From the NCBI GenBank assembly GCA_008501635.1, contig QQUJ01000010.1, forward strand, positions 186,001 to 250,000: a DNA stretch of 64,000 nt. The letters run 5' to 3'. The notes beneath the pieces are model-generated. The model made no database searches. It saw nothing but the letters and a program-made list of their open reading frames with translations, and was not told the DNA's origin. The position numbers were made by a program, and so were the translations under genes. Below are positions 1 through 64,000 of the stretch, piece after piece (within the stretch, counting starts at the first letter, position 1; each line of letters starts with the position of its first letter). The DNA comes from Pseudomonadota bacterium. Lineage in GTDB: Bacteria; Pseudomonadota; Gammaproteobacteria; QQUJ01.

Positions 1-1860
1 TCCATCAAACACTTCATCCTGGCGATGCTCGGTGGCCTTGGCATCGTGGTTATGGTGCTGTCGCTGTTCATGACACAGAAGTTTCGCCAGGCCTCACTCG
101 AGTTTCAGGAGCAATCGCTGCAGCGGATGATCGCCAGTGCCGCGCAGACCGAGATGCGTGCGTTGGAGAAAAGAGCCGCCGAACTCGGCGAGTTTGCACT
201 CAAGGACAACAACTTTAAAAGTCTGATCGGAAAGCTGAGATCAGGTGAAGACGTGGAGGCCAGGCAGCGTCTGCTTGAACTTCTGCAATCGCAGTTCAAT
301 CAGCGCTTTGTCACCACGGGCATCGTCGATCTGGTGCTGCTGCGCCTTTACGACAAGCAACTGAATCTGCTCGTGCAGACCGCCGCAGAGGGAACGACAG
401 CCCCGGAGGCGATGAATTCGGGATTGCGGGCGCTGGCCGGGGCTCGCGAGGGGGCGGATCGCATGAAGCGCATCGGGGGTTTGTGGAATTGGAACGACCG
501 GCCGGTGCATTCGACATTGATCCCTGTGGGCGGCCTGAGACTGGCCGGTTATCTGGAGGTGGTCGCCAATCCCATCCACGCATTGCGTCAGCTCGGCACG
601 GCGATCGACATGCCGGTGCGGCTGGTTAGCATGGCCGGCATCGAGCTCGAAAAAAGCGAGTCCTGGCGGACCGATGCCGAGGCCAACCAGCACGTGGTCC
701 CGGTCCACATGCCGGACCTTGGCGCCGATGGCGTGCTGCGCATCGAAGCGGTCGAGGATTTCAGCGACCTCAACGCCAGGATCGCCGCGATTCAGTGGCA
801 GATTCTCGCCGCCTTTGCCGCCCTCATCGGGTTCGGTATCTTCGCGTCGCTCTGGGTGCTTCGCAAGGCGCTGTTTATCCCGGTCACTGAAACCGTGCAG
901 GCGATGGAGAGAGTCGCAGCCGGCGACCTGACGGTGATCCCCAGTGCCAAAGGGCTCAAGGAACTCGCGGCCATCACCCGCGCCCTCTCCGATTTGATCG
1001 GTAGTGTCCGCGCTGATGTGCTGGGGGTGATCGATATCTCGCATCAACTCATGAGCCAGGCGAACTCGCTGGAGAACGTGGCCAGCGGCACCAACCAGGG
1101 TATCCAGGAGCTGCAGAAGGAGATGGCCTATATCGCCTCAGCAATGACGGAGATGGCGGCAACGGTCCAGCAGGTGGCAGGTAACGCCAATTCCGCGGCC
1201 GATGCGGCGCAGCAGGCCGATCAGGAATCGAGCAGCGGGCGCAAGGTGGTCGCGGATGCCGTCAGTGTGATCGAGTCTTTGGCCAAGGAAGTGGAATCGG
1301 CCTCCGCCGTCATCTTGCGCCTGGAGAACGAGACCGACACCATCGGCGCGGTGCTGGACGTGATCAAGGGCATTGCGGAACAGACCAATCTCCTGGCGCT
1401 GAATGCGGCCATCGAGGCGGCGCGCGCCGGCGAACAGGGTCGCGGATTTGCAGTGGTGGCGGATGAGGTGCGCACGCTCGCTTCGCGCACACAGCAGTCG
1501 ACGCGCGAAATACACGACATGATCGAACGCCTGCAGACAGGGGCCGGTGAAGCCGTCAAAGCGATGGAGATCAGCCGTGACCGCGCCGGTGCATGTGTGG
1601 ATCAGGCGATCAAGGCCGGCTCTTCGCTCGACAACATCGCCGCGGCAGTAGGAACCATCAACGATATGAACACCCAGATCGCCAGTGCCGCCGAAGAGCA
1701 GAGCGCGGTAGCGGCCGAGATCAATCGCAATGCCAACAATATCAGCCACGTCGCCGACGTGAGCGCGGAAGGGGCGCAACACACCTCCGCCGCCAGCGAG
1801 CAATTGCTGCAGCTTTCAGAGCAATTGCGTCGCCAGGTCGGGCGCTTCAATGTCGGCTGA
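1..1860 (+). CDS. Methyl-accepting chemotaxis protein (5' truncated by window edge)
   Basis: Chemoreceptor that passes a periplasmic stimulus to the CheA/CheW complex. The frame is open to base 1, so the real start probably lies outside the window; an ATG at 25 falls inside the first membrane helix. Counting from that ATG: TM1 about 1-17, periplasmic sensor about 25-255, TM2 about 258-282, HAMP about 283-335, and a cytoplasmic signalling domain to the C-terminus. The conserved hairpin tip is visible near residues 449-487 ([21 protein letters not shown]-like, then [13 protein letters not shown]). The sensor domain was not assigned to a named family. No che genes are near. The class is certain; the ligand is unknown. 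Confidence 0.95.
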
Positions 1861-1886
1861 CAGACCTCTCTGCATGAGCGCCGGAT

Positions 1887-2525
1887 TCAGCCCCCGGCAC
1901 CCAGGTTCTCCCACAGCATCAGCAGCGCGATGGCCAGCAGAATCACTCCGGTGGTGACCGATACCGCGCGCTCCACCCGGGGTCTGCTCATCCAATGTCG
2001 AATGCGCTGCGCACCCCATGCCAGGGGCAGCTGCCAGAGCGTGTTCACGATGATCAGTGTGATCCCCAGAATAATCAGCTGCAGCGCCACCCGACCCCGC
2101 TCCGGGGCGACGAAATTGGGCAGCAGCGCAAGAAAGAGCAGAATCACTTTGGGGTTGAGGAGATTGGTGAACAGGGCATCGCGACAGGCCTTGCGGGCAC
2201 TGACGGTGTTGCGGGTACTGTCGAGCCGCATCAAACCGTGCGGACGTATCCCCTGTACGCCCAACCAGCCGAGGTAGAGTGCTCCGGCGATGGCGACGCT
2301 GCGAAACAACAGCGGCGAGGTGGCGATGATGAGCGAGACGCCGAGCACGGCCAACAGCGTGTGTCCCAGCAACCCGAGCTGAACGCCGGCGACCGTGGCC
2401 AGGCCGACACGCTGTCCGGAGGCGAGTGTGTAGCGCAGGATCAGCAGCGTATCGGGACCGGGCGAGAGCACGATCGCCAGGCTCGCGGCGATGAAACCAG
2501 CCAGGGTGGCGAGATCGACCGGCAT
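1887..2525 (-). CDS. LysE/RhtB-family amino-acid exporter
   Basis: Inner-membrane exporter of the LysE superfamily, 212 residues, the usual length. The family hallmark SPGPDTLL lies near the N-terminus (about residues 21-28), and about six hydrophobic segments follow. Family members export amino acids or homoserine lactones; the substrate here cannot be read. It starts 6 bases after the stop of the ABC permease gene and may be the last gene of that operon. It converges with the chemoreceptor gene, with only 26 bases between the two stops. Confidence 0.88.
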   Translation of the reverse strand: MPVDLATLAGFIAASLAIVLSPGPDTLLILRYTLASGQRVGLATVAGVQLGLLGHTLLAVLGVSLIIATSPLLFRSVAIAGALYLGWLGVQGIRPHGLMRLDSTRNTVSARKACRDALFTNLLNPKVILLFLALLPNFVAPERGRVALQLIILGITLIIVNTLWQLPLAWGAQRIRHWMSRPRVERAVSVTTGVILLAIALLMLWENLGAGG

Positions 2526-2531
2526 AGAGCG

Positions 2532-3731
2532 CTATTCGGCCCGCAACGCCTCGACGGGGTCCATGCGTGCCGCGTGCCTTGCCGGCAGTACACCGGCCAG
2601 CATGCCGATCACGGCGGCCAGCAGTTCGGCGGCGACGACATAGCGCCATGAGATATGCACCGGCAGCGCGGGTATCGCCTGACCGAGCAGCCAGGCACCG
2701 CCGCCACCCAGTACCAGACCGAAAGCCCCGCCGACAGCGGCCAACAGCGTCGCCTCGGCGAGGAACAGCGTCAGCACATGGGTGCGGGTGGCGCCCAGCG
2801 CGCTCAGCAGACCGATCTCATTGGTACGCTCGGTAACGGCGATGGTCATGATGGTGAGGATGCCGACGCCACCGACCAATAGCGAAATACTGCCCAACGC
2901 GGCTACCGCGAAGGTCAGCACGTCGAGCACCGAACCCAGCACGTCCATCATCTGTTCCTGCGTTATCAGGGTGAAGTCCTCGCGGCCATGGCGTTGGATC
3001 AGCAGGCGCTTGATCCTTTCGGCCACCTCTTTGGGATCGGCCTCGGAGCGGTAGAGCAGGTCGATCTCCATCAGGCTGTCGCGATTGAAGAGTTCCATCG
3101 CCTTGGTCACCGGGATGTAGACTGCATCGTCGAGATCGAAACCCAGCATCTGACCCTTGGGTTCCATCACACCGATGACACGGTAACGCTCCCCACCGAC
3201 ACGCACGCGCGCACCGAGCGGATTGGCGTCGCCGAACAGTTCATCGCGCACTTTGGCGCCCAGCACGGCGAAGGCGCGCGGCGAGGCGTTGTCCTCCACC
3301 GGCAGGAAGCGCCCGGTGGTGACCCGTGAATTCCACACGGCGAGTAGATCGGCGTCAGCGCCAAAAATGTAGGTGCGCCGCGATCGGTTGCCCCATTCGA
3401 TGGCGGCATTGCCCTGCACAAACGGCACCACCGCTTCGATATCCGGCAGGCGTTCCAACGCCTCGGCATCGTCGAGCGTCAAGGGACGGACGGTGCTGAT
3501 GACTGCGCCCGATACGCCGAACGTAGTGGTCTTGCCGGGGTTGACCGCGATCAGGTTGGTGCCGAACTGGGTGAACTCGGCGATGACGAAGCGTTGAATG
3601 CCCTGTCCGATGGCGGTGAGCAATACCACCGCCGCGATGCCGATGGCGATGCCCAGCGCGGTGAGGAAACTGCGCAGGCGATAGGCACTGACACTGCGTA
3701 GAGCCAATTGGCCTAGATCGCGAATCAGCAT
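2532..3731 (-). CDS. MacB/FtsX-like ABC transporter permease, second of a pair
   Basis: Inner-membrane permease of the MacB type. It has one N-terminal helix (about residues 20-42), a large periplasmic core domain, and three C-terminal helices with the conserved NEIGLLSALGAT stretch. The open frame extends to 3848, but the ATG at 3731 lies two bases after the TAG of the upstream permease and gives a normal MLIRDLGQLALRS start, so it was chosen. About 399 residues. It shares the fold of its neighbour at 3734-4939 but is clearly diverged from it, suggesting a heterodimeric transporter (inference). The probable role is export of a peptide, antibiotic or lipophilic compound. Confidence 0.9.
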   Translation of the reverse strand: MLIRDLGQLALRSVSAYRLRSFLTALGIAIGIAAVVLLTAIGQGIQRFVIAEFTQFGTNLIAVNPGKTTTFGVSGAVISTVRPLTLDDAEALERLPDIEAVVPFVQGNAAIEWGNRSRRTYIFGADADLLAVWNSRVTTGRFLPVEDNASPRAFAVLGAKVRDELFGDANPLGARVRVGGERYRVIGVMEPKGQMLGFDLDDAVYIPVTKAMELFNRDSLMEIDLLYRSEADPKEVAERIKRLLIQRHGREDFTLITQEQMMDVLGSVLDVLTFAVAALGSISLLVGGVGILTIMTIAVTERTNEIGLLSALGATRTHVLTLFLAEATLLAAVGGAFGLVLGGGGAWLLGQAIPALPVHISWRYVVAAELLAAVIGMLAGVLPARHAARMDPVEALRAE

Positions 3732-3733
3732 GG

Positions 3734-4939
3734 CTATCTGCGTGACAACGCCTGAATGGGGTCGAGCCGTGCCGCCCGTCGCGCTGGCAAAATGCCGAAC
3801 AGCAAGCCGCTGCCGATGGCGACTCCCAGTGCCGCTAGCACAGCCCACCGGGGTGCGGTGAACGAGAGTGTCGGATAGATTTGACCCAGGGTGAGGTTGG
3901 TGACGACACCGATGCCTAGTCCGATCAACCCGCCCGCCAACGACAGCATGCCCGCTTCGGTGATGAAGAGCGTCTGTACGTCACGCCGCGTGGCACCGAG
4001 TGCCTTGAGCAGGCCGATCTCGGCGGCACGCTGCGCGACCGCCACCAGCATCACGTTCATGATCAGAATGCCGGCAACCAACAGGCTGATCGCGGCGATG
4101 CCGCCGACGGTGAGCGTCAAGGCGCTGAGAATGCGATCGAAGGTGGCGAGTACCGAGTCCTGGGTGATGACGGTGATGTCATCCTCGTCGTCGTGGCGTT
4201 CGCGGATGATGCGCAGCACATCACGCTTGGCACTCTCCATGGTATCGCGGTGGGTCGCCTCGACCAGGATACGAAACAGCGAGGGATTGTCGAACAACGC
4301 CTGGGCGGTGGCGACCGGCACCACGACCACCTCTTCCAGATCGAGGCCGAGGGAATGCCCGCCGGCGCCGAGCACGCCGATCACGCGGCAGCGGTACTCC
4401 CCCATGCGCATCCATTCGCCAACCGCCGGCGTGTTGCGAAACAGCTCATCGCGGACCTTGGCGCCGAGCACGCAGACGGGCGCGGCGCGGCGCGGGTCGC
4501 CCGCCGGCAGAAAGCGCCCCCGCGCCAGGGTGAGATGGCGCACCTCCAACAGTTCCGGCGTCGAGCCGAGCAGTGTCACCTCGCGTTCACGGCCACCCCA
4601 GGAGACCGGTGCCTGGCCGACGCTGATGGGAGCGATGCGTTTTACCGCACGACTGCGGGTCAGCGCATAGGCGTCGTCGATGGTAAGGTCGCGCGGGGTC
4701 TGCCCCAGCATCGGCGGCGCCCCGCCGGTGGTCTCGGAACGACCCGGCAGCACGATCAGCAGTTCAGTGCCGAGCGAGCTGAACTCCCCGGTGACATAGC
4801 GCCGCGCCCCTTCGCCGAGACCGGTGAGCACCACCACCGCGGCGACACCGATGGCCATGGCAAGCAGCATCAGCAGCGTGCGGGCGCTGTGGCCGCGCAG
4901 GGCGGTGCGAGCGTAGCTGAAGGTGTCGGCGCTACGCAT
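3734..4939 (-). CDS. MacB/FtsX-like ABC transporter permease, first of a pair
   Basis: 401-residue permease: N-terminal helix around residues 18-40, a MacB-type periplasmic core, and three C-terminal helices. The conserved cytoplasmic loop reads AEIGLLKALGATRRDV. It begins inside the last codons of the ATPase gene (8-base overlap) and ends two bases before the next permease, so the set is translated as one unit. Known MacB systems carry the ATPase fused to the permease; here ATPase and two permeases are separate genes, as in many unnamed HlyD-ABC exporters. Confidence 0.9.
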   Translation of the reverse strand: MRSADTFSYARTALRGHSARTLLMLLAMAIGVAAVVVLTGLGEGARRYVTGEFSSLGTELLIVLPGRSETTGGAPPMLGQTPRDLTIDDAYALTRSRAVKRIAPISVGQAPVSWGGREREVTLLGSTPELLEVRHLTLARGRFLPAGDPRRAAPVCVLGAKVRDELFRNTPAVGEWMRMGEYRCRVIGVLGAGGHSLGLDLEEVVVVPVATAQALFDNPSLFRILVEATHRDTMESAKRDVLRIIRERHDDEDDITVITQDSVLATFDRILSALTLTVGGIAAISLLVAGILIMNVMLVAVAQRAAEIGLLKALGATRRDVQTLFITEAGMLSLAGGLIGLGIGVVTNLTLGQIYPTLSFTAPRWAVLAALGVAIGSGLLFGILPARRAARLDPIQALSRR

Positions 4940-5612
4940 CGGTCACGGTGTCGCTCTCGATATCCCCGTCCACCATGCGAATGCGACGGTGAGCGCGCCC
5001 GCCGATCTCCGGGTCGTGGGTGACGATGAGCAGGGTGATGCCCTTGGCGTTGAGGTTTTCCAGCAGTGTCAGTACCTCGGCTCCTGAGTGGCGGTCGAGG
5101 TTGCCGGTGGGTTCGTCGGCAAGGATGATCTCCGGGTTCAGGATGGTGGCGCGCGCCATCGCCACGCGCTGACGCTGGCCGCCGGAGAGCTGCTCGGGGC
5201 GGTGGTCGGAGCGATCGGACAGCCCGACCTCTTGCAGCGCGACTGCCACCCGTTCGGCGCGCTCCCTGGGCTCCATGCCGGCAAGGACCAGCGGCAGCGC
5301 GATGTTCTCGGCCGCCGACAGGCGTGGTACCAGATGAAAGAACTGGAACACGAAACCGATGCGGTTGCGGCGCACATCGGCCAGTTGCCGGTCGGAGAGC
5401 CCGGTAACATCGTCGCCGTCGAGAAGGTAACGTCCCGCGGTAGGACGGTCGAGCAGGCCAAGCACGTTGAGCAGGGTGGATTTGCCCGAACCCGAGGGGC
5501 CCATGATCGAGATATACTCGCCGGGTGCAACGGTCAGGTCCACGTCGTGCAACGCCTTGACCGTCTGGTCTCCGACTTGATAGTTACGGCAAACGCCCTC
5601 CAGGCGGATCAT
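4932..5612 (-). CDS. ABC transporter ATP-binding protein (LolD/MacB type)
   Basis: 226-residue ATPase that powers the two adjacent permeases. Visible motifs: Walker A GPSGSGKST (about residues 39-47), signature LSGGQRQRVAMARA (about 141-154), Walker B IILADEPTGNLD, and the H-loop THDPE. The start codon overlaps the stop of the HlyD-type adaptor gene by 4 bases (ATGA), showing translational coupling. The MacB/LolD subgroup is suggested by the FQFFHLVPRLSAAEN segment. Family assignment is firm; the transported substrate is not known. Confidence 0.95.
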   Translation of the reverse strand: MIRLEGVCRNYQVGDQTVKALHDVDLTVAPGEYISIMGPSGSGKSTLLNVLGLLDRPTAGRYLLDGDDVTGLSDRQLADVRRNRIGFVFQFFHLVPRLSAAENIALPLVLAGMEPRERAERVAVALQEVGLSDRSDHRPEQLSGGQRQRVAMARATILNPEIILADEPTGNLDRHSGAEVLTLLENLNAKGITLLIVTHDPEIGGRAHRRIRMVDGDIESDTVTDA

Positions 5613-6757
5613 GGTTCCGGTTTCACCAGCGCGCCGGCGCTGACGCCTTTGCGATCCACCGAGAGCACGATCCGGTCGCCCGTGCTGAGGCCACTGCGCA
5701 CTTCGGCGAACTCCCAGTTGGCGAGCCCCGGCTCGAAGGTGCGCTCCTCCAGGGTATTGTCAGCGGGACGCAACACCAGTACGCGATTGCCCTCGAGCAC
5801 GGCCTCTGCGGGTACACGCAGCACGTTGTCACGCATCTCCAGTATTACCTCGATATCAGCGCTGTAGCCCGGCAGGAGCGCTGCGTTGGCCTCCGAATCG
5901 GTCAGTTCCACCTCGACCTCCACGGTGCGTGCCTGCTTCTCCAGGTCCAGCACGTAGGGGGCGATGCGCCGCACCCGGCCCGGGAAGGGTTTGCCGCGGA
6001 AGGCGTCCAGACTCACCTTGGCCGGCATGCCGACCTGAATGGCGGGGGCGTCCACCTCGTCGATAGGGGCGCTGATGTAGCGGCACTGATCGTCGATCAG
6101 ATCGATGGCCGGCGGAGTGGGAATGCCGGGCGGCGAGGGCGTGGCGTACTCGCCAACCTCGCCGGTCACTTCGGCCACCACGCCCGTAAAGGGGGCATAG
6201 AGGCGGGTGCGTTCCAAGGCGGCGTTTGCCACCTCGACCCTGGCTGCACTGACGCCGGCGACGGTGCGTGCGGCACGACAGCCGGCCTGGCGGGCGCGGG
6301 CATCGGTCACCGCACGGTCAACCTGATCCTCGGAGATCAGATTCTGCTGCTTGAGGCGCACCTGGCGCTGGGCTTCGCGATCGGCCACTTCCGCCTGCAG
6401 GCAGACCTCGTCCGCCTTGGCGACGGCGGCAATCGCATCGCGCTGTGCCAGCAACACCTCGGCGCGCACATCCTCGTTCCATAACTCGAGCAGCAGTTGT
6501 CCCTTCTCGACGCGCGCACCTTCGCGCACGGTGAGCTGGGTCACCTGACCGCCAGCGGCGGGCGAGAGGCGCGCGCGGTTACAGGCCTTCACCGTGCCGG
6601 CGCGGGTGTTGGCGACCGTCGATTGCACCGGCCCGGTTTCCAGTGAGTGCAGCACCACGGGGATAGGCTGGGGGCGCGAAAACCAGAGGTAGGCACCGGT
6701 CACCAGGGCCGCAATGGTCGCCACCACCAGCGCGTTGCGCAGTCCGCGATTCATCAC
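5609..6757 (-). CDS. HlyD/MacA-family periplasmic adaptor subunit
   Basis: Membrane-fusion adaptor of 382 residues that would link the inner-membrane ABC exporter to an outer-membrane channel. A membrane anchor is at about residues 8-25. A biotinyl-lipoyl-like half motif (about 65-95) and its partner (about 190-215) flank a helical hairpin with REAQRQVRLKQQ, then a beta-barrel. First gene of the operon adaptor-ATPase-permease-permease-LysE. Start could be 6757 or the next codon (MM). No outer-membrane TolC-like gene is in the window, so it probably uses one encoded elsewhere (inference). Confidence 0.92.
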   Translation of the reverse strand: MMNRGLRNALVVATIAALVTGAYLWFSRPQPIPVVLHSLETGPVQSTVANTRAGTVKACNRARLSPAAGGQVTQLTVREGARVEKGQLLLELWNEDVRAEVLLAQRDAIAAVAKADEVCLQAEVADREAQRQVRLKQQNLISEDQVDRAVTDARARQAGCRAARTVAGVSAARVEVANAALERTRLYAPFTGVVAEVTGEVGEYATPSPPGIPTPPAIDLIDDQCRYISAPIDEVDAPAIQVGMPAKVSLDAFRGKPFPGRVRRIAPYVLDLEKQARTVEVEVELTDSEANAALLPGYSADIEVILEMRDNVLRVPAEAVLEGNRVLVLRPADNTLEERTFEPGLANWEFAEVRSGLSTGDRIVLSVDRKGVSAGALVKPEP

Positions 6758-6965
6758 GCACCACCTTCAGCGCTGATGCGGTGGATTTGATGGGGTGCTA
6801 GGGGCATGGCAATGTCTTTCAGCTTGTGAATCCTTGGTCTACAGCATGCCAGTATCCGGGCCGTCACACGATACCCCATCGGCTTGATCTTTTTTTGCCG
6901 GGTTGCGGGTGGCACAATGCGAGGCCGGATGGCGCGCAGCGCGCACCCAGCCACCCAGGTGCGGA

Positions 6966-7367
6966 ATGGATTTCCTGAAAGATGATCTGAAAACCGGTAT
7001 CGAAGCCGTCGATAGCGTGCATGCTGATCTCGTCAGGCTCGCAAAGTCGCTGCAACGAGCGGTTGCGGAGGGTCGTAGTGCGGAAGAGGTTGAGGCGCTG
7101 CTCACCGAATCTGAAAGTTACGCACACCAGGATTTTTTACACGAAGAGTCGTGTATGCGCGAGACGGGTTTTCCCGGATATGCAGTGCATAAACAGGAGC
7201 ACGAGTCGCTGGCAGGCGATATTGAGCGCTTGAAGGCGGAGTTGTGCACCAGCGGGCCGACCTCGGCGTTGGCCATTCGTCTGCAACGCCGCATTCGGGA
7301 GTGGCTCGTCGTCCATCTCAATCTGGCCGATCGCCAGCTGAGTGATCATCTGAACCATGGGATCTGA
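6966..7367 (+). CDS. Bacteriohemerythrin
   Basis: 133-residue single-domain hemerythrin that binds O2 reversibly at a di-iron site. The expected ligands can be read in order: His in AVDSVH, His and Glu in HQDFLHEE, two His in HKQEH, and His and Asp in VVHLNLAD. The open frame starts at 6903, but the ATG at 6966 gives the canonical MDFLKDDLKTGIEAVD start. It is transcribed away from the ABC operon; about 208 bases separate the two starts. In microaerobic sulfur oxidisers such proteins buffer or sense oxygen (known for the family; role here inferred). Confidence 0.93.
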   Translation: MDFLKDDLKTGIEAVDSVHADLVRLAKSLQRAVAEGRSAEEVEALLTESESYAHQDFLHEESCMRETGFPGYAVHKQEHESLAGDIERLKAELCTSGPTSALAIRLQRRIREWLVVHLNLADRQLSDHLNHGI

Positions 7368-7403
7368 TCTTCGCATCGGATCATTCAACCCGGGAGACAG
7401 TCC

Positions 7404-7925
7404 ATGAGTGCCGAACGCCGATTTGTTCCAGTCAATATCGCCATTCTGACGGTATCGGATTCCCGCACCGAGGCTGACGATAAGTCCGGCCACACCTTGG
7501 TCGAACGAATTCAGGATGCGGGACACCACTTGGCCGAGAAAGCTATCGTGGCCGACGACAAATACCGGATTCGGGCGGTCATCTCGCGCTGGATTGCCGA
7601 TCCCGATATCCAGGCGGTGATCACCACCGGCGGTACCGGAGTGACCGGGCGCGATGGCACTCCCGAGGCGGTATCGCCGCTGCTCGACAAGGAACTGCAG
7701 GGTTTCGGCGAGCTGTTTCGCAGCATTTCGTTCCGCGATATCGGGACATCGTCGTTGCAATCGCGCTGTCTTGCCGGGGTCGCGAACGGCACGTACCTGT
7801 TTTGCCTGCCCGGGTCGACAGGTGCCTGTCGAACCGGCTGGGACGAGATCATTAAAACGCAGCTCGATTACCGCACCCGTCCGTGTAATTTCGTCGAGTT
7901 GATGCCGCGGTTGCTGGAGAAGTAG
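7404..7925 (+). CDS. moaB: Molybdenum cofactor biosynthesis protein B
   Basis: 173 residues, MoaB/MogA-like fold. The molybdopterin-binding motif TTGGTGVTGRDGTPEAV lies at about residues 73-89, and the N-terminal VSDSRTEADDKSG segment is typical of MoaB. The family adenylylates molybdopterin or helps metal insertion; in many Proteobacteria MoaB is dispensable. A ribosome site (GGGAGA) precedes the ATG. A strong intrinsic terminator follows at 7959. A molybdenum cofactor would be needed by enzymes such as sulfite dehydrogenase, but none is in this window. Confidence 0.95.
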   Translation: MSAERRFVPVNIAILTVSDSRTEADDKSGHTLVERIQDAGHHLAEKAIVADDKYRIRAVISRWIADPDIQAVITTGGTGVTGRDGTPEAVSPLLDKELQGFGELFRSISFRDIGTSSLQSRCLAGVANGTYLFCLPGSTGACRTGWDEIIKTQLDYRTRPCNFVELMPRLLEK

Positions 7926-7958
7926 CCGCACGATCTGCTGAAAGCCTTTGCCGCGCCG

Positions 7959-7990
7959 GCCGGTCCTGTCTGCACAGGGTCGGCTTTTTT
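7959..7990 (+). terminator. Rho-independent terminator after moaB
   Basis: An 11-bp stem (7959-7969 with 7974-7984, two G-T pairs), a CTGC loop, then six T (7985-7990). It lies 34 bases after the moaB stop, on the sense strand. Confidence 0.92.
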
Positions 7991-8029
7991 GTGGGCTCTT
8001 GGTTGTTGGCGTAACGCAGGAGAGAGCTT

Positions 8030-9190
8030 ATGCGCGTGCTACTGTTTTTCCGGCATCGGGGTGTTGCCGTTCTGCGACTCGGCATCGTGGTGGTAATCGG
8101 CTGGTGGGTGATCCAGTTTTTCGCCACCAGCGCCGTTGCTGCGCCCGCTTTCATCAGTGCCTGGCCGGATACCGACTTTGACAGACGTTCGGTCGCACTC
8201 GATGAGATCGTGTCAGGCGGGCCGCCCAAGGACGGAATACCTGCCATCGACAGACCGCTGTTCGTTACACCCACGGAAGCGGCCGAGTGGCTCGATCCAC
8301 GCGAACCGGTGATCAGCGTCGAGCGTAACGGTGACGCACGCGCCTATCCGCTGCAGATCCTCATCTACCACGAAATCGTCAACGATAGCGTCGGTGGCGA
8401 CCCGTTGGCGGTCACCTTCTGCCCGCTGTGCAATGCCTCGATCGTGTACGAGCGACGCGTCGCGGGTCGCGTACTCGATTTCGGTACCACCGGGCTGCTG
8501 CGCAAGAGCGATCTGGTGATGTACGACCGCCAGACCGAGAGCTGGTGGCAGCAGTTCACAGGGACCGCGATCATCGGCGAACTCAACGGTGCCGAATTGC
8601 GCCAGGCACCCTCCAGCATCGTTGCCTTTGAAGCGTTCAGCAGCACCTACCCGCAGGGCAGGGTGCTCTCGCGCAAGACGGGCCATTTTCGTCCTTATGG
8701 CCGCAATCCTTACCGCGGCTACGATCGGATCGGCAATATTCCGTTTTTACTCCAGGACCCCGCTGATGAGCGCCTGCCCGCAATGGAGCGCGTCATTGGC
8801 GTGAGCAACGGGGATCGGCACCGCGTCTACCCGTTCGAAACACTGCGCAGCGCACCGGTGATCAATGATCTGCTTGGCGATGTCCCCGTGGTGGTGTTCA
8901 GCAAAGAGGGCACGCTCTCGGTGCTCGATAGCGGGGAGATCAAGGAGTCGCGTACTGTGCCGTCGGCCACAGCCTATCGGCGCGATCTCGGAAATCGACT
9001 GCTTACCTTCGAGGTTCGTGATGACGGCATTTACGATCGTGAAACCGGGAGCCGGTGGAATCTGTTCGGTACGGCCGTGGACGGGAGGCTGCGCGGCGCA
9101 CAGTTGACCCCGCTGCCTGGCGGTGTCCACTTTGCCTTTGCCTGGTTGGCATTTCGACCCGGGAGCGAGATTTACGCCGCTACACGCTGA
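8030..9190 (+). CDS. DUF3179 domain-containing protein, probably exported
   Basis: 386 residues. An N-terminal hydrophobic segment (about 14-37, ending ...TSAVAAPAF) looks like a signal peptide or anchor, so the protein is probably periplasmic. The rest is a DUF3179 domain, marked by TFCPLCNASIVYER (about residues 128-141) and DFGTTGLLRKSDLVMYDR. Function is not established for this family. The CPLC pair could bind a metal or form a disulfide (inference). The ATG follows GGAGAG. It stands alone between a terminator and a hairpin without T-run (9191-9221). Confidence 0.88.
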   Translation: MRVLLFFRHRGVAVLRLGIVVVIGWWVIQFFATSAVAAPAFISAWPDTDFDRRSVALDEIVSGGPPKDGIPAIDRPLFVTPTEAAEWLDPREPVISVERNGDARAYPLQILIYHEIVNDSVGGDPLAVTFCPLCNASIVYERRVAGRVLDFGTTGLLRKSDLVMYDRQTESWWQQFTGTAIIGELNGAELRQAPSSIVAFEAFSSTYPQGRVLSRKTGHFRPYGRNPYRGYDRIGNIPFLLQDPADERLPAMERVIGVSNGDRHRVYPFETLRSAPVINDLLGDVPVVVFSKEGTLSVLDSGEIKESRTVPSATAYRRDLGNRLLTFEVRDDGIYDRETGSRWNLFGTAVDGRLRGAQLTPLPGGVHFAFAWLAFRPGSEIYAATR

Positions 9191-9221
9191 GAGCGTGGCA
9201 GCGCCAAATCGTGCCACGCTC
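9191..9221 (+). other. Hairpin downstream of the DUF3179 gene
   Basis: A perfect 10-bp stem GAGCGTGGCA/TGCCACGCTC (9191-9200 with 9212-9221) with an 11-base loop, starting directly after the stop codon. No T-run follows, so it may protect the mRNA 3' end rather than terminate transcription. Confidence 0.6.
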
Positions 9222-9271
9222 CGTACCCTGTGGCAGAATGTGCGCGCTTTCATCGTGAAGGGGACTGACAG

Positions 9272-10063
9272 ATGCGCGTACTGGTTATTGGTGCTACGGG
9301 AGTAGCGGGTAGCTCGGGAATTGCCGCCGTGCGCGAGGTGTATGGCGAGGCCGCGGAGATTACCGGTGTGTGGTACGGCAAGCCCGATCCTGAACACAAG
9401 GTGGATGGCGCGAATCATACGCTGTTTGGCGACATCACCGATCTGGCTCTCTACGAGCAGATTGCCGATCAGGCAGGCAAGCAGTTCGACTGGTGCCTTT
9501 ATGCCACGGCCCACGGCGAGGTCGGTTTTCCTGTCAACGAAGCGACTGCCGAACAGATTGACGCATCGAATCGCCTCAGTGTCGATCCGCTTCGCGTGTT
9601 GGAGGCGCGATTCGATATCGGTAACCTCGTGGCCTATTCGACCTTCTATAATCTCGAGCACCAAAAGATCACCTACGGCGCCATGGGTCATTCCAAAGCG
9701 GCGATCGAGCAGTGGGCGCTCGAAACCGGCAGGAGCCGCCACTGGGTCATTCGTGCCGGTGCCTTCAAGTCCACCTCCAGTCAAGGTATCAAGCTGCTGG
9801 TGAGGCGGCGGGCCAAGCAGTTGGCAGAATCTGACAATGCGTTGCTGCGCCGCTATTTCGAGGGGGTCAAACCTTCCGAGGCTGTGGAGAATCTCGAGCG
9901 CGCCGTGCTGGAGGAGGAGCGCGAGCGCTTCGGCGATACCGGTACCGATGCCGCAAGCCTGGTTGCCGCCCATGTCGCCCTGTTCAAGGGCTGTGAAGCA
10001 CCGTTCGTCAACGTCTGTGGTCGCAAAATCTGGGTCTCCGCGGAGGTGCAACCGCTCGGTTGA
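9272..10063 (+). CDS. Rossmann-fold NAD(P)-binding protein, SDR-like, function unknown
   Basis: 263 residues. The N-terminus has a dinucleotide-binding loop VIGATGVAGSSG (about residues 5-16). The usual SDR catalytic YxxxK is not present in that spacing; instead ITYGAMGHSKAAIE appears at about residue 134. This resembles the G-T-I-G-x-A-K block of trans-2-enoyl reductases of the FabV/TER type, but the protein is much shorter than those (about 400 residues). A reductase role is therefore only a guess. The start follows a GGGG-rich site at 9260. It may be cotranscribed with hspQ 62 bases downstream. Confidence 0.75.
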   Translation: MRVLVIGATGVAGSSGIAAVREVYGEAAEITGVWYGKPDPEHKVDGANHTLFGDITDLALYEQIADQAGKQFDWCLYATAHGEVGFPVNEATAEQIDASNRLSVDPLRVLEARFDIGNLVAYSTFYNLEHQKITYGAMGHSKAAIEQWALETGRSRHWVIRAGAFKSTSSQGIKLLVRRRAKQLAESDNALLRRYFEGVKPSEAVENLERAVLEEERERFGDTGTDAASLVAAHVALFKGCEAPFVNVCGRKIWVSAEVQPLG

Positions 10064-10125
10064 TCGGACGTTCGGCATTGGCAGTGCTACTTTTAAGGTG
10101 AGGTGTTTTTCCTGGAGGTAGCGTC

Positions 10126-10443
10126 ATGGTCATACCGCAAGCCCGCTATAGCGTAGGCCAGTTGGTCCATCACAAGCTTTTCGACTATCGCGGCGTCATC
10201 TTTGATGTCGATGCCGTGTTTATGGGCTCCGACGCGTGGTATGAACAGGTGGCACGCTCGCATCCGCCGAAAGACCGGCCCTGGTATCACGTGCTGGTGG
10301 ATGGCGCCGATCACACCACGTATGTTGCAGAACGCAATCTCGAGAGCGATGCCAGTGGTGTGGCGGTAAATCACCCCTTGCTTGGCAAGTTCTTTACCAG
10401 CTTTGACGGTGGGCAATATCAGACGATGCGCCGCGAAAACTGA
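10126..10443 (+). CDS. hspQ: Heat shock protein HspQ
   Basis: 105 residues, normal for HspQ. It shows the family core ARYSVGQLVHHKLFDYRGV, then DVDAVF, RPWYHVLVDG, TTYVAERNL and HPLLGKFF. In Enterobacteria HspQ is a hemimethylated-DNA-binding protein and a specificity factor of the Lon protease. The ATG sits behind a strong GGAGGT site. Followed after 32 bases by the TerB-like gene. Confidence 0.95.
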   Translation: MVIPQARYSVGQLVHHKLFDYRGVIFDVDAVFMGSDAWYEQVARSHPPKDRPWYHVLVDGADHTTYVAERNLESDASGVAVNHPLLGKFFTSFDGGQYQTMRREN

Positions 10444-10475
10444 ACCAGACAAACCGCGAGCCACTCTGATTGATC

Positions 10476-10958
10476 ATGATTGACGTTATCCGCCGGTTTT
10501 TCGACAAGTACATAGAGCCGGAGTTGGAGCACCCCGGCGCCGCGCATCGTGAGCATGCCTATCGACTTGCCACCGGGGCATTGTTGTTCGAAGTCTCGCG
10601 CGCCGATCACCATATCGGTGATCAGGAACTCACCATCATTGCGGGGCTTCTCAAGACTCGGTTCGACCTCTCTGTCGAGGACACGCAGCACCTGGTGGAC
10701 CTTGCGCATAGCGAGAGTGAAGAGGCGGTGAGTCTTTTCGAGTTCACGCGGCTGGTCGATGCCAGGCTGAGCGCAGGCGAGAAAATCCATGTGGTCGAAC
10801 TGCTGTGGGAGGTGGCATTTACCGACGGTCGGCTGGATCGTTACGAGGAGTACACCATCCGCAAGCTTGCCGATCTGCTGCATGTGGCACACCGTGATTT
10901 TATTGCTGCCAAACTGCGGGTTGAGCAGCGCCTGGGCAGCCCCATCGAGAATCCCTGA
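10476..10958 (+). CDS. TerB-family protein (tellurite resistance-like, COG4103 type)
   Basis: About 160 residues, all-helical, with the TerB-like acidic pattern DHHIGDQELTIIAGLL and a second half EVAFTDGRLDRYEEYTIRKLADLLH that looks like a repeat of the first. TerB-like domains bind metal ions at acidic clusters; the cellular role of stand-alone copies is unclear. A TTG at 10470 is also in frame, but the ATG at 10476 gives the usual MIDVIRRFF start. Its stop overlaps the next start (TGATG at 10956-10960), so it is coupled to the VOC protein. Confidence 0.85.
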   Translation: MIDVIRRFFDKYIEPELEHPGAAHREHAYRLATGALLFEVSRADHHIGDQELTIIAGLLKTRFDLSVEDTQHLVDLAHSESEEAVSLFEFTRLVDARLSAGEKIHVVELLWEVAFTDGRLDRYEEYTIRKLADLLHVAHRDFIAAKLRVEQRLGSPIENP

Positions 10959-11383
10959 TGGACCCGGTTTTTACTCATCTCGCCCTGCATGTGCGCGATC
11001 TCGATGCCTGCATTGATTTCTATCGCAGCTATTGCGGCATGGCGATTGTGCACGAGCGCACCGGCAAAGGTTCGCGCATCGTCTGGATGGCCGAGCCTGG
11101 GCGGGAGCAGGAACTGATCTTCGTTCTGCTCCCAGGCGGTCCAGGTCAACAACGGGCAGACAACGACTTCGGGCATCTCGGGTTTGCCCTGGCGGACCGC
11201 GCCGCGGTGGATAGCGTAGCCCGCAAGGCGCGCCTGAACGGATGTCTGCTCTGGGAGCCGCGCCAGGAACCATACCCCGTCGGTTACTATTGTGGTGTGC
11301 TCGATCCGGATGGCAACGCGGTGGAGTTCAGTTATGGCCAGCCGCTTGGGCCGGGTGCCGAAAGCGAGGAGGGTGGGTCGTAG
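10958..11383 (+). CDS. Glyoxalase/bleomycin-resistance (VOC) family protein
   Basis: 141 residues with paired beta-alpha-beta-beta-beta modules. Metal-ligand positions match the family: His in FTHLALHVRD near the start, and Glu in DGNAVEFSYG near the C-terminus. It could be a lactoylglutathione lyase or another vicinal-oxygen-chelate enzyme; the substrate cannot be read. Coupled to the TerB-like gene by a one-base stop/start overlap. Confidence 0.88.
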   Translation: MDPVFTHLALHVRDLDACIDFYRSYCGMAIVHERTGKGSRIVWMAEPGREQELIFVLLPGGPGQQRADNDFGHLGFALADRAAVDSVARKARLNGCLLWEPRQEPYPVGYYCGVLDPDGNAVEFSYGQPLGPGAESEEGGS

Positions 11384-11451
11384 GGGTGGGCGCTCGCTCG
11401 GAACAGAAGGTCTGAAAGCGGTGCCGTGGCTGTGGGGTATTTATCGAACAG

Positions 11452-11495
11452 GCGGGCAGGCCGCAAAGATTGCTCTTCGCAGCCTGCCGCTTTTT
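11452..11495 (+). terminator. Terminator after the VOC gene
   Basis: GGCAGGC (11455-11461) pairs with GCCTGCC (11483-11489), extended by GCGG/CCGC with a bulge, followed by five T at 11491-11495. It sits between two convergent genes. Confidence 0.75.
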
Positions 11496-11514
11496 GAAAC
11501 CTGAGCGCCCCGAT

Positions 11515-11943
11515 TTACGAGTTGACGGTCTCTTTCAGTGCTTTTAACGCTGTTACACGGACGGCGGTACGCGCCGGTTTGGCCGGAATCTTGATCTCCG
11601 CACCAGTGAAGGGATTGCGGCCAACACGGGCCTTGGTCCGCGGCTTGGTTACGCGGCGTACCTTGACACCGGTTTCCGGAATCGTGATCTCGCCCGAGCC
11701 ACGTTTCTTCATGTGGCGGTTAACCAGATCTCCCATGGAGCCCAGTACAGCGACGACATCCTTACGGGCGACACCGGTCTCTTCAGTGATGGTTGCGATG
11801 ATCTGATTTTTGGTCTGCTTGGTAGCAATGGGTTTGAGGACTTTGGGGACGGCTACGGCTTTTGCGGTCTTTTTGCTGCTCTTTTTCGGTGCGGCTTTTT
11901 TTGCCGCGGCCTTTTTGGGTGCTGCCTTTTTCTTTGCTGCCAT
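11515..11943 (-). CDS. HU-like DNA-binding protein with lysine/alanine-rich N-terminal tail
   Basis: 142 residues from the ATG at 11943 (frame open to 12024, but MAAKKK is preceded by a GGGAGA site). Residues about 2-40 are a tail of K, A and P with KKAAPKK-type repeats, like histone H1 tails. Residues about 45-140 are an HU/IHF fold: TKNQIIATITEETGV, GSGEITIPETGVK, and the DNA-arm signature GRNPFTGAEIKI. HU-like proteins bend and compact DNA. Tailed HU proteins are known in some Proteobacteria and Actinobacteria; the tail here is N-terminal. The gene is monocistronic and has a likely promoter at 11992-12019. Confidence 0.9.
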   Translation of the reverse strand: MAAKKKAAPKKAAAKKAAPKKSSKKTAKAVAVPKVLKPIATKQTKNQIIATITEETGVARKDVVAVLGSMGDLVNRHMKKRGSGEITIPETGVKVRRVTKPRTKARVGRNPFTGAEIKIPAKPARTAVRVTALKALKETVNS

Positions 11944-11991
11944 GGAGGTCTCCCGGTTGGTAGTGGCGAAACATACGCGTGTGGGCGCAAA

Positions 11992-12019
11992 AATAGCACA
12001 AACCAAAACGCTTTTGGCA
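11992..12019 (-). promoter_or_regulatory. Candidate sigma-70 promoter of the HU-like gene
   Basis: On the minus strand, TTGCCA (12019-12014) and GCTATT preceded by TG (11997-11992) are 16 bases apart, about 50 bases upstream of the ATG. Seen by eye only. Confidence 0.35.
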
Positions 12020-12054
12020 AGCAAATAACGCTGTTTGGCAAACTTTTACGGGAA

Positions 12055-13626
12055 TTAGTGAACGAGTTTTGCTATGCCGCCCCGCCGCGGGTCGCCAAAG
12101 CCGCTCAACATGTGCCCGCAGGGCGACTCCTTTACGGCATGAATTCCCCCAAAAAAGAGATTCTGCTGCTCCCAGCGCTGTGACTCCTGATAGTCAGATT
12201 CAAGTTCGCCGAGCACTCCGGCCGCGAATCCCGGCTCGCTGCTCAGGCGTCCGTTCTCGAAGTGTATCCTTGGGGCATTCACCGCTTCCTCGAGATCCAT
12301 GCCGAAATCGATGGTGTTGATCAGGAACTGCAGAATCGCCGTGCGAATCCGATTCGAGCCCCCGGATCCGCACGCAACCACACCGTGTGCTGGATCAAGG
12401 AGCACGGTCGGCGCCATCATCGAGGTGATACGCTGGTCGCACTGCCAGCGGTGAAATCCCATCGGGTGAAGATCCTCCTCGCCGAGCATATTGTTCAGCA
12501 TGACACCGGTGTGAGGGATCAGATAACCGCAACCTTCGCCGTTGGTGACGGTCATGCTGGCCACGCCGCCGTTGCGGTCCATGACGCTGATGTGCGTTGT
12601 TCCGCGGGTGAACGTCGCGCGGTCCAGTACCTCGTCGCGATAGGCATCGATGAAAGGATCGACGAGAATCCGCTCTATATCGGGAGCATGGTGCCTATGG
12701 TGCAGGTCGGCATCGATCCGCGCCTTGTTGGTCACAGCCATTGCGTGTGCGAGTACGGCCAGGTGATGGTGGCTGCCGAATCCTTTGGCCGCGATATCGG
12801 CGCCTTCCAGCAGGCGTAGTGCGAACGCGATCAGCAGACCGCCGCAAGACGGCGGCGGGTTGGTCAGTATCTGGGCGCTATGGTACGAGAGGTGTAGCGG
12901 AGTGCGCTGTTCGACCCTGTAGCGGCGCATATCTTCCGCAGAGAGCTGCCCACCGTGTTGCGCACAGTCGCGGATCAGGTGTTGTGCAACCTCACCTTCA
13001 TAGAACAGTCGATCTCCTTCACGGGCTAGCACTTCAAGAAAATCGGCGAACACCGGTAGGCGCAGCCATTCGTCCTCGCCAATAAGCCGCGCGATGTCGG
13101 TGGCGCTTCGAAATGTGGCAAAAGAGTCCGCGCCGGACCGATAGATGGCACCCACGACGTCGAAGATGTAAGACTGCAACGCGTTCATGCGCACGCCTTC
13201 GCGGGCGCTGACGATGGCCGGCTGGATGATCTCGCCGAGCGGCATACTGCCGAGATCGCGATGGATCTCAAACATCCCGCGCACCGCGCCCGGCACTGCG
13301 ATTGAGCCCATGCCGATATGAAATTCCTGGGTTGTGGTACCGAAGTCCGCCACAATCGGGTAAAAATCCAGGTCATTCTGCGGGCGCTTTCGACGCGGGG
13401 TCTGAACGAAGAAATCGTACAAACGCGGGGCATGCTGCGGACGGTGGGCGAGCAGAAAGCCGCCTCCACCAAGAGACGCCAGCACCGGTTCGGCCACGCA
13501 GGCGGTAAAAAAAGCGCCGATCACGGCGTCAAAGGCATTGCCGCCCTCGCTCAGTATGAGTTCGGCTGCAGCGACGGTCTCCTTATGGCCGGCGGCGACC
13601 ACACCTTTATAGTTGTTTGATGCCAT
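12055..13626 (-). CDS. Gamma-glutamyltransferase family protein, no signal peptide
   Basis: 523 residues, Ntn-hydrolase fold. The N-terminal half starts AAGHKETVAAAELILSEGGN and shows GGGGFLL. The predicted autocleavage site and nucleophile Thr lie in GTTHISVMD (about residue 343), followed by NGEGCGYLIPHTGVMLNNMLGEED. The family transfers or hydrolyses gamma-glutamyl groups of glutathione and related compounds. The N-terminus MASNNYKGVVAAG is not a signal peptide, unlike the periplasmic GGT of E. coli, so this copy probably works in the cytoplasm, or is a diverged acylase-like member (inference). It is transcribed toward the HU-like gene. Confidence 0.88.
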   Translation of the reverse strand: MASNNYKGVVAAGHKETVAAAELILSEGGNAFDAVIGAFFTACVAEPVLASLGGGGFLLAHRPQHAPRLYDFFVQTPRRKRPQNDLDFYPIVADFGTTTQEFHIGMGSIAVPGAVRGMFEIHRDLGSMPLGEIIQPAIVSAREGVRMNALQSYIFDVVGAIYRSGADSFATFRSATDIARLIGEDEWLRLPVFADFLEVLAREGDRLFYEGEVAQHLIRDCAQHGGQLSAEDMRRYRVEQRTPLHLSYHSAQILTNPPPSCGGLLIAFALRLLEGADIAAKGFGSHHHLAVLAHAMAVTNKARIDADLHHRHHAPDIERILVDPFIDAYRDEVLDRATFTRGTTHISVMDRNGGVASMTVTNGEGCGYLIPHTGVMLNNMLGEEDLHPMGFHRWQCDQRITSMMAPTVLLDPAHGVVACGSGGSNRIRTAILQFLINTIDFGMDLEEAVNAPRIHFENGRLSSEPGFAAGVLGELESDYQESQRWEQQNLFFGGIHAVKESPCGHMLSGFGDPRRGGIAKLVH

Positions 13627-13949
13627 GAGCGGTGGCAGAGGGTTGTGTTCGTGACCACCATTATGACAAACCAGCCATTCGAGCGCTTGGGTGGATTGGG
13701 TGTCATTTCTAGAAAAGTCACCTAGAATCCTGTAAAAGTTAGGAATTCGTCACAGTGAGGGCCTGCCGCTGCGGTAAAAAATGAAAAGCTGGCGGTAGTG
13801 CGGAAAATTCAGGAGCATCCTCGGGGCGAATTGCGGTTTGCGCGATGCCACGCAAGAAATCAATGCCGCGCGAGTGGGGTGGCACACCGCGGGTGTGTCT
13901 GAGTAACGCCCTCGATCACCGTTATTCGCGCTTATAAGGGTCGTTATCC
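13627..13949. other. 323-base divergent intergenic region
   Basis: Separates the gamma-glutamyltransferase gene (leftward) from the 1465-residue fusion gene (rightward) and must hold both promoters. The stretch 13708-13753 is AT-rich (TTTCTAGAAAAG, CTAGAATCCTGTAAAAG). No firm promoter boxes, repeat or RNA structure could be assigned. The fusion gene has AAGGG about 10 bases before its ATG. Confidence 0.5.
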
Positions 13950-16900
13950 ATGGGTGAACCAAAGGCTATTGTCGAAGAGGGGCTGCTCAAGCGGTTCGTC
14001 CCCATTAGCGCACTAGCCGAAAACAGCCTGCGTCAGATCGCCAAGAAGGCGGTTCTGGCGGAATACAAACCCGGCGACTACCTGTTCAAAAAGAATCAGC
14101 GGGACGGAAACACACTCTATCTTCTCTCGGGCGACATCGATCTTGTCGCCGGAGGCCAATCGGTGCACGTCGAGGCCGGCTCCGAAACCGCAAGGCACCC
14201 TATCGGGCAGCATCAACCACGTCAGGTCGACGCGGTGGCACGCAGCGCCGTTACCTGTATTCAGGTCGAAACCAACCTGGTCGACATGGTGCTCACCTGG
14301 CAGCAGTCCTCCGTGGAGGTCGGCGAGATCAATCAGGACAGTTCCAGCGACTGGATGACGCGCATGCTCCAGAATCGCCTGTTCCTCAAGCTGCCGCCGG
14401 CCAATATCCAGAAGATAATGATGTTGATGGAGGACATGGAGGTCAGCGAAGGCGACACCATCATCCGCCAGGGCGAAGAGGGCGATTACTACTATTACAT
14501 CCGCAGCGGCCGCTGTCAGGTGCTACGACAGCCGCGTCCCGATGCACCCGAGGTGAAGTTGGCCGAGCTGCCGGCAGGGGAGTCCTTTGGCGAGGAGGCG
14601 TTGGTTTCGGAGGAGAATCGTAACGCCACGGTGCGTATGTTGACGGATGGCGTCTTGATGCGACTGGCCAAAAAGGACTTCGTCAAACTCATCTCCGATC
14701 CGCTGCACAATATCGTCGACTACTACAAATCCGAGGTGTTGGTCAGTGATGGGGCGGCCTGGTTGGATGTACGCCTGCCCGACGAGTACGCCAATTCGCA
14801 TATCTCGGATGCGATCAACATTCCTTTGCCGACCTTGCGTTTGCAACTCAAGCAGCTCGATAAACGCCGCAGTTACGTAATTTATTGCGATACCGGTCGG
14901 CGCAGTTCCACCGCCGCCTTTCTGATGAGCGAACAGGGATTCGATGCCTATGTTTTAGGTGGTGGCCTGATGAGTCTGCCGCCGGAAGTGTTTTTGGTTT
15001 CAGACAATAAAGAAGATGCCAATCGTGCCGGAATCGAGATGATCTCGTCGCAGATTGTCAGGCAGGGAGCCAAGGACGCCGAGAACAAGCGTGTTGAATC
15101 CAAAAAGGAAGAGGCCAAGCGGTCAGATCCAAAGAAAGCGACGAGCCCTCCCGCCAAGCCGACCCCGGTACCGGGGAAACCGGTGAGCACGGCGAAGCCC
15201 GAGTCAACCAAGAGTACGACGACTACGCAGGATGTGCTGGCGCGTGCACGCGAGGCGTTGGAACAGGCACGGCGTGTCAAGCACAAAGGCCCGGAGACGG
15301 CGCCAGCAAAAGCGGCAGCGCCTGCGGCTGCGAATACCCCCGCGAAAGCCATGGGGTCCGCATCAGAGGAGCAGCAGCGCACTACAAAAATCCTGCAAGA
15401 GGCACAGGCCTCCAACATGCTGCTGCAGCAGGAGCTGCAGCGTGCTGAAGAGGATCTGCACCGTATCAATCAGCAGTTGGAGGAGATGCTGCAGGAGAAT
15501 CAACGTCTCGAGGTGGCGTTGGTCAAGCAGCAGAGCTCAGGCAAGAGTGCGGCTGAGGAGTTGCAGCAGCGACTCGATGCCGAGCGGGCCCGCAACCGCG
15601 TCGACCTGGATGCGTTGAATGAAAAACTGCGTGTCCTGGAGAGCGAGAGGAGCAGTGCACGCCGCGAAAACGACGAAACGCGTGACGCGATGGAGAAGCT
15701 GCGTCAGGAGCAAAAAGCCCAATCCACCGAGTGGGAAAGGAAGCTCGGTGAAGAGATAGCGCGCCACCAGCGCGATCGGGAGGATCTGGAACGCCAACTC
15801 AATGAGGTGCGGCGTGCGCGAGACCAGGCCGAGGCGCAGGCCCAGAGCGGGCAGCGTACCACCGATGAGCTGACGGAGAAGTTGCGCTCGGAGCGCAATG
15901 AGCTGGAAGGCCAGTTGCGGAGTACAAAGGAACGTCAAAGTGGCGAGTTGGCGGAACTCAACGACCGGCTCACCGAAGCCAGGCGTGAAACCGAAGCGTT
16001 GAAAAACGCTACCGCCGGGCAGCGGGAGTTGGAGCAGCAGGTGGAGAGTCTGCAGGCTGCCCTGACTCAACAGAGTGCGGAGCTGGCCACGCTGGATGGG
16101 CGCCTGGTCGACGCGCAGAAGCAGCAGCAGTCCACAGATGCGGTTCGTGTTCAGCTGGAGGCGCAGGTCAAGCAGTTGGCCGGAGAGCTGGAGCAGGGGC
16201 AGGTGGCCGCACAGCAGTTGGAGCAGTTGCGTAGTGACGTCGAGGCATTGCGTGCAAAGGCTCAACAAGCTGAGAACGAGAAACAGACAGCGAGTGAGGA
16301 GCAACAGCGGGCAACGGAGCTTGCCGAGCAGGCGGTAGCCGATCAGAAACGGACACAGGAGGAACTGGATTTCACTCAGCGCACGGTAACCAAAGCGCTG
16401 ATGGACAAGGAGGGCGCTGAAACGAAATTGGCCAAAGCCCAGGATCAGTTGGAGCAGGAGCGAAGCGAGCGCGAGCGGCGCGACAGCGAACTCGAACAGC
16501 TCAGGGCCGAGACTGCAGCGCTGCGCCAGGCCAGAGATCAGGCTGTTGCAGAGCGAGACGAAGCTCAGCAGGCTCGCCAGACCGCAGAAGCGGCCGCGGA
16601 GCAGGCCCACAATGAACGTAAGGATCGCGATCGGGAACTGAAGGCTGAGCTCGATCGTTTACAGAAGGAGATCGCCCAGTACCAACAGCGCCTTGAGTCT
16701 GCGCAAGCGGTGCGCGAAGAGGCTGAAAGAGCGCGTCTCGAGGCCGAGGAGCGCGCCAACAAAGTGTTCTCCACCAACGATCAGCGCCAACAGGAGCTGG
16801 AGGGCCAGATTCAGGAGTATCAGACCGTTCTTGCCCGCATGGAGGAGGAGCTCAATCAGGTCGGGCGAATCACCGAAGAGGCAGATAGCACACGCAAGAC

Positions 16901-18347
16901 GCACGAAGATCGCATCCAGCGTATGGCGCAAGAGATGGAGCGCCTGCGGCGTCTGGTCAAAGAGGCCGAGAGCGAGAAGGAGGATGCGTGGCAGTCGCGC
17001 AAGCAGGCCGAACAAGAGGTTGCCCGGGCGCGGCGCGAGGCTGTGGAGGCGATCCAGAAATCCAACGATCAGGTGCGCAGCGCACAAACCGACCTGCAGC
17101 GGGTGCGCTCCGAGACTGAGCAGGAGATACAGCGCCGTCTCGAATTGGAAACCAATCGATTCATGGCGAAAGATGCGGTCGCGGCACCGCTACCGGTGGT
17201 GGCAAAGTCGAACTTTCAGGATGCTTCTAGCCGCTCGGAGCGTGAGGTGACGTTGGGGGCTGAGCGCATACGCGCCACACAAACGGTCACCGGGCGCCAT
17301 AAGCCGCAGGAGAAAAAGGGCAGCACAGGTTTAATTCTCTTTCTGGTACTGCTTACAGTGGGTGGTGTGACGGCGTTTGTTTTCAAGGATCAGTTGATGT
17401 CGATCTTGGGGATATCTCCCGCGCCTGAAGTAGCCCCGCCATCCGCCAGTGCGCCGGTGTCCCCCGCTCCAGCGCAATCCAGTGCCAAACCGGCAGCTCC
17501 GCAGCCGGCTGGTTCGCAATCCGCGGCTGCGCCCAAACCGCAAGCCAAACCGGCACCCGTGCAGGCGCCGGCACCGGTGCAAGCACCACCGCCCGTGCGG
17601 CGCTCTACCGAAACGATTCGCGGCGACACTGTTCAGGATCCGCTGCGCGGCGGTGGTTTGGCGCCGGTCATGGTGCGCATCCCAGCGGGCGATTTTGTGA
17701 TGGGAGATGATACGGCCTCCGATATCACGGTCAGACCCCAGCATACGGTCAATATTGACGCCTTTGCCATTGGCCAGAATGAGATCACTTTTGAAGATTA
17801 TGAATTGTTTGCCCAGGCGACGGGGCGGGAAGCTCCCGATGATCAGGGTCGCGGACGTGGCAAGCACCCTGTTGTCAATGTCTCATGGAACGACGCGCGC
17901 GTGTACGCCGCCTGGCTGAGCGAGCAGACCGGGCACCGCTATCGTCTGCCCACCGAGGCAGAGTGGGAGTACGCCGCTCGGGCGGGACAGAAGGGCTCCT
18001 ATTGGTGGGGCAGCGCGGTGGGCATCAGCAACGCGAATTGCTTTAACTGCGGCAGCCAGTGGGATGGACTACAGCCGGCGCCTGTCGGCAGTTTTCGCGC
18101 CAACCCGTTTGGAATCCACGATACGGCGGGCAATGTGGCGGAGTGGACGCGCGATTGCTATCACGCGAGTTATGAAGGCGCACCCGCAGATGGCAGTGCC
18201 TGGGAGACTGGAGAATGTACCGAGCGGGTGGTGCGCGGTGGATCGTTTGCCAGTTCGAGCAAAGCGCTGCGCTCGGTGAACCGGGAACGCTTTACCCTCG
18301 ATACTCGCCTCGACAATCTGGGTTTCCGCCTGGTGCGCGAGGAGTAA
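13950..18347 (+). CDS. Giant fusion: two cyclic-nucleotide domains, rhodanese, coiled coil, TM helix, FGE-sulfatase domain
   Basis: 1465 residues, no single named family. Residues about 12-115: a diverged cyclic-nucleotide-binding (CNB) fold. About 142-250: a second CNB domain with phosphate-cassette-like GESFGEEALVSEENRNATV. About 262-345: a rhodanese domain with WLDVRLPDEY and catalytic-type Cys313 in YCDTGRRSS. About 355-470: low-complexity K/P/T linker. About 475-1090: a very long coiled coil rich in E, Q, R. 1127-1145: one membrane helix preceded by KPQEKKG (positive inside). About 1155-1225: P/A-rich linker. About 1235-1465: FGE-sulfatase (SUMF1-like, C-type-lectin-fold) domain with RLPTEAEWEYAARAG, NVAEWTRDCY and RVVRGGSF. 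Topology would place CNB, rhodanese and coil in the cytoplasm and the FGE domain in the periplasm. It may couple a nucleotide or sulfur signal to the envelope (inference). No partner gene is linked. Confidence 0.9.
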   Translation: MGEPKAIVEEGLLKRFVPISALAENSLRQIAKKAVLAEYKPGDYLFKKNQRDGNTLYLLSGDIDLVAGGQSVHVEAGSETARHPIGQHQPRQVDAVARSAVTCIQVETNLVDMVLTWQQSSVEVGEINQDSSSDWMTRMLQNRLFLKLPPANIQKIMMLMEDMEVSEGDTIIRQGEEGDYYYYIRSGRCQVLRQPRPDAPEVKLAELPAGESFGEEALVSEENRNATVRMLTDGVLMRLAKKDFVKLISDPLHNIVDYYKSEVLVSDGAAWLDVRLPDEYANSHISDAINIPLPTLRLQLKQLDKRRSYVIYCDTGRRSSTAAFLMSEQGFDAYVLGGGLMSLPPEVFLVSDNKEDANRAGIEMISSQIVRQGAKDAENKRVESKKEEAKRSDPKKATSPPAKPTPVPGKPVSTAKPESTKSTTTTQDVLARAREALEQARRVKHKGPETAPAKAAAPAAANTPAKAMGSASEEQQRTTKILQEAQASNMLLQQELQRAEEDLHRINQQLEEMLQENQRLEVALVKQQSSGKSAAEELQQRLDAERARNRVDLDALNEKLRVLESERSSARRENDETRDAMEKLRQEQKAQSTEWERKLGEEIARHQRDREDLERQLNEVRRARDQAEAQAQSGQRTTDELTEKLRSERNELEGQLRSTKERQSGELAELNDRLTEARRETEALKNATAGQRELEQQVESLQAALTQQSAELATLDGRLVDAQKQQQSTDAVRVQLEAQVKQLAGELEQGQVAAQQLEQLRSDVEALRAKAQQAENEKQTASEEQQRATELAEQAVADQKRTQEELDFTQRTVTKALMDKEGAETKLAKAQDQLEQERSERERRDSELEQLRAETAALRQARDQAVAERDEAQQARQTAEAAAEQAHNERKDRDRELKAELDRLQKEIAQYQQRLESAQAVREEAERARLEAEERANKVFSTNDQRQQELEGQIQEYQTVLARMEEELNQVGRITEEADSTRKTHEDRIQRMAQEMERLRRLVKEAESEKEDAWQSRKQAEQEVARARREAVEAIQKSNDQVRSAQTDLQRVRSETEQEIQRRLELETNRFMAKDAVAAPLPVVAKSNFQDASSRSEREVTLGAERIRATQTVTGRHKPQEKKGSTGLILFLVLLTVGGVTAFVFKDQLMSILGISPAPEVAPPSASAPVSPAPAQSSAKPAAPQPAGSQSAAAPKPQAKPAPVQAPAPVQAPPPVRRSTETIRGDTVQDPLRGGGLAPVMVRIPAGDFVMGDDTASDITVRPQHTVNIDAFAIGQNEITFEDYELFAQATGREAPDDQGRGRGKHPVVNVSWNDARVYAAWLSEQTGHRYRLPTEAEWEYAARAGQKGSYWWGSAVGISNANCFNCGSQWDGLQPAPVGSFRANPFGIHDTAGNVAEWTRDCYHASYEGAPADGSAWETGECTERVVRGGSFASSSKALRSVNRERFTLDTRLDNLGFRLVREE

Positions 18348-18434
18348 GGGGACCTCTGGGGCTCAACGCAGCACGCGCCGGATTTTGAGATAGGCTCCAA
18401 GTTTCTGCCCGTTTTTTGGCACCCTCAAAGCCAT

Positions 18435-18478
18435 TGCGGTCTGGGACGCGAGTTCGTTGAATCCCAGACCGCATTTTT
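18435..18478 (+). terminator. Terminator of the fusion gene
   Basis: A perfect 12-bp stem (18435-18446 with 18462-18473), a 15-base loop and five T (18474-18478), 88 bases after the stop codon. Confidence 0.93.
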
Positions 18479-18518
18479 GTGGATGGCTTGGTGGGAACGC
18501 TGCCGAACGACCCGCCGT

Positions 18519-18728
18519 TCAATCACCGCTTTCATCGAAATAGCAGCCCGGTAAAACGGCGGGCAATACCCGCGTGGCCGGATGTGCTTGGTCGTGTTCC
18601 ACCCATTGTAACGCGGCGCTGACGCGGGGTGACTCTGCTCGTTTGCGCGAATCTGCCATTGCCGCGTCGGTGTCGAGTACCGACTGTTCAATCACTTCGC
18701 CGGTGCGCATATCGAAGACGATCACCAT
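18519..18728 (-). CDS. Small protein of unknown function (69 residues)
   Basis: Not recognised. The ATG at 18728 lies behind an ideal ribosome site (AGGAGGT, 6 bases upstream), the main reason to call it. The protein starts MVIVFDMRTGEVIEQS, then a charged helix with RKRAESPRVSAALQWVEHD, and ends with GCYFDESGD. One Cys; no membrane segment. It runs toward the terminator of the fusion gene. A longer overlapping frame (18425-18691) on the same strand is judged a shadow. Confidence 0.6.
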   Translation of the reverse strand: MVIVFDMRTGEVIEQSVLDTDAAMADSRKRAESPRVSAALQWVEHDQAHPATRVLPAVLPGCYFDESGD

Positions 18729-18920
18729 GGTTCACCTCCTATACAGGTCTTAGCCCAGATCCCGCCCATCACTGGACCGGTCGTGGCGATTTTGAGGCCC
18801 GTTTCAATACTGGTAGGGCATCCTGTCTCGATAGCGCTCTCCTAAGCCCGTTATCGGCCGTTTCGAGCCATGGTTAAGCGATGCCTTGTCTAGAACCCAT
18901 CTCAAAATCCTGCGCCGGGC

Positions 18921-19613
18921 TTAGCGGCGTGCCGGTTGCTTGTGCGTTGCACGCGGATGCGAGGCCAGATGATGGGCCTGACGGGTGGTCTCTGGTAAGC
19001 GATAGCGTGTCGTGCAGGCCATGACCCAGCGAATTGACGAGCTCAGGTCGATGCGATGTCCCGGAGAGACGTAGAGCGGTTTGACGCCCGGGCGAGTGCG
19101 CAGCACCGCACCGATCGTCTGCCCACTGTCCAGCAACGGTACCCACGCACCCCGTGTGTCGGGTACCGGGTCGTGGCAACCAACCAGTCGACTCTTGGCA
19201 ACACCAATGCTGGGTATGCCGGTGAGCACGCCAAGATGACAGGCGATACCGAAACGGCGTGGGTGAGCGATGCCCTGACCGTCACAAAGCAACAGATCAG
19301 GCGGATCTTGCAGTTGTTCGAGGGCGGCCAAAACTGCAGGCACCTCACGAAACGATAACAGACCGGGCACGTAGGGAAAGCGGGTCGGCAGTTCGGCGAT
19401 GGCCTGGTTGCTGAGTGCCAGTTCAGGGTAATGCAACACGACAACCGCGGCGCGCGTCACACCGCGACCGCCCGGGAAACCCACATCGATACCGGCAGCG
19501 GTACGGATGTTGGTCAATGCGCCTTGGCATACCACCTGCTCCCGAAGCTCCTGCTGAATCGCGATTGCCTCTTTGGGCGTGACGTTCCAAGAATGAGCAA
19601 ACAGTGGTTTCAT
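18921..19613 (-). CDS. nfi: Endonuclease V
   Basis: 230 residues from the ATG at 19613 (the frame is open to 19841, but [16 protein letters not shown] is the usual start). Endonuclease V cuts the second phosphodiester bond 3' of deoxyinosine. Visible blocks: [13 protein letters not shown] with the first metal Asp, [18 protein letters not shown] with the second, and [14 protein letters not shown]. In E. coli the SPG...GHRIDLSSS-type block near the end is also conserved, and is present here ([12 protein letters not shown]). The gene diverges from the coiled-coil membrane gene at 19807, with a shared 193-base upstream region. Confidence 0.94.
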
Positions 19614-19806
19614 GGTAGCGACGATGGTGCCGCAAGCGATGCGGCGAATCCACCCGCAATGAACCCACCAAATACCCGCACCAGGCCCGCTTTCAGTGTG
19701 AACCGGTCGACAGACCCGCCGTGAAAGCGGGCGTCCAATACCAATAGGACACAACAGCGAGGCAGAGCGCTGCGCTGCAGCGCGTGTTTTCGCAGGAGGA
19801 CAATGA

Positions 19807-21309
19807 ATGAACGCAAATGGAATGTTTATGATCTGGCCCAATCAGCCGGGGTTGTCGGCAATCGTATGGGCGCTGGTCGCCATCGTCTTGCTCTACATGG
19901 CACGCAATCCCGTTCATCAGGCGATGATGGGTCTCGGCAAGGTCATTCATAATGCGTTGCGAGTCGCGTCCCGCTCTGTGAGTCTGGCCCGCGAGCGCTT
20001 GGAATTGCGCAATCGCGAGGTATTGCTCGCCGCCGGACGTGAGTCGGCAGAGCGGCTCATCGAACGCGAGTTTCGCCGCATCGAAGCGACCACCCAACGC
20101 GATCTGGCCGGCTATCCTGCGATGCATCGCAAGGTGATGGAGCAGGTGACTGCTATCGATGAGGATTACCGTGGTACCGCTGAGATAGCGCCGGAGATTC
20201 CGGGCTGGGTAGATGCCATCGAAGCCGTTGCGAAGATCCAGTCGGTCAGTGAACCACGCGTGGCGGAGGTGCTCGAGGACATTCATCGCTCATTTGAAAA
20301 ATCACATGGCCAGGCGATCTCCGCGTATCGCCAATCGGGAAAAGAGCGCCATCGCCTGCTGGCGCGCATGATGCCATACTGGCGCAGGCTGGCGCAGACG
20401 CTCGACAGCACTGAAAAGAGCATCAATCGGCTGCTCGAACGCACGCAGCATGTCGACAAGCAACTGGCTGAGTATGAGGAGATGACCCAGGGTACGGATC
20501 GCGCCCTGCGCACCCTGGCCTCGTCCTCGTTCACCCAGTTCGTTATCTCCGCATTTGTGCTGCTGGTGGCGATCGGTGGTGCCGTGATCAACTTCAATCT
20601 CATCGCTTATCCGATGCAGGAGATGGTGGGAGGCGCGAGCTATATCGGTGCGTTTCGCACCGCCGATGTCGCAGCCATGGTTATCATTCTGGTCGAGGTG
20701 GCCATGGGGCTCTTTTTGATGGAGTCGCTGCGGGTCACACGCCTGTTCCCTGTGATCGGCGCGCTGGATGACCGCCTGCGGGTGCGCATGATCTGGATTA
20801 CCTTTGCCATCCTCTTTACGCTCGCCAGCGTCGAGTCTGCGCTGGCCTATATGCGTGATTTGATCGCGGCTGACGTCGAAGCGCTGCGCCAATCGTTGGC
20901 CGGTGGTGCGGCGATGGTGGCGGCGGACAATCGCTGGATTCCCACTGTCGGACAGATGGTGATGGGATTTGTTTTGCCCTTCGCCCTGATCTTTGTCGCC
21001 ATTCCGCTGGAATCGTTCGTTCATGCTTCGCGTACCGTGCTCGGTATGGTGGCGGTGGGTGTGCTGCGCCTGATAGCCGCGGCATTGCGCCTGATCGGCA
21101 ATCTTGCCTGGCAGGGTGCGCGTATGCTGGTGCGAATTTATGATCTGGTCATCTTCGCACCCTTGTGGTTGGAGGACGTCATCCGCAAATCGGGGACCAG
21201 GACAGCGGAACCCGCGCGCAGTGGTTTGCATCAGACCATCCACAAGGCGCTGACCGACAGCGGCGTCTTCACCGAAAGCGCGGCGCGCGCGCGCGAGGTG
21301 TCGCCATGA
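19807..21309 (+). CDS. Multi-pass membrane protein with large helical domain, function unknown
   Basis: 500 residues, not assigned to a named family. One N-terminal helix (about 17-31), then a long, mostly helical charged region (about 40-235) with coiled-coil character, then four to five membrane helices (about 238-262, 288-308, 332-350, 386-404, 410-432) and a hydrophilic tail. An AGGAGGA site lies 7 bases before the ATG at 19807; another ATG four bases upstream opens a short frame and is rejected. Its stop overlaps the start of the next gene (ATGA at 21306-21309), so it is translated together with the VWA lipoprotein; the two probably form one envelope complex (inference). Confidence 0.85.
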
Positions 21310-21959
21310 GGCCGATGCGTCCCTATCTGCTGGCAATGCTGGTGCTGTGGCTCGGTGGCTGCTCGGAGCCGGCATCGCACGCACGCGGCTACTACATGCT
21401 GATCGATACTTCGGGCACCTACACACAGGAGATCGCCAAGGCGCAGCAGATCATCAATTACGTACTGGCCAACCTGCATCCCGGGGACTCGTTCGCCGTC
21501 GCGCGTATCGATACCGGTAGTTTCAGCGAGAAGGATATCGTCGCCAGGATCACCTTCGATTCACGACCGTCGGTGACCAATCAACAGAAGCGCGCCTTTC
21601 AGCAGACCATCGACGAGTTTGTAAAAGGTCTGAGAAAGGGCAGCCCGCACACCGATGTGTCGGGGGGATTGCTGCAGGCGGTGGAATACCTCAACGAAGC
21701 CGGAACCGGCCGTAAGACGGTGTTGATTTTCTCCGATCTGGAGGAGGATCTGGCCAAGGGGTATGTGCGCGATTTCAAGATACCGGTGGATGGTTTTGAT
21801 GTCGTCGCGGTCAATGTCACCAAACTGCGCAGCGATAACTTCGATCCGCGCGACTACCTCAATCGCCTGGAGAACTGGCGCAAGCGTGTCGAAAGCGCGG
21901 GGGGCAGATGGCGTGTCATCAACGATCTGGAACGGTTGGACCCGCTGATCGCCGGTTGA
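21306..21959 (+). CDS. VWA-like lipoprotein
   Basis: 217 residues. The N-terminus is a lipoprotein signal with lipobox LGGC (Cys about residue 18), so the mature protein is anchored to a membrane on the periplasmic side. The rest resembles a von Willebrand factor A domain: MLIDTSGTYT (MIDAS-type DxSxT at about 35-39), later TDVSGGLLQAVEYL and KTVLIFSDLEED. VWA domains bind ligands through a metal ion. Start codon chosen for the ATGA overlap with the preceding membrane gene; the frame itself is open from 21165. Partner and ligand unknown. Confidence 0.87.
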   Translation: MRPMRPYLLAMLVLWLGGCSEPASHARGYYMLIDTSGTYTQEIAKAQQIINYVLANLHPGDSFAVARIDTGSFSEKDIVARITFDSRPSVTNQQKRAFQQTIDEFVKGLRKGSPHTDVSGGLLQAVEYLNEAGTGRKTVLIFSDLEEDLAKGYVRDFKIPVDGFDVVAVNVTKLRSDNFDPRDYLNRLENWRKRVESAGGRWRVINDLERLDPLIAG

Positions 21960-21990
21960 CCGGGATGTTGCTGCCGGGATAGTAGAGCGT

Positions 21991-22030
21991 GGAAGCCGCC
22001 ACGCCGATTCGGAGGTGGCGGCTTTCCTTA
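21991..22030 (+). terminator. Probable terminator between convergent genes
   Basis: AAGCCGCCAC (21993-22002) pairs with GTGGCGGCTT (22015-22024), loop of 12, followed by TTCCTTATT. It lies 31 bases after the VWA stop and just before the end of the leftward aldo/keto reductase gene. Confidence 0.7.
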
Positions 22031-22034
22031 TTGC

Positions 22035-23072
22035 TTACGGCGCGGGATTGGGATGCTCTTTTTGGATTGCGTCGATCCCAGCCAAAAGCTCTTCCGACAA
22101 GGTGATCTCATCGCTCGCGATATTTTCCTCAAGCTGTGCGAGATCGGTGGCCCCGATGATATTGGCCGTGAGGAAGGGGCGGCTGTTCACGTAGGCCAAC
22201 GCCATTTGCGCAGGGCTGAGTCCATGGGTGCGGGCCAGATTGACGTAGGCTTCGGCGGCCGCCAAAGCTTGTGGATTGGCGTAGCGATCAAAGTAGCTCC
22301 ATAACGTCAAGCGCGCACCGGCCGGTTTTGCCCCAGCCGCATACTTGCCCGACAGCATGCCGAAGGCCAGTGGTGAGTAGGCCATCAAACCGACATCTTC
22401 GCGGTGTGCGATCTCTGCCAGTCCGATTTCAAAACTCCGGTTGAGCAGGTTGTACGGATTCTGAATGGTGACGATGCGCGGAAGGTCGAGCTCTTTGGCT
22501 ACGCGCAGGTACTCCATCGCACCCCACGGTGTTTCGTTGGAGATGCCCACCTGACGAACTTTCCCGGCGCGCACCAGATCGCCCATCACGGTTAGCGTCT
22601 CCTCGATGGGGATTGGCTGTTCGTCTGCGCTGTGGGTGTAGCCCAACTGACCGAAATAGTTGGCGGGTCGGTCGGGCCAGTGCAGTTGGTAGAGGTCGAG
22701 ATAGTCGGTCCGTAAGCGCTGGAGGCTGGTATCGATGGCCGCTTCGATGTTGTGCCGATCCAGCCGCAGGTTGGTGCGGATGTGTTGCGCGCGTTCCGCG
22801 GGACCGGTGACCTTGCTGGCCAATACCACCTGATCGCGACAGCCGCGTTGCTGCAGCCAACTGCCGATGTAGGCTTCGGTGCGTCCCTGGGTTTCCGCTT
22901 TGGGCGGCACCGGATAGAGCTCGGCGGTGTCGATGAAGTTGATGCCCGCCGCGAGGGCCCGGTCGAGTTGCGCGTGGGCTTCGCTTTCGCTGTTCTGCTG
23001 GCCCCAGGTCATGGTGCCGAGACAGATGCGGCTGACTTTGATGTCGGTGCGGCCGAGCGTGGTGTAGCGCAT
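22035..23072 (-). CDS. tas: Aldo/keto reductase, Tas type
   Basis: 345 residues, matching the length of E. coli Tas (346). N-terminal MRYTTLGRTDIKVSRICLGTM and the insert DTAELYPVPPKAETQGRTE are typical of the Tas subgroup. The TIM-barrel motif DYLDLYQLHWPDR and the NADPH-binding end (NIIGATDLAQLEENI) are present. The physiological substrate is not known for the family. Upstream of its start is a dense repeat region. Confidence 0.88.
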   Translation of the reverse strand: MRYTTLGRTDIKVSRICLGTMTWGQQNSESEAHAQLDRALAAGINFIDTAELYPVPPKAETQGRTEAYIGSWLQQRGCRDQVVLASKVTGPAERAQHIRTNLRLDRHNIEAAIDTSLQRLRTDYLDLYQLHWPDRPANYFGQLGYTHSADEQPIPIEETLTVMGDLVRAGKVRQVGISNETPWGAMEYLRVAKELDLPRIVTIQNPYNLLNRSFEIGLAEIAHREDVGLMAYSPLAFGMLSGKYAAGAKPAGARLTLWSYFDRYANPQALAAAEAYVNLARTHGLSPAQMALAYVNSRPFLTANIIGATDLAQLEENIASDEITLSEELLAGIDAIQKEHPNPAP

Positions 23073-23201
23073 GGGTACGATGTCTTCCTGTGCGGCGCTA
23101 AGGTGAGTGGCAAGGGCAAGTATAGACAGGGTGAATTGAGGGTGCGGCTGCGCCGCGGTATGTTAAATCGGGAGTCCGCCCCCGAACCCGGTATAGTTTT
23201 T

Positions 23202-23498
23202 GTGTGGCTGCGCCACGATTAATTTAGGGCGGGGTTCCGCGCCCGCAGCGCAGGTCCCTTTCTTTGCTCGCCCAAAGAAAGAGACGAAAGAAAGTGCGCC
23301 CAACGGCCGCGCCGGCTTTGCCGGTTCCCTGCGTTGCTCGGTCTGTGAGGGGTTTCATCGACAGCACTTCCTGTGCTGGCGATGAAAGCTTCGCCATCCC
23401 TGGCTCGCCCCTGCGGGCCTTGACCTCACAGCCCTGCGCTACTCGGCGCTGCCGACGGGAGGCTAACGTCAACACCCCCACGGCAGAACGATCGGGCA
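23202..23498 (+). repeat. Mosaic dispersed repeat, copy A
   Basis: Head GTGTGGCTGCGCCACG, central hairpin CTTTCTTTG-CTCGCC-CAAAGAAAG (23258-23281), CCCAACGGCC block, GGTTCCCTGCGTTGCTCG, and tail CTACTCGGCGCTGCCGACGG near 23443. Head, hairpin position and tail recur in copies A' and B. An extra head fragment lies just upstream at 23143-23200. Confidence 0.75.
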
Positions 23499-23547
23499 CA
23501 TCGAGTTGTCACCCCGAGAGTTTGGGTTTTGTCCTTTTTGCCTTTGA

Positions 23548-23810
23548 CCTGCCCGTCCCGTTCGGCAGCGCCGAGCATCGCAGTCAACGGGGATCAGGCC
23601 CGTGAGGGGGCGTGCACGGATGCACGCCCTCGCCAGTAGGGCCAGGACGGCCCTTCTGGCGAGCCCCCCGTTGGCGAGAAGCGCAGGGAACCGCCCAACG
23701 GGCGGCGCGTTCGCCGGGACAATGGTTTTGGGTACTTTTGCCGAAACAAAAGTACCTCGCCCTGCGGGTGCGAGAACCCGCATTCAATAACACTGCGGTG
23801 CAGCCGCACA
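23548..23810 (-). repeat. Mosaic dispersed repeat, copy A' (inverted)
   Basis: Read on the minus strand it has the same order as copy A: head TGTGCGGCTGCACCGCAG, a hairpin GGTACTTTTG-N6-CAAAAGTACC (23731-23756), GGTTCCCTGCG, and a tail with CTCGGCGCTGCCGAACGGGA. With copy A it forms a large inverted pair. Confidence 0.72.
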
Positions 23811-23884
23811 TATCCCAACAAACAAAAGAGGCCCGATATCGCTACCGGGCCCCCGACAAACAAAAAGTCGATCAAACGTCTACA

Positions 23885-24763
23885 TCAGATTGCTGCTTGC
23901 CGTTTCTTCAGCAGCGACTCGATGAGGGGTGCAAAGACCAGTTCCATGGCGAACCCCATCTTGCCACCAGGAACCACAATCGTATTGCGACGTGACATGA
24001 ACGAGTCGTGGATCATCGACAGCAGATTCGGGAAATCCACATCCAGCGATTTCGGGTCGCGGAAACGGATTACCACGAAGCTCTCGTCGGGTGTCGGGAT
24101 ATCGCGGGCGATGAAGGGGTTGGAGGTATCGACCGTGGGTACGCGCTGGAAGTTGATGTCGCTGCGCGAGAACTGCGGCGTGATGTAGTGAACGTAATCG
24201 TGCATGCGGCGCAGAATGGTATCGGTCACCGCCTCCGCGGAATAGCCGCGCGCCGCCGTGTCGCGATGGATCTTCTGAATCCACTCCAGATTCACGATCG
24301 GCACCACGCCCACCAGCAGATCCACCCACTGGGCGACGTTGACGTTCTCGCACACCACGCCGCCGTGCAGCCCTTCGTAGAACAGCAGGTCGGTGTTCTC
24401 CGGCAGATCTTCCCAAGGCGTAAAAGTGCCCGGCTCCTGATTCCAGGGGGCGGCCTCTTCCTTGTTGTGCAGGTAATAGCGGCGTTTGCCGGTGCCGGTC
24501 TCACCGTAGTTGTGGAACAGGCTCTCCAGCTCTTCGAGCAGATTGGCGCGCGGTCCGAAGTGACTCAGCGGAACGCAGTCTTTATGAGCAATCGCTACCG
24601 CCTCTTTCATCTCGGCGCGGTTGAAGCGGTGAAAGCTATCGCCCTCGAGTACCGCGGCATTGACGCCTTCGCGATAGAAGATGTGTTCAAAAGCCACCTT
24701 GACGGTGCTGGTGCCGGCACCGGATGAACCGGTAATGGCGATGATCGGATGCTTGGACGACAT
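23885..24763 (-). CDS. prk: Phosphoribulokinase (type I, bacterial)
   Basis: 292 residues, the usual size of the proteobacterial enzyme. It phosphorylates ribulose 5-phosphate to ribulose 1,5-bisphosphate, the substrate of RuBisCO. P-loop GSSGAGTST is at about residues 12-20; DSFHR and the conserved FYEGLHGGVV segment follow, and IIHDSFMSRRNT-like C-terminal block is intact. No RuBisCO, carboxysome or other Calvin genes are in the window, as is common for an isolated prk. The next gene upstream on the strand, the SLC13 permease, is 411 bases away, so prk probably has its own promoter. Confidence 0.97.
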   Translation of the reverse strand: MSSKHPIIAITGSSGAGTSTVKVAFEHIFYREGVNAAVLEGDSFHRFNRAEMKEAVAIAHKDCVPLSHFGPRANLLEELESLFHNYGETGTGKRRYYLHNKEEAAPWNQEPGTFTPWEDLPENTDLLFYEGLHGGVVCENVNVAQWVDLLVGVVPIVNLEWIQKIHRDTAARGYSAEAVTDTILRRMHDYVHYITPQFSRSDINFQRVPTVDTSNPFIARDIPTPDESFVVIRFRDPKSLDVDFPNLLSMIHDSFMSRRNTIVVPGGKMGFAMELVFAPLIESLLKKRQAAI

Positions 24764-25174
24764 AGAGTATCTCCACAGTTACAGGGCCCGCCTTGCGCCA
24801 ATGGCGGGTGCAGGTACGCTTTCGAGACTGCCGGAGAGGACAACGCCCGGCCCGATAGTACGATTCATCTTCCCCCTGCCCGCCGCTGCTGTCCCGATAC
24901 GCGCTCTACCTGTGGGTCGGAGGATGCTGTTGCCAGCGCTGCAGATAGGTCAATTTTGTAGCAGATCAGAGATCGAAAGAGCATTCACAATCTGCTATAT
25001 GCCCATCGGTAATCTTTATGATTAATCCACTAACAATAAATTAAAGCTAATTGTCTTGAGCGGTCAATCGAGGAGAATTTATCGTCTCGATAAGCAAGAG
25101 TCGATCGCTTCAGTGTCCGGCGAGCACAGGTGCAGATCGTGCTCAGACTCTCCGATCGTGCCGGGAGCGGTGTG
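24764..25174. other. 411-base region upstream of prk
   Basis: Base composition falls sharply in 24950-25080: AT-rich tracts such as TTATGATTAATCCACTAACA and AATAAATTAAAGC. This is the probable prk promoter region. TTA/TAA half-sites spaced like LysR-type (CbbR) sites can be drawn, but no arrangement is convincing. No gene, repeat or terminator was seen. Confidence 0.5.
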
Positions 25175-27043
25175 TCAGAACACCAGGTTCAGCATCGCGA
25201 TCATGACGATCAGGAATAACACGGTCATGACACCGCCGGCACGCATGAAATCTGCGACCCGGTAGCCTGCCGGACCCATGATCAGTGCATTGACCTGGTG
25301 GGTGGGGATCAGGAAGGAGTTGGATGTTGCCAGTGCAACCGTGAGAGCGAACAGGGCTGGATCAGCGCCTGCACCCAGCGCGATGTTCACCGCCAACGGA
25401 ACCAATAACACCGTGGCACCCACGTTGGACATCACCAATGTGAATCCCGTGGCCAGTACCGCGATTACCGCCTGCAGTACCCATGTGGGTACATCACCGA
25501 CGATCTCCAGCGTCTGTCGTGCCACCCACGCGGCGGTACCGGTCTCCTCAACCGCCAGACCCAGCGGAATCAGACTGGCAAGCAGAAATACGGTCTGCCA
25601 GCTCACCGAGCGGTACGCCTCGTCGATGGTGAGGACGCCGCTCACCACCATGCCCATGGCACCTACCAGCAGGGCGATGGAGAGCCGCAAATCGGTGAAC
25701 AGCACCAGGGTCAGGGCGATGGCAAAAAAGAGCACGGCCCAACTCACCTTGTGCGGGCGCAGTTCCTCGTGTGGGTAGCCGGTGGTTACGACGACGAAAT
25801 TACGATCCTTCGCCAGACGCCCGAGATCTTCCCAGGTGATGTGCGCGATAAGGGTGTCGCCGGCCTGAAACTGCAGATCGCGCAGCCCTGTGCTCAGCGT
25901 CTCGCCACCGCGGTGTACGGCCAGTACCGTGGTGCCATAGGTCTTGCGCATGCGCAGTTCGCTCATGCTGGTGCCGATATGCGCCGATCCGGGTGGAATA
26001 ACGATCTCCGCGATGCCCGCCTTGCTGGGGGTGAGCGATTCGGCAAAGGTGGTCAGCGAGCGGCGCAGCCGCAGACCGTATTTGTCGACGAGTTCCTGAA
26101 TGGCATCGGACGAACCGATCAGCGCCAGTTCGGCGCCGGCGATGGTCTCGACATCGCGCGCCGGCGAGAGCAGGGTTTTGTTGCCGCCCTTCATGCCCAC
26201 CAGCAACAGCCGCCAGCCGCTCAACTGCTCAAGTTCCTGCACGGTCTTTCCGACCAGCTCGCTGGAGGCGGGTACGACCGCTTCGAACAGGTCGCCGCGC
26301 AGTCCGTAGGTCTTCTGCAGGTATTCGAGGGTGCTGTCGCGGCGGCTGGCGGTGCCCTCGGACGGTATGGCGGGCAGTACGAAGCGACCGGCAATGACAA
26401 AGTAAAGGATGCCGGTGGCGAGCAGCGCGATACCGATCGGCGTCACTGCGAACAGCTCGAAGGTCTGCATCTTCTCCACGTTGGCCGGCAGCGCGCGGTT
26501 GGAGGTCAGGATGAGATCGTTGAGCAGAATCAGCGGGCTGGAACCGATCATGGTCACCGTACCGCCGAGAATGGCGCAAAAGCCCATCGGCATCAGCAGC
26601 CGCGACATGGGCAGGCCGGTGCGCACCGAGATACGGTGGACCACCGGCAGGAACAGTGCCGCTGCGCCAACGTTCTGCATAAAGCTGGAGATGAAGCCCA
26701 CGGTGCTCGAGATCAGCGGAATGATGCGCTTTTCGGTGGTGCCGCCGATCTTGAGGATTTTGGCGGCCAGCAGGCTCATCAGGCCGGTTTTATCGAGCCC
26801 GGCGCCGATAATCATGACGGCGATGATCGAGATGACTGCGTTGGTGGCGAATCCGTCGAACAGGTGCTCGGCGGAGATCAATCCATCGTAACCTGGTATC
26901 AGGCTGGTCAGGCCGATCAGCACCATAATGAGGATGGCGGCAACATCGACGCGGACGATTTCAGAGACAAATAGGAAAACGGTGAATCCGAGTATCGCCA
27001 GAACGGCGATCATTTCCATGGTCAGCGCGCCGGTCTCGGCCAT
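25175..27043 (-). CDS. SLC13/DASS-family anion permease with two TrkA-C (RCK_C) domains
   Basis: 622 residues. Helices 1-6 fill about residues 9-215, two TrkA-C-like cytosolic domains lie at about 245-320 and 335-425, and the second helical half runs to the C-terminus. SNVGATVLLVPLAVNIALGAG and NSFLIPTHQVNALIMGPAGY near the end are the family's second transport hairpin. Relatives carry sulfate, phosphate-like anions or dicarboxylates; in a sulfur oxidiser sulfate or another inorganic anion is plausible (inference). Start at 27043 is used; an ATG at 27019 is also in frame. It is divergent from a LysR regulator, which probably controls it. Confidence 0.88.
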   Translation of the reverse strand: MAETGALTMEMIAVLAILGFTVFLFVSEIVRVDVAAILIMVLIGLTSLIPGYDGLISAEHLFDGFATNAVISIIAVMIIGAGLDKTGLMSLLAAKILKIGGTTEKRIIPLISSTVGFISSFMQNVGAAALFLPVVHRISVRTGLPMSRLLMPMGFCAILGGTVTMIGSSPLILLNDLILTSNRALPANVEKMQTFELFAVTPIGIALLATGILYFVIAGRFVLPAIPSEGTASRRDSTLEYLQKTYGLRGDLFEAVVPASSELVGKTVQELEQLSGWRLLLVGMKGGNKTLLSPARDVETIAGAELALIGSSDAIQELVDKYGLRLRRSLTTFAESLTPSKAGIAEIVIPPGSAHIGTSMSELRMRKTYGTTVLAVHRGGETLSTGLRDLQFQAGDTLIAHITWEDLGRLAKDRNFVVVTTGYPHEELRPHKVSWAVLFFAIALTLVLFTDLRLSIALLVGAMGMVVSGVLTIDEAYRSVSWQTVFLLASLIPLGLAVEETGTAAWVARQTLEIVGDVPTWVLQAVIAVLATGFTLVMSNVGATVLLVPLAVNIALGAGADPALFALTVALATSNSFLIPTHQVNALIMGPAGYRVADFMRAGGVMTVLFLIVMIAMLNLVF

Positions 27044-27166
27044 ATACAGCGTTCTCCCAGATCCCCCCAGCGCGGTCTGCGGCGGGCAACAGATGTCAGT
27101 TATTGGCGTATCCGGTCCCCTGGACCGTGAGCATGATCCGCCCCACTGGGATATTCCAATCGAAAA

Positions 27167-27183
27167 TATTCTGAAGAAGAATA
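27167..27183. promoter_or_regulatory. Candidate LysR operator 1
   Basis: Perfect dyad TATTCT-GAAGA-AGAATA in the divergent intergenic region of the SLC13 and LysR genes, about 124 bases upstream of the permease start. The same ATTCT-N5-AGAAT core recurs at 27315. Spacing fits the LysR T-N11-A box. Confidence 0.55.
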
Positions 27184-27296
27184 CCCAAAAGGGTAGAGGC
27201 CGCCCGTATTCCAGCGCGTAGCTGTGTTGTTTCTACTGCGCGGATTCGTCCCTGATGGGCTGTGACTATAGAAGCGTGCCTCTGGCGATGTCCAAT

Positions 27297-27329
27297 GAAT
27301 AAATTTATTCTGAAATTCTGATTAAGAAT
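27297..27329. promoter_or_regulatory. Candidate LysR operator 2 plus palindrome, next to the lysR start
   Basis: A perfect 14-base palindrome GAATAAATTTATTC (27297-27310) is followed by ATTCT-GATTA-AGAAT (27315-27329), the second copy of the ATTCT-N5-AGAAT dyad. The latter ends 17 bases before the regulator's ATG, so binding there would block its own expression (inference). Confidence 0.55.
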
Positions 27330-27346
27330 ATGCCGGAGAAATATTA

Positions 27347-28237
27347 ATGCGACTCCCGGGCCTGGATCACTGGGCAGCGCTACGCGAGGTGGTGGAGCGC
27401 GGTGGTGTCAGCGAGGCGGCAAAATCCCTCAACGTCGGGCAGCCTGCGGTTACCAAGCGGTTACAGGCATTGGAGGCATGCTACGGGGTCCCACTGCTGG
27501 AGCGGCGCGGTGGTCGCCTCTCGCTCACGCCGGCGGGCCGCAAGGTCTATGCGCTTGCCGCCGAGACGCTCGATCGTCAGCAGGCGCTGATCACGGATCT
27601 CAAAACCACCAGCTCCGGTATTCGCCAGCTGCGCCTGGAATCGACCTTCACCATTGGCGAGCATCTACTGCCGCGGATACTGGTGGGGTTTTCGGAACGC
27701 TTCCCCGAGTACAAGATTCGCCTCAGCCTCGGTTACAGCCGCGCGATTCAAACGCGCCTGGTGACCGATCTCGCCGACCTGGCGCTGGTTGAAACCGCTC
27801 CCGAGCATCCCGAAATCCTGGTCCAGAAGTGGAAAGAAGACGAACTGATCCTGGTCTGCGGCAAAGGGCATCCGCTGGCGAGCGTCAACGAGATCGCGGT
27901 GAACCAGCTCCATTCGCTGAGCTTCGCACTGCGGGAAGACAGCTCCGGGTTGCGGGACAGCCTTGATCAGGCGCTACGTACCAACAACATCGAGCCGTTG
28001 CCGGTCGCCATGGAGGTCAGTTCCTCTGGTGCGATCATGGAGATCCTCGCGCACAATCGGCACGTCAGTTTTCTGCCGCGATTTCTGGTCGACGAGGCCC
28101 TGGCGCAGGGCGAGTTGCACCCTATTCGGGTCAGTCAGTTCAAGGTGGTGCGAACGCTGTGGATCGTGCGCAATCGCGCCAGTCTCGATCATCCGGTGGC
28201 CGATGCGTTCATACAGTTGCTGCGTGAGTATGTTTGA
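27347..28237 (+). CDS. LysR-type transcriptional regulator
   Basis: 296 residues. N-terminal winged HTH (about 1-60): WAALREVVERGGVSEAAK, GQPAVTKRLQALE. The effector domain follows (about 88-296) with LVCGKGHPLA. LysR regulators usually control a divergent target, here the SLC13 permease, and themselves. Paired dyads in the shared 303-base region support this. It is not obviously CbbR, since the usual CbbR start pattern is not evident. Effector unknown. Confidence 0.92.
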   Translation: MRLPGLDHWAALREVVERGGVSEAAKSLNVGQPAVTKRLQALEACYGVPLLERRGGRLSLTPAGRKVYALAAETLDRQQALITDLKTTSSGIRQLRLESTFTIGEHLLPRILVGFSERFPEYKIRLSLGYSRAIQTRLVTDLADLALVETAPEHPEILVQKWKEDELILVCGKGHPLASVNEIAVNQLHSLSFALREDSSGLRDSLDQALRTNNIEPLPVAMEVSSSGAIMEILAHNRHVSFLPRFLVDEALAQGELHPIRVSQFKVVRTLWIVRNRASLDHPVADAFIQLLREYV

Positions 28238-28550
28238 TTGAAGAATGGGCGGGTTAACTTTTACGAATTGGGTGGGTAGTCTGTTGATGACATAGGCTGT
28301 GACAAGGGGTCATGTACTGCCAGGAATGGGGGCATGGCGATTGTGAAGTGTCCGCATCACGTGGTGCAGCGGGGACATAATAGCCAGGCCATTAACAAGA
28401 AGAACAATTCTCCCCTTTTCGCTTCTTTGTCTTCCTCTCTTGTTTCAGCAACGAAGTGAGAAGGGGAAACGGGGACCTGACAACCGGTTCCGCGCGAGGT
28501 CGGCGCTAGCGAGCCGATGCGGAACGTTAATTGGCGCCAGAGGACCAAAT
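28238..28550. other. 313-base intergenic region with transposase remnant
   Basis: Between the LysR gene and the GFA gene. It holds a fragment of a Y1-type transposase start (28334-28396) followed by T/C-rich DNA and a GGGGACCTGACAACC motif at about 28470-28484 that resembles the GGGGTCAG arms found at 38084. Nothing else was seen. Confidence 0.55.
28334..28396 (+). pseudogene. N-terminal fragment of a REP-associated / IS200-like (Y1) transposase
   Basis: ATG at 28334 encodes MAIVKCPHHVVQRGHNSQAI, which matches the start of Y1_Tnp transposases of the HH(V/I)xQRGHNRQ(A/V)(V/I)F subgroup. After about 21 codons the similarity ends and the frame runs into unrelated sequence with a stop after about 42 codons. 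The catalytic HUH and Tyr motifs are absent, so it is a dead remnant. It is worth noting because such enzymes mobilise REP elements, which are common in this window. Confidence 0.6.
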
Positions 28551-28979
28551 ATGCCCAATCCGTACCGCGGTTGCTGCCTGTGCGGCGGAGTTAAATTCGA
28601 GTTTGACGAATTTCTACCCCATGTCGCCCATTGCCATTGCTCGATGTGTCGTAAATTCCACGGCGCAGCCTACGCCACCTATGCCAGCGTGCCGCGCGCA
28701 AAGTTTCGCTGGATTGCGGGAGAGCATCTACTTAAAGGGTATACGGCGGGTAACGGCACGACCCGCACGTTCTGCGGTCATTGTGGTTCGAGCTTGATGT
28801 TTTTCAGTCCCAAAGCCCCTGAAGATGTCATCGAGATCGCGCTGGGCACGGTAGATGGAACGATTCCAATACAGCCGGACGCCCACATCTTCGTCGCCTA
28901 CGGCGCGAACTGGGCGGTGATAAACGACGGACTGCCGCAGTATACGGAGGGGCGCGACAGCGCGCAGGTGAAGCAGTAA
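28551..28979 (+). CDS. GFA (glutathione-dependent formaldehyde-activating enzyme)-like zinc protein
   Basis: 142 residues. Zinc-binding cysteines appear in three groups typical of the GFA fold: GCCLCGG near the start, HCHCSMCRKFHG at about residues 30-41, and FCGHCGSSL. The founding member binds glutathione and formaldehyde, but most relatives have no proven activity. The frame is open from 28440, yet MPNPYRGCCLCGG is the family-like start. It converges with the polyphosphate phosphotransferase gene. Confidence 0.88.
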   Translation: MPNPYRGCCLCGGVKFEFDEFLPHVAHCHCSMCRKFHGAAYATYASVPRAKFRWIAGEHLLKGYTAGNGTTRTFCGHCGSSLMFFSPKAPEDVIEIALGTVDGTIPIQPDAHIFVAYGANWAVINDGLPQYTEGRDSAQVKQ

Positions 28980-29030
28980 CCGACTGACCGTTTAAAGTCG
29001 AGCGGGTGGAAGCAATCGTCGCAGAAGTGA

Positions 29031-30518
29031 CTACAGCGCCTTTTCCAATCTGTCACAGAACACTTCGAGCGCCTGAACACGGGCGTACTTTTTGTCGTTG
29101 CCGGCGATGATGGTCCAGGGTGCGTAATCGGTGCTGGTGCGCTCGATCATGTCGTTGACCGCGTGCTCGTACGCTTTCCACTTCTCGCGGTTGCGGTAAT
29201 CCTCTTCGGTGATCTTGTGCTGCTTGTGCGGCGTCTGTTCACGGGCCTTGAAACGCGCCAGCTGCTCCTCGCGATCGATATGCACCCAGAACTTTACGAT
29301 CACGATGCCATGGCGGGTCAGCTGTTCCTCGAAGTCGCAGATCTCGGTATAGGCGCGCATCCAGTCCTGCTGGTGGGTATAGCCTTCGATGCGCTCGACC
29401 AGCACCCGTCCGTACCAGCTGCGATCATAGATAGTGACATGCCCGGCGCGAGGGATGTGCCGCCAGAAGCGCCACAGATAGTGGTGGGCCGTCTCTTCAT
29501 CGGTCGGGGCGGCTACGGGGATGACCTGATAGACGCGCGCGTCCATGGCCGCGGTCATGCGTCGAATCAAACCGCCTTTGCCGGCGGCATCCCAACCTTC
29601 CAGCATCACCATGCTGGAGACCTTTTTCGTCAGCGCCTTGCGTGACAGCTTGCCCAGTCGTGATTGCAGGGTTTTGAGCTGCGTCTTGTAGGCGTCCTTG
29701 CCGAGCGTTTTCTTCAGGTCCACCGCTTGCAGGACACTCACCGGCTCGGTTCCCGGCGCGGGCGCGGCGATGGGCAGCAGATGCGGTTGCGGCGGGTCGC
29801 GTTGGATGTTTTCCGTCAGCCGATGGTTGATGCGGTCAAGGATGCACTGACCGACCGTGAGATTGCGATAGCGCGCGTCCGAACCCTCGACGATGGTCCA
29901 CGACGCCTCGCCGGTGCTGGTGGCGCGCAATGTGTGCTCGGCAATGTGCACGAAGCGGTCGTAGATCTTCAGTTGTTCCCAGTCCTGTTTGCTTACGCGC
30001 CAGCGGGTTTCGGGATCCTCCTCCAGGCGTTGCAGCCGTTTCTTCTGTTCCCGTTTGCTGAGGTGCAGCCAGAACTTGATGATCAGCGCGCCGTCGTCGA
30101 CCAGGGTCTTTTCAAAGGCATTGATGCGGGCGAGTGCGGTGTCGAATTCGGCGTCGGTGTAATCGCTACGCACCCGGTGGGCGATGGGATCGCTGTACCA
30201 GGAGCCGACGTACAAACCGATACGCCCTTTGGCGGGCAGCGCGCTCCAGTAGCGCCAATAAGGCGGGCGTTCGCGCTCTTCGTCGGTGGGTGGTCCGAAA
30301 GCATAGGTGCGCACATAGCGCGGGTCGAGCCACTCGTTGATCAGATTGACCGTGGAACCTTTGCCCGCGCCATCGGCGCCGGATACCAGAATCAGGACGG
30401 GAAAATCGGCCTTGCGCAGCGCCTGCTGTGCCACCAGCAGTTCGGTACGCAGTGCGGGAACCCGCTCGTGGTACTCCTTCTTGGCGACCTTGTGGCCCAA
30501 CTCGGCGACTTCGAACAT
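29031..30518 (-). CDS. pap: Polyphosphate:AMP phosphotransferase (double PPK2 domain)
   Basis: 495 residues from the ATG at 30518 (frame open to 30593; MFEVAELGHKVAKKEY is the usual start). It has two PPK2 domains in tandem: the first with SGADGAGKGS (about 46-55), the second with GWDAAGKGG (about 314-322) and DRSWYGRVLVERIEGY. Class II two-domain PPK2 enzymes transfer phosphate from polyphosphate to AMP, giving ADP. It would let stored polyphosphate feed the adenylate pool, which fits a cell whose sulfur pathway handles AMP and APS (inference). Confidence 0.92.
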   Translation of the reverse strand: MFEVAELGHKVAKKEYHERVPALRTELLVAQQALRKADFPVLILVSGADGAGKGSTVNLINEWLDPRYVRTYAFGPPTDEERERPPYWRYWSALPAKGRIGLYVGSWYSDPIAHRVRSDYTDAEFDTALARINAFEKTLVDDGALIIKFWLHLSKREQKKRLQRLEEDPETRWRVSKQDWEQLKIYDRFVHIAEHTLRATSTGEASWTIVEGSDARYRNLTVGQCILDRINHRLTENIQRDPPQPHLLPIAAPAPGTEPVSVLQAVDLKKTLGKDAYKTQLKTLQSRLGKLSRKALTKKVSSMVMLEGWDAAGKGGLIRRMTAAMDARVYQVIPVAAPTDEETAHHYLWRFWRHIPRAGHVTIYDRSWYGRVLVERIEGYTHQQDWMRAYTEICDFEEQLTRHGIVIVKFWVHIDREEQLARFKAREQTPHKQHKITEEDYRNREKWKAYEHAVNDMIERTSTDYAPWTIIAGNDKKYARVQALEVFCDRLEKAL

Positions 30519-30618
30519 GGTACATCCCGATTGTGAGGAGTGCTGTCGAGCATACAGCGAGCGGTGGGGAATGCGAAATGCCTCTGGCGCCACCGTCGCC
30601 GTTGAAAGGCGGTTGTGG

Positions 30619-30640
30619 CAGGAGCGGCGGCAGCGGCGAA
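30619..30640 (+). repeat. Degenerate REP-like element
   Basis: CAGGAGCGGCGGCAGCGGCGAA, close to the TAGGAGCGGCGGAAGCCGCG family but with an imperfect stem. Lies upstream of the polyphosphate gene start. Confidence 0.5.
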
Positions 30641-30756
30641 TATTGGTTGATTACTGGTTTGCGCAAAGCGGTAGAGACACCGGGTTCGCTAAGGATGAAT
30701 CAAGGAAACTAGCGAGCTGGCCTTGGCGTCTTTACGAGAGATTCGACTCAATTCAT

Positions 30757-30777
30757 TCGCGGCTTCCGCCGCTCCTA
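30757..30777 (-). repeat. REP-like element overlapping the MBL hydrolase stop codon
   Basis: On the minus strand it reads TAGGAGCGGCGGAAGCCGCGA-like; its first three bases (30777-30775) are the TAG stop of the MBL gene. Immediately to the left is a CCTTGGCGTCTTTACGAGAG motif (30720-30740), of which related forms occur at 31549-31568 and 31609-31631. Confidence 0.75.
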
Positions 30778-31488
30778 CGCGAGCTTGCCGGCCGGCACCG
30801 GACCGTAGGGGCTGTTGCGGATGCGGTCGTGCTCGTGCATGCGGTAGTGGACGAAGGCATCCACGTCGTGAAAGTGCATAAAGGGATTGCCCTCGCGCTG
30901 CTCGGCCATGGTCGAAGTCTCTTTGACCGCGTAGTTGTGACCGGGGCGGATGATCGTGCCTTCCGGCAGATCGTCACGCAGATGGCGCAGCGTGTCGTAC
31001 ATCTGTTCGGGATTGCCGCCGCTGAGATCGCAGCGCCCGCAGCCGAACACGAACAGCGTATCGCCGGAAACCAGATCGCCATCCACCAGGTAACACGCCG
31101 AGCCGGGGGTGTGGCCGGGTGTATGCAGAATATCGATGGTGGTCTCGCCGAGGATGATCCGGTCACCGCCGTGGTGCAATTTGGGGCGCGGCAGTTCGGC
31201 GCCCCAGAAATCGGCCTCGGCCTTGAGGAGATGAAGCTGCGCGTCGGTCGCGCTCAACAGTTCCTCGATGCCGTTGACGTGGTCGTGATGGCTGTGGGTG
31301 AGCAGGATGTCGCTGATGCGTATGTTCTGCGCCGCCGCCAGCTTCAAAACCTCGGGCACATCCCACGCCGGATCGACCACTGCGGCGCGGCCGCTGGCCT
31401 GATCGTGGATGATGTAGACGAAATTTTCCATCGGGCCGAGTTCGAGCGCATGGATGTGGTGGCGGGGTTGGGTCATGGTGTTCTCCAT
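30775..31488 (-). CDS. Metallo-beta-lactamase-fold hydrolase (glyoxalase II-like)
   Basis: 237 residues (a start at 31476, MTQPRHH, is also possible). The binuclear metal motif THSHHDH is at about residues 64-70; further ligands are the His in TPGHTPGS, the Asp in SGDTLFVFGCGR, and the His in RPGHNYAV. The order GDTLF-GCGR-GNPEQMYDTL-LP is very like hydroxyacylglutathione hydrolase (glyoxalase II); a persulfide dioxygenase (ETHE1-type) role is less likely but would fit the sulfur metabolism. The stop codon is part of a REP-like element. Confidence 0.86.
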   Translation of the reverse strand: MENTMTQPRHHIHALELGPMENFVYIIHDQASGRAAVVDPAWDVPEVLKLAAAQNIRISDILLTHSHHDHVNGIEELLSATDAQLHLLKAEADFWGAELPRPKLHHGGDRIILGETTIDILHTPGHTPGSACYLVDGDLVSGDTLFVFGCGRCDLSGGNPEQMYDTLRHLRDDLPEGTIIRPGHNYAVKETSTMAEQREGNPFMHFHDVDAFVHYRMHEHDRIRNSPYGPVPAGKLA

Positions 31489-31502
31489 GGGTTGCTTGAC
31501 GG

Positions 31503-31523
31503 TAGGAGCGGCGGAAGCCGCGA
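31503..31523 (+). repeat. REP-like element
   Basis: TAGGAGCGGCGGAAGCCGCG plus one base, upstream of the MBL hydrolase start. A second element in the opposite orientation lies about 185 bases to the right (31708-31728), so the two frame the intergenic region. Confidence 0.75.
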
Positions 31524-31707
31524 TTTTCTATGGGGCTCTGTTTCGCGCTAAGACGCCAAGTTCGCAAAGAAAGAGTAAGAAATTATAGGCCGTTCTTGGC
31601 GCCCCTCGCGCCCTTGGCGGCTTGGCGAGAGGGACAGGTTTTATTGAAACAGCTACCAATGATGTCCTCTCACCAAGCCGCAAAGGATCTATTCTGCCAG
31701 GCGATAT

Positions 31708-31728
31708 TCGCGGCTTCCGCTGCTCCTA
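31708..31728 (-). repeat. REP-like element overlapping the alaX stop codon
   Basis: Minus-strand reading TAGGAGCAGCGGAAGCCGCG; the TAG at 31728-31726 is the stop codon of the AlaX-type gene. Confidence 0.75.
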
Positions 31729-32427
31729 CGGGTCGAAAACGATATTCACGCGGCGGTTCTGGCGCCCCTTTTTCTCGATCTTGCTGATGCGCACGCGTCC
31801 GATCTCGCCGGTGCGCGCCACGTGGGTGCCGCCGCAGGGCTGCAGATCGGTATCGGCGATGTCCACCAGGCGCACCTGGCCCTGTCCGCGCGGCGGTTGC
31901 ACCGACAGGGTCTTGACCAGGTCGGGCTGCGCATCGAGTTCAGCGTCGCTGATCCAGCGGTAGGTGACGGGGCGGTCGGCGGTGATCAGGCGGTTGAGTT
32001 CGGCGCTCGCTTGCTCTTTGTCGGGGCTCTCGGGCAGATCGAAGTCGAGGCGGCCGCTGTCGTCGCGCACCGAACCGCCGGTCACCGGATAGGGCAGCAC
32101 GGCGCTCAACAGATGCAGGCAGGTGTGCATGCGCATGCGTGGATAGCGCACCGACCAGTCGAGCATGGCGGTGACCGGCGATCCGACTTTCGGCATTGGG
32201 CTGCCCGGGGCCGAAATGTGCAGGATGTCGTCTTCGCCCTTGCGGGTATCGATGATGACGATCTCGCGTCCATCGCTCATTCGCAGAATACCTTGATCGC
32301 CCGGCTGCCCACCGCCCTGCGGGTAGAAAACGGTGCGATCGAGTCGTATGCCGCGCTCGTCGGCGGCGGTGATGAGAGCCTCGCACTCGCGTTGGTAGGC
32401 GTCTTCACGGAACAGTTCTTCAGTCAT
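31726..32427 (-). CDS. Alanyl-tRNA editing protein (AlaX family)
   Basis: 233 residues, corresponding to the editing domain of alanyl-tRNA synthetase without the aminoacylation domain. Zinc and active-site motifs are both present: HTCLH (about 103-107) and CGGTH (about 193-197). AlaX removes serine or glycine wrongly attached to tRNA-Ala. The N-terminus MTEELFREDAYQRECEA starts directly after the TSUP gene upstream (16 bases between them), so the two are probably cotranscribed. The stop is inside a REP-like element. Confidence 0.92.
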   Translation of the reverse strand: MTEELFREDAYQRECEALITAADERGIRLDRTVFYPQGGGQPGDQGILRMSDGREIVIIDTRKGEDDILHISAPGSPMPKVGSPVTAMLDWSVRYPRMRMHTCLHLLSAVLPYPVTGGSVRDDSGRLDFDLPESPDKEQASAELNRLITADRPVTYRWISDAELDAQPDLVKTLSVQPPRGQGQVRLVDIADTDLQPCGGTHVARTGEIGRVRISKIEKKGRQNRRVNIVFDP

Positions 32428-32443
32428 CGCTCACTCTCGTCGT

Positions 32444-33211
32444 TTATTGCAGCCACTCCACCCAGATCAGCCGCCCGGCAAGGGCGAGTGTCACCAGGAT
32501 CAGGACGGGGCGGATAAAGCGGCCGCCGAAACGAATCGCCGAATGCGCACCGAGCCAGGCACCGATCATCAGCGTCAGTCCCAGCGGAATCCCCACCTCG
32601 TAACGCACGCTGCCCAGGGCCATGAAGGTGAGCATGGAGACGGCGTTGCTGATCCAGTTCATGAAGCGCGCCGCGCCCGATGCCTCGACGATGCCCACCG
32701 GGTAGAGGTTCATTAGCAGTGTAGTCCAGAAGCTGCCGGTGCCCGGACCGAAGAACCCGTCGTAGAAACCGAGGGTGCCGCCGAGTGCTCCGCTCGAACG
32801 GCTGGGCGGTTGGAAACGCACGGGATTCTCGATGGCGCCGCGGCGACGTTGTATCAGCAGCCAGATGGCCGCCGCGACGATGAGCGGTGGCAGCAGTCTG
32901 TCCAACTCGTCGGAGGAAAAGAGAAACGTCGTCAAGGTGCCGGTGCAGGCACCGACAAAGGTGCCTATCATCGCCGCTTTCCACAGTGGCGGGCGGAACA
33001 GTCCCTTGCGGACATAGGTCAGCGCCGCGGTGGTGGAGCCGAAGGTGGCGGCGAGTTTGTTGGTGCCCAGCGCAAGATGGCCGGGTATCCCCGCGGTAAG
33101 CAGCGCCGGGAGCAGGATCGCGCCGCCGCCGCCGGCTACGGCGTCGATAAAACCCGCCGCAAACGATAGCGCCATCAGAATGATCAGAACCTGGGGATCG
33201 AGGAATTCCAA
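32444..33211 (-). CDS. TauE/SafE (TSUP) family membrane protein, copy 1
   Basis: 255 residues with about eight hydrophobic segments in two pseudo-repeats (AAGFIDAVAGGGGAILLPAL near the start and LGFYDGFFGPGTGSF in the second half). TSUP proteins are thought to export sulfite, sulfoacetate or similar organosulfur anions. The GGGG and GPGTGSF loops are family hallmarks. The second TSUP gene lies at 44198. It is transcribed just ahead of the AlaX-type gene. Confidence 0.92.
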   Translation of the reverse strand: MEFLDPQVLIILMALSFAAGFIDAVAGGGGAILLPALLTAGIPGHLALGTNKLAATFGSTTAALTYVRKGLFRPPLWKAAMIGTFVGACTGTLTTFLFSSDELDRLLPPLIVAAAIWLLIQRRRGAIENPVRFQPPSRSSGALGGTLGFYDGFFGPGTGSFWTTLLMNLYPVGIVEASGAARFMNWISNAVSMLTFMALGSVRYEVGIPLGLTLMIGAWLGAHSAIRFGGRFIRPVLILVTLALAGRLIWVEWLQ

Positions 33212-33341
33212 ATCGGGCTCAATCGGTAGCAGTGGGGTTGGCCATCGGGTCGGGCGCCCATCGTAACGGTTGCTGCGGGCGAAGAGTATCCACCAGCGCG
33301 TTTGCGCCGCACCGGTAACCCCCGGCGCTGCCGGGTATCGA

Positions 33342-34040
33342 TCACGCCTTCGCGTAAATCAGGTCCCATACCCCGTGTCCCAGGCGCAGCCCGCGGCGCT
33401 CGAATTTGGTCTCAGGTCGATAGTCGGGTCGTTGGGCATAGCCGTCAGCATCGCCGAGGTTGTGAAACCCCTGCGCCGCAGCCATCACCGCGCGCATCTG
33501 TTCGGCGTAATCTTCCCAGTCGGTGGCCATGTGCAAGCGACCACCTCGCGCGAGGCGCGAATGCACCAGACGCACCCACTCGGGTTGCACGATGCGCCGT
33601 TTGTGGTGGCGTTTCTTGGGCCAGGGATCGGGGAAAAAGAGATACACCGCCGCGAGGCTGTCAGGGAGGATGTTGCGCTCCAGCACCTCGACGGCGTCGG
33701 CGCAGATGACTCTCACGTTATCGATGGCGCGTTCCTTCAGTTCGCGCAGCAGATGGCCCACGCCGGGACGGTAGACCTCGATACCCAGATAGTTCGCCGC
33801 GCTGTTCTCCGCCGCCATGTGCGCCAGACTCTGGCCCATGCCGAAGCCGATTTCCAGGTGTACGGGGGCGTTACGCCCGAACCAGGCCGTGAAATCGAGC
33901 GGACCCGAATCGGGATCGATCCCGTAGCGCGGCCACAGCGTCTCCAGCGCGGCACGCTGGGCGTCGGTCATGCGCCCCTCACGGCGTACGAAACTGCGGA
34001 TACGGCGTTGCGCTGCAGCGCTGTCGGGGCGATCGGTCAT
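33342..34040 (-). CDS. trmB: tRNA (guanine-46-N7)-methyltransferase
   Basis: 232 residues from the ATG at 34040; the frame is open to 34508 but that extension lies over the divergent mscS start and is not family-like. TrmB methylates G46 in the variable loop of tRNA. Motifs: SAM site EIGFGMGQSLAHMA (about 72-85), ADAVEVL, FPDPWPKKRHHKRR (about 137-150) and the C-terminal TKFERRG. Confidence 0.96.
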   Translation of the reverse strand: MTDRPDSAAAQRRIRSFVRREGRMTDAQRAALETLWPRYGIDPDSGPLDFTAWFGRNAPVHLEIGFGMGQSLAHMAAENSAANYLGIEVYRPGVGHLLRELKERAIDNVRVICADAVEVLERNILPDSLAAVYLFFPDPWPKKRHHKRRIVQPEWVRLVHSRLARGGRLHMATDWEDYAEQMRAVMAAAQGFHNLGDADGYAQRPDYRPETKFERRGLRLGHGVWDLIYAKA

Positions 34041-34135
34041 GAGCGGTTGGGGTTCGGCGGGCCGGTGGGGAGGTGCTATTGTAGTGAACGTACGCCATAC
34101 AAAAAACCGTCTGTCCGGTTGCGAGGAAACCCACA

Positions 34136-35422
34136 TTGGATCAAATCGATTCACTGTTTCACAAACTGAGGGCTGAATTCGGCGGAATCGAGGAGCCGCA
34201 GTTCTGGCTGCAGGTGGGGTTGCTGGTCGTGGCGGGTACCGTAGCGATGCTGGTGCACCGCTGGCTGGGTGGGCGCTTTCGTGGTGAGGCGGCCGGAGTG
34301 GGATTGCGCAAGCTGACCCGGCGCAGTTTGCAGCGCCTCGCGTTTCCGCTGGTGTTGCTCGGGGTGGCATTGCTCGGGCGTGCGGTGACCAGTGCTTTGG
34401 GTTTGCCCACCGCGTTGCTGGATATTGCCGTACCGCTGATGCTGTCGCTCGCCGCGGTCCGTGTCGTGATCTACATGCTGCGCAAGAGTTTTGCGCCCTC
34501 GCCCGCACTCAAGGCATGGGAGAACCTCATCGCGTTTACGATCTGGGTCGTGGTCGCGTTGCACCTGCTCAATTGGCTGGACCCCGTCACCAAGGCGCTG
34601 GACGGACTCGGATTCCAGGTGGGGTCGGTGCGCATCACCGCGCTGGCGAGTATCAAGGTGGTGATGTTCCTCGTCTTCCTCTTCACCGCCGCCCTGTGGC
34701 TGGCCAAGATGGTGGAACAGCGTCTGGCGCGCTCGCAGACCTTGAGTCCGACCTTGAAGGTTGGTGTCTCCAAGTTCGTCAAATTCATTCTGGTGACCGT
34801 GGCCGCGCTGATGACGGTGGAGGCCGCTGGCATCAATTTGACTGCGTTCGCAGTCTTTGGCGGTGCTGTGGGTGTCGGGCTCGGGTTCGGTCTGCAACGC
34901 ATTGCCAGCAATTTCATCAGTGGATTCATTCTGATTTTCGATCGCTCCATTCGCCCCGGTGACATCATTACCGTGGGTAACACCTTCGGCTGGGTGTTGG
35001 AGCTGCGTGCGCGTTATCTGGTGGTGCGCAATCGCGATGGCGTGGAGACCTTGATCCCCAACGAGACCTTCATCTCCAACGAGGTGATCAACTGGAGCTA
35101 CAGTGATCGCAACATACGTGTGCGCTGCCCGGTTCAGATCAGCTACGGCGATGATCCGGAACAGGCGATGCAGTTATTGCTGGATGCGGCGCAGGATTCC
35201 GCGCGGGTGCTTCAAGATCCTCTGCCGGTGGTGCGTCTGATGGAGTTCGGTGACAACGGAATCTTGCTGGAGTTGCGGGTGTGGATCGCGGATCCCGAGA
35301 ACGGCATTGCCAATGTGCGTTCGGAAGTGAATCTGGGGATCTGGCGGCGTTTCAAGGAGGCCGGGATCAGGATTCCGTTTCCGCAGCGGGATGTGCATTT
35401 GGTGGGGCAGAAGGGGGATTAG
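34136..35422 (+). CDS. Small-conductance mechanosensitive channel (MscS family)
   Basis: 428 residues. It probably starts with TTG at 34136, behind GAGGAAAC; the first in-frame ATG (34249) would cut into the first membrane helix. Four to five hydrophobic segments in the first 250 residues lead to the pore-lining helix (GGAVGVGLGFGLQRIASNF) and the beta domain (FDRSIRPGDIITVGNTFGWV). These channels open under membrane tension and release solutes after hypo-osmotic shock. The last coding bases run directly into mosaic repeat copy B. Confidence 0.93.
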   Translation: MDQIDSLFHKLRAEFGGIEEPQFWLQVGLLVVAGTVAMLVHRWLGGRFRGEAAGVGLRKLTRRSLQRLAFPLVLLGVALLGRAVTSALGLPTALLDIAVPLMLSLAAVRVVIYMLRKSFAPSPALKAWENLIAFTIWVVVALHLLNWLDPVTKALDGLGFQVGSVRITALASIKVVMFLVFLFTAALWLAKMVEQRLARSQTLSPTLKVGVSKFVKFILVTVAALMTVEAAGINLTAFAVFGGAVGVGLGFGLQRIASNFISGFILIFDRSIRPGDIITVGNTFGWVLELRARYLVVRNRDGVETLIPNETFISNEVINWSYSDRNIRVRCPVQISYGDDPEQAMQLLLDAAQDSARVLQDPLPVVRLMEFGDNGILLELRVWIADPENGIANVRSEVNLGIWRRFKEAGIRIPFPQRDVHLVGQKGD

Positions 35423-35880
35423 GTGTGGCTACGCCACGGTGATTGAATGCGGGGAGTCCGCCCCCGCGGCCGGGTAACTTTTCTTTGCTTGTCCAAAGAC
35501 AATTTCGTCGGGAACGAAATTGGGCGCACTTTAGTGCGCCTGAAAGGTCTAGACCATGGACGGCCTGGATCCAAAAGTTACCAAAAGAAAGGACACCCAA
35601 CGGCTGCGCTCCTCTGCGAGTGGTTCCCTGCGTTGCTCGCTTGGCTTGGTGCTACACCGACAGCGGTTTTAAGCTTCGCTATCCCTGCTACGCTCAAAAC
35701 CCCGGGGTCGACCCTCCTGATCGACCCGTTCGGCGGGCCTGCGATTCACTGGATCGCAGGCCTGATCCGCCTCACCCCGCGCTGACGGCGAGGCGAGCCC
35801 TCCCTGGCTCGCCCCTGCGGGCCTGATCCAAGCCAAGCTGCGCTACTCGGCGCTGCCGACGGGAGGGGAACGTCAACACT
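35423..35880 (+). repeat. Mosaic dispersed repeat, copy B
   Basis: Same order as copies A and A': head GTGTGGCTACGCCACGG, central hairpin TCTTTG-CTTGTC-CAAAGA (35482-35499), CCCAACGG block, GGTTCCCTGCGTTGCTCG, tail CTACTCGGCGCTGCCGACGG. It is longer because of extra stems after the hairpin: CAATTTCGT/ACGAAATTG (35500-35522) and GGCGCACT/AGTGCGCC (35523-35540), nested inside GGTAACTTTT/AAAAGTTACC (35473-35482 with 35573-35582). Confidence 0.75.
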
Positions 35881-36045
35881 GGGCGTCAGAAAAGCTGTTG
35901 AACTGTCGGAAAGATGGGGATAAGGTTTTTGAACATTGGAAACAGGCTGCAGGGAGTCAGCTGGCCATCTTCCGCATATCAACCTGTGCGGATTCGCCTC
36001 TGAAGTGCATGCCGGTGACAACATGAGTAACGTAAGGTCATTGCA
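35423..36045. other. 623-base intergenic region, largely mosaic repeat copy B
   Basis: Downstream of mscS. Bases 35423-35880 are repeat copy B; the rest (35881-36045) shows nothing beyond a weak ribosome site (AAGG) for the next gene. Confidence 0.65.
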
Positions 36046-36639
36046 ATGAAAGTGTTGGCAAGACTCGGCGTCTTGACGCTCTTCATGGTCTTTGCTGCGA
36101 GCTGGGCAGCGAAACCGGCCGGGACTGATATAGACAAGGTTGGTCGGGATCTGTGGCGCCATGCCTATGAGTTGCGCGAGATCGGCAAGGCAATGCAAAT
36201 GCACGCCAGCACCAAGATGCCTGCGGGCCTGAATCAGAAAGAGCGGACAAGCGTTGCAGCTACTCAGCGCGAGCTGCAGGCGAACGCCGACGCCGCGAGG
36301 GCACTGGCCAGTCGCCTCGAAGGTTTAGCAAGGAAAGCGCAGGGCGGAACATTGAAACGGACCGATATGGAACGCCTCGGGGCGGAAACCAAGGTCCTGA
36401 ACGAGCGGATCAACAAGCGGAGGGTCGCCGCCAAGGTCAAGCGCCTGGATCGATCTGAATTGAATAACGCCATCAAGGAGGTCGAGTCGATAAAGGAGAC
36501 CGTTCGCAACAACCGACAGATGGCCACCACAGCCTTTCAGAACTTTGATCAGAAGTCGAATCAACTCTACAACCTGTTGTCGTCGATAATGAAGGCCCTC
36601 AATGAGATGCGCATGGGTACCGTGCGGAACATGCTCTGA
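36046..36639 (+). CDS. Exported helical protein of unknown function
   Basis: 197 residues, not recognised. A signal peptide is evident (MKVLARLGVLTLFMVFAASWA, cleavage about after residue 22). The mature part is almost entirely helical and charged, without Cys, with coiled-coil-like stretches near residues 70-190, so it may be a periplasmic structural or chaperone-like protein (inference). The gene stands alone between two repeat-derived stretches and precedes a second secreted orphan. Confidence 0.72.
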   Translation: MKVLARLGVLTLFMVFAASWAAKPAGTDIDKVGRDLWRHAYELREIGKAMQMHASTKMPAGLNQKERTSVAATQRELQANADAARALASRLEGLARKAQGGTLKRTDMERLGAETKVLNERINKRRVAAKVKRLDRSELNNAIKEVESIKETVRNNRQMATTAFQNFDQKSNQLYNLLSSIMKALNEMRMGTVRNML

Positions 36640-36816
36640 CCCCGGTTATTCCCTCGCTCAATGCCCAGAATCTGAGCGTATAGTCCTTTATCCCTCATAG
36701 GGGATTACGCTAACCTCACCACCTGATGTGGGGAAAATGCGATCAGATTGAACCCAATTCGTTCCTGGCCGACTCACCCACTATGAACTTAACAGTCAAG
36801 GAATTGGAGAGGGACT

Positions 36817-38031
36817 ATGAAGCTGCGACTCTACGGAGCGGTCATTCCGATACTTTTCAGTATCAACGCCTCGGCTGCAGGGGCGAATCCCGACCTGAAG
36901 GCAGTAACAAAAAAGCCGACGAAAGCCCCATCCGTCATGGCGATCACGCAGAAGCCCGCTACCACTGCGTCCGAGCAGCCAGCCAATAGCGAACAGATTC
37001 CGAAAAACCCCGGCATTCGCCTGCCTGCCGTACAGGGCCCCGGCTCGGCAACCGGGCCCGGCAGACTGGACAATCCGGCACTGCGAAAGCTGCCGGAGAA
37101 CAACGCAGCACGCGGCCTGGGCAGCGCCAAAGACGCCATTCCACAAGTACCGGGGGCTCCGGCACGCCAGGGCAATATTACCGACATACCGGGCTCAACC
37201 CTCGGCAGAAACAGCAAGGGTGGTACCGACTGGAACAAACTGCCCGGGCAGCAGAACTCGAAGGGTTTTGAGAATCCCCTCGGGCGCTATGCACCGGATC
37301 TGCCGGACAACAACCGGGGTCGCGGAAAGAACCCCTTGGTTCCCTCGGCAAACCCAAAAGATTGGGCCAGCGGGGCCGCCAGCCAGGGCGGAATGACCCG
37401 GCACGATGAAGGCGGCACCATCTACTACACCGGCAGAAAGAGCGATGGTCAGGGTGGAACTGTTGACACCCGATCCACCTATGATGCCGAAACCGGCGAG
37501 TTCATCTCCTCATCTCGCACTCACACCCGTGCCGATGGCTCTTCCACCTCGACACTGCTGGTGCGAACCGCAGGAACCCACGATGTGCGCTCGGGTCAAT
37601 CCGGCGCCATAGTTCAGGAGACCCAGGAGACCCGCGACGCTAGCGGCCGGGTGAGCTCCACATACACCCACCCGGGACGCGAACTCGGCGGTGACAAAAC
37701 TGACCCGCCGGTGCGTGACCCGCAATTCGACCGCACCATCGACCCCGATTCCGACAGCGGCCAGGGAACCGCCACGCTGTGCTATACCATGCCATGGAAA
37801 TGCCGGATCGATGGCGTTGATCCCGGCGCGGTAAACCGGGTCAACCCGGGAGGGCGTGAAGGTGGCGGATTCGTACCGGCCCCGCGGCTCAATCCCGGTG
37901 AATCCATCGTGGTGAATCCCAACCCGGACAGCGCGCCGTCGGCCGCCAATCTGGAAGCTGCCAAGCAGATGCAGAAAGAAGGCCTCAGGCGCAGAGACAC
38001 CGGCACCGATGACCCGCGGGGTGATCGCTGA
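36817..38031 (+). CDS. Exported Gly/Pro/Asn-rich protein of unknown function
   Basis: 404 residues, not recognised. An ideal GGAGAGGGACT site precedes the ATG. Signal peptide about 1-20 (ISINASA-type end). Residues about 25-190 are low in order (G, P, N, K). In about 195-290 short YD-like tokens appear (DAETGEF, RADGSSTST, DASGRVSSTYT), reminiscent of repeats of cell-surface proteins. Two Cys (CYTMPWKC) could form a disulfide. Probably a surface or periplasmic protein; no enzymatic motif. Confidence 0.72.
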   Translation: MKLRLYGAVIPILFSINASAAGANPDLKAVTKKPTKAPSVMAITQKPATTASEQPANSEQIPKNPGIRLPAVQGPGSATGPGRLDNPALRKLPENNAARGLGSAKDAIPQVPGAPARQGNITDIPGSTLGRNSKGGTDWNKLPGQQNSKGFENPLGRYAPDLPDNNRGRGKNPLVPSANPKDWASGAASQGGMTRHDEGGTIYYTGRKSDGQGGTVDTRSTYDAETGEFISSSRTHTRADGSSTSTLLVRTAGTHDVRSGQSGAIVQETQETRDASGRVSSTYTHPGRELGGDKTDPPVRDPQFDRTIDPDSDSGQGTATLCYTMPWKCRIDGVDPGAVNRVNPGGREGGGFVPAPRLNPGESIVVNPNPDSAPSAANLEAAKQMQKEGLRRRDTGTDDPRGDR

Positions 38032-38083
38032 TTGAGCAAAGCGCATCTGCGGCGCGCGAAAAGGCCGAAAAGGGGTCAGGCCG

Positions 38084-38155
38084 AAAAGGGGTCAGTACCC
38101 TTTAACCGAGCGGTTTCGCTATCAGGGAACGAATTAAAGGGTACTGACCCCTTTT
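38084..38155. repeat. 22-bp perfect inverted repeat of the AAAAGGGGTCAG type
   Basis: Left arm 38084-38105 and right arm 38134-38155 are exact reverse complements, 28 bases apart; GGCCGAAAAGGGGTCAG is repeated outside the left arm (from about 38063) and ACCCCTTTTAGTCC outside the right. Similar GGGGTCAG-like elements often flank REP-type transposases in Gammaproteobacteria (recalled knowledge). Confidence 0.75.
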
Positions 38156-38203
38156 AGTCCGACCCCTTTTAGTCCCACCCGCTGATTTGATTTCGTGGCG
38201 AAC

Positions 38204-38284
38204 GTAGCCCGGATGAAGCGCAGCGAAATCCGGGGAATTGGCCGGCGACACAACCCCCCAGATTGCGGCCTTCATCCGGGCTAC
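38204..38284. repeat. REP-like pair of the GTAGCCCGGATGAAGCGC type
   Basis: GTAGCCCGGATGAAGCGC at 38204 and its inverted end CTTCATCCGGGCTAC at 38270-38284 form a REP/BIME-like pair. This repeat type is widespread between genes in Gammaproteobacteria. It supplies the first 16 or so codons of the longest open frame of the next gene, so that extension is not real. Confidence 0.7.
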
Positions 38285-38303
38285 CAAGCTTAAGGAAACG
38301 CTA

Positions 38304-39965
38304 GTGGAAACGTCTCGGGCATTGGAATCGGGGAGACGGGCATTTAAGCAATGTCAATGGAGAGTTGCCTTTGACCTGCTCTCGACAGCGGATGCCGAAT
38401 CGCCGCTCGTCGCTTCTGATCTCGAACAGCTCGGTCGTGCCGCCTACCTCATCGGCGAAGACGATAGGGCCATCTCGACCTGGACGAGAGCACACAACGC
38501 GCTTGTGGAACAGGGCGATTGTCTGCGAGCTGTCCGAGTTGGGTTCTGGTTGAGTCTTTGTCTTCTGCTTGGAGGCAATGGCGCTCAAAGCCGCGGCTGG
38601 CTGTCAAAGTGCCAGCGACTCATCAGCAAGGAGCAAGGTGAATGCTCTGAACGCGGACTACTTCTTGTGGTTTCAGGACTCTTGTCCATGTTCAAAGGGC
38701 GGAGTGAAGAAGCTTGCTCGCAGTTTACACGAGCAACGCATTTGGGTGAGCGGTTCAGTGATTCCGACCTTCTGGCCGCTGCACTGCTAAGCCACGGACA
38801 GGTTTTGATCCAAATGCGGCACACCGACGAAGGTGTTGTTCTGCTCGATGAGGCTATGGTTACTGTGACGTCGGGCCGGGCGACTCCGATTATGGCGGGT
38901 ATCGTCTATTGCGCGGTGATTATGACCTGCGAACGCATTTACGATCTTGATCGTGCCCACGAGTGGACCGTGGCTCTAGACAGATGGTGCAGGTCGCAAC
39001 CCGAGTTAGTTGCATTTCGCGGCCAATGCCTCATTCATCGATCGGAGTTGATGCAGTTCAAGGGCGATTGGCGTGCCGCCCTGAGCGAAGCAGAGCGGGC
39101 GTGCGAGCTTCTCTCCAGAGACTCTGAGCAACAGTTGGCAGGTCGTGCATTTTATCAACAAGCGGAACTTCATCGTCTCGCCGGGGAGTTGGCGCTGGCC
39201 GACACGGCTTACCGCGAAGCAGGCAAAAAGGAGTTCGAGCCGCAGCCGGGTGTGTCACTTTTGCGACTGGCGCAGGGAGATGCGAAGGCGGCAGCCGCGT
39301 CGATCCGCCGCGTGGTGAACGAGGCTGGGAGTCAGCAGGGGCCGGGCGCTGGCACGCAGCAGATCAAGATCCTCGGTCCTTTCGTGGAGATCATGCTCGC
39401 CATCGATGAACTGGAGTCTGCTCGGTCGGCCGCAGAGGAGCTTTCCGCGATTGCGAGTGAGATGAAAGCGCCGTTGCTGCAGGCAATAGCCGCTCAGGCC
39501 AAGGGGGCGGTCACCTTGGCCAGCGGTGAACCCCAGCAGGCACTGGCCAGTCTGCGTGAGGCTTGGACCCTGTGGCAGAGATTTCAGGCACCATTCGAGT
39601 CGGCGCGGGTTCGCGTTCTGATTGGTCGCGCGTGCGAACAACTTGGTGATTTCGATACGGCCACCATGCACTATGAGGCGGCCGCGTTGGTATTCGGGCG
39701 CCTGGGGGCACGTCCGGAATTGGATCAGCTGCGCGGTGGCAAGAGACCGGGGGGCGGCGTGGCTGACCTTACCTCACGCGAAAGGCAAGTACTCTCACTC
39801 ATCGCCGCGGGGAAGACCAACCGTCAGATCGCGGCGGACCTCGATATCAGCGAGCACACTGTAGCGCGCCACGTCAGTAACATCTTCACCAAGATCGGTG
39901 TTACATCACGAACAGCGGCGAGCGCCTATGCGTTTGCAAACGACCTCGTCGGAACCCGTGAATAG
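38304..39965 (+). CDS. LuxR-type regulator with TPR-like N-terminal domain
   Basis: 553 residues from the GTG at 38304, which has AAGGAA 7 bases upstream. Residues 1 to about 470 are all-helical repeats, like MalT/TPR-type sensor domains; no P-loop is present, so it is not a classical LAL ATPase. The C-terminal LuxR/GerE HTH is at about 490-550: LTSRERQVLSLIAAGKTNRQ, SEHTVARHVSNIFTKIG. The related open frame from TTG 38238 begins inside a REP-like repeat and is rejected. The next gene, a methyltransferase with a strong ribosome site, is a likely target (inference). Confidence 0.85.
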   Translation: METSRALESGRRAFKQCQWRVAFDLLSTADAESPLVASDLEQLGRAAYLIGEDDRAISTWTRAHNALVEQGDCLRAVRVGFWLSLCLLLGGNGAQSRGWLSKCQRLISKEQGECSERGLLLVVSGLLSMFKGRSEEACSQFTRATHLGERFSDSDLLAAALLSHGQVLIQMRHTDEGVVLLDEAMVTVTSGRATPIMAGIVYCAVIMTCERIYDLDRAHEWTVALDRWCRSQPELVAFRGQCLIHRSELMQFKGDWRAALSEAERACELLSRDSEQQLAGRAFYQQAELHRLAGELALADTAYREAGKKEFEPQPGVSLLRLAQGDAKAAAASIRRVVNEAGSQQGPGAGTQQIKILGPFVEIMLAIDELESARSAAEELSAIASEMKAPLLQAIAAQAKGAVTLASGEPQQALASLREAWTLWQRFQAPFESARVRVLIGRACEQLGDFDTATMHYEAAALVFGRLGARPELDQLRGGKRPGGGVADLTSRERQVLSLIAAGKTNRQIAADLDISEHTVARHVSNIFTKIGVTSRTAASAYAFANDLVGTRE

Positions 39966-40086
39966 TCAAAATTAACCATCATTGAACTGAACGCCGATGG
40001 TCAATTTGCGCGATGAAACACCTGGTTGGCCCTCCTATGATTGGTTGTCGAAGAGTAGACATCCTGTCTCACCCAAGGAGGACACC

Positions 40087-40896
40087 ATGACTCAGCTAGC
40101 ATTCGATGAAGCAAATTACTGCGGTACCGGACCAGAGAATTACGAGCGATTCTTCGTGCCGGCCATCGGCGAGCCACTTGCGAACGATCTCATCGTAGCG
40201 GCCGACCTGAAACCGGGGGAGAAAGTTCTCGATGTCGCATGCGGCACCGGCGTCGTGACCCGGCTCGCTGCCCAACAGGTTTGCCAGGGCGCAACCGTCG
40301 CCGGACTGGATGTGAATCCCGGAATGCTCTCCGTTGCCCGAACTGTGACGCCGAAGGATCTGGCGATTGATTGGTACGAAACCAGCGCCGAGGCGATGCC
40401 GCTTGCAGATGCGTCATTCGACGTCGTCCTGTGCCAGATGGGCTTGCAGTTCATTCCCGACAAGCTCAAGGCCCTCAAAGAAATTCGACGGATACTCAAG
40501 CGGGGTGGTCGTGTGATTCTGAACCTGCCGGGTCCCACGCCGGCGATCTTTGTCGCGCTTGCGGAGGCGCTCGCCAAAAACATCGATCCCAAGTGCGCTG
40601 CCTTCGTCAATGTGGTCTTCTCGCTCCACGATGCCGATAGGCTCAGAAGTCTCATGGCTGACGCTGGTTTTTCCGACATCGAAATTCAAAAGACAAACAG
40701 AACGCTCCTGCTCCCCGCGCCGCAGGATTTCATCTGGCAGTACATCTTTAGCACACCGCTTGCCGAGCTAGTTGGCAAGGCAAGCGCGGATCAGCGCGAG
40801 GTTCTCCAGGACGAAGTCATCCTGCGCTGGCAGGCATTTGCGGTCGATGGTGGTATGACCCTCGACGTCGAACTGACCACGGTCCAAGGTATATGA
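40087..40896 (+). CDS. Class I SAM-dependent methyltransferase
   Basis: 269 residues. SAM motif VLDVACGTGVVTRLA lies at about residues 46-60, followed by GLDVNPGMLSVAR and MPLADASFDVVLCQMGLQF. The type resembles UbiE/COQ5-like or small-molecule methyltransferases; the substrate is unknown. Start at 40087 is set by the AAGGAGGACACC site; the frame is open to 39997. It follows the LuxR-TPR regulator by 122 bases on the same strand. Confidence 0.9.
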   Translation: MTQLAFDEANYCGTGPENYERFFVPAIGEPLANDLIVAADLKPGEKVLDVACGTGVVTRLAAQQVCQGATVAGLDVNPGMLSVARTVTPKDLAIDWYETSAEAMPLADASFDVVLCQMGLQFIPDKLKALKEIRRILKRGGRVILNLPGPTPAIFVALAEALAKNIDPKCAAFVNVVFSLHDADRLRSLMADAGFSDIEIQKTNRTLLLPAPQDFIWQYIFSTPLAELVGKASADQREVLQDEVILRWQAFAVDGGMTLDVELTTVQGI

Positions 40897-41209
40897 GGGG
40901 GTGAACGGGGATCAGTCGGGGTTAACGGATAGGCAATTACGGTGAAATAAGAAAGTCTATGAGACGACCCTGTTAGGATTGCAATTTTCTGGTGTGCATA
41001 GCACACCCACAGGCTAGGGTTCTGATTCTGATGTTCCCGCCCCGTCGGTAGCGCCGAGTAGTGCAGCTTGGCTTGGATCAGGCCTCAAAGAGGCGGGAAC
41101 GTCAACACCGGAACCAGGGATTGCGAGGTGCGCTTTGCGCGCCTGACGATTGAATATGCAGCCAAGTAAAATTTCTCCGGAACTGTAAGAAACCTTTGGG
41201 CGATGAATT
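40897..41209. other. 313-base intergenic region with an inverted-repeat element
   Basis: Contains the approximately 150-base inverted-repeat element 40991-41143. No gene seen. Confidence 0.65.
40991..41143. repeat. Inverted-repeat element carrying the mosaic-repeat tail
   Basis: Arms of about 52 bases (40991-41042 and 41092-41143) are imperfect reverse complements, with the shared elements GGTGTGCATAGCACACC/AGGTGCGCTTTGCGCGCC and GTTCCCGCC/GGCGGGAAC. The middle holds GTCGGTAGCGCCGAGTAGTG, the inverted tail of the mosaic repeat. A third arm copy is at 41927-41978. Confidence 0.65.
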
Positions 41210-41577
41210 ATGGAGTACGACTACGATCTCGATACGACACGGGGTATCTGCACGGTCACGTGACTGGTGAGTTTCATAGCCCGAAGGACAGTGTAGCGCT
41301 GCAAGGGGCCACGTTGCGGATTTCCTCTGAGCACAAATGCCGTCTCTTTCTGTACGACTTGACAAAGACAAAGGTCATCACCGGAGTGGCGCAGGCATTC
41401 GAAACGGCAAACCCGCAAGATGAGTTGGCCGAAGGGCTCCGGAATCTCAAGAGCGCGGTCTTGTATTCCCGCCTCACTGCCCATGAGCTCCTTTTTTAGA
41501 GCATTGCGGTCAATCGAGGATTTACGATCAAAGTGTTCGACCATTTCGATGGCGCAATCGAATGGTTGAAGCGATAA
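41210..41577 (+). pseudogene. Decayed gene for a small (about 122-residue) protein
   Basis: The start MEYDYDLDTTRGICTV (41210 on) is in one frame; one missing base near 41255 moves the reading to HVTGEFHSPKDSVALQG and on to TAHELLF, where an in-frame TAG (41497-41499) stops it. The same frame continues SIAVNRGFTIKVFDHFDGAI and ends with TAA at 41575-41577. Adding one base gives a 122-residue protein of a normal-looking alpha/beta type. The family was not named. Both lesions are in the given sequence; sequencing error is possible for the deletion. Confidence 0.6.
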
Positions 41578-42090
41578 GGGGAGTTCCCGGAAAAGGCAGA
41601 AAAGTGGCGTATAGGTGACGGAACGTTAAGGTGGCAGATTTGTTTTCTGCTGACTGCGACGATACTAGTGCTCACCGTCGGCAACGCCGAGTAGCGCAGA
41701 GGTGTGAGTGCGATTATTTGAACACTCAAGTATTAGTGGAAATTGAATCTATCCCGGTATTCCGTCCGTTTTTCCATGTCCAATGGCAAACGGCGTGAGG
41801 TGATTGACCAATTATCAATAAGGAGGGGCTGGGGTTGGTGAGACGGGATTGAGGGATGGAATCGACATGCGGTGCAATGCCCTTCGGTTATTGCGCCCTA
41901 CGGGTTGTTTTTGTCTGCTGAGCCGGTGCGCATAACGCACCCACAATCCAGGGTTCCGGTTCTGACGTTCCCATCCCCTTCAGCGCAGCCGCACTTAACC
42001 CGTTAAACTCCTGGATACCGGCCCAGGCCATTACCATACCGGGGCAGGCTTTGAAGGCATGACGAAACAGAGTCCCGGCAGACGGTCTGA
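41578..42090. other. 513-base region with repeat fragments
   Basis: Contains a mosaic-repeat tail fragment (CCGTCGGCAACGCCGAGTAG near 41680) and a third copy of the inverted-element arm (41927-41978). A GTTAAACTCC/GGTAATG-rich part follows. No gene; the aminopeptidase promoter should lie in 41980-42080 but was not resolved. Confidence 0.55.
41927..41978 (+). repeat. Arm copy of the inverted-repeat element
   Basis: GGTGCGCATAACGCACCCAC at its left and GTTCTGACGTTCCCATCCCC at its right match the arms at 40991-41042 and (inverted) 41092-41143. Confidence 0.6.
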
Positions 42091-43218
42091 ATGAACCTTA
42101 AATCCCTAGTCACACTCGTAGCAACCCTTCTGCTCACCGGCTGCTCCAACCTCAGCTATTACTCCCAATCCATCACCGGCCAACTCGACCTGATGAGCAA
42201 ACGCCGCCCCATCAGCGAAGTGGCAGCCGATGAAACAGTGCCGACTGCAACCCGCGAAAAACTGCTCGAAGTGCTGAAGATCCGCGACTTCGCCACGCGC
42301 GAATTGGCGCTGCCCGACAACGACAGTTACCGGATCTACGCCGATCTCGATCGCCCCTACGCGGTGTGGAATGTCTTTGCCACGCCGGAGTTTTCACTGC
42401 AACCGGAGCAGTGGTGTTTTTTGATGGTGGGCTGTCTGGCTTACCGGGGCTATTTCGATGAACGCGATGCACGCCTGTTCGCCGCCGGACTGAAGGCCGA
42501 GGGCAAGGATGTGTCGGTGGCGGGAATTCGCGCCTACTCGACGCTGGGTTGGTTCGACGATCCGGTGCTCAACACCTTTTTGGATCTGCCGCGCCATCAA
42601 CTGGCGGGCTTGGTGTTCCATGAGCTGGCTCACCAGCAGCTCTATATCGACGATGACAGTGCCTTTAACGAAAGTTTCGCGACGGCGGTGCAGCTGGCCG
42701 GTGTGCGGCGCTATCTGCAACAGTACGGCGAAGCGTCGGAGCGGGTGGCGTATGCCGATCAGCAGGGGCGTCAGGGCGAGTTCCTGGCGTTGGTGTCCGC
42801 GACGCGCGAGCAACTGGTGCAACTCTACGCCAACGCTGAGCCGGATTCCGGTAAGCGCCATGCGAAGGCAGAGATCTATCAGCGGATGCGCATGCAGTAC
42901 GCCGCGCTGCGTGATCGCTGGGGAGACTACCGTGGTTACGACGCATGGTTCGCCAGCGATCTCAACAACGCCAAACTGAGCGCCGTCGCCACCTATCGGA
43001 GTTGGGTGCCGGCCTTCGCGGCGCTGCTGGAGAACGAGCACGGCGATTTCGCCGCCTTCTATCGTGCTGCGAAACGCATCGGCGGCCTGGCGCCGGAGGA
43101 GCGAAAACAGCGTCTGGCGGCGCTTAGCCGCGACGGGTCACCTGTCGCAACGCGTCGTAGCTCGCGCGTTGACTCCGGCGACCCAGGTACTGCGGCACGA
43201 CCGAATCGATTGCCGTAG
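42091..43218 (+). CDS. Putative zinc aminopeptidase, lipoprotein (PF10023 type)
   Basis: 375 residues. Lipoprotein signal with lipobox LTGC (Cys about 18). The zinc motif HELAHQQLY lies at about residues 177-185, with a Glu in FNESFATAVQLAGV about 17 residues later, as in the bacterial aminopeptidase family of this kind. A periplasmic peptidase anchored to a membrane is likely. The last about 32 residues (SRDGSPVATRRSS on) overlap the end of the leftward NDUFA9-like gene by 95 bases; that tail is probably not family sequence, so the stop may be reached late after loss of an older one (inference). Confidence 0.85.
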   Translation: MNLKSLVTLVATLLLTGCSNLSYYSQSITGQLDLMSKRRPISEVAADETVPTATREKLLEVLKIRDFATRELALPDNDSYRIYADLDRPYAVWNVFATPEFSLQPEQWCFLMVGCLAYRGYFDERDARLFAAGLKAEGKDVSVAGIRAYSTLGWFDDPVLNTFLDLPRHQLAGLVFHELAHQQLYIDDDSAFNESFATAVQLAGVRRYLQQYGEASERVAYADQQGRQGEFLALVSATREQLVQLYANAEPDSGKRHAKAEIYQRMRMQYAALRDRWGDYRGYDAWFASDLNNAKLSAVATYRSWVPAFAALLENEHGDFAAFYRAAKRIGGLAPEERKQRLAALSRDGSPVATRRSSRVDSGDPGTAARPNRLP

Positions 43219-44083
43219 GGACGACACCCAGTTCTTCCGCGATGGGACCGCTACAGATGCTGTCGGTCTGCAGCGAGTGGTAGTTGTCGAGCGACATCGG
43301 TTTGCCCGGGACGAACTCCAGCAACCGCGCCTGCAGCTTCGACAGGCCGTCGCTCAATCCCAGGATCCAATGCCGCTTACCGATCTGGCGGCTGGCATAG
43401 GCGACCAGTTCGCGCAGGGTGAAGATCTGCGGGCCGCAGAGATCGTAACGTTGGCCGATAGTGGCCGGATTGTCGAGGGCATGGACAAAGGCGCTGGCGA
43501 CGTCATCGACGTAGATCGGGGCGAAGCGTGACTCGGGGCAGGCCAGTGGGAAGATCCACGGCGTCAGGCGCAGCAGCTTGGCGAAGCGGTTGAAGAAGCT
43601 GTCGCCGGGTCCGAAGATCACCGACGGGCGAAAGCTGGTCGTCTCCAGGTTGGGCGCGGCATGGACCAGCGCTTCCGCTTCGCCCTTGGTGCGCAGGTAG
43701 TGGCTCAAGCCGCCGTGGGCATCGGCATGCAATGCGCTCATGTGCAGCAGCCGCGTTACCCCGCGCGCCTGGCAGGCGGCGATCAGTCGCTCGGGCAGCT
43801 CGACATGCGCCTTGCGAAACCCGCTGCCATCGCGCCCTCGTTCGTTGAGGATGCCCACCAGGTTGATCGCCGCCGCGCAGCCGGAGACCAAGCCTTCCAG
43901 TGTGTCGGGGTCGTACACGTTGGCCTCGATCACCTGCGCAGTGGGCAGCAGCCGCAGATGCCGTGCCCGGTGGGCGTGGCGCGTCGGGATCCGCACCTGG
44001 TAGCCGGCATCGACCAGGCGGGTGACCATCCAGCTACCGACGAAACCGGTACCACCGAGGATACATACGGTTCGCTCTTGCAT
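43124..44083 (-). CDS. NDUFA9-like NAD(P)-binding protein (atypical SDR, complex I accessory type)
   Basis: 319 residues. N-terminal CILGGTGFVGSWMVTRLV gives the Rossmann glycine loop (about 7-24), and ARHLRLLPTAQVIEANVYD and INLVGILNERG follow. The subgroup is the bacterial homologue of the mitochondrial complex I subunit NDUFA9, whose exact role in bacteria is unclear. The C-terminus overlaps the aminopeptidase gene on the other strand by 95 bases, which is unusual for two genes of this size. Divergent from the second TSUP gene. Confidence 0.88.
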   Translation of the reverse strand: MQERTVCILGGTGFVGSWMVTRLVDAGYQVRIPTRHAHRARHLRLLPTAQVIEANVYDPDTLEGLVSGCAAAINLVGILNERGRDGSGFRKAHVELPERLIAACQARGVTRLLHMSALHADAHGGLSHYLRTKGEAEALVHAAPNLETTSFRPSVIFGPGDSFFNRFAKLLRLTPWIFPLACPESRFAPIYVDDVASAFVHALDNPATIGQRYDLCGPQIFTLRELVAYASRQIGKRHWILGLSDGLSKLQARLLEFVPGKPMSLDNYHSLQTDSICSGPIAEELGVVPTAIDSVVPQYLGRRSQRASYDALRQVTRRG

Positions 44084-44197
44084 GATTCGCTCCGTTGTTG
44101 ATTGTCCAGCCTCACTTGAAGTGTAGGCTCGGTTTCTGGCATCTCGCGAGAATCCGTGTAGGCTAACCGGCGAAGAGCAACAGTGGTATTGCCACTC

Positions 44198-44986
44198 ATG
44201 GAATTCTTACTCATCTACCTCGTCACCGGAGCGCTGGCGGGCACGCTGGCCGGACTGCTGGGTGTCGGCGGCGGTCTCGTCATCGTGCCGGCGCTGGTGT
44301 TCATCTTTCATGCCCAGGGATTCAACGAGGCGTTACTGGTGCACATGGCGGTCGGCACCTCGCTGGCGACCATCGTGCTTACCTCGATCTCATCGGTGCG
44401 CGCCCATCACCTGCACGGCGCGGTGCGGTGGCCGGTATTCTGGCGGCTGACACCGGGTATCGTCGTGGGCAGCCTGCTCGGGGCGGTGATCGCCGACTGG
44501 CTGCCGGCCGATGTGCTGCGCCGGGTGTTCGCCGTTTTCGTGCTGCTGGTCGCCGCGCAGATGGGTTTGGGCGCCAAACCCGCACCGCACCGCGAGCTGC
44601 CCGGCACACTCGCCAGCAGCGCGGTGGGCATCGTCATCGGTGCCGTTTCGGCGGTGGTGGGGATAGGCGGCGGGAGTTTGGCCGTGCCGTTCCTGGTCTG
44701 GTGCAACGTTGCGATGCGCAACGCTGTGGCGATCTCCGCCGCCTGCGGGCTCCCGATTGCGATTGCCGGGAGTGCCGGCTTCCTGGTGACGGGCCTGAAC
44801 GAACCGGGCCTGCCAGCGTGGAGCACGGGCTATCTCTACTGGCCCGCCGTTGCCGGCATTGCCGTTGCCAGCGTGCTGTTTGCTCCGCTGGGGGCGCGTT
44901 GGGCGCACCAGATTCCCGCCCAGGGTCTGAAGCGCTTTTTTGCGCTTTTTCTCGCCGTCGTCGGGTTACGCATGTTGCTGGGATGA
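44198..44986 (+). CDS. TauE/SafE (TSUP) family membrane protein, copy 2
   Basis: 262 residues from the ATG at 44198 (a GTG at 44183 is in frame). Glycine-rich loop TLAGLLGVGGGLVIVPAL near the start and VVGIGGGSLAVPFLV in the second half are the two pseudo-repeat signatures; about eight helices. It lies next to sat-aprBA and could export sulfite or another sulfur oxyanion, a role proposed for TSUP members (inference). No shared operon is evident, as sat starts 302 bases on. Confidence 0.92.
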   Translation: MEFLLIYLVTGALAGTLAGLLGVGGGLVIVPALVFIFHAQGFNEALLVHMAVGTSLATIVLTSISSVRAHHLHGAVRWPVFWRLTPGIVVGSLLGAVIADWLPADVLRRVFAVFVLLVAAQMGLGAKPAPHRELPGTLASSAVGIVIGAVSAVVGIGGGSLAVPFLVWCNVAMRNAVAISAACGLPIAIAGSAGFLVTGLNEPGLPAWSTGYLYWPAVAGIAVASVLFAPLGARWAHQIPAQGLKRFFALFLAVVGLRMLLG

Positions 44987-45288
44987 CGCGGCGTTGCGGC
45001 TCGCTCATTGGGATGACCCAACCACGCTCGCCGCGCCTGGCGCCGGAACCACGAGCGACCGGCACAGCAGGCGGGGGATTTTGAGAAAGGTTCACAGCAA
45101 GACAGGCGATGGGATTGACGCGCGCGTCGGTTAAATAAGGCGTCTTTATACCCGCAGTGATAATACCTGTTTGGCACCCCCCTGCCGGCTCCCTTAAGGT
45201 TTTTCTTCCTGGTGCAGCCCTACGCCCGTGTTTTGCGTGTCAACCACTCGCATTTCGCTACACGGGCTGACAAATAGAGAATCGAATC
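44987..45288. other. 302-base region between the TSUP gene and sat
   Basis: Contains a GC-rich first half and an AT-rich second half with TTTATACCC and GATAATACC (about 45143-45168) that may hold the sat promoter; no box pair is convincing. No gene or repeat seen. Confidence 0.45.
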
Positions 45289-46503
45289 ATGTCCAAGCTG
45301 GTGAATCCCCATGGGGGGGGAGAGCTCAAGCCCCTGTTGCTGGCCGGTGCCGCTCTGGAGCAGGAGCAGACCCGCGCCGCCGCATTGCCGCAAGTGCGCG
45401 TCAGCTCGCGCGAAGCGGGCGATCTGGTAATGATGGGTATCGGCGGTTTTACGCCGCTGACCGGTTTCATGACGCACGCCGATTGGTCCGGTGTCTGCGA
45501 TGGTATGAAGACAGCCAGCGGCCTCTTCTGGCCGATCCCGATCACGTTGTCCACCGACACGCTGAGCGCCGCCAGCATCAAGGAGGGTCAGGACATTGCC
45601 CTGGTCACCGTCGACGGCGAGATCATGGCCACCATGCAGGTGACCGAGAAGTACACCATCGACAAGGCCCATGAGTGCATGACGGTGTTCAAGACCACCG
45701 ACGACGAGCACCCGGGCGTGCAGATGGTGATGGGCCAGGGCGACGTCAATCTCGCCGGTCCGATCAAGGTGCTGTCGCTGGGTGGCTTCCCGGAAAAGTA
45801 TCCGGGCATCTTCCTGACCCCCGCCGAGACGCGCGAACTGTTCACCTCCAAAGGCTGGAGCACGGTTGCCGCGTTCCAGACCCGCAACCCGATGCACCGC
45901 TCGCACGAGTACCTGGCCAAGATCGCGGTCGAGATCTGCGACGGCGTGCTGGTGCACTCGCTGCTCGGCAAACTGAAGCCCGGCGATATCCCGGCCGAAG
46001 TGCGGGTGCGCGCCATCGACACCCTGATGGAGAACTACTTCGTGCAGGACACCGTGGTGCAGGCGGGTTACCCGCTCGATATGCGCTACGCGGGGCCGCG
46101 TGAGGCGCTGCTGCACGCGCTGTTCCGCCAGAACTACGGCTGCTCGCACCTGATCGTCGGGCGCGATCACGCCGGTGTCGGTGACTATTACGGCCCCTTC
46201 GACGCCCATCACATCTTCGGTGAGATTCCGGCTGATGCCCTGGAGACCCAGCCGCTGAAGATCGACTGGACCTTCTGGTGCGACAAGTGCGAAGGCATGT
46301 CGTCGATGAAGACCTGCCCGCACAGCGCCGAAGATCGCCTGATGCTCTCTGGCACCAAATTGCGCAAGGCGCTCTCGGAGGGTACCGAGGTGCCGCATAA
46401 CTTCAGTCGTCCCGAGGTGCTGGCCATTCTGCGCGAGTACTACGCCAGTCTCAAAGACGGTGAGAAGGTCGAGGTGAAGTTGAGCGGCCACTCGGCGCGC
46501 TGA
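45289..46503 (+). CDS. sat: Sulfate adenylyltransferase (homomeric, dissimilatory-type)
   Basis: 404 residues, the normal size. Sat interconverts sulfate plus ATP with adenylylsulfate (APS) plus pyrophosphate; next to AprBA in a sulfur oxidiser it is expected to run toward ATP. Motifs: [16 protein letters not shown] (about 196-211), [18 protein letters not shown], a Cys-rich segment [15 protein letters not shown] that may bind a metal, and [16 protein letters not shown]. The following 228 bases before aprB hold several hairpins. Confidence 0.97.
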
Positions 46504-46554
46504 CGGCGTTATCGATTTTCCGGGGCCTTTGTCCCGGCCGCATCCCCGGGATGT

Positions 46555-46695
46555 ACCCACCCATCCGGCAATGGCCATTGCCGGTGGGTAGCCGAGGCAG
46601 GGACGCCTCGGCGCGGAAGAAAACCGCGTGAGACAAGGGCGGACATGTACCGCCCTTGTCGCACCATGAATCGATCACGACGATCGATTTCATGG
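46555..46695 (+). other. Run of four hairpins between sat and aprB
   Basis: In order: palindrome CCGGCAATGGCCATTGCCGG inside ACCCAC...GTGGGT-like flanks (46555-46589); GCCGAGGC-N6-GCCTCGGC (46591-46612); ACAAGGGCGG-N7-CCGCCCTTGT (46633-46659); CCATGAA-TCGATC-N5-GATCGA-TTTCATGG (46664-46695). None has a T-run, so they are probably RNA processing or stability elements rather than terminators. Confidence 0.7.
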
Positions 46696-46731
46696 CCCGA
46701 TCAAATTCCAACTGCAGTGGAGAGAAAGACG

Positions 46732-47199
46732 ATGCCAACATTCGTACGTACCGACAAGTGCGATGGCTGCAAGGGTCAGGACAAGACCGCTTGCATGTAC
46801 ATCTGCCCCCATGACCTGATGGCGCTGGACAAAGACGGTTCCGTCACCGGCCACGCCATGAAGGCCTACAATCAGGAGCCGGAGCAGTGCTGGGAGTGCT
46901 ACTCCTGCGTGAAGATCTGCCCGCAGCAGGCCATCGAGGCGCGTCACTACGCCGACATCGTGCCCATGGGCGCCAGCGTCCAGCCATTGCGCGGGTCCGA
47001 CTCCATCATCTGGACCATCAAGTTCCGTAACGGGACCATGAAACGCTTCAAGTTCCCGATCCGCACCACCCCGGAGGGCTCCATCGAGCCCTACACCGGT
47101 AAGCCCAAGGCCGACATCAGCAAGATCGGCGAGGCAGGATTCTTCAACCTGGGCGGAGTTCAGAAACCGGGCAATCGCAGCGAGCTGACCCGCTTGTAG
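46732..47199 (+). CDS. aprB: Adenylylsulfate reductase, beta subunit
   Basis: 155 residues from the ATG at 46732, after a GGAGAGA site. Ferredoxin-like subunit that carries two [4Fe-4S] clusters; eight cysteines are visible at positions 10, 13, 21, 25, 53, 56, 59 and 63. A C-terminal extension (about 100-155) wraps the alpha subunit in known structures. AprAB converts sulfite plus AMP to APS in the oxidising direction. The stop codon TAG is the start of a REP-like pair that fills the gap to aprA. Confidence 0.97.
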   Translation: MPTFVRTDKCDGCKGQDKTACMYICPHDLMALDKDGSVTGHAMKAYNQEPEQCWECYSCVKICPQQAIEARHYADIVPMGASVQPLRGSDSIIWTIKFRNGTMKRFKFPIRTTPEGSIEPYTGKPKADISKIGEAGFFNLGGVQKPGNRSELTRL

Positions 47200-47243
47200 G
47201 AGCGCTGGAAGGCGCGAATTATCGCGGCTGCCGCCGCTCCCAC
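47196..47243. repeat. REP-like pair between aprB and aprA
   Basis: GTAGGAGCGCTGGAAGGCGC (47196 on) followed by TCGCGGCTGCCGCCGCTCCC (47222-47241), in inverted orientation. The first TAG is the aprB stop codon. It splits the two-gene operon and may shape relative expression of the subunits (inference). Confidence 0.75.
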
Positions 47244-47289
47244 GGGTTGCGACGGCGTCGAATGTCGAAAAGGCAACGAGGTAACGAAA

Positions 47290-49263
47290 ATGGCTGAAGG
47301 AACATTTGGAAATCCCGAGGTTGTCCAGGAAGAGGTGGACATCCTCATCATCGGTGGCGGTATGGCCGCCTGCGGTGCCGCTTATGAAATCGTGCCGTGG
47401 GTCGAAGCTGCCAAAGAGGCCGGCGTCGACATCAAGGTCAAGCTGGTCGACAAGGCCGCTCTGCCGCGCTCGGGTGCGGTGGCGCAGGGCCTCTCGGCGA
47501 TCAACACCTACATCGGCACCGAGCAGGATCCGGCCGACTACGCGCGCATGGTCTCTAACGATCTGATGGGTATCACCCGCGACGATCTGGCCTACGACCT
47601 GGGCCGTCACGTCGACGATTCGGTGCACCTGTTCGAGGACTGGGGCCTGCCGATCTGGAAGACCGACGCCGAGGGCGTGCGCCATGACGGTGCCGCGGCC
47701 CAGCGCGAGGGCATCCCTTCACTGCGCGATGGTGCCAAGCCGGTGCGTTCGGGTAAGTGGCAGATCATGATCAACGGCGAATCCTACAAGTGGATCGTCG
47801 CCGAGGCGGCGCAGAAGGCGCTGGGTGTGGACAACATCGAAGAGCGTATCTTCATCGTCAAGTTGATCAATGACAAGAACGATCCCAAGCGTATCGCCGG
47901 TGCCGTTGGTTTCTCGGTGCGCGAGCACAAAGTGGTCGTCTACAAGTTCAAGGCCTGTCTGCTGGTGTGCGGCGGCGCGGTGAACATCTTCCGTCCGCGC
48001 TCCGTCGGCGAGGGCACGGGTCGTGCCTGGTACCCGGTGTGGAACGCGGGTTCCACCTATGCCATGGCCGCCGAGGCCGGTGCCGAGCTCACCATGATGG
48101 AAAACCGTTTCGTGCCCGCCCGCTTCAAGGACGGTTACGGCCCGGTCGGCGCCTGGTTCCTGCTGTTCAAATCCAAGGCCACCAACGCCTTTGGCGATGT
48201 CTATATGGAGACCAACAAGGCGATGCTGGATCAGTATCCGCCCTACGGTCAGGCCGCCGTTCCGGCCTCCTGCCTGCGCAACCATCTCATGATGCACGAG
48301 ATGATCGAAGGCCGCGGCCCGATCTACATGGATACCGTCACCGCATTGGCCGATCTGCGCGAGAGCCTGACCCCGAAAGAGGTGAAGCACCTCGAAGCCG
48401 AGGCGTGGGAGGACTTTCTCGACATGTGTATCGGCCAGGCCGGTGTCTGGGCGGGTGAGAACATCGAGCCGGAGAAGACCAACTCCGAGCTGATGCCCAC
48501 CGAACCCTACCTGCTGGGCTCGCACTCCGGCTGCTGCGGCATCTGGGTCTCCGGTCCCGAGGATCTGGGCGCGCCGGCCGAGTGGAACTGGGGTTATCGC
48601 TCCATGACCACCATCAACGGCCTGTTCACCGCCGGTGACGGCGTGGGTGCCTCCGGTCACAAGTTCTCCTCCGGCTCGCACGCCGAAGGCCGTCTCGCGG
48701 CCAAGGCGATGGTCAAGTACGTGATGGACAACAAGGATCTGAAGCCCGAGCTCGATGCCTCCGTGGAACAGTTGGTCGAAGAGATCTACAAGCCGGTGCG
48801 CAACTACATCGAGCACAAGGACTACAGCTCCGCCATCGACGTCAATCCCCACTTCATCACGCCCAAGATGCTGCAGTTCCGCCTGCAGAAGATCATGGAC
48901 GAGTACGTGGCGGGTGTGGCGACCTGGTACAAAACCAACGCCAAGATGCTGGATGTGGCCGAAGCCAAGCTGGAGATGCTGAAGGAAGACGCCCAGAAGA
49001 TGCGGGCCAAGGATCTGCACGAACTGCTGCGTGCCTGGGAGAACTACCACCGCATCCTGACGGCGGAAGCCCACATGAAGCACATCCAGTTCCGCGAAGA
49101 GAGCCGTTACCCCGGTTTCTACTATCGTATGGACCACAACTATGTGGACGAAGAGAACTGGAAGTGCTTCGTCAACTCCACCTACGACAAGACGTCGAAG
49201 AAGTGGAACGTGTTCAAGCGCGAGCACGTCGATCTGGTCGACAAGTCGAAGCTCTTCAAGTAG
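47290..49263 (+). CDS. aprA: Adenylylsulfate reductase, alpha subunit
   Basis: 657 residues; FAD-containing catalytic subunit. FAD-binding DILIIGGGMAACGAAYE is at about 17-33, SGAVAQGLSAINTYIG is the second conserved block, and VCGGAVNIFRPRSVGEGTGR the third. In this subunit sulfite adds to the flavin and is released as APS in the oxidising direction. No membrane partner gene (aprM or qmoABC) follows in the window. The stop codon TAG is part of a REP-like element. Confidence 0.97.
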   Translation: MAEGTFGNPEVVQEEVDILIIGGGMAACGAAYEIVPWVEAAKEAGVDIKVKLVDKAALPRSGAVAQGLSAINTYIGTEQDPADYARMVSNDLMGITRDDLAYDLGRHVDDSVHLFEDWGLPIWKTDAEGVRHDGAAAQREGIPSLRDGAKPVRSGKWQIMINGESYKWIVAEAAQKALGVDNIEERIFIVKLINDKNDPKRIAGAVGFSVREHKVVVYKFKACLLVCGGAVNIFRPRSVGEGTGRAWYPVWNAGSTYAMAAEAGAELTMMENRFVPARFKDGYGPVGAWFLLFKSKATNAFGDVYMETNKAMLDQYPPYGQAAVPASCLRNHLMMHEMIEGRGPIYMDTVTALADLRESLTPKEVKHLEAEAWEDFLDMCIGQAGVWAGENIEPEKTNSELMPTEPYLLGSHSGCCGIWVSGPEDLGAPAEWNWGYRSMTTINGLFTAGDGVGASGHKFSSGSHAEGRLAAKAMVKYVMDNKDLKPELDASVEQLVEEIYKPVRNYIEHKDYSSAIDVNPHFITPKMLQFRLQKIMDEYVAGVATWYKTNAKMLDVAEAKLEMLKEDAQKMRAKDLHELLRAWENYHRILTAEAHMKHIQFREESRYPGFYYRMDHNYVDEENWKCFVNSTYDKTSKKWNVFKREHVDLVDKSKLFK

Positions 49264-49280
49264 GAGCGGCGGCAGCCGCG
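49261..49280 (+). repeat. REP-like element overlapping the aprA stop codon
   Basis: TAGGAGCGGCGGCAGCCGCG; the first three bases are the aprA stop. Confidence 0.75.
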
Positions 49281-49309
49281 AAGCAGTGTTCGCGGTATAG
49301 CACCAAAAT

Positions 49310-49340
49310 GCCGGGCGCCTGAGGGCGCCCGGCTTCATTT
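49310..49340 (+). terminator. Terminator after aprA
   Basis: Perfect 10-bp stem GCCGGGCGCC/GGCGCCCGGC (49310-49319 with 49324-49333) with TGAG loop, then TTCATTT. Confidence 0.8.
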
Positions 49341-49429
49341 CACAGTTGCGAATTCACGCCGAATTGTGTGGTAGTCACGCGCACCAATTGTTGAAACAAT
49401 TGCAGAAACTCGCAGCTAACCTCTCTTTG

Positions 49430-49489
49430 CAGGAGCGGCGGAAGCCGCGCAGGGCAATGGCCCAAAATACGCGGCTTCCGCCGCTCCTG
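49430..49489. repeat. REP-like inverted pair upstream of the YkgJ gene
   Basis: CAGGAGCGGCGGAAGCCGCG and its inverted copy CGCGGCTTCCGCCGCTCCTG, separated by about 20 bases. Confidence 0.8.
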
Positions 49490-49531
49490 CATTGCCCTTA
49501 CGGGCCCGCTCTCGATTGTGGAGATCCTTTT

Positions 49532-50329
49532 ATGAGCCAGTCTGACGCCAAATCCTGGACCAGTCCCGTTGTCCCCGTACGCTACGAGGGCTCGCACAAG
49601 ATCCGTTTCCGCTGCTACAAGGGCATCTCGTGTTTCAATGCCTGCTGCAAGAACGCCGATGTCACGCTGACGCCCTACGACATCGTGCGCCTGAAGAATC
49701 GGCTGGGCCTGCGCTCCGACGCCTTTTTGCGCGACTATGCCGTACCCTTCGAGTTCGAGCCCAAGGGGATTGCCGGGGTCAAGCTGCGCACCCTGGACGA
49801 CAGTCCGCAGTGCCTGTTCATGACCGATGAGGGGTGCAGCGTCTACGAGGACCGCCCGGCGGCCTGCCGTTACTACCCGGTGGGGCTGCTCTCGCTGCAC
49901 GAAACGGGCACGAGCGGGCAGAAGGATTACTACGCGGTAGTCAAGGAGGAGCATTGCAAGGGGCACGAGGAAGACAACGAACTGACCATCGATGAGTACC
50001 GCGAGGAACAGGGTCTCGATGAATACGATGCTCACAGTCTCGGCTGGCGCGAACTGATACTGAAGAAAAAATCAGCGGGACCCGCCGTTGGCAAGCCCTC
50101 GGAGCGCAGCCTGCGGCTCTTTTTCATGACCTGCTACAACCTCGACGATTTCCGCGGGTTCGTATTGAGCAGCGGTTTTCAGCAGGCCTACGTGATCGAC
50201 GATGAGTTGCTCGACCAGCTCAAGAACGATGAGGTGGCGCTGCTGGAGTTCGGCTATCGCTTCCTCAAGCAGGTGCTGTTCGGCGAGATGTCGATTGCGA
50301 TGCGCGATCGCGAAGGGGCGGCGGAATAG
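49532..50329 (+). CDS. YkgJ-family cysteine cluster protein
   Basis: 265 residues from the ATG at 49532; the frame is open from 49346 across a REP pair. Cysteines in FRCYKGISCFNACCKNADV (about 30-48) and GCSVYEDRPAACRYYPVG form the YkgJ-like zinc or iron cluster pattern. Function unknown in general; some homologues are linked to flagella or metal-binding. Possibly a companion of the sulfur-oxidation cluster by position only. Confidence 0.85.
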   Translation: MSQSDAKSWTSPVVPVRYEGSHKIRFRCYKGISCFNACCKNADVTLTPYDIVRLKNRLGLRSDAFLRDYAVPFEFEPKGIAGVKLRTLDDSPQCLFMTDEGCSVYEDRPAACRYYPVGLLSLHETGTSGQKDYYAVVKEEHCKGHEEDNELTIDEYREEQGLDEYDAHSLGWRELILKKKSAGPAVGKPSERSLRLFFMTCYNLDDFRGFVLSSGFQQAYVIDDELLDQLKNDEVALLEFGYRFLKQVLFGEMSIAMRDREGAAE

Positions 50330-50401
50330 TCGAAAGCGCCGCACCCCGGGGTGGCGGGGGATGACGCGGGTGCGTTGACGCCCCCGGTGTGAGCTGCCAG
50401 C

Positions 50402-51382
50402 ATGAGCCCCCCGGCCCATGACCCTGTGAGTTGCACCGTGGAACACCGACCCCCGCGAGAACTGCCCGACGATATCCTCTGTATCGATACCGGCTTCCTG
50501 CAGCCGGAACTGGCCGCCAGCTACCTGATGGGCTCAGGGGGACGCTACGCCTTCGTCGAAACCGGTACGGCGCTGGGGGTGCCGCATCTGCTCGCCACCC
50601 TAGACGCGCGTGGCATCGATCGTGCGGCGGTCGATTACGTCATCCCCACCCATGTCCACCTCGATCACGCCGGCGGCGCCGGCAGTCTGATGGCGGCGCT
50701 GCCCAACGCGCGCCTGGTGATCCACCCGCGCGGGGCACGGCACATGATCGATCCCGCCAAACTGTGGGCCGGTGCCACGGCTGTCTATGGCGCGGAGGTG
50801 ATGCGCACGACCTACGGCGAGGCCGTACCGGTCGCCGCCGAGCGCGTCATCGAGGCACCCGACGGCTTCGAACTCGATTTCAATGGCCGGGTGTTGAAGT
50901 TCATCGATACACCGGGACACGCCTACCATCATTTCTGTGTCTGGGATGAACGCAGCCGCGGCTTCTTCACCGGCGATACCTTCGGCATGTCGTTGCGCAC
51001 CTTCGACACCGACAAAGGTCCCTTCGTCTATCTGCCCAGCGCCCCCACCCAGTTCGATCCCCAGGCGTGGCACGCCTCGCTGGAGCGTATGATGGCCTTC
51101 TCCCCGGTTTGCATGTACCCGACCCACTACAGCCGCATCGAGCAGGTGGAGCGCCTGGCCGATGACCTGCATCACCTGATCGAGGCGTGCGTGGAGCTGG
51201 CGCTGGAGAACGCCGGCAACCATGGTGCCCTGCGCAACGCACTGGCCATGCAGATGGCCGAGCGCCTGCACGCGCACGGCTCGCCCTTCAGCAACGCAGA
51301 GCTCTTCGCCCGTATCGGCGATGACATCGAGGTCAATGCCCAAGGCCTGGAAGCGTGGCTGATGCGCCGTGAAAGTGCGTGA
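50402..51382 (+). CDS. Metallo-beta-lactamase-fold hydrolase
   Basis: 326 residues. The metal motif THVHLDHAGG is at about residues 80-89; further ligands are in DTPGHAYHH and FFTGDTFGMSL; PTHYSRIEQV near residue 240 contains a late His. It resembles a distinct MBL branch of unknown substrate (not glyoxalase II). It follows the YkgJ gene by 72 bases and may be cotranscribed with it. Confidence 0.85.
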   Translation: MSPPAHDPVSCTVEHRPPRELPDDILCIDTGFLQPELAASYLMGSGGRYAFVETGTALGVPHLLATLDARGIDRAAVDYVIPTHVHLDHAGGAGSLMAALPNARLVIHPRGARHMIDPAKLWAGATAVYGAEVMRTTYGEAVPVAAERVIEAPDGFELDFNGRVLKFIDTPGHAYHHFCVWDERSRGFFTGDTFGMSLRTFDTDKGPFVYLPSAPTQFDPQAWHASLERMMAFSPVCMYPTHYSRIEQVERLADDLHHLIEACVELALENAGNHGALRNALAMQMAERLHAHGSPFSNAELFARIGDDIEVNAQGLEAWLMRRESA

Positions 51383-51673
51383 AACTCAATAAGTAACCGT
51401 ACGGCATTGTAGTAGGCTCTTTGATAACCAGCAGTTATGGCTTTTATGCCCAATCGTTATAAGTAATTGATATACTTGCTTATTTTATTTTTCTTCGCGT
51501 AGAATTCTGCCACATCAGTTCCCGGCCACGGGTCAGGTACAGGCACCATCCCCCCGTGCGTCCAGTTGAAGGAAGTCACTTCGACTGCTACACCCGAGAA
51601 GCACCCGAGAAATTTCGTGCGGCCAGACCCCTGCGGGTCCAGGCAACCGGAACATAACGAGGAGGGGGAGATC
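51383..51673. other. 291-base region upstream of the prp operon
   Basis: AT-rich stretch 51395-51510 in an otherwise GC-rich region, with a possible promoter at 51476-51505. No gene or repeat. A short GGAGGGGGAG site precedes prpE. Confidence 0.55.
51476..51505 (+). promoter_or_regulatory. Candidate promoter of the methylcitrate operon
   Basis: TTGCTT (51476-51481) and TAGAAT (51500-51505) with an 18-base spacer, about 168 bases before the prpE start. Judged by eye. Confidence 0.4.
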
Positions 51674-53575
51674 ATGACCAGCAAGCCAGACGCGATGTAC
51701 CAGCGCTCCATCGACGACAAGGCCGGTTTCTGGGCCGATGCCGCGGCCGGGATCGATTGGTACAGAAAATGGGACAAGGTGCTCGATGACTCCAATCCTC
51801 CCTTCTACCGCTGGTATCAGGGCGGTGAACTCAATACCTGCTACAACGCGGTCGATCGTCACGTGGAAAAGGGTCGCGCCGACCAGGCAGCCATCATCTA
51901 CGACAGTCCCGTCACCAACACCAAGCGCACCTACAGTTACCGCGAGCTGCGCGATGCCGTTGCCCTGTTCGCCGGCGCCTTGAAGGCGCAGGGTGTCACC
52001 AAGGGCGACCGCGTCATCATCTACATGCCCATGGTGCCCGAGGCGGCGATCGCCATGCTTGCCTGCGCGCGCCTCGGCGCGATCCATTCGGTGGTATTCG
52101 GCGGTTTCGCCGCCAAGGAGCTGGCCACCCGTATCGACGATGCCAAGCCCAGAGTGATGGTCTCCGCCAGCTGCGGCATCGAGCCGAGCCGCGTGGTCGC
52201 CTACAAGCCGCTGCTGGACGGTGCGATCGAACTGGCCACCCACAAGCCCGAGAAGTGCATCATCCTGCAGCGGCCGCAGGCGGAGGCGACGCTGATCGAG
52301 GGTCGCGATCTGGAATGGAACGCCGCGCAGCAGGGCGTCGAGCCGGCCGATTGCGTGCCGGTCGCGGCCACCGACCCGCTCTACATCCTCTACACCTCCG
52401 GCACCACCGGCCAGCCCAAGGGCGTGGTGCGCGACAACGGCGGCCATGCGGTCGCGCTGCGCTGGTCCATGGAGTATGTCTACGGTGTACAGCCCGGCGA
52501 GGTCTATTGGGCGGCTTCGGATGTGGGCTGGGTCGTCGGGCACTCCTACATCGTTTATGGACCGCTGCTGAACGGCAACACCACCATCGTCTTCGAAGGC
52601 AAGCCGGTGGGCACGCCCGATCCGGGCACCTTCTGGCGCATCATCAGCGAGCACAACGTACGCACGCTATTCACCGCACCGACCGCGTTTCGCGCCATCA
52701 AGAAGGAAGATCCCGAGGGCGAGCACATCAAGAAGTACGATCTCGCCAACTTCCGCGCCCTGTTTCTGGCCGGCGAGCGCTGCGATCCCGACACCCTGTT
52801 CTGGGCGCAGGAGAAGCTCCGGGTGCCGGTGGTCGATCACTGGTGGCAGACCGAGACCGGCTGGGCCATCGCCGCCAACTGCCTGGGGATCGAGGCGCTG
52901 GAGATCAAGGCCGGCTCGCCCACCCGCGCGGTGTGCGGTTACGACGTGCAGGTGCTCGACGAAGAGGGCAGGCAGGTCAAGCACGGCGATATCGGCGCCA
53001 TCGTGATCAAACTGCCGCTGCCCCCGGGCACGCTGCCCACCCTGTGGAATGCCGACCAGCGCTACAAGGACTCCTATCTGTCGCGCTACGAAGGGTACTA
53101 CCTCACCGGCGATGCCGGATTCAAGGACGACGACGGATACCTGTGGATCATGAGCCGCATCGACGACGTCATCAATGTCGCCGGTCACCGCCTCTCCACG
53201 GGTGCCATGGAGGAGGTGCTGGCCGCGCATCCGGATGTGGCCGAGTGCGCGGTGTTCGGCGTCGAGGACAGCTTCAAGGGCGAGCTGCCGCTGGGTATGG
53301 TCGTGCTCAAGGCGGGTGCTGATCGCAGTGAGGACGAGGTGCGCAAGGAGCTGGTCAGCCTGGTGCGCGAGAAGATCGGTCCCGTGGCGGCCTTCAAGCT
53401 GGTGACCACGGTGCAGCGTCTGCCCAAGACGCGTTCGGGCAAGATCCTGCGCGGCACCATGAAGCAGATCGCCGACGGCAAGGAGGTCAGGGTACCCGCT
53501 ACCATCGACGACCCGGCCATCCTCGAGGAGATTACCGGCTCGTTGAAAGGTTTGGGCTATCCCAAGAGCGCGTAG
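51674..53575 (+). CDS. prpE: Propionyl-CoA synthetase
   Basis: 633 residues from the ATG at 51674, after GGAGGGGGAG; frame open to 51566. ANL-family ligase that makes propionyl-CoA from propionate, CoA and ATP. Motifs: LYTSGTTGQPKGV (AMP-binding core, about 238-250), GTMKQIADGKEVRVPATIDD at the end with the acetylatable lysine in KTRSGKILR. Acetyl-CoA synthetase is the close alternative, but the neighbours prpB, prpC, acnD and prpF favour PrpE. A REP-like pair separates it from prpB. Confidence 0.9.
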   Translation: MTSKPDAMYQRSIDDKAGFWADAAAGIDWYRKWDKVLDDSNPPFYRWYQGGELNTCYNAVDRHVEKGRADQAAIIYDSPVTNTKRTYSYRELRDAVALFAGALKAQGVTKGDRVIIYMPMVPEAAIAMLACARLGAIHSVVFGGFAAKELATRIDDAKPRVMVSASCGIEPSRVVAYKPLLDGAIELATHKPEKCIILQRPQAEATLIEGRDLEWNAAQQGVEPADCVPVAATDPLYILYTSGTTGQPKGVVRDNGGHAVALRWSMEYVYGVQPGEVYWAASDVGWVVGHSYIVYGPLLNGNTTIVFEGKPVGTPDPGTFWRIISEHNVRTLFTAPTAFRAIKKEDPEGEHIKKYDLANFRALFLAGERCDPDTLFWAQEKLRVPVVDHWWQTETGWAIAANCLGIEALEIKAGSPTRAVCGYDVQVLDEEGRQVKHGDIGAIVIKLPLPPGTLPTLWNADQRYKDSYLSRYEGYYLTGDAGFKDDDGYLWIMSRIDDVINVAGHRLSTGAMEEVLAAHPDVAECAVFGVEDSFKGELPLGMVVLKAGADRSEDEVRKELVSLVREKIGPVAAFKLVTTVQRLPKTRSGKILRGTMKQIADGKEVRVPATIDDPAILEEITGSLKGLGYPKSA

Positions 53576-53585
53576 ATCCGACGTT

Positions 53586-53652
53586 GTAGGAGCGGCGGAA
53601 GCCGCGATTGCGACCGTCCCTATCAGCGGTTCGCGGCTTCCGCCGCTCCTAC
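53586..53652. repeat. REP-like inverted pair between prpE and prpB
   Basis: GTAGGAGCGGCGGAAGCCGC and its inverted copy GCGGCTTCCGCCGCTCCTAC, about 26 bases apart. Lies 10 bases after the prpE stop. Confidence 0.82.
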
Positions 53653-53692
53653 ATTACGGTTGTATCCGCAATGTATTGATGGAGTGATTGTC

Positions 53693-54586
53693 ATGTCCCA
53701 GTTATCCAGTTCCGGCGCGCGCTTTCGCGCTGCCGTCAAAGAAGAGACGCCGTTGCAAGTGGTCGGCTGCGTCAATGCCTACTTTGCCCGTCTGGCGGAG
53801 CGTAGCGGCTACCGGGCGTTGTATCTGTCGGGCGGCGGTGTCGCGGCCTGCTCGTGCGGCATCCCCGATCTCGGCATCACCACCCTGGAAGATGTGCTGA
53901 TCGACGCCAGGCGTATCACCGATGTCACCGATCTGCCGTTGCTGGTGGATATCGATACCGGCTGGGGCGGCGCCTTCAACATCGCCCGTACCGTCAAGTC
54001 GATGATCAAGGCGGGAGTGGCCGCAGTGCATATCGAAGATCAGGTGGCGCAGAAGCGCTGCGGCCATCGTCCCGGCAAGGCCATCGTTTCGCAGGAGGAG
54101 ATGGTGGATCGCGTCAAGGCGGCGGTGGATGCCAGGACCGACGACAACTTCGTCATCATGGCGCGCACCGACGCGCTGGCCGTCGAAGGGCTGCAGTCGG
54201 CCATCGATCGCGCCTCGGCCTGCGTAGAGGCGGGCGCCGACATGATCTTCCCCGAGGCGATCACCGAACTCGCCATGTACCATCAGTTTGCCGACGCGGT
54301 GCGCGTGCCGGTGCTGGCCAACATCACCGAGTTCGGTTCGACGCCACTGTTTACCACCGAAGAGCTGGGCGCCAATGGCGTCTCGCTGGTGCTCTATCCG
54401 CTGTCCACGTTTCGCGCCGCCGCCGCCGCCGCGCTCAATGTCTATCAGACGTTGCGCAAAGAGGGAACGCAGATGAACGTCGTCGATACCATGCAGAGCC
54501 GTGCCGATCTCTACGACTATCTCGGATACCACGCGTACGAGCAAAAACTCGACGCCCTGTTTTCAGTTACCAAGGAGACCCAATAA
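53693..54586 (+). CDS. prpB: 2-Methylisocitrate lyase
   Basis: 297 residues from the ATG at 53693. Splits 2-methylisocitrate into pyruvate and succinate. It belongs to the isocitrate lyase/PEP mutase family: [14 protein letters not shown] gives the metal Asp residues, [19 protein letters not shown] (about 112-130) carries the catalytic KRCGH, and [10 protein letters not shown] follows. Its stop overlaps the prpC start (TAATG, 54584-54588). Confidence 0.95.
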
Positions 54587-55746
54587 TGAGCCAGGCCAAG
54601 AAAGAAGATCTCTCGAAGAAGGTAAAGAAATCCGTCGCGCTCTCCGGCACTGCGGCGGGCAATACGGCCGTCTGCACGGTGGGGCGCACCGGCAACGATC
54701 TGCACTACCGCGGCTACGACATCCTCGATCTCGCCGAACGCTGCGAATTCGAAGAGATCGCCCATCTGCTGATTCACGAAAAACTGCCCAACAGGGCGGA
54801 GCTCGCGGCCTATAAGGCGAAGCTGAAATCGCTGCGCGGCCTGCCCGCCGCCGTAAAGCAGACGCTGGAGGCGATCCCGCCCTCGGCGCATCCCATGGAT
54901 GTAATGCGCACCGGCATCTCGGTGCTCGGTACCTGCCTGCCGGAGAAAGACAGCCACCCCATCGCGGAAGCGCGCGATATCGCCGATCGCATGATGGCGA
55001 GCCTCGGTTCGATGCTGCTCTACTGGTATCACTATGCGGTGAACGGCAACTTCATCGATGTCGAGACCGACGACGACTCCATCGGCGGCCACTTCCTGCA
55101 CCTGCTGCACGGTACTGCACCGCAAGAATCCTGGGTGCGGGCGATGCACATCTCGCTGGTGCTCTATGCCGAGCACGAGTTCAACGCGTCCACTTTCACC
55201 GCGCGGGTGATTACCGGCACCAACACCGATATCTATTCGGCCATGACCGGCGCCATCGGCGCCCTGCGCGGACCGAAACATGGCGGCGCCAATGAGGAGG
55301 CGTTCATCACCCAGAGCCGCTACAACGATCCCGATGAGGCCGAAGCCGATATCCGCCGCCGCGTCGAGAACAAGGAGATCATCATCGGTTTCGGCCATCC
55401 GGTCTACACCATCAGCGATCCGCGCAATCAGGTGATCAAGAAGCTGGCAAAAGAGCTCTCCAAGGAGGCGGGCAACCTGAAGCTCTTCAACATCGCCGAT
55501 CGCCTCGAGGCGACGATGTGGGACGCAAAGAAGATGTTCCCCAACCTCGACTGGTTCAGTGCCGTTTCGTATCACATGATGGGCGTGCCCACCACCATGT
55601 TCACGCCGCTGTTCGTCATCGCACGCACCGCCGGCTGGGCCGCGCACATCATCGAACAGCGCATCGACGGCAAGATCATCCGCCCGAGCGCCAACTACAT
55701 CGGTCCGGAGAACCAGAAGTTCGTGCCGATCGAAAAACGCCGCTGA
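54586..55746 (+). CDS. prpC: 2-Methylcitrate synthase
   Basis: 386 residues from the ATG at 54586, one base inside the prpB stop. Condenses propionyl-CoA and oxaloacetate to 2-methylcitrate. The citrate-synthase-type catalytic sites are visible: [18 protein letters not shown] (His), GGANEEAF, and [13 protein letters not shown]. The long frame running back to 53854 is a chance extension over prpB. Close to citrate synthase in fold; context decides the assignment. Confidence 0.95.
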
Positions 55747-55830
55747 TCGGGATCGGTCCCGCGAGGCCATCCGCAGCCGGCCTCGTGGATCAAACCCTTT
55801 ACCGAGCATTGCCGGATTGGTAGGTGACCT

Positions 55831-58425
55831 ATGAACACTGCATACCGTAAACCCCTGCCGGGTACCGCTCTGGACTACTTCGACGCCCGCGAGGCGGTCG
55901 AGGCGATTCAGCCCGGTGCCTATGACACGCTGCCCTACACCTCGCGCGTGCTGGCCGAGAACCTGGTGCGCCGCTGCGATCCCGCTGAGCTGGACGCCTC
56001 GCTCAGGCAGATCATCGAGCGCAAGCGCGAGCGCGACTTTCCCTGGTTCCCGGCGCGGGTGGTCTGCCACGACATCCTCGGTCAGACAGCCCTGGTCGAT
56101 CTCGCCGGGCTGCGCGACGCCATCGCCGAGAAGGGCGGCGACCCGTCGCAAGTCAACCCGGTGGTGCCGACGCAGCTGATCGTCGATCACTCGCTGGCCG
56201 TCGAGCATGCCGGTTTCGAAAAGGACGCCTTCGAGAAGAACCGCGCCATCGAGGATCGGCGAAACGAGGACCGCTTCCACTTCATCAACTGGACCAAGAC
56301 CGCGTTCAAAAATGTCGAAGTGATCGGGCCCGGCAACGGCATCATGCACCAGATAAACCTCGAGAAGATGTCGCCGGTGATCCACGCCCGTGACGGCGTG
56401 GCCTTCCCCGATACCCTGGTCGGTACCGACAGCCACACACCGCACGTGGATGCGCTGGGCGTGATCGCCATCGGTGTCGGCGGCCTCGAAGCCGAGAGCG
56501 TGATGCTGGGCCGTGCCTCCTGGATGCGCCTGCCCGACATCATCGGTGTCGAGATCACCGGTACCCGCCGGCCGGGCATCACCGCCACCGACGTGGTGCT
56601 GGCGTTGACCGAGTTCCTGCGCGCCGAAAAGGTGGTCTCCAGTTACCTGGAATTCTATGGTGAGGGCGTGGCGCAGCTCACGCTGGGCGACCGCGCCACC
56701 ATCTCCAACATGACGCCGGAGTTCGGCGCCACCGCGGCGATGTTCTACATCGACCAGCAGACCATCGATTACCTGAAGCTGACCGGGCGCGAACCCGAAC
56801 AGGTGCGGCTGGTGGAGACCTACGCCAAAACCGCCGGCCTGTGGGCGGACAGCCTGAAGAACGCCGAGTACGAACGGGTGCTCCAGTTCGATCTCTCCAG
56901 CGTGGGCCGCAACATCGCCGGGCCCTCCAATCCGCACCGCCGCGTGCCGACTTCCGAACTCGCCAGGCGCGGTATTGCCGGCACGGTGGAAAACGAAGCG
57001 GGCCTGATGCCCGACGGGGCGGTGATCATCGCCGCCATCACCAGCTGCACCAACACCAGCAATCCGCGCAACGTCATCGCCGCCGCGCTGCTGGCGAAGA
57101 AGGCCAACGCGCTGGGCCTGACCCGCAAGCCGTGGGTGAAGAGTTCGCTGGCGCCCGGCTCGAAGGTGGTCCAGCTCTACCTGGAAGAGGCCAAGCTGCT
57201 GCCCGAACTGGAAAAGCTCGGCTTTGGTATCGTCGGCTTTGCCTGTACCACGTGTAACGGCATGAGCGGCGCGCTCGACCCGAAGATCCAGCAGGAGATC
57301 ATCGACCGCGACCTCTACGCCACGGCGGTGCTCTCCGGCAACCGCAACTTCGATGGCCGCATCCACCCCTATGCCAAGCAGGCCTTCCTCGCCTCGCCAC
57401 CGCTGGTGGTCGCCTACGCCATCGCCGGCACCATCCGCTTCGATATCGAGCAGGATACGTTGGGCGTCGACAAAAACGGCAAACCCATCACGCTGAAGGA
57501 CATCTGGCCGAGCGACGAGGAGGTCGACGCCATCGTCAGGGCCAGCGTCAAGCCCGAGCAGTTCAAGGCCATCTACACGCCGATGTTCGATCTGGGTCAG
57601 GTGGAAGCGGCCCAGAGTCCACTCTACGACTGGCGTCCGCAGAGCACCTACATCCGTCGTCCGCCCTACTGGGAGGGCGCGTTGGCGGGCGAACGCACAC
57701 TGCGGGGGATGCGTCCGCTGGTGGTTGTCGGTGACAACATCACCACCGATCACCTCTCGCCGTCGAGCGCCATCCTGGCGAGCAGCGCGGCCGGCGAGTA
57801 CCTGACCAAAATGGGCCTGCCGGAAGAGGACTTCAACTCCTACGCCACCCACCGCGGCGATCACCTGACCGCGCAACGTGCCACCTTCGCCAACCCGAAA
57901 CTGTTCAACGAGATGGTGCGCGACGAGGAGGGCAACGTGAAGCAGGGTTCGCTGGCGCGCATCGAGCCGGAGGGCAAGGTGACACGCATGTGGGAGGCGA
58001 TCGAGACCTACATGGCGCGCAAGCAGCCGCTGATCATCGTCGCCGGTGCCGATTACGGACAGGGTTCCTCGCGCGACTGGGCCGCCAAGGGCGTGCGTCT
58101 GGCGGGTGTCGAGGCGATCGTGGCCGAGGGCTTCGAGCGCATCCACCGCACCAACCTGGTGGGCATGGGCGTGCTGCCGCTGGAGTTCAAGGCGGGTACC
58201 AACCGCAAGACCCTGGCACTCGACGGTACCGAGACCTACGACGTTGTCGGTGAGCGCACCCCGCGCGCCGAGCTCACTCTGGTCATCCACCGCAAGAGCG
58301 GCGAGACCGTCGAGGTACCGGTCACCTGCCGCCTGGATACCGCCGAGGAGGTGACCATCTATGAGGCCGGTGGTGTGCTGCAGCGTTTCGCGCAGGACTT
58401 CCTCGAATCGGGTGCGGCCGCCTGA
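55831..58425 (+). CDS. acnD: Fe/S-dependent 2-methylcitrate dehydratase
   Basis: 864 residues, aconitase fold. It converts 2-methylcitrate to 2-methyl-cis-aconitate in organisms that lack PrpD. [4Fe-4S] ligands are in ITSCTNTSNP and ACTTCNGMSG. The pairing with prpF is typical, since AcnD needs PrpF. A large antisense open frame covers nearly all of it and is a shadow. Follows prpC by 84 bases. Confidence 0.95.
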   Translation: MNTAYRKPLPGTALDYFDAREAVEAIQPGAYDTLPYTSRVLAENLVRRCDPAELDASLRQIIERKRERDFPWFPARVVCHDILGQTALVDLAGLRDAIAEKGGDPSQVNPVVPTQLIVDHSLAVEHAGFEKDAFEKNRAIEDRRNEDRFHFINWTKTAFKNVEVIGPGNGIMHQINLEKMSPVIHARDGVAFPDTLVGTDSHTPHVDALGVIAIGVGGLEAESVMLGRASWMRLPDIIGVEITGTRRPGITATDVVLALTEFLRAEKVVSSYLEFYGEGVAQLTLGDRATISNMTPEFGATAAMFYIDQQTIDYLKLTGREPEQVRLVETYAKTAGLWADSLKNAEYERVLQFDLSSVGRNIAGPSNPHRRVPTSELARRGIAGTVENEAGLMPDGAVIIAAITSCTNTSNPRNVIAAALLAKKANALGLTRKPWVKSSLAPGSKVVQLYLEEAKLLPELEKLGFGIVGFACTTCNGMSGALDPKIQQEIIDRDLYATAVLSGNRNFDGRIHPYAKQAFLASPPLVVAYAIAGTIRFDIEQDTLGVDKNGKPITLKDIWPSDEEVDAIVRASVKPEQFKAIYTPMFDLGQVEAAQSPLYDWRPQSTYIRRPPYWEGALAGERTLRGMRPLVVVGDNITTDHLSPSSAILASSAAGEYLTKMGLPEEDFNSYATHRGDHLTAQRATFANPKLFNEMVRDEEGNVKQGSLARIEPEGKVTRMWEAIETYMARKQPLIIVAGADYGQGSSRDWAAKGVRLAGVEAIVAEGFERIHRTNLVGMGVLPLEFKAGTNRKTLALDGTETYDVVGERTPRAELTLVIHRKSGETVEVPVTCRLDTAEEVTIYEAGGVLQRFAQDFLESGAAA

Positions 58426-58476
58426 GGTGCAGGGGCGACGGCCCTGCCGCGATCCGTACTCCGATTCGACTCGGCG

Positions 58477-58499
58477 GTCGCGGTTGAGACCGCTCCCAC
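58477..58499 (-). repeat. Diverged REP-like element upstream of prpF
   Basis: GTCGCGGTTGAGACCGCTCC, read inverted GGAGCGGTCTCAACCGCGAC; similar in size and termini to the other REP-like elements but with a different stem. Confidence 0.5.
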
Positions 58500-58562
58500 A
58501 GGGTGACCGCACCATTGCAGGCGCGAATTCATTCGCGATGATTGAACCATGAAGGCATACCA

Positions 58563-59741
58563 ATGGCATACGCACCCCAGATAAGGATACCCGCCACCTA
58601 CATGCGCGGCGGCACCAGCAAGGGCGTCTTTTTCAATCTCGCCGACCTGCCCGAGGCGGCGCAGGTGCCGGGCGCGGCGCGCGACCAGCTCCTGCTGCGC
58701 GTCATCGGCAGCCCCGACCCCTACGGCAAACACACTGACGGGATGGGCGGCGCCACCTCGAGCACCAGCAAGGCCGTGATCCTGGCGAAAAGCGAACGCC
58801 CCGATCACGATGTCGACTACCTCTTCGGCCAGGTGGCCATCGACAAGCCCTTTGTCGACTGGAGCGGCAACTGCGGCAACCTCAGCGCAGCGGTGGGTTC
58901 GTTCGCCATCGCCAGCGGTCTGGTGGAAGCGTCACGCATCCCCGACAACGGCATCGCCGTGGTGCGCATCTGGCAGAAGAACATCGAGAAGACCATCATC
59001 GCCCACGTGCCAATCACCAACGGCGAGGTGCAGGAGACCGGTGACTTCGAGCTTGATGGTGTCACCTTTCCGGCGGCGGAAGTGCAGGTGGAGTTCATGA
59101 GTCCGGTCGATGCGGAAGAGGCGATGTTCCCCACCGGTAATCTGGTCGACGACCTGGACGTTCCGGGTATCGGCACCTTCAAGGCCACCATGATCAACGC
59201 CGGTATCCCCACGGTGTTTCTCAACGCCGCCGACATCGGTTACAGCGGTACCGAGCTGCAGGAGGCGATCAACGGTGATCCCACAGCGCTGGCCCGATTC
59301 GAGACCATCCGCGCCCACGGCGCGCTGCGCATGGGGCTGATCGGCGATGTGAGCGAGGCGGCGGCGCGCCAGCACACACCCAAGGTGGCTTTCGTTGCGC
59401 CACCCGCCGACTACACCGCTTCCAGCGGCAAACTGATTCAGGTGAGCGATATCGACCTCAATGTGCGCGCCCTCTCCATGGGCAAGCTGCACCACGCCAT
59501 GATGGGCACCGCCGCCGTCGCCATCGGCACCGCTGCGGCGATTCCCGGCACCCTGGTCAATCTCGCCGCCGGCGGCGGTGAGCGTAACGTGGTCACCTTC
59601 GGGCATCCCTCCGGTACCTTGAAAGTGGGCGCGTCAGCGAGTCAACGCGAGGGCGAATGGAGCGTCGACAAGGTGGTGATGAGTCGCAGCGCCCGGGTGC
59701 TGATGGAGGGCTGGGTGCGCGTGCCGGGTGATTGTTTTTAA
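58563..59741 (+). CDS. prpF: AcnD-accessory protein PrpF (2-methylaconitate isomerase)
   Basis: 392 residues from the ATG at 58563 (a TTG at 58542 is less likely). PrpF shifts trans/cis 2-methylaconitate so that the AcnD product can be hydrated. Typical sequence starts: ATYMRGGTSKGVFF, DGMGGATSSTSK, and GNCGNLSAAVGSF. It ends the operon; a strong terminator lies 122 bases further. Confidence 0.94.
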   Translation: MAYAPQIRIPATYMRGGTSKGVFFNLADLPEAAQVPGAARDQLLLRVIGSPDPYGKHTDGMGGATSSTSKAVILAKSERPDHDVDYLFGQVAIDKPFVDWSGNCGNLSAAVGSFAIASGLVEASRIPDNGIAVVRIWQKNIEKTIIAHVPITNGEVQETGDFELDGVTFPAAEVQVEFMSPVDAEEAMFPTGNLVDDLDVPGIGTFKATMINAGIPTVFLNAADIGYSGTELQEAINGDPTALARFETIRAHGALRMGLIGDVSEAAARQHTPKVAFVAPPADYTASSGKLIQVSDIDLNVRALSMGKLHHAMMGTAAVAIGTAAAIPGTLVNLAAGGGERNVVTFGHPSGTLKVGASASQREGEWSVDKVVMSRSARVLMEGWVRVPGDCF

Positions 59742-59863
59742 ACGGCGCAACAACAGCGCTGACGAATTGCGGACGGAATGATTCTCGAAGAAAGGATTGC
59801 CGTCCCACCCGCCCGGGGTACTTAGCTTCGCCCCGGGTTTATCCCCAAACGAAGCTGGCGTTT

Positions 59864-59896
59864 GGCGGGGTCCTGCCCAGGATCCCGCCTTTTTTT
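59864..59896 (+). terminator. Terminator of the methylcitrate operon
   Basis: 11-bp stem with one G-T pair (59864-59874 with 59879-59889), GCCC loop, and a run of seven T (59890-59896). It reaches the end of the leftward response regulator gene. Confidence 0.93.
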
Positions 59897-60338
59897 ATTC
59901 GGGCGGCAACGCCACGATGCTGAACCAGAACTCGTCGATGGCGTTGACTACCTTGCCGAACTGATCGAGGTCGAGCGGTTTGGTGATGTAAGCGTTCACG
60001 TGCAGATCGTAGGCGCGCAGGACGTCTTCATCCGAATCGGAGGTGGTCAGTACAATCACCGGGATGCGTTTCAGTTTGGGATCGGACTTCATCTCCTCCA
60101 GCACCTCGCGGCCATCCTTGCGCGGCAGATTGAGATCGAGCAGCACCAGATGCGGGCGCGGTTTACTGGAGTGGTTGCCATTGCGACGTAAAAAATCCAG
60201 TGCCTCGACACCGTCTTCCACCACGTGCAGGTTGTTGGCCACCTTGGCGTCGCTGAGTGCCTCGCGGGTCAGCCGCACATCGCCTGGATTGTCTTCCACC
60301 AATAATATCTCGACGGGAACACCATCGCGGGGATTCAT
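59895..60338 (-). CDS. Single-domain response regulator (Rcp1-like)
   Basis: 147 residues, receiver domain only. Acidic pocket E15 and D16 (LLVEDNPGD), phospho-acceptor Asp68 in [11 protein letters not shown], and the conserved Lys120 in AYITKP. The type is that found next to phytochrome-like or PAS histidine kinases. It has no output domain, so it may act on another protein. Start overlaps the stop of the histidine kinase by 4 bases. Confidence 0.94.
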
Positions 60339-62713
60339 AGCGCTTCCTCCTCACAGGGTTGGCGTATCGGTGCCTGCGCGGTTTTATCGTACGCCGGATA
60401 GGGCAGTGTGAAGTAGAAGGTGGAGCCGTTGCCTGCGGTGCTGCGCAGCCAGATCTGCCCGCCGTGGCGCTCGACGATACGCCGGCAGATCGACAGCCCG
60501 ATGCCCGTTCCTTCGTATTCACCGCGGCCGTGCAGGCGTTGGAAGATGTTGAAGATGCGCTCGTGGTGCTCGGGCGCAATACCGATGCCGTTGTCGGCCA
60601 CGATGATCAACCACCCCGAGTGCAGCTGCACGCCATCGGGCAGCAGCTCCCGCGGCACCTGCGCGAGGGCCATTGCCCGCACCTCGATACGGGGAGTCCG
60701 GTCGCCGGTGTACTTGATACCGTTGCCGATCAGGTTCTGCAACAGACGAACCATCTGGTGTCGATCCCCCCGGATCCGCGGCAGGTCATCGCAAACGATC
60801 TCCGCCTGGCGATCCCTGATGCTGTGCGCGAGCGCCTTGCGCGCCTCCTCAAAACACTCCTGCAGGGCTATCGGCGCCAGCGGCTCGCCGCGTGTCTCGA
60901 TGCGCGAGTATTCCAGCAGGCTCTGGATCATCGCCTGCAGCCGCCTGGCGCCGTCGACGGCGTAGTCGATGAACTCCCGGGCATCCTGATCGAGCTGCGG
61001 CTTGTAACGCCGTTCCAGCAGTTGCAGATAACTGGAGATCATGCGCAGCGGCTCCTGCAGATCGTGCGAGGCGATGTAGGCGAATTGCCCCAGTTCCTGA
61101 TTGGAACGTGCCAGCTCCAGTGCCGCGCTCTCCAGCTCCTCGGTCAGTTGGTGCAGTTCGGTGGTGTCCTCGAACAGAATGATGCCACCGTTGATCTCAT
61201 TGCCAAGCAGAATCGGCACCGCGCGCACCTCGATGCGCAGCGGCTTGTGCGTCGCGGGATCGAGGAGATTGACGGCGGGCTGGGAGAACGGTATGCCTGC
61301 GTGTAACAGACGGACCAGGTTGCGGGTCAGGCCCGCGGCGATGATCGCCGGATGGTCGAAGAGGTTAACGGGTTCTGAGTCTTCGTTTTCACGCCCCATC
61401 AGGGTGTGAAACATGGGGTTGCCGTCAACGCAGAGGCCGTCGTGGTCGAGCATGGCAATGGCGATGGGTGCCTGCTCGAAGATGCCGTGGTATCTCTTTT
61501 CCGAGAGCGCCAGCGCCGCCTCCGCTGTCTGCCGCGCGGTGATTTCCTCTTCGAGTTCGTCGCGTGATGCGGTGATCTTTTGCAGATTCTCGCTCATCGC
61601 ATCAATAGCGCGGCTCAGGTCGCCAACCTCATCGTTGCTGTTGGTCGCGACACGATGATTCAGTTGTCCGCTGCCGATGATGCCGGCGCCTTTGCGCAGC
61701 GCCTCGATGGGTTCGGCAATCGTGTACGCGGTACGCTGCGCCGTCAGCCAGCCGAGCCAGGTCATGATCGCCGCGAGACCCAGCATCGAGCCCTGCAAGG
61801 TGCGCAGTGGTCCCAGCGCGGCGGCGGCCGGCTGGTGGAGTACTACCGTCCAACGACGCCCGTGATCGGTATCTATACAGGCGCCCGCAGCCCAAACAAC
61901 CCCCTGACCGGGGTGCTCGAACGTGCTGATGACGCCCTTGTTGTGATCGCGGCACCACTCGATGAGCGGGTATAGCGAGGTTGCGAGCAGGGCGGAGTCG
62001 GTCCCCGCAAGGCTATTGGCGACCAGCGGTCGTCTCTCGTCGTCGAATATCCAACCCTCTACCTTGATGCCGTCACTCCCACCCTCGGTCACTCGATGCC
62101 GGTGCGCTTTCACGTTTTTCAGTGCGGCGTCAAGAAACCCGTAGTCGTAGAGGTTGATCAATGCGCCGATTATCTTTCCGTCCGCCAGATCGGTAATGGG
62201 GGTAGCCACGCCGAGATGCGGCAACTCGACGCCTTCAATCTCGGAGTTGAAGGCACTGACCAGGTAGGTCTCCTGGATGCCGCGAATCCGCAACTCTTCG
62301 CCACTCTGCGTCTCGCCAATCTCGTCGAGGTCGGTGTCGGCAACGACGATACCCAGACTGTTTATCACGTGGATGTCGCGCAGATCACGGTCGAGAACCA
62401 GTTTGTTCTGCTGCAGATGACGCGTCAGCAGCAGGGCATTCTCATCGTTGTACCTCGCAGCCGGTATCATTTGCAGCCTGGCCAGCCGGGAACGGATGAA
62501 TCCGTCCGAGGCAAAATCCTCGGCGCGCGCCTGCTTGGCGGCGAGCGACGTGCGGATCAGGCCGGCAACGGTGATGGCGTGACTGTGCAGCTCTTCCTGC
62601 GCGGCGGAGACGAAATAGCGTTCGATGCTCTGCAACGCGTAGAGGCTGACGACGGCCAACGGCACCAATAACAGGGCGAGCAGCGTGACCTGGAGTTTAC
62701 GGCGAATGCGCAT
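60335..62713 (-). CDS. Sensor histidine kinase with periplasmic sensor, HAMP and PAS
   Basis: 792 residues. TM1 at about 10-30, an extracytoplasmic sensor domain (about 31-305), TM2 near 308-325, HAMP (about 327-380), a PAS domain (about 400-520), HisKA with [10 protein letters not shown] (His about 551) and HATPase (about 650-785: [38 protein letters not shown]). The H-box SHDLQEP is that of bacteriophytochrome-type kinases. It is coupled to the response regulator and follows a GGDEF-EAL gene by 33 bases, suggesting one signalling operon. The signal is unknown. Confidence 0.93.
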
Positions 62714-62746
62714 CGCGAAAGATCGGGGCTTGGCTCGGCGCGGCGA

Positions 62747-64000
62747 TCAATGCATCAGCGGCGCGGAGAGCAGAGCCGGAATCTGATCCGCGGGCACCGG
62801 GCGGCTGAAGAGAAAGCCCTGTGCGCGGTGACAGCCGATCGAGCGCAGGAACTGCAGCTGCTGCTCGGTTTCGATGCCCTCGGCCACCACCATCAAGCGC
62901 AGCGAATGCGCCAGCGCCACCACCGCCTGGGTGACTTCCGCATCCTGCTCGCTGTCCGGGACGTTGCGCACGAAGGAGCGATCCACCTTGAGCGCGTCGA
63001 TCGGCAGTTGGGTGAGGTAGCTGAGCGAGGAGTAACCGGTGCCGAAATCGTCCACGGTCAAACGGATGTCCATCGCCTTGAAGCTGCGCAGCAGCTTGGC
63101 CACCTCCTTGATACGCTGCATGACCGCGCTCTCGGTGATCTCGAGCTCCAGATAGCGGGCCTCCATGCCGGACTCCCGCAGTATCGTCTCCACCACCGCA
63201 ATCAGGTTCTCCTGATGCAGTTGAAGGGCCGAGAGGTTGATGGCCATCTCCAGCGGCGGCAGGCCGGCCTCGCGCCAGGCGACGTGCTGTTCGGCGGCGG
63301 CGTGCAGTACCCACTCGCCGACCGGGACGATGAGCCCGGTCTCCTCGAGCAGGGGAATGAAGTCAGCGGGTGCGACCAGCCCGAGATCGGGATGTTGCCA
63401 GCGGATCAGCGCCTCAACCGCCTCGACAGCGCCGGTGTGGATATCCACCTGCGGCTGGAAATGCAGCACGAACTCATCGCGTTCCAGCGCCTTGCGCAGT
63501 GAGGTCTCCAGCGAGAGCTGTTCAAAGCTGCGCGAGCTGGTGTCCGCGCTGTAGAACTGAAAGCGATTCTTGCCGCGCTCCTTGGCTTGATACATCGCCT
63601 CTTCGGCGCGGCCCAACAGCTGGCTGGCATCCTTGCCGTCGGCGGGGTACTGGCTGATGCCCACGCTGGCAGTGACGAAGAGTTCCTTGCTGTCGATCGA
63701 GAACGGTTCCTTGAAGGTGTTGAGGATGCGCGTGGCAAAGGGGGCGACATCGTCGTTGGCCTCGTAGTTCTGCATCAGGATGGCGAACTCGTCGCCGCCA
63801 AGGCGCGCGAGGATATCGCCGCCGCGCACGCAGTCGTTGATGCGCCTGGCGATATCGCGGATCAACTGGTCGCCGGCAGCGTGGCCGAGCGTCTCGTTGA
63901 TCACCTTGAAACGATCGACGTCGAGAAACAGCGTGGCGAGTATGCTATCACCGCCCTTGCGGTGATGGAGGGTCTGCTCCAGACGATCGACGAAATGGGC
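62747..64000 (-). CDS. GGDEF-EAL cyclic-di-GMP protein (5' end beyond window)
   Basis: The frame continues past 64000, so the N-terminal part is missing; 418 codons are in view. The GGDEF motif (63785-63799) is intact, followed by the EAL domain with EALIRW (near 63401-63418), DDFGTGYSS and late residues of a normal phosphodiesterase. The protein may make or break cyclic-di-GMP, or do one and use the other domain for control; both active motifs look complete. It lies first in an operon with the kinase and the response regulator. Confidence 0.95.
   Translation of the reverse strand, partial: AHFVDRLEQTLHHRKGGDSILATLFLDVDRFKVINETLGHAAGDQLIRDIARRINDCVRGGDILARLGGDEFAILMQNYEANDDVAPFATRILNTFKEPFSIDSKELFVTASVGISQYPADGKDASQLLGRAEEAMYQAKERGKNRFQFYSADTSSRSFEQLSLETSLRKALERDEFVLHFQPQVDIHTGAVEAVEALIRWQHPDLGLVAPADFIPLLEETGLIVPVGEWVLHAAAEQHVAWREAGLPPLEMAINLSALQLHQENLIAVVETILRESGMEARYLELEITESAVMQRIKEVAKLLRSFKAMDIRLTVDDFGTGYSSLSYLTQLPIDALKVDRSFVRNVPDSEQDAEVTQAVVALAHSLRLMVVAEGIETEQQLQFLRSIGCHRAQGFLFSRPVPADQIPALLSAPLMH

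Follow-up and report, generated by a model that had tools for sequence, protein, structure and literature searches.

What might a protein do that carries cyclic-nucleotide-binding (CNB) and rhodanese domains at one end and a domain of the FGE-sulfatase fold at the other, with a membrane helix in between? The question is raised by an open reading frame (ORF) at positions 13950 to 18347 on the forward strand of the window, i.e., the entire 64,000-nucleotide stretch of DNA analyzed here. Starting with ATG, it codes for 1465 residues. Pfam searches with its product detected cNMP_binding over two stretches (6e-23; 81.1 bits for a cut-off of 27.5), Rhodanese at residues 268 to 341 (6.6e-15), and FGE-sulfatase at residues 1239 to 1463 (1.1e-59), all above the curated cut-offs. 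The domain set and topology that an earlier note had read from this DNA agree with those profiles, with structure models, with the distribution of charge on either side of the transmembrane (TM) helix, and with conserved cysteines. From the ORF, the Pfam matches, and 32 distinct proteins of the same order, the whole gene is described as double CNB (dCNB)-rhodanese-coiled coil-TM-PvdO-like domain. A terminator-like hairpin with a trailing T run (18435 to 18479, forward strand) lies 3′ of the stop codon, with a folding energy of -34.3 kcal/mol including the outer stem (z = -6.05), consistent with the claim that the gene has its own terminator; a simple terminator scan overlooked it because of its long loop. 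Rfam and tRNA scans of the region yielded no match. The domain anatomy is well supported and much surer than the mechanism; function, in contrast, is an inference. We regard the product as a real, conserved protein in which a cytoplasmic CNB-rhodanese head is joined through a very long coil and one TM helix to a folded, predicted periplasmic domain. Our preferred reading, to which we assign a probability of roughly 40%, is that the protein tethers to the inner membrane a cyclic-nucleotide-sensing rhodanese head, on the cytoplasmic side, and a binding domain, on the periplasmic side.

The head comprises three domains, all encoded on the forward strand. CNB1 (14001 to 14309, residues ~18 to 120) was delineated by Pfam, alignment, and model; CNB2 (14352 to 14705, residues ~135 to 252) by Pfam and alignment; and the rhodanese domain (14712 to 14984, residues ~255 to 345) by all three. 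CNB2 has an intact phosphate-binding cassette, FGEEAL...RNA, in which E215 is invariant (151/151 relatives) and R224 is found in 147/151. In CNB1, our own gapless alignment of the two cassettes placed Arg82 at the position where Glu is expected, and Arg or Lys occupies it in 106 of the 151 proteins; P90 (150/151) and R91 (146/151) are kept. The earlier description of two CNB folds, the second with a near-complete cassette, therefore stands. The degenerate CNB1 cassette itself (14178 to 14222, residues 77 to 91), with its near-invariant Pro-Arg, may accommodate a ligand other than a cyclic nucleotide. Cys313, already pointed out in the earlier note, is the loop cysteine of the CDTGRRS motif of the rhodanese domain. 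It is present in 142 of the 151 relatives, and D273 is present in all of them; the nine relatives without the loop cysteine count against our preferred reading. By the cNMP_binding profile and the Glu and Arg of CNB2, the protein classifies as a putative cyclic-nucleotide-binding protein, and by its fold and loop cysteine as a putative rhodanese sulfurtransferase.

An alignment of the first 357 residues of 20 sequences, including that of the window, whose other members are 35 to 46% identical to the window protein, gave a head profile that matched the regulatory subunits of PKA and PKG across the CNBs. The AlphaFold2 model of the head (mean pLDDT, 85.6; pTM, 0.52) led the fold search to the same proteins, and the low TM-scores against PKA and PKG structures fit with an uncertain placing of the domains in that model. 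The head thus shares with PKA regulatory subunits and PKG its tandem CNBs, matched in sequence and fold over both, with a canonical cassette in CNB2. It differs by the lack of Glu in the CNB1 cassette and by its fusion to a rhodanese in place of a kinase pairing. CNB folds are able to act without nucleotide, which counts against our reading of the head as a cyclic-nucleotide sensor.

The rhodanese domain is followed by a charged, low-complexity linker (14985 to 15335, residues 346 to 462), defined by composition, and by the coiled coil (15336 to 17183, residues ~463 to 1078), both on the forward strand. The coil was recognized by its 3.5-residue periodicity and paucity of proline. Of the 56-residue segments between residues ~463 and 1078, many, though not all, showed significant hydrophobic heptad periodicity, and those from ~490 to 1078 contained no proline. 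The coil that the earlier note had put at about 600 residues is therefore present, with its length corrected to approximately 615 residues inside a 780-residue stretch from rhodanese to TM helix. Among relatives, the distance between these two elements varies from 610 to 1294 residues, whereas the two ends are conserved. By simple arithmetic, with a rise of 0.15 nm per residue, a fully helical stretch of this size would extend over some 90 to 190 nm.

Such variation in length between conserved ends is also compatible with a cytoplasmic scaffold or spacer whose role is mainly structural: its coil would organize the envelope or a pole, and its CNB and rhodanese domains would be protein-binding folds devoid of ligand and chemistry. 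Relatives with the same head and coil yet no FGE domain, or no TM helix, argue in the same direction. However, the residues of the CNB2 cassette and of the rhodanese are nearly invariant in 151 proteins, which is unexpected for folds that act as adaptors only, and we therefore consider this alternative rather unlikely. The conservation of those residues speaks for the inner-membrane tether with a sensing head.

A single hydrophobic helix at residues ~1124 to 1147 (17319 to 17390, forward strand), with more Lys and Arg on its N-terminal side, corresponds to the one TM helix claimed previously. Hydrophobicity and charge place its N-terminal side inside, according to the positive-inside rule. A hydrophobic segment precedes the FGE domain in all full-architecture proteins, and in the 15 residues flanking the helix Lys and Arg are more abundant before than after it in 26 of 32 proteins and equal in 5 of 32. 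Next on the same strand come a Pro/Ala-rich linker (17391 to 17624, residues 1148 to 1225), identified by composition and predicted to be periplasmic, and the C-terminal domain (17625 to 18344, residues 1226 to 1465), defined by Pfam, alignments, and fold match. All 32 C-terminal domains contain exactly four cysteines, invariant at positions 1364, 1367, 1403, and 1423, as expected if they are disulfide bonded in the periplasm. The charge bias and the cysteines favor a topology with the head in the cytoplasm and the FGE-fold domain in the periplasm, a sequence-based prediction that agrees with the periplasmic location proposed for this domain in the earlier note.

The C-terminal domain was modeled with high confidence by AlphaFold2 (pLDDT, 91.6; pTM, 0.91), and its best match in both fold and sequence is PvdO, the periplasmic pyoverdine maturation protein (PDB 5hha; TM-score, 0.86; 35% identity). 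The earlier assignment to FGE-sulfatase holds for the fold (PF03781) but not for the enzyme. The copper-binding catalytic cysteine pair of FGE is absent at the aligned positions of the window protein, and none of the 32 domains has extra cysteines, so that a formylglycine-generating enzyme or sulfatase activator was rejected for all 32; the likeness to SUMF1, the formylglycine-generating enzyme, is limited to fold and Pfam family. With PvdO, the domain also shares the segment DC(Y/W)H...Y.GAP.DGSAW....C and the absence of FGE cysteines, whereas PvdO has neither cytoplasmic head nor coil and lacks the cysteine pair at 1364/1367. PorK/GldK of the type IX secretion system likewise has an FGE fold within an envelope protein, but it is a lipoprotein without cytoplasmic part, and its equivalog cut-off was missed (94.8 versus 350 bits). 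The genome of the window encodes two other FGE-fold proteins, which are separate proteins with 51 to 52% identity over the matched part. A PvdO-like FGE-fold protein of 490 residues (L212:5365-6837, reverse strand), also in this genome, has an N-terminal half without domain assignment. A diversity-generating retroelement target was rejected, as no template repeat was found and the last 161 bases matched only the gene itself in a genome search. An anti-phage defense protein was rejected as well, since PADLOC matches were weak, one of them to the coiled coil.

The FGE fold serves binding as well as catalysis, PorK and a Treponema variable protein being among its solved relatives, and the C-terminal domain retains invariant residues without the FGE cysteines. 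Both observations are compatible with a sensor working from the outside in, whose PvdO-like domain would bind an envelope ligand and relay its state through the helix and the coil to the head. Nevertheless, a simple conformational relay is hard to reconcile with a coiled-coil region that varies in length (~600 to 1300 residues) and with a Pro/Ala linker that is flexible, and we deem such a sensor unlikely. Less probable still is that the protein acts as a PvdO-like periplasmic oxidoreductase whose membrane anchor and regulatory tail are unusually long: although PvdO is the best match, the score of 160.4 bits against NF051459, the NCBIfam equivalog for PvdO as dihydropyoverdine dehydrogenase, is far below its 500-bit cut-off, two of the four cysteines, Cys1364 and Cys1367, have no counterpart in the aligned PvdO sequence, and no substrate pathway was found nearby. 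We retained the membrane tether, with the PvdO-like domain in a putative binding role.

The head was detected at E <= 1e-60 in 168 of 369 genomes of the class (143/314 among the good ones). Of 399 genomes drawn from across the phylum, 21 contained a match at E <= 1e-50, 5 of them outside the class, and the match of the window itself was the only one in an open frame of more than 1000 residues. A scan of named genomes using the whole protein as the query returned no matches, probably because most of its short patterns lay where conservation is low; with the head alignment as the query, matches were obtained. Among the fetched loci, 33 proteins (32 distinct) have the head, a long middle region, and the FGE domain, all in Gammaproteobacteria and mostly in sulfur oxidizers. 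Among the matches listed, the full architecture is present in 28 of the 369 genomes and, by our count, in 17 GTDB families, both numbers being lower bounds. Its loci include a Thiogranum metagenome-assembled genome (MAG) and several other gammaproteobacterial MAGs, and the closest relative of the window protein (L184) is 64% identical. No Pfam or NCBIfam model spans the entire architecture, and our literature search found no description of the CNB-rhodanese-coil-TM-FGE order. The statement that no named family has this order is thus correct as to naming, but the order itself recurs in at least 32 distinct proteins.

Related proteins with other architectures were also found. Short dCNB-rhodanese proteins of Gammaproteobacteria (~350 residues) match the head over their full length with ~35 to 49% identity and differ by the absence of coil, TM helix, and FGE domain and by another conserved neighborhood. 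At four loci (L192, L194, L200, and L121), genes for dCNB-rhodanese-coiled-coil proteins with neither TM helix nor FGE domain are arranged in divergent pairs. In six others (L191, L195, L210, L203, L204, and L052), head-coil-TM proteins end in a short C-terminal tail instead of the FGE domain; the tail motif EAE.E(Y/F).RLL..W is common to L191, L195, L210, and L052 and fainter in L203 and L204. In a quick tree of 102 heads, proteins with the FGE domain required 7 changes versus a shuffled mean of 27.5. Short forms required 3 changes, and long proteins without FGE required 7, a number that is probably lower in reality, as some of those entries are truncated by contig ends or possibly broken. 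The architecture is therefore clustered, although a single origin is not established.

The immediate neighbors in the window are unrelated, which counts against our preferred reading. The upstream side has TerB, HspQ-like, and HU-like genes, and the downstream side has a phosphoribulokinase gene. Among the 32 full-architecture loci, blast hits of one seed, which make the counts approximate, revealed the TerB-family gene (10470 to 10958, forward strand) at 17 other loci, the HU/IHF-like gene (11515 to 12024, reverse strand) at 16 other loci, and downstream Rieske and PfkB genes at ~17 and ~15 loci, respectively. The absence of an obvious partner claimed in the earlier note is hence true locally, but about half of the full-architecture loci share a common neighborhood of TerB, HU-like, PfkB, and Rieske genes. 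In those loci, a downstream PfkB gene in the same orientation often starts within 100 bases. In the window it is not adjacent, and no clear orthologue was found in the genome, which likewise counts against our preferred reading. As the HU gene is on the opposite strand, TerB and the gene at 13950 to 18347 do not form one operon. Further along the window, positions 19807 to 21959 hold an ORF of 500 residues with no Pfam match and hydrophobic, membrane-like stretches, which overlaps a downstream VWA-like ORF. Short-form loci have a strongly conserved setting of their own in about half of 72 cases (e.g., L141:813-7370): immediately upstream, in the same orientation, is a gene for a FadJ-like multifunctional beta-oxidation protein (36 loci), and downstream, in the opposite orientation, are genes for PilZ, DNA polymerase III delta', thymidylate kinase, and YceG/MltG (36 to 44 loci).

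An adenylate cyclase of class I or III is encoded in 165 of 168 genomes with the head versus 91 of 201 without it (Fisher test), raw counts without correction for phylogeny or genome size. By our tally, class III accounts for 152 of the 168 and class I is found in 13 of the remaining 16; the genome of the window has both. It also has soxB and dsrA, in line with the sulfur-oxidizer setting surmised earlier. One or both of these genes are present in 24 of 28 full-architecture genomes versus 13 of 28 short-form controls (Fisher P = 0.004), again as raw counts, the controls having been chosen by hand and the 24 including one genome with an incomplete soxB. This enrichment is suggestive only.

As we infer its topology, oligomerization, ligand, gating, periplasmic partner, and direction of signaling, the protein would be a tether that crosses the inner membrane once and probably oligomerizes as a parallel coiled coil, with its N-terminal head in the cytoplasm atop the long coil and the Pro/Ala linker holding the PvdO-like domain in the periplasm. 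CNB2 would bind a cyclic nucleotide, most likely cAMP, and the degenerate CNB1 may be a modified or regulatory site. Binding would alter the head and so gate the attached rhodanese, which could carry persulfide on Cys313 or sense persulfide or redox state. Together, coil and helix would anchor the state of the head at the membrane, beside the ligand or partner that the PvdO-like domain would bind in the periplasm. The observed conservation is in keeping with the earlier idea that a nucleotide or persulfide signal in the cytoplasm could be joined to an envelope action.

In the literature that we searched, we found nothing that ties cyclic nucleotides directly to rhodanese function. The nearest CNB-sulfur precedent found, in a different protein, is that of encapsulins: some shells of Family 2 carry a cNMP-binding domain, and in Family 2A systems the cargo is a cysteine desulfurase and the accessory genes encode rhodaneses (PMC8346489). 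CNB domains are also fused to membrane VanZ proteins, again distinct from the present one (PMC12419801).

The broader proposal is that of a new transmembrane signaling family of sulfur-oxidizing gammaproteobacteria, in which a cyclic nucleotide would gate persulfide chemistry through a rhodanese on the membrane-anchored coil (~90 to 190 nm if fully helical) and the periplasmic PvdO-like domain would read or act on the envelope side; taken as a whole, we hold it to be doubtful. Bacterial CNB proteins other than Crp-type regulators and channels are poorly understood. With its head module in ~45% of the sampled gammaproteobacterial genomes and its membrane-spanning version mostly in sulfur oxidizers, the protein described here provides a testable entry point.
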